Of a DNA stretch of 11,959 nucleotides, positions 1-11,959 are shown one piece after another; within the stretch, counting starts at the first letter, position 1, and each line of letters begins with the position of its first letter. The notes below the pieces were generated by a model. That model did no database searches, was not told the origin of the DNA, and saw only the letters and a list, made by a program, of their open reading frames with translations. Origin of the DNA: a bacterium (GTDB taxonomy: Bacteria; Bdellovibrionota; Bdellovibrionia; Bdellovibrionales; UBA1609). The position numbers and the translations under genes were made by a program. The stretch is from the NCBI GenBank assembly GCA_021784635.1, contig JAJYHS010000085.1, positions 1 to 11,959 of the forward strand. Reading direction: 5' to 3'.

Positions 1-590
1 ATCTTGGTATTGGTATACCGACACTTGTCGCCAATTATATTCCGCGTGAAAAAAATGTGATGCTTCAAAGTGAAAATGGTTTATTGGGGATGGGCCCCTT
101 CCCTGCTGAAAATCGCGTCGATCCGGATCTCATTAACGCCGGCAAGCAAACGATTACAACAGTGCCCGGTGCGAGTTTTTTTTCTTCTGCCGATAGTTTT
201 GCGATGATTCGTGGGGGCCACATTGACCTTACCGTTTTAGGCGCCATGCAAGTTTCGCAAAACGGAGATATCGCAAACTGGATGATACCGGGCAAATTGG
301 TGAAAGGAATGGGCGGCGCTATGGATTTGGTCGCCGGCGCTAAATATGTCATCGTGGCCATGCAGCAGGTCGACGGCAAAGGCAGTAGTAAATTGGTCAA
401 AGCTTGTACACTGCCGCTCACCGGCGTGCACTGCGTTCATTTGATCGTGACGGACATGGGCGTTTACGAAATTACGCCCGATGGCTTTTTGCTCGTTGAA
501 GTGGCACCCGGGATTTCGGTCGACGAAATTCGGGCATCGACTGCGGGCGATCTCAAAATCTCAACTCAACTTAAAACAATGGCAATTTAG
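1..590 (+). CDS. scoB: 3-oxoacid CoA-transferase subunit B, 5'-truncated by the window edge
   Basis: Family I CoA-transferase beta subunit (ScoB/AtoA/PcaJ-like). With the alpha subunit it moves CoA between succinyl-CoA (or acetyl-CoA) and a 3-oxoacid such as acetoacetate, in the cytoplasm. The reading frame is open from base 3 with no start, so the N-terminus lies upstream, probably next to the alpha-subunit gene. The first visible residues ([14 protein letters not shown]) are typical of the family. The SENG signature follows, whose Glu (codon 72-74) is the family's catalytic residue that forms the glutamyl-CoA thioester. Further conserved blocks are LLGMGPFP, the [18 protein letters not shown] stretch and [18 protein letters not shown]. 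The C-terminus looks complete, ending in TAG. A GTG and an ATG at 57-62 are internal codons, not starts, because homology continues upstream of them. Substrate preference cannot be read here; scoB and atoA are both possible names. The next gene follows after 31 bases on the same strand. Confidence 0.93.
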
Positions 591-607
591 AATAACGCCG
601 GTTTAAC

Positions 608-612
608 GGGAG
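608..612 (+). promoter_or_regulatory. Ribosome binding site deciding a TTG start
   Basis: GGGAG lies nine bases before the TTG at 622. No ATG or GTG start sits at a suitable distance, so this site supports the TTG start of the cyclic nucleotide-binding protein. Confidence 0.6.
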
Positions 613-621
613 TATCTTCGC

Positions 622-1608
622 TTGGCGAACCAGATCAAAGAGCTCAAAAAAGGGGAATTATTGTTTCGCGAGGGCGACCCGTCGGACGCGATGTATATTA
701 TTAAAAAAGGCAAGATCGCGATCGTCAAAACCAAAGGTACCGGTGAAGTCGAGTTGGCCGAACTCGGCCCGGGCGAACTTGTCGGCGAAATGGCGTTTTT
801 TGACAATAAGTCGCGATCGGCCGGTGCGCGCGCAAAACTTGATTCGTCCGTCATTGTTCTACCGTTCACATCACTTTTTGCGCAGTTTAAAACGTTTCCG
901 GAGTGGATGAAAGCTCTGGTAAAAAACGTGAACGGTAAGTTGCGATCCGCCAACGCTAAAATTAAAAACCTCGAAAGCGAGTCTTCCGCCGACGCGACCG
1001 CGTTTACTCCTCATTTAGTTACCCGTCTGTGCGCGATCATCACTCTGGTCGGGAACAAATACGGTGAAAAAACCACAACGGGTGTGACCATTGCCTACTC
1101 GACTCTGCGCAATTATTGCATCCAGATTTTTCAAACACCGACGAACAAACTCGACAAGATGATGGAAGCGCTTCAAAGTTTCGGCATCTTAAAAGTCGAA
1201 GACATCGGTCAGGGCCGTAAAAAAGTCACGCTCGTCAAATTTGAATTTTTATCGGAATTTGTCGATTGGTATAACAGCTATCTTTTTGAAGAAGAAAGTA
1301 AACGCGTAACGATCGACGAAAAAGAGTTGCCCGTGCTAAAGGCGTTGGTTTTTTACGGCCGTAAACAAAAAGCAGATGATAAAGGCCTTGTGACGGTCAG
1401 CCTCACCGACATGCAAATCAATTCAATGAGCGAATTAGGGCACCCGTTCAATCTCAACGATACGGACTCACTGGTTGAAAAAAATTTAGTGCAAGAAAAG
1501 CATTCGGGTGAAGGTGGAGCTGTAACACAGACATTTTCAATCCAAAATATTTCAACTCTTGCTTCTTACTGGGAGCTCGTTTTTGCACTTGAAAAGGTTG
1601 AAAGCTAA
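622..1608 (+). CDS. CRP-like cyclic nucleotide-binding protein with probable winged-helix region
   Basis: The N-terminal part (residues about 5-105) is a cyclic nucleotide-binding domain: a beta-roll with FREGDPSDAMYII-KKGK, then a phosphate-binding cassette GEMAFFDNKSRSAGARA (55-71). Its Gly55-Glu56 and Arg65-Ser66 match the cAMP-contacting positions of E. coli CRP, so ligand binding is likely. A polar helical linker (about 100-120) follows. Residues about 133-207 show a helix, a probable recognition helix (TPTNKLDKMMEALQSFGIL) and a basic hairpin (GQGRKKV), which I read as a winged helix. A second region (about 233-308) could be another such unit. At 328 residues it is longer than CRP (about 210), and no canonical CRP helix-turn-helix signature is visible. 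The start is TTG, supported by GGGAG at 608-612 nine bases upstream; no ATG lies near. It follows the CoA-transferase by 31 bases and may share its transcript. DNA binding is inferred. Confidence 0.82.
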   Translation: MANQIKELKKGELLFREGDPSDAMYIIKKGKIAIVKTKGTGEVELAELGPGELVGEMAFFDNKSRSAGARAKLDSSVIVLPFTSLFAQFKTFPEWMKALVKNVNGKLRSANAKIKNLESESSADATAFTPHLVTRLCAIITLVGNKYGEKTTTGVTIAYSTLRNYCIQIFQTPTNKLDKMMEALQSFGILKVEDIGQGRKKVTLVKFEFLSEFVDWYNSYLFEEESKRVTIDEKELPVLKALVFYGRKQKADDKGLVTVSLTDMQINSMSELGHPFNLNDTDSLVEKNLVQEKHSGEGGAVTQTFSIQNISTLASYWELVFALEKVES

Positions 1609-1627
1609 TCTGTTAAGAACGAATCGG

Positions 1628-2131
1628 TCAAATCGCCGAGAGCCTCACAAACGCGTAAATGACGGTGTCATTACGCGAGGGACAAATTGCGCCTAACGCC
1701 CGCTCATGTATTTTGAGTTCACCATTCTTTAAAGAAAAACGTTCGCGGCTCGCCACGGTATTTGATCTATCAATGATTGCACCTTTGCAAACAATCTCAG
1801 AACTACCGACACCGAAGATGATGTGCTGACCAGTAACCCTGTACGGATTTAACGACAGTAGCTGACATGGTCCCGCTTTCTCGATTTTTGCGATCCGCTG
1901 ACCCTCAAAATCAATTGCGAGCCATGAAGCCATTTGATTGGCTTTAGTTGAAATCCGATCCCCGCTTTTACAGTAAACGCCGGTCAACCCCCACATGCCG
2001 TGCAATAAAATCGCCTTGCTTTGGGGGCGTTTTGCGGCTTGAACGGTACAACTATAAAATGCTACGCCCGGACAAGACAGCGCCACAAACAAAATTAATC
2101 GAAATGCTCGAAATGTATTCTTAACCCTCAT
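1628..2131 (-). CDS. Small secreted protein with four mature cysteines, function unknown
   Basis: I do not recognise this 167-residue protein. It starts with a basic N-terminus (MRVKNTFRAFR), a hydrophobic stretch (about 11-27) and a plausible signal peptidase I site after VQA (29-32), so it is probably exported. No good lipobox is present; Cys20 and Cys28 lie inside the signal peptide. The mature part begins near a WGLTGVYC motif and holds Cys54, Cys89, Cys115 and Cys150, enough for two disulfides. Alternating hydrophobic and polar stretches (SWLAIDFEG, YRVTGQHIIFGVG) suggest a small beta-rich fold. The size and the G-x-W start recall lipocalin-like or META-like barrels, but this is only an impression. 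It is the last gene of the minus-strand block, 101 bases after pyruvate kinase and separated by two inverted repeats, so it may have its own promoter. No clear Shine-Dalgarno sequence precedes the ATG. The plus-strand neighbour ends 19 bases away and is convergent. Confidence 0.72.
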   Translation of the reverse strand: MRVKNTFRAFRLILFVALSCPGVAFYSCTVQAAKRPQSKAILLHGMWGLTGVYCKSGDRISTKANQMASWLAIDFEGQRIAKIEKAGPCQLLSLNPYRVTGQHIIFGVGSSEIVCKGAIIDRSNTVASRERFSLKNGELKIHERALGAICPSRNDTVIYAFVRLSAI

Positions 2132-2176
2132 TACGGGCGCACTGTACTACAATGATGACAAATTTTGTTAAAATAT

Positions 2177-2198
2177 CGCATAAACCTCGATTTATGCG
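2177..2198. repeat. Inverted repeat, 8-bp perfect arms, between pyk and the secreted protein gene
   Basis: CGCATAAA (2177-2184) and TTTATGCG (2191-2198) are perfect complements around a 6-base centre. On the minus strand it lies downstream of the pyruvate kinase stop and 46 bases upstream of the secreted-protein ATG. It is followed by an A/T-rich stretch without a clean T run. It could be a weak terminator or an operator for the downstream gene. Confidence 0.5.
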
Positions 2199-2214
2199 GA
2201 TAAATTATGAAATG

Positions 2215-2229
2215 TTTACCGCTGGTAAA
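2215..2229. repeat. Small inverted repeat just after the pyk stop codon
   Basis: TTTACC (2215-2220) and GGTAAA (2224-2229) pair around a 3-base centre, starting four bases beyond the pyruvate kinase stop on the minus strand. With the second inverted repeat at 2177-2198 it makes two hairpins in a 53-base span. Such an arrangement could stabilise the pyk mRNA 3' end or help termination; no T tract follows. Confidence 0.4.
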
Positions 2230-2232
2230 TAT

Positions 2233-3702
2233 CTATGGTTGATACCGTAATGGCAAACCGGACTCGCTTCGTGGTGCGCGACCAGTTCCAACCTGAAAAA
2301 TTCGCATAGTGTTAGTTTTAGCGCCCTGATGAACCGGCAATCCAAGCGTCATTATTATTTTGTCGCCCGGTTGGCAAAGACCGTACTGTAGCAGCTTTTG
2401 TTCGATTTGTTCCATCGCTTCTTCGCTGCTTTTATACGGCAGAATCGGAAGCGTTTGAATTCCCCAAACCAATTCCAGCCGGTTCAAAGTTTCAGGAACG
2501 TGTGTAACAGCTACAATTTTTGCCCGTGGACGAAATCCTGAAATCAGCGTTGCCGTTCGACCAGTCGTCGATAGGCACACAATTACCGGCGCGTTGATTT
2601 TAAGCGCTGAAAGCGAGGCGCTGGCGCTAATTGTTTCTGCGACTTCCATAAATTCCTGATCGAGCGAAATGTCATAGTAGAGATCACTTGATCGTTCAAC
2701 TTCTAGAATAATTTCGTGCATCGTTTGAATACATTTGAACGGATATTTTCCGCTCGCCGATTCTGCCGACAGCATACACGCATCGGAGCCATCAAGAACG
2801 GCGTTTGCGACATCGGTAATCTCAGCCCGCGTCGGCCGCGGATTTTCAACCATCGAATCGAGCATCTGAGTCGCGGTGATCACCGGCCGGCCCATGTCAT
2901 TACACAATGATATAATCCGTTTTTGTTTCTGCGGAAGTAACGTCTGCCCCACTTCGACTGCCAAATCTCCGCGCGCCACCATCACTCCATCGCTTAAGGC
3001 GACGATATCTTCAAGATTTTCAAGCGCCTCGGCCATCTCAATTTTGGCGATTATCCGTGTATTCGGGTTTTTCGATTGAATAATCTCGCGGAGTTTTTGA
3101 ATATCGCTACCCTGCCGAACAAAACTGAGCGCGACATAATCGACCTTCTGCGCGAGCCCAAATTCAAGATCATTTAAATCTTTTTCGGTCATACAATCGA
3201 CCGGCAAGCGTGCGCCCGGCAGATTCATGCCCTTTCGGTCCTTTAGCACTCCCCCAAAAACCACTCGGCATTTCACTTCAGTATCTGCCACAGACAAAAC
3301 GCTCAATTCGAGCAAACCGTCGTCGAGAAGAATTCGCGTCCCCGGCTGACACGACTGCGGCAGCTCTTTAAAATCCGTTGTAATGGTTTTTTCGTCGCCC
3401 AGTTCAAGCGTCGTCGATATGGAAATTTCAGCGCCTTCTTTCAGCGTTACCGCGCCGCCATTGAGACGGCCGACGCGAATTTTTGGCCCCTGAAGGTCTT
3501 GCAAAATCGCGACTGGCGCGTTGAGCTCCAAAGACAACTCACGAATATGCCGGATCACTGCGAGGTGCTCAGCATGCTCTCCGTGTGAAAAATTGAGCCG
3601 CGCGACATTCATACCGGCTCGAATGGCTTTTTCAAGATTTTCACGCGACCGCGTCGAAGGCCCTATGGTCGCGACGATTTTGGTTCGTCGATCCGCCAAC
3701 AT
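2233..3702 (-). CDS. pyk: Pyruvate kinase, predicted K+-independent type
   Basis: Final ATP-forming step of glycolysis: phosphoenolpyruvate plus ADP gives pyruvate plus ATP, in the cytoplasm. At 489 residues it is normal length. The N-terminal barrel begins with TKIVATIGPSTRS, then MNVARLNFSHG (Arg35, Asn37, Ser39). The active-site signature RIIAKIEMAEAL carries catalytic Lys220 and metal ligand Glu222; VARGDLAVE supplies Asp246; ATQMLDSM and PRPTRAE complete the site. The B domain lies at about 75-175 and the C-terminal domain runs from about 345 to the end. The segment DLQGPKIRV has Leu70, Gln71, Lys74 and Val77 where K+-dependent enzymes have Thr, Lys, Glu and Thr. That pattern belongs to the K+-independent branch, as in E. 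coli PykA. The ATG is preceded by GGGAG (about seven bases away) in an 18-base gap after the coiled-coil gene, so the two are very likely co-transcribed. Confidence 0.97.
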   Translation of the reverse strand: MLADRRTKIVATIGPSTRSRENLEKAIRAGMNVARLNFSHGEHAEHLAVIRHIRELSLELNAPVAILQDLQGPKIRVGRLNGGAVTLKEGAEISISTTLELGDEKTITTDFKELPQSCQPGTRILLDDGLLELSVLSVADTEVKCRVVFGGVLKDRKGMNLPGARLPVDCMTEKDLNDLEFGLAQKVDYVALSFVRQGSDIQKLREIIQSKNPNTRIIAKIEMAEALENLEDIVALSDGVMVARGDLAVEVGQTLLPQKQKRIISLCNDMGRPVITATQMLDSMVENPRPTRAEITDVANAVLDGSDACMLSAESASGKYPFKCIQTMHEIILEVERSSDLYYDISLDQEFMEVAETISASASLSALKINAPVIVCLSTTGRTATLISGFRPRAKIVAVTHVPETLNRLELVWGIQTLPILPYKSSEEAMEQIEQKLLQYGLCQPGDKIIMTLGLPVHQGAKTNTMRIFQVGTGRAPRSESGLPLRYQP

Positions 3703-3720
3703 GTTGTGCTCCCGCTTAAA

Positions 3721-5403
3721 CTACGACTTTTCTTCTTGTTTCATAGTCGTGAGCACTTGGTCTAGCTTTTCTTGATTGCGTCGATCGATTTCGTGAACTT
3801 CTCGCTCGTGCGCGAGCTCCGCGAGCCTCATTTTATCTTGATACTGTATTTTCTGGGTTTCGAGCTGCTGATGGGATTCACGTTTCATTTCTTTGACTAA
3901 ACGGCGATCGCGAATTTGATCCTGTTGGCGCTCAAGTGTCAATTTGTCCTGCAAATTATTGATTTGATTTTGATAATGTTCTTTGAGATTCGCCAAATTC
4001 TCTTGATCTCGCATTTCTTGGTGTTCGGCGTGCTCTTCAACAGTACGCAACTCAGCCGCGCTCTTTTTGCGCATCTCGAGCATAAGGTCGCGCCGCTTGG
4101 TTTGAAACGCTTGTCTTTCTTGTTGAACATTAGCAACGTAATTCTTTCGGAGCTGTTTTTCGGTTTCAAATGCATTCTGCCGGATTTTTTTGATTCTCTC
4201 ACTCGCCAGATTTTGCTCGTATTGATTACGAAGCGTCGACTGTTGCTTTTGATTCGCCAAGGCCTCTTGATTAATTTCATTTTCGAGATCCGATTGCGAA
4301 AGAACCTGGCGTTCATCGGTCTGCATCTGCTGGCTGTCTTTTTCGTGGATCTTTCGAATATTCGCGGCATTGATGGCGTTACTGTCTCTTAGCGCTTCGA
4401 CCCGCTCCCGCTGAAGATCAGCGTATTTCTGCTGATAGTCATTTTCAATATTTTTAATTTCACGTTGGGCTTGCGCCTCTTCGTTCACGTTATTTAAAAC
4501 CTTTTCTTGTTTGGCTCTCGCCAATTCAAACTTGAGATCGCGCAGCTCATTATTCATGCGATCTTCAATACGGTCGTGGGCCTGTTCATCGATGCCCTGC
4601 AATTTTTCATTTTCATTCTGAAGTGATTCGTCATAGCGCTGGCGAAGAGTCTTTAAATTTTGGTTAAATCCGTCCCGCGCCCTTGCCAATTCTGCGTGTT
4701 GCATCTCTTCTTTATTCTGCAACATGCTCATATCGTGAGATTCAATTCGATCTTCATTGTTTTGATAATGCTGTTTTTGATCGTGCAACCGCATTTCATA
4801 ATAACGGTTTAGTTCGTCATTTTCTTTTTGAAGCTGGCCCACTTCTTGATCACGGCTCATGCGAATAGCTTCGGTTTCTTTTTGATGCTGTGTATTGAGA
4901 TCTTTGCGCGTTTGATCGACAGCCCGCTTTTCGCTTGCTCGGATCTGATTCAAATTATTTTCGAACTGTTGGGACTGTTGCGCTTGCTGATCGGCATATT
5001 GTTGCTCAAGTTCGCTCAGGCGGTTGTTCTGATCCATGTTATTGGTGCGTAGCTCTTCGTTCGCTTCAAAACGAGCGCGCTCCAGCCTGTCTTGATTTTC
5101 GGCCCGCAACTTTTCGACTTGTTTGGCGTGCATTTTGCGAAGCTGGTCGATTTCGTTCTGATATTCCATATCCCGTCGAGTAATCGCGTCTTGATTAGCC
5201 TCGCGGTCTCTATTTAATATTTTTTGGTTTTGCCGCTCGAGATCCGTGATTCGGCGATCGTAATACTTATTCAATTTCGCGAGCTGAAAGTTTTGATTCT
5301 TTATCAGGTCGTCTATTTTTTTTTGATAACGTTCGCGCTGATCGCGCAATTCGTCAGCTTGCCAGTCGTGATGAGATGACTTTGACCCGATAATTGAACC
5401 CAT
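3721..5403 (-). CDS. Long hendecad coiled-coil rod protein
   Basis: No catalytic domain is visible. After a short head (MGSIIGSKSSHHDW) nearly all 560 residues are predicted helix rich in Gln, Glu, Arg, Asn and Lys. I find no proline, no cysteine, one tryptophan (14) and five glycines. The helix follows an 11-residue repeat in one unbroken register from about residue 26 to 554. Eleven of the 15 tyrosines (26, 48, 81, 136, 202, 213, 257, 323, 422, 477, 521) and Phe147, 246 and 433 fall on the same repeat position. The position four residues later is Leu, Ile, Val or Met in 33 of 48 repeats. This is an a-d-h hendecad core. There is no signal peptide or membrane segment, so it is probably cytoplasmic: a structural filament or scaffold in the manner of bacterial intermediate filament-like proteins. 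A membrane-lying amphipathic 11-mer helix is the alternative. It starts with ATG without a clear Shine-Dalgarno site, 78 bases after the FecR-like gene and 18 bases before pyk. Confidence 0.88.
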   Translation of the reverse strand: MGSIIGSKSSHHDWQADELRDQRERYQKKIDDLIKNQNFQLAKLNKYYDRRITDLERQNQKILNRDREANQDAITRRDMEYQNEIDQLRKMHAKQVEKLRAENQDRLERARFEANEELRTNNMDQNNRLSELEQQYADQQAQQSQQFENNLNQIRASEKRAVDQTRKDLNTQHQKETEAIRMSRDQEVGQLQKENDELNRYYEMRLHDQKQHYQNNEDRIESHDMSMLQNKEEMQHAELARARDGFNQNLKTLRQRYDESLQNENEKLQGIDEQAHDRIEDRMNNELRDLKFELARAKQEKVLNNVNEEAQAQREIKNIENDYQQKYADLQRERVEALRDSNAINAANIRKIHEKDSQQMQTDERQVLSQSDLENEINQEALANQKQQSTLRNQYEQNLASERIKKIRQNAFETEKQLRKNYVANVQQERQAFQTKRRDLMLEMRKKSAAELRTVEEHAEHQEMRDQENLANLKEHYQNQINNLQDKLTLERQQDQIRDRRLVKEMKRESHQQLETQKIQYQDKMRLAELAHEREVHEIDRRNQEKLDQVLTTMKQEEKS

Positions 5404-5481
5404 AGATTAAGCGTATCATTACGAAACAACTTCGGCGATGGCTCCAAAGTCCAGATCGCGCATTTTTGTTGGGTGTCGTTG

Positions 5482-6291
5482 TTAAAGATTGTTCGGATTG
5501 ACGCCAATAAAATTTTCGGTGCGAAATAGATCCCGAAGCTTTTGGTTTTCGGCCCGCTCCTTAGCCCTTCGACGAGCCAGCCGCTCTTTTTCGGCTCGCG
5601 CCGAAGCCAGCTCCCGCTCGACAACCTGTCTGTACCAAGGGCCAACTGCAGAAATGGCCGACACCCAATTCGGTAAAAAGGCCTTTACGTTCTGTTTGAA
5701 ATGGCTCAAATCATTTTGCGCGTAAACCTGCGCCCACGTCTTAAGCAAATTACGTACGACCGCCGCATGCGGAAAACCCGTACGCGCCACTCCCGATTGC
5801 GAAATACGCGCCATGCGCACGACCATGCCTTTCGGCAGCGGGAGCGCCGCCTTTTCGCCGCGCGGTTGATAAACTAAATTACTTGTTAGGTTTGTCACAT
5901 CGATGTACCGGTCTTGCACGAAGATTAATGCCGACCCTTTCGTGAGTCTTGCCGCTCCATAGAGAGTTTTGACAATGACCGGTTTGTGCGCGCGCAACCA
6001 AAAAACTCCGCGAACCAGGTGAAGAGTCATCGTTGCCGAAGACGCTTGGTTCGGACTGCGATCAACGACCAAGCTCGCATCGGATGACATTCTCAGGTCG
6101 CCAAACGCTAAATGCATAGTCCGTTTTGTTTTATCGTTCAAATACGCACAGGCTTTGAAACGGCTAACGTGTTTAATACAACTGGAAGGCAGCTCAACAG
6201 GTATGGCTTTCACTCTCACGTCAAGAACAGAGGCGAGAATAAACGCGGCGATTATGAGCAAGCGCCGAGACATGGGTTTCGCGAAAATCAC
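5482..6291 (-). CDS. Secreted FecR-like domain protein with charged C-terminal helix
   Basis: A signal peptide (basic MSRR at 7-10, hydrophobic 11-22, possible cleavage after VKA near residue 29) suggests export. Residues about 90-165 resemble a FecR domain: GVFWLRAH, then VKTLYGAARLTKGSALIFV, a beta hairpin IDVTNLTSNLVYQPRG and LPKGMVVRM. FecR-type domains are periplasmic beta-structures in sigma regulation and in many envelope proteins; no sigma or anti-sigma gene is nearby. Mature Cys38 and Cys48 could form a disulfide. The C-terminus (about 220-257) is a very charged helix rich in Ala, Glu and Arg. The start is GTG at 6291, which overlaps the TGA of the TPR gene as GTGA. AGGAGG (6296-6301) inside that gene's last codons serves as its ribosome site, though only four bases away. 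The ATG at 6273 would still give a signal peptide but lacks a ribosome site. The two genes are therefore probably translationally coupled. FecR assignment is moderate; the exact role is unknown. Confidence 0.75.
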   Translation of the reverse strand: MIFAKPMSRRLLIIAAFILASVLDVRVKAIPVELPSSCIKHVSRFKACAYLNDKTKRTMHLAFGDLRMSSDASLVVDRSPNQASSATMTLHLVRGVFWLRAHKPVIVKTLYGAARLTKGSALIFVQDRYIDVTNLTSNLVYQPRGEKAALPLPKGMVVRMARISQSGVARTGFPHAAVVRNLLKTWAQVYAQNDLSHFKQNVKAFLPNWVSAISAVGPWYRQVVERELASARAEKERLARRRAKERAENQKLRDLFRTENFIGVNPNNL

Positions 6292-6977
6292 ATCGCCTCC
6301 TGACGAAGCCCATTGGCCGCCAGTTGTGCAAGCTCGCGATTTGAAAACGACTTCATTACGGTTCGATAGATATCGGCAGCGCCTTTGTAACGATTCTTTA
6401 TCTGATAGATTTGCGCCATGCGAATCATTGCATAGCCGGTCAACTCATTGGCCGGAAAAAGATCGATCATTTGATTTGCATAAGCTATGGCCTGACTATA
6501 TTTACCGAGTCGAAAACTGCCTTCTACGATTAAGAACATGGCTTTGGGGACATCGTATGAATACGGATGGTTGTTGATAAGCGACCTAAAGATGGAAATG
6601 GCCGCTCGGTAATTTTTATCGTTGAATTGCCGGCTGGCTTGATTAAAGAGCGATTGGGCGGTTTGAAATCCCAAAACATCATTCGACTGATCTTGAACGA
6701 CACTGGCCAACATTCGCTGCGGATAACTTTTCTCGCCAAAGCCTTCTTTTTTGATCGCGGACGGCAAAAGTGTAGCAACTTCAGTTTTGAAATCGGCGAA
6801 TTCGTACGACAATAGAAGCGTTTTAAATTTCTGCTGGCGCACGCGATACTGTAGAGCTTCAATTTGATCGTGAAGCTCATGAATAGGACTAAAATGCTGC
6901 CGGAGCCGACTGTAAAACAACGTCAGCGCGAGCGTCATCGTCAGCGTGAATGTAACTAAGACATTAGAACTCATCAC
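6288..6977 (-). CDS. Membrane-anchored TPR protein
   Basis: A hydrophobic N-terminal segment (about 5-22, LVTFTLTMTLALTLFYS) followed by Arg residues suggests a single membrane anchor; no lipobox is present. Residues about 32-65 can form a short coiled coil. From about 107 to 214 there are three tetratricopeptide-like helix pairs, seen from AQSLFNQASRQFNDKNYRAAISIF, then KAMFLIVEGSFRLGKYSQAIAYANQMIDLFP, then AMIRMAQIYQIKNRYKGAADIY. The pattern resembles the C-terminal TPR of CpoB/YbgF-type envelope proteins, but it is not enough to name it. TPRs bind partner proteins; the overlapping downstream FecR-like gene is the natural candidate partner. The start is GTG at 6977 or ATG at 6974; neither has a clear Shine-Dalgarno sequence. 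It follows argS by 85 bases on the same strand. Confidence 0.78.
   Translation of the reverse strand: MMSSNVLVTFTLTMTLALTLFYSRLRQHFSPIHELHDQIEALQYRVRQQKFKTLLLSYEFADFKTEVATLLPSAIKKEGFGEKSYPQRMLASVVQDQSNDVLGFQTAQSLFNQASRQFNDKNYRAAISIFRSLINNHPYSYDVPKAMFLIVEGSFRLGKYSQAIAYANQMIDLFPANELTGYAMIRMAQIYQIKNRYKGAADIYRTVMKSFSNRELAQLAANGLRQEAM
6296..6301 (-). promoter_or_regulatory. Ribosome binding site of the FecR-like gene, inside the TPR gene
   Basis: AGGAGG on the minus strand sits four bases before the GTG at 6291 and within the last codons (QEAM) of the TPR gene. It decides in favour of the GTG start and a GTGA stop-start overlap, which suggests translational coupling. Confidence 0.6.
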
Positions 6978-7062
6978 ATTTCGTATCGGAAATTAATGTC
7001 AAAAATTGAACTTCGACTCGTTTCGAGACTCGCCTTTGGTCTGCCGGGGTCGCTCTATTGCT

Positions 7063-8787
7063 CTACATTTCTTGCGGAGCGGCCATGCTCAAAATTTTAA
7101 GCCCGCCCCGAATGACCGATTGGGTAATCCAAACCAGAGCCAGACGCGAATCGATCAATTCGGCATCCCCGCCTAAGATTTTGTGATTGTGATAAAAATG
7201 GTTGAAATCTGTGCACAGCTCCAGCAGGTAATTCGCCAAAATATTGGGTTTAAAATTTTGATAGGCCTGGCTCAAAATATCTTCGTACCGTAATAACGAT
7301 TTAATCAACCGCCGTTCTTCGGCAGAATCGAGCACGCGCAATTGTTCTCCACGAATTTCTTCCGTTACCTTACGGCCTGATTTCGCCAAAATACTTGCAC
7401 ATCGCACATGCACGTATTGGACGTACGGTCCTGAATCGCCTTCGAAGCTGAGCGCGTGTTCCCAGTCGAATTCAACGTCTCGAACGCGATCGTTAACGAG
7501 GTCGTTGAAAATTATCGCACCGACTCCCACTTGCTCGGCGATCTCGTCTATATTTCGCTCTTTTTCGCCCGCCTTTTGCGACATCCGTTCTTTTACCAAC
7601 TCGACGGCACGGTTAAGCAAATCTTCAAGCCGGATGATTTGCCCTTTACGGCTCGACATTTTACCGCCCAGATTCGGATCTTTAAATCGATATAGGCCAA
7701 AGCCAATATGGTGACAACGTGACCACCACGCAAATCCAAGTCGTCGTAAAACACTAAACAATTGCTTGAAATGGAGGGTTTGTTCTGCTCCGACTACGTA
7801 AAGCGAAGCGTCGACTTTGAGTTCTTCAAACCGAAAGATGGCACTGGCAATATCACGGGTCGCGTACAATGAGGCACCGTCTGACTTAAATATCAAACAG
7901 GGCGGCATTTTTTCATCACTTAAATCAACAACCATTGCGCCTTCGCTTTCGATAAGAAGGCCCTTGGTCTGCAATAGCTTTTCGACGTTTTTTAGGCGGT
8001 CATTGTAAAACGATTCGCCACGAACCAAATCATGTTTGACCCCTAAACGCTGCCAGTTGTGCTCATATTCATTCATCGAAATATCAACGAATCTGCGCCA
8101 AAGCTTCAAAAGTTCAGGGTCACCGTCTTCCATTTTTTTAAAAAGGAGCGACCCTTCGCGTTCCATTTCAGGATCTTTTTCTGCTTCTTGATGAAATCGC
8201 ACGTAAAGTTTGTACAGTGATTCAAACGCGTCATTTTCAAAATCGTATTCACTACCCCACCGACGATAGGCATAGGCAAGCTTACCAAATTGCACCCCCC
8301 AATCGCCGAGATGGTTGAGCCCAATGACTTTATACCCTTGTGAATCCGCCAAATTACGCAGTGCCTGCCCTATGACTGTGGCTCGCAAGTGCCCAACGTG
8401 CATAGGTTTGGCAACATTGGGACTTGAATACTCAACAATAATTGTTTGTCCGGCGCCAAGACTGCGAAAACCTAACCGTTGGCCGGCCTTTTTTGTTTCA
8501 TTATATAATGTCGAGAAAATCTCGAGGTCATCCAAGTGAAAATTGATGTAGCCGCCGACAGCTTCGATCCTCGCAACGCCAGGAATTGATTTTGTCAACA
8601 GTTGATTCGCAATTTCTTTAGCTATTACGGGCGGAGCTTTTTTATATTCGCGGGCCAAAGAAAAAACGGGGATCGACAAATGCCCGTGATCAAGTTCTTT
8701 TGGAATTTCAAAAAGTTCCGCGACCGATTTATCTTTAAAATACGGCTCGAGATGTTTCGATAAACGGTCACGAATCGGCGTTAACAT
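7063..8787 (-). CDS. argS: Arginyl-tRNA synthetase
   Basis: Class I aminoacyl-tRNA synthetase charging tRNA-Arg with arginine in the cytoplasm. From the ATG at 8787 it has 574 residues, the usual length. The N-terminal tRNA D-loop-recognition domain is present (about 1-105). The ATP-binding HIGH motif appears as HVGH (residues 130-133) in the family context SSPNVAKPMHVGHLRAT. NHLGDWGVQFGKL is characteristic of ArgRS. The second catalytic motif is KMSSRKG (376-382), in place of the degenerate KMSK of many ArgRS. The C-terminal helical anticodon-binding domain closes with VIRGGLKILSMAAPQEM, the usual ArgRS ending. The frame stays open upstream to a TTG at 8856, but that extension is lysine-rich and lies outside the conserved N-terminus, so I chose the ATG. 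No clear Shine-Dalgarno site precedes it. It is the first gene of the minus-strand block and is divergent from the HU-like gene. Confidence 0.96.
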   Translation of the reverse strand: MLTPIRDRLSKHLEPYFKDKSVAELFEIPKELDHGHLSIPVFSLAREYKKAPPVIAKEIANQLLTKSIPGVARIEAVGGYINFHLDDLEIFSTLYNETKKAGQRLGFRSLGAGQTIIVEYSSPNVAKPMHVGHLRATVIGQALRNLADSQGYKVIGLNHLGDWGVQFGKLAYAYRRWGSEYDFENDAFESLYKLYVRFHQEAEKDPEMEREGSLLFKKMEDGDPELLKLWRRFVDISMNEYEHNWQRLGVKHDLVRGESFYNDRLKNVEKLLQTKGLLIESEGAMVVDLSDEKMPPCLIFKSDGASLYATRDIASAIFRFEELKVDASLYVVGAEQTLHFKQLFSVLRRLGFAWWSRCHHIGFGLYRFKDPNLGGKMSSRKGQIIRLEDLLNRAVELVKERMSQKAGEKERNIDEIAEQVGVGAIIFNDLVNDRVRDVEFDWEHALSFEGDSGPYVQYVHVRCASILAKSGRKVTEEIRGEQLRVLDSAEERRLIKSLLRYEDILSQAYQNFKPNILANYLLELCTDFNHFYHNHKILGGDAELIDSRLALVWITQSVIRGGLKILSMAAPQEM

Positions 8788-8833
8788 AAACCGGAGTCTA
8801 CAGATTTTTTTTTTCTTTTCAACCTCGAGGCTC

Positions 8834-8863
8834 TTGACTGCAAGGCGCAGATTCAATTAGCTT
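8834..8863 (+). promoter_or_regulatory. Possible promoter of the HU-like gene
   Basis: TTGACT (8834-8839) matches five of six bases of the -35 consensus. With an 18-base spacer, TAGCTT (8858-8863) is a weak -10. The site lies in the 118-base divergent region between argS and the HU-like gene. An A/T-run (8804-8819, mostly T) lies just upstream and could act as an UP element. Confidence 0.4.
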
Positions 8864-8905
8864 ACGAATCCCCGAACTGACTAACATTCAACAAAGGAAC
8901 ACCCC

Positions 8906-9199
8906 TTGAACAAAGCCGAACTGATCGAACGAGTCGCTAAAAAAGCCAAATTAACGAAAAGCCAAACCGAAACAATTCTTGACGCCACTATTGATGCCAT
9001 TCAAAGAGCCGTTTCATCTGGCGAAGAAGTTAAAATAGTTGGTTTTGGTACGTTCGACCGGGCTTCGCGCAAACAGCGCAATGGACGTAATCCTAAAACT
9101 GGAATGACCATTGTTATACCCGCCTCACGTGTCCCGCGATTTCGCCCGGGCAAAGAATTTAAATCGTTGGTTGAACCGACGAGCGAAACGGCTCAATAG
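8906..9199 (+). CDS. HU/IHF-family DNA-bending protein
   Basis: Small basic nucleoid protein of 97 residues, the usual size. It acts as a dimer that bends and compacts DNA. The N-terminal helices (MNKAELIERVAKKAKLTKSQTE) are typical. The family signature follows: VGFGTFDRASRKQRNGRNPKTG, with the NPKTG turn whose Pro intercalates between base pairs in HU and IHF. The end of the arm and the C-terminal helix read VPRFRPGKEFK. A short tail (SLVEPTSETAQ) extends a little beyond a standard HU. HU is the likelier assignment, because the gene has no IHF-specific context, but the sequence alone does not settle HU against IHF. The start is TTG with AAAGGA (8893-8898) seven bases upstream; no ATG is close. 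It is divergent from argS and convergent with the GYF_2 gene, and its stop codon lies within a large stem-loop. Confidence 0.95.
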   Translation: MNKAELIERVAKKAKLTKSQTETILDATIDAIQRAVSSGEEVKIVGFGTFDRASRKQRNGRNPKTGMTIVIPASRVPRFRPGKEFKSLVEPTSETAQ

Positions 9200-9223
9200 G
9201 ATATTACGAGCGCTGTTGAGCCG
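9189..9223. terminator. Stem-loop at the convergent ends of the HU-like and GYF_2 genes
   Basis: CGGCTCAA (9189-9196) pairs perfectly with TTGAGCCG (9216-9223). On the plus-strand RNA the stem extends inward through a U-G, an A-U and a G-C pair to about 11 pairs around a 13-base loop. It includes the HU stop codon and ends 12 bases before the GYF_2 stop, so it is placed to end transcripts from both sides. No clear T tract follows on either strand, so classic intrinsic termination is uncertain. Confidence 0.45.
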
Positions 9224-9235
9224 ATTGCCCCGCCT

Positions 9236-10924
9236 TCAGCGCATAATCGACGTTCGAATCATTTGTATTTTGAGGTTTTCGGCTTTTTGTGCTTGTTCCT
9301 GAAGCTCGCGGTCGAGCTCCATAGCGTCCCGGTAATGTCGCAACTCCGCCAAATTTAACCTCTGGCTTGTTCGGTCGATGTCGTCACGCAAGTTGTGGAG
9401 CGCCATCCACTGCGTCGGGTGCAGATAACTTTCACGATTGCGATAGTTGATGCGGCTCATAATCGGATTTTGAATCCGCCAAAACTCCTCGCGCCAACCC
9501 AAATAAAACGTCCGCCATGAGGTGACTGTAAGCCGCAACCGTGCGGCATCGACAAGTTTTTTCGTCACGTTTGCCAACAAATTCGCTGTTCGAATATATC
9601 CTATGCGCTCATAATTGTGTTCGAAAATTTCGTCTTTTCGTTGCTGTCGAATCTTTTGCGGCCACGACTTTCGGAATGTACCGACTCGTAAAATCCCAGC
9701 GGCCGACTGTTTCTGGCACTTGATCTTATAACTATATATACCCCACGGCAGGTGCCAACGCCCTAGATGTATCTCGTCGTCTTTTTCAAGGTGAACCGTA
9801 CGGTTAAAGAAATAACTAAAATGATTTAATACATATCCGCCTTCAGCGGCCAAGTGCACTTGCATTGCAAATTGCGAACTGGCATCGGTAAGAATCCGAA
9901 ATATGGGATTTGTTCGGCCATTGTTGAGTGTTTCAACGCGCAAATAGGTCGGCGGATGTAAAACGATGACCGGCGGCTTTTTAATTTTTTGAATTAAGAT
10001 TGGTTTCCCTTTGGCTATAACGGGCGCCGGCTTTCGCACCACCGGAGCAGGAATCTTTTCGGGTGGCAGTTGTGCAACAGCCGGTTTTTTTAAAGCTACA
10101 TTACGACGATCGAGATAAGACGAAACCCAAAAAACCGTTATGACCAAGCACCCCACAGTCACCAGCAAAATGCCGCCAAAAATCGTTCGTTTAACAGGTG
10201 GCAAATCCATAAAATAAGTCATGGCGCCCATTCGTCGCCCTTCGACACGCACGCGGTTTTGGCTTTCTCGGCCTCTCCTGACTTTTTTCGTGACCTCAGG
10301 TTTCGTAATTTCTGATTTTACTGTTTCTGATTTTACCTTTTCTGATTTTGCGTCTTCGTTTTTCGCAATGCGAGGGTCTGGCGGCGGTGCGTCCCCTTGC
10401 TCATGCGGTTCAACTTCAACGGGATCATCCTCGGGCGGCATTACGGCCGGTATGGGCATAGCCGTCGGAATCGGCACCGGAACGGGCACTGCGGTCTGCG
10501 TCTGCTGATCGGGATCGAAAAGTTGTTCTTTAATTTCAGGTACAGCTAAGATTTTGTACCATTCTTTGAGACCTTCACGCCAAACATAGTCGGTTATCGT
10601 AATTTTGCCGTTTTTGAGCTGGCGAATAATTTCAGCGGTTGTGAACGGACCATTTTGCCGGTATCCGCCGCCATCTGTATTTCTTGTCAGCAAAACCCAT
10701 CGATCTTCTTTTTTTGCCGCCGGGCTTTTTTGATCGACTTTTTTTTGCTGCTCCAGATGTGGCTGGAACTCGGCAAAAAATTGCACTTCACGCCACTGCG
10801 TATCGCGTTCGCGATAAAGCAAATCCTGCCGCTGTAAACGACACGCGCGGATTTCAGCCAAAATGAATTCAGCGTTAACGGGCCCCCGGGGGCGACCCTT
10901 TTCTAAGAAATACCAGACGGACAA
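9236..10924 (-). CDS. Tandem GYF_2 (DUF4339) single-pass membrane protein
   Basis: Two GYF_2-type domains lie at the N-terminus. The first (about 3-57) has VWYFLEKGRPRGPVN; the second (about 75-136) has NGPFTTAEIIRQLKNGKITITDYVWREGLKEWYKI. In eukaryotes GYF domains bind proline-rich peptides; the bacterial ligands are mostly unknown. A proline-rich stretch (145-184), a KSE-type 5-residue repeat (192-211) and a basic patch (215-231) follow. Then comes one membrane helix (about 248-269). A second Pro/Lys-rich stalk (280-325) leads to a C-terminal domain (about 326-562) with a beta-rich first part, WHLPWGIYSYKIKC, and a helical, Arg-rich end. The basic patch before the helix predicts a cytoplasmic N-terminus and periplasmic C-terminus. 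The two Pro-rich segments could be GYF ligands in cis. The start is TTG after a strong purine run (AGGGAGGGGG, 10926-10935 region). It is divergent from the VKOR-DsbA gene and convergent with HU. Function unknown; an envelope or polarity scaffold is a guess. Confidence 0.8.
   Translation of the reverse strand: MSVWYFLEKGRPRGPVNAEFILAEIRACRLQRQDLLYRERDTQWREVQFFAEFQPHLEQQKKVDQKSPAAKKEDRWVLLTRNTDGGGYRQNGPFTTAEIIRQLKNGKITITDYVWREGLKEWYKILAVPEIKEQLFDPDQQTQTAVPVPVPIPTAMPIPAVMPPEDDPVEVEPHEQGDAPPPDPRIAKNEDAKSEKVKSETVKSEITKPEVTKKVRRGRESQNRVRVEGRRMGAMTYFMDLPPVKRTIFGGILLVTVGCLVITVFWVSSYLDRRNVALKKPAVAQLPPEKIPAPVVRKPAPVIAKGKPILIQKIKKPPVIVLHPPTYLRVETLNNGRTNPIFRILTDASSQFAMQVHLAAEGGYVLNHFSYFFNRTVHLEKDDEIHLGRWHLPWGIYSYKIKCQKQSAAGILRVGTFRKSWPQKIRQQRKDEIFEHNYERIGYIRTANLLANVTKKLVDAARLRLTVTSWRTFYLGWREEFWRIQNPIMSRINYRNRESYLHPTQWMALHNLRDDIDRTSQRLNLAELRHYRDAMELDRELQEQAQKAENLKIQMIRTSIMR
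10309..10353. repeat. Three tandem 15-bp repeats within the GYF_2 gene
   Basis: Three head-to-tail units (10309-10323, 10324-10338, 10339-10353) each begin with TTTCTGATTTT on the plus strand. A decayed fourth unit lies just before, at about 10294-10308. On the coding strand each unit encodes five residues of the form K-S-E-x-V/T. The repeat could change copy number by slippage without a frameshift, which would alter linker length. Confidence 0.8.
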
Positions 10925-10934
10925 ACCCCCTCCC

Positions 10935-10963
10935 TTGACTTAAAAAGCCTATGCCTTTTTAAT
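10935..10963 (+). promoter_or_regulatory. Sigma70-like promoter of the VKOR-DsbA gene
   Basis: TTGACT (10935-10940) and TTTAAT (10958-10963), each five of six consensus bases, are separated by exactly 17 bases. A start site near 10970 would leave a leader of about 17 bases before the ATG. AGAGG (10976-10980) lies six bases before that ATG. An inverted repeat (10940-10962) fills the spacer. Confidence 0.7.
10940..10962. repeat. Inverted repeat inside the promoter spacer
   Basis: TTAAAAAG (10940-10947) and CTTTTTAA (10955-10962) are perfect 8-base arms around a 7-base centre. The repeat overlaps the -35/-10 spacer of the plus-strand promoter and lies just upstream of the divergent GYF_2 gene. 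It could be an operator acting on both genes, or simply symmetric A/T-rich promoter DNA. Confidence 0.5.
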
Positions 10964-10986
10964 ATTTGAGTCTACAGAGGTCATAC

Positions 10987-11959
10987 ATGAAACTCCGCCT
11001 TGCATTTTTATTTTCGTTAATCGCCGTCGGCATTCACTCTTATCTTACGCTTCACTATTATCAGCTCAATTTTGGCCTCCTTGAAGGGGCGAGCATTTGC
11101 AATATCAACGCGCGGTTCAACTGTGACACTGTGACGGCAAGTTCATTTGCTGCACTTTTGGGCGTCCCGATGGCCCTTTGGGGCGCGGTCACAAATGGAA
11201 TTCTCGCCCTACTCCTACTCATTTGGAATTTGAAGTGGTCCGATGATCTCCCGAGGCTCGGCCGATATTCATTATGGCTTTCAGGTTTCATCGCTTTGAC
11301 ATCAATCGTAATGGGCTCCATCGCGACGTTTTACATTCGAAGTGAATGCATTTTCTGCATGTCCGAATATTTGATATCTTTTATCGTCTTTGGGCTGATC
11401 TGGGCGAGTCAAGAGCCCGACACGCGGCCGTTTGGAACTTATATTTTGGAACTGTTCGGGCCGGCACGAAATTATTTGGCGTTAATCGTGGCGCTGCCCA
11501 TCGCCGGTTTTTTGTTAAACTATTCGTTTTTTAATCACTACGGCGCGACCGAACTGCCGGCGGTTGTTCACGATACCGTACTTGATTGGCGTTCGTCGCC
11601 AAAAGTTGTAATGAACACTCCGCCGCTACTCACCAAAGGCAGCAAGAAGCCGATTATGACTTTGGCCGAGTTTGCGGATTTTCGCTGCCCGCATTGCCGC
11701 CACGCCGTCGGTGCGGTCGATGCTTTCATCGCTTCGCATCCCGATGTGCAGTTGAAATTCTATGCCTTCCCCCTAGACAATACCTGCAACGAAGCTGTGC
11801 CGAGTGGCGACGGGATCTCCTGCTATCTTGCGCGAGCAGTCTATTGCGCTCAAAAATTAAACAACCTTGGGTGGGCGCTTCACCATTACATTTACAATCA
11901 CCAGATTTTAATCGATACGGTTGGAACCATGTCCTACGCGCAAGGACAAATTACGGATT
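10987..11959 (+). CDS. VKOR-DsbA fusion, disulfide bond-forming membrane protein (3'-truncated)
   Basis: The frame is open from the ATG to the window edge (324 codons, no stop). Residues about 1-140 form a vitamin K epoxide reductase (VKOR) domain with four membrane helices. Cys38 and Cys46 (CX7C, as in VKOR loops) are followed by TASSFAALLGVP. The redox pair that faces the quinone is Cys121-Ile-Phe-Cys124. A further membrane helix (about 162-180) leads into a thioredoxin-fold domain with EFADFRCPHCRHA, where Cys234-Pro-His-Cys237 is the DsbA-type active site. Such fusions oxidise exported proteins: the CPHC domain takes thiols, and the VKOR domain passes electrons to quinone, replacing DsbA plus DsbB. 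Extra cysteines occur at 267, 279 and 287. The start has AGAGG six bases upstream and a good promoter. The C-terminal end of the DsbA fold is outside the window. Confidence 0.92.
   Translation, partial: MKLRLAFLFSLIAVGIHSYLTLHYYQLNFGLLEGASICNINARFNCDTVTASSFAALLGVPMALWGAVTNGILALLLLIWNLKWSDDLPRLGRYSLWLSGFIALTSIVMGSIATFYIRSECIFCMSEYLISFIVFGLIWASQEPDTRPFGTYILELFGPARNYLALIVALPIAGFLLNYSFFNHYGATELPAVVHDTVLDWRSSPKVVMNTPPLLTKGSKKPIMTLAEFADFRCPHCRHAVGAVDAFIASHPDVQLKFYAFPLDNTCNEAVPSGDGISCYLARAVYCAQKLNNLGWALHHYIYNHQILIDTVGTMSYAQGQITD

Follow-up and report, generated by a model that had tools for sequence, protein, structure and literature searches.

We find that the minus strand of the window, by which we mean the whole 11,959-nucleotide stretch of Bdellovibrionales DNA analysed here, encodes a long rod protein whose hydrophobic core follows an 11-residue (hendecad) repeat in a single phase, and that this protein belongs to a family of fixed length encoded beside pyruvate kinase (Table 1). 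Members drift to a median pairwise identity of 0.20 while staying almost free of insertions and deletions, which points to a structural protein family that is undescribed as far as open-licence papers show. We consider it about an even call that the protein is a cytoplasmic, all-hendecad building block of fixed length that assembles into filaments or a lattice. In such an arrangement, chains would pair in parallel register through the seam formed by core positions a, d and h, each rod would measure about 80 nm if fully extended, and rods would associate end-to-end or side by side through conserved terminal segments. A cytoplasmic location is suggested because no signal peptide is seen by eye, and end-to-end or staggered assembly because constant length combined with a drifting sequence is what such assembly needs, on the model of tropomyosin and intermediate filaments.

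Table 1. The rod gene, its parts and its neighbours, in nucleotide positions of the window
Feature	Positions	Strand	Basis and remarks
Hendecad rod gene	3721..5403	-	560 aa, ATG start; open reading frame list, 11/3 periodicity, family
About 48 hendecads in one phase (residues 26-554)	3742..5328	-	Constant phase; family hendecad table
N-terminal segment (about residues 12-44)	5272..5370	-	Best conserved 33-column bin; part of the ~97 residues with likeness to a short free-standing protein found in other genomes
Central motif and predicted helix break (residues 243-281; R-D-G-F, G245)	4561..4677	-	Gly columns 260 and 264, low helix propensity; AF2 break at 264-281
Pyruvate kinase	2233..3702	-	18 bp downstream of the rod gene; Pfam PF00224 and PF02887
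Upstream neighbour 'SEC'	5482..6291	-	Start resembles a signal peptide by eye; Pfam gives no family above cut-off
TPR protein	6288..6977	-	Pfam TPR_6 and YfiO; hydrophobic N-terminal anchor by eye

A hendecad core in a single phase

Hydrophobicity along the window protein repeats at a period of 11/3 residues with a power of 35.8, against 0.7 at 3.5, the period of a seven-residue repeat. Shuffled versions of the protein reached at most 12.5 at 11/3 (20,000 shuffles) and a maximum of 11.9 over all periods (500 shuffles). The local phase holds between 47 and 73 degrees along the protein, and between 41 and 76 degrees in the family mean, with no break; the local signal is weak at residues 353-451 (2.5 at 11/3, 2.3 at 3.5), a stretch in which the family mean is not weak. 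A sequence-only reading of this DNA had proposed an unbroken a-d-h hendecad core without phase shift, and the 11/3 power together with the constant local phase bears this out: the observation is confirmed and is stronger than it had been stated, whereas the interpretation attached to it is partly supported. The interval that had been marked is real and corresponds to the hendecad stretch in Table 1, but the gene itself is longer. Frame 1 of the plus strand holds several stops over that interval.

With core position a placed at residue 8 modulo 11, d at 0 and h at 4, tyrosine falls at h. Over the whole protein 11 of 15 Tyr occupy this one of eleven classes (chance p about 4e-8), joined there by 3 of 7 Phe and by six Asn, so that the counts reported earlier are reproduced; Leu, Ile, Val or Met stands four residues further on in 34 cases by our recount (33 had been given) and seven residues further on in 21, as had been given. 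The recurring tyrosine that had been singled out is thus real as a feature of one core position, but that position is not filled by Tyr alone. Across 33 aligned members, h holds 265 of 410 Tyr, 133 of 261 Phe and 267 of 487 His, and the choice is specific to the column, some h columns being mostly Tyr or Phe and others His, Leu or Asn. We also looked for order beyond the hendecad. A 55-residue super-period of the aromatic h positions is not claimed (best at 5.1 hendecads, permutation p 0.06 over all periods and 0.006 at exactly 5), no internal duplication appeared once the hendecad mean was removed (best correlation 0.05), and a search for a long charge period gave no clear one.

The composition of the core bears on how many chains the rod contains. 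Excerpts of PMC9858780 describe hendecad coiled coils as largely unexplored, with hydrophobic residues chiefly at a, d and h and very minor supercoiling. According to the same excerpts, one core residue of each hendecad faces the axis, which requires that residue to be small, chiefly Ala, or the oligomer to be higher (PMC9858780). In the rod family the hydrophobic fraction is 0.68, 0.52 and 0.44 at a, d and h and 0.06-0.14 at the other eight positions (33 aligned members). Ala makes up 0.023, 0.054 and 0.048 of these three positions and 0.064 of all residues, and 41% of h is Tyr, Phe, Trp or His compared with 5% Ala. The axis-pointing h of this family therefore carries bulky His, Tyr, Leu, Asn or Phe, unlike the small residue of hendecad dimers. 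By the rule in those excerpts, this suggests more than two chains, although the hydrophobic seam is narrow, which argues against that number. With bulky axial residues over some 48 repeats, the family lends itself to testing how chain number depends on such residues.

The same seam bears on the alternative raised in the sequence-only reading, namely that the protein lies on a membrane as an amphipathic helix of 11-residue repeats, in the manner of apolipoprotein A-I, synuclein or perilipin. The 11/3 period would suit such a helix, and its best support comes from weak matches to apolipoprotein A-I: the family profile finds apolipoprotein A-I chains with a best E of 7e-4 (11 of 14 matches up to E 1), and for PF01442 one of 32 members matches at E 1e-7, a 647-aa rod scores 24.2 bits and a short paralog 17.8 bits against a cut-off of 90. 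These matches probably reflect the 11-residue period itself. Apolipoprotein A-I has a wide lipid-facing side and Pro-punctuated repeats. While it shares the helical periodicity, the rod presents only a narrow seam of three positions: on the hendecad wheel h sits between d and a, so that hydrophobic residues are confined to 3 of 11 wheel positions spanning 65 degrees, with no wide face. Mean hydrophobicity is -0.04 and net charge is near zero per 18 residues. The alternative is weakened accordingly, and we regard a membrane-lying helix as very improbable.

A rod family of fixed length in two size classes

In a set of 59 genomes, consisting of the window's own and 58 relatives, 34 match the rod (the own genome included), 32 of these over nearly the full length. 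The named records among the relatives are five Bdellovibrio and one Bdellovibrionaceae, Bdellovibrio being labelled as of the same order as the window's genome. A first alignment, without locus L025 (a near copy of L026), holds 33 members including the window's. All 33 peak at a period of 3.66-3.67 with power below 1.5 at 3.5, so that the seven-residue period named earlier as the competing outcome is nowhere dominant, and the Tyr phase is conserved as had been anticipated: 43-100% of Tyr lie at h, from 6 of 14 (L010) to 6 of 6 (L021), where chance would give 1/11. Conservation along the alignment itself has a period of 3.66 (power 82). A rod from another family of the class (L068) places 11 of 12 Tyr in one class modulo 11.

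Lengths were taken from 107 first-class rod matches (down to E about 1e-45), with weaker matches, second pieces and short paralogs dropped. Matched spans run from 532 to 557 codons (median 552, s.d. 4.6) in 101 of the 107, six shorter ones being set aside. An alignment of 94 rods, from which 13 of the 107 were left out, some of them divergent or incomplete, shows no core insertion or deletion in 90; the four exceptions are a contig end (L030), one insertion plus one deletion (L029), and two rods that have lost 2 and 3 residues. Rod length varies by 0.8% by spans and by 0.45% by model columns (93 rods). As a control, the neighbouring SEC protein ranges from 202 to 284 aa, a variation of 6.5%, in 21 complete open reading frames that are 20-51% identical to the window's. 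One further match, in genome G254, contains two in-frame TAG codons.

A second and longer size class occurs in family f12 of the phylum. At three fetched loci the rods are 647 aa long (the third within a longer open reading frame with an inner start), lie directly before pyruvate kinase and peak at 3.67. They place 13 of 20, 12 of 18 and 17 of 26 Tyr in one class modulo 11, and in both size groups the Tyr class is the middle one of a 4-4 spacing. A profile built from these three rods finds 76 matches in f12 (G060-G188), with second pieces, the second rod of G106 and weaker matches dropped; 70 of them span 614-647 codons and 23 exactly 647. Genome G106 carries a pair of rod-like genes about 24 kb from each other on the same contig. 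In phylum families other than this class and f12, pyruvate kinase is present and rod matches are only weak or partial.

Conservation per 33-column bin is highest in the first bin (1.8, vs 0.9-1.4), the last bin (1.31) being not outstanding. A separate protein of 93-97 aa resembles the N-terminal ~97 residues of the rod in at least the seven loci fetched (L058-L064, for example L060:2511-2801, minus strand), with more among the matches listed. None of these seven loci has pyruvate kinase near the short protein, which is a possible cap or partner of the rod.

Fixed length may also be read in another way, with single rods acting as a molecular spacer or ruler that bridges two structures ~80 nm apart (~97 nm for the 647-aa class) and does not polymerise. 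Length is the most conserved property of the family, a second and longer class exists, and the N-terminal segment is conserved, all of which would be in keeping with a spacer; against it, Pfam finds no end domain and no anchor is seen by eye. We judge a non-polymerising spacer unlikely compared with the filament or lattice building block. Constancy of length at about 20% identity, together with a pyruvate kinase neighbour in two groups, calls for a specific architecture.

The pyruvate kinase neighbourhood

We scored adjacency in genomes that have both rod and pyruvate kinase among the matches listed, using for the first class the same 107 rod matches as for length. In 68 of 70 scorable genomes of the first class, pyruvate kinase follows the rod directly on the same strand, and it follows the longer rod in this way in 33 of 37 scorable f12 genomes. 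Misses have several forms: in G052 and G144 a contig break seems to fall inside the rod, in G183 the rod is in two pieces just before pyruvate kinase, and in G078, G130 and G265 the two genes are on different contigs. Among the first 30 loci, the rod adjoins pyruvate kinase in 29 and the thirtieth runs off its contig.

Further genes of the neighbourhood are kept in relatives of the window. Five named-record loci share with it the CoA transferase, cyclic-nucleotide-binding, pyruvate kinase, rod, SEC, TPR and GYF genes, with VKOR matched in four of the five, HU in three and argS in none. The TPR gene overlaps SEC by 4 bp, and the gene order is kept in relatives. In the f12 loci examined, neighbours besides pyruvate kinase differ from those of the window. 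The window's own GYF gene (9236-10924, minus strand) encodes a 562-aa protein with two GYF_2 stretches and a membrane-spanning segment by eye, and adjoins a VKOR-like gene; the protein matching GYF at the Bdellovibrio loci is separate and short, with 135-154 aa.

In family f1, 29 of 47 genomes have both the rod and pyruvate kinase, 14 have neither, 4 have pyruvate kinase only and none has the rod only. One of the 14 genomes lacking pyruvate kinase (G001) gives a weak rod match (E 2.4e-4). The co-occurrence has a Fisher p of 9e-9, uncorrected for kinship or missing sequence, a value that overstates the case because the genomes are related and some are incomplete. Among genomes outside f1, a rod in G055 and a partial rod in G049 come with no match to pyruvate kinase. 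In genus g33, of Bdellovibrio's own family, none of 14 genomes matches the rod profile while pyruvate kinase is present (at most three candidates per genome were scored); one of these genomes is probably the P. exovorus chromosome. The rod would thus be dispensable in g33. None of three g33 loci examined (L069, L070, L071) has a rod before pyruvate kinase. Directly preceding the enzyme at these loci are two genes placed like TPR and SEC, which have no sequence match to TPR or SEC at E 1e-3.

The link to pyruvate kinase may reflect binding or simply a shared transcript, and it could signify that the rod serves metabolism and not structure. A specific version holds that the rod is a scaffold or organiser of pyruvate kinase, binding the enzyme along its length or at its end, and that the genes share an operon for that reason. 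Same-strand adjacency in two groups, retention of this one neighbour in the f12 loci examined where others differ from the window's, and the f1 pattern (no clear rod in 14 of 14 genomes lacking the enzyme, a rod in 29 of 33 that have it) would all fit a scaffold. They are countered by the 18 genomes of the class that keep the enzyme with no rod match (14 in g33, 4 in f1), by the rod and partial rod of G055 and G049, and by the other phylum families with the enzyme and only weak or partial rod matches; the joint losses, moreover, may be a single deletion. On balance a pyruvate kinase scaffold appears distinctly unlikely.

Predicted structure and relation to known coiled coils

An AF2 monomer model of the window rod, made from 32 sequences (mean pLDDT 79, pTM 0.21), is helical at residues 14-263 and 282-559 and non-helical at 1-13, 264-281 and 560. 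The core sequences of the family contain a single Pro in 17,563 residues. The predicted internal break lies near the conserved Gly-containing motif at mid-rod (G245; Gly in 21 of 33 members at alignment column 260), in the stretch where the family has its poorest helix propensity. Gly-containing motifs sit at about 44-51% of the core in one size class and at about 45-48% in the other. The register is unbroken at the motif, and the helix there may be broken. A Foldseek search returned no similar solved structure and, among viral models, nothing below E 5.

The model allows that the rod may be hinged or folded back, and the latter would make it a hairpin, with a turn at the central Gly motif and antiparallel packing of the arms on either side of it, similar to SMC-type arms. 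The AF2 break and the mid-core Gly motifs of both size classes are consistent with a hairpin, as is the 647-aa rod model (3 sequences), one of whose four breaks (296-302) falls at its own Gly motif. That model, however, also breaks at three further places, one of them (153-166) at another invariant Gly, so that the breaks may be artefacts of single-chain folding; spurious bends can occur when long coiled coils are modelled as monomers, according to excerpts of PMC11676326. Covariation peaks at i+4 and i+3 and is lower at i+7, i+11 and i+14. No antidiagonal rises above background (over all offsets the best z is 3.2), in a set whose effective number of 74 may be too small to exclude an antiparallel hairpin. 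We consider the hairpin quite improbable next to the extended, parallel rod. A fuller version of the building-block reading, possible but doubtful, is a cytoskeletal family of the Bdellovibrionota with parallel three- or four-chain rods, an axial ladder of aromatic residues, His and Asn, two closely held lengths, a central Gly hinge, a free N-terminal paralog as cap and a coupling to pyruvate kinase.

Searched against Pfam, the window rod gives nothing up to E 0.1, and each family that does appear is matched by at most 2 of 32 members; DivIVA is absent among the families matched by any of these 32 up to E 0.1. NCBIfam gives scattered matches of single members, with that of the window rod far below cut-off, and a large protein database (8000 candidates scored) returned 5 and 4 proteins, two being the window's own. 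Open-licence papers joining hendecads with Bdellovibrio were not found; a survey of hendecad proteins is said to have appeared in 2023. Crescentin and the intermediate-filament-like proteins are likewise elongated coiled coils, with a possible part in cell shape or scaffolding. They are mainly heptad-based with breaks, whereas the rod is almost without a 3.5 signal and has no phase break. The rods of tropomyosin and intermediate filaments, eukaryotic and built of heptads, keep their length constant while their sequence changes. They share this constancy with our rod, and neither is among the Pfam families found for it.

Bacterial rods rich in hendecads are already known from FilP and Scy of Actinobacteria, which excerpts of PMC9858780 present as long coiled coils with extended or nearly complete hendecad rods and as being involved in cell division. 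FilP and Scy, in the same excerpts, have an N-terminal DivIVA-like domain, form dimers and carry many core Ala (PMC9858780). The rod described here differs in its Ala content of 2-5% at core positions and in the 41% of h given to Tyr, Phe, Trp or His, and since it has no DivIVA domain, it is not a FilP or Scy.

The genome that we take to be B. bacteriovorus HD100 carries a rod of 558 aa adjoining pyruvate kinase, and a member in that genome makes function directly testable in predatory Bdellovibrio. There SEC, TPR and one further open reading frame lie between the rod and the HU gene, which is at 53.3% of the chromosome. HU is Bd2104 in B. bacteriovorus according to excerpts of PMC11318664, which together with excerpts of PMC12546842 supplied the markers for a locus-tag map. 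A count of four open reading frames from this HU gene, which sits on the map where Bd2104 is expected, would make the rod about Bd2100. Among the markers, a KH protein taken as Bd2626 is ambiguous, with ten matches in G048. Tags of the Bd209x-Bd211x range are absent from the main text of PMC12034629 and PMC2797640. In the open-licence literature, Bd2099-Bd2102 receive only an unrelated mention.

Ccrp, a coiled-coil protein of B. bacteriovorus reportedly described by Fenton et al. in 2010, resembles the rod in being a Bdellovibrio coiled coil discussed as intermediate-filament-like. An identity of the rod with Ccrp, which we considered first, disagrees with the map, on which the rod is about Bd2100 whereas Bd2697, which we take to be Ccrp, falls near a heptad coiled coil. 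The rod is probably not the Ccrp of B. bacteriovorus. Excerpts of Banks et al. 2022 (PMC8938487) describe a sole Ccrp in this species whose deletion left the vibrioid shape unaffected, and a title cited there has Ccrp preventing indentation. A search of the open-licence literature for Bd2697 and its neighbouring tags returned nothing. The heptad coiled coil near that position is a 407-aa, Ala-rich protein with a period of 3.51 and a signal peptide-like start by eye (L045:5552-6775, minus strand); the same protein lies at 2618740-2619963 in what is presumably the HD100 genome and is a candidate for Ccrp by the map position of Bd2697.
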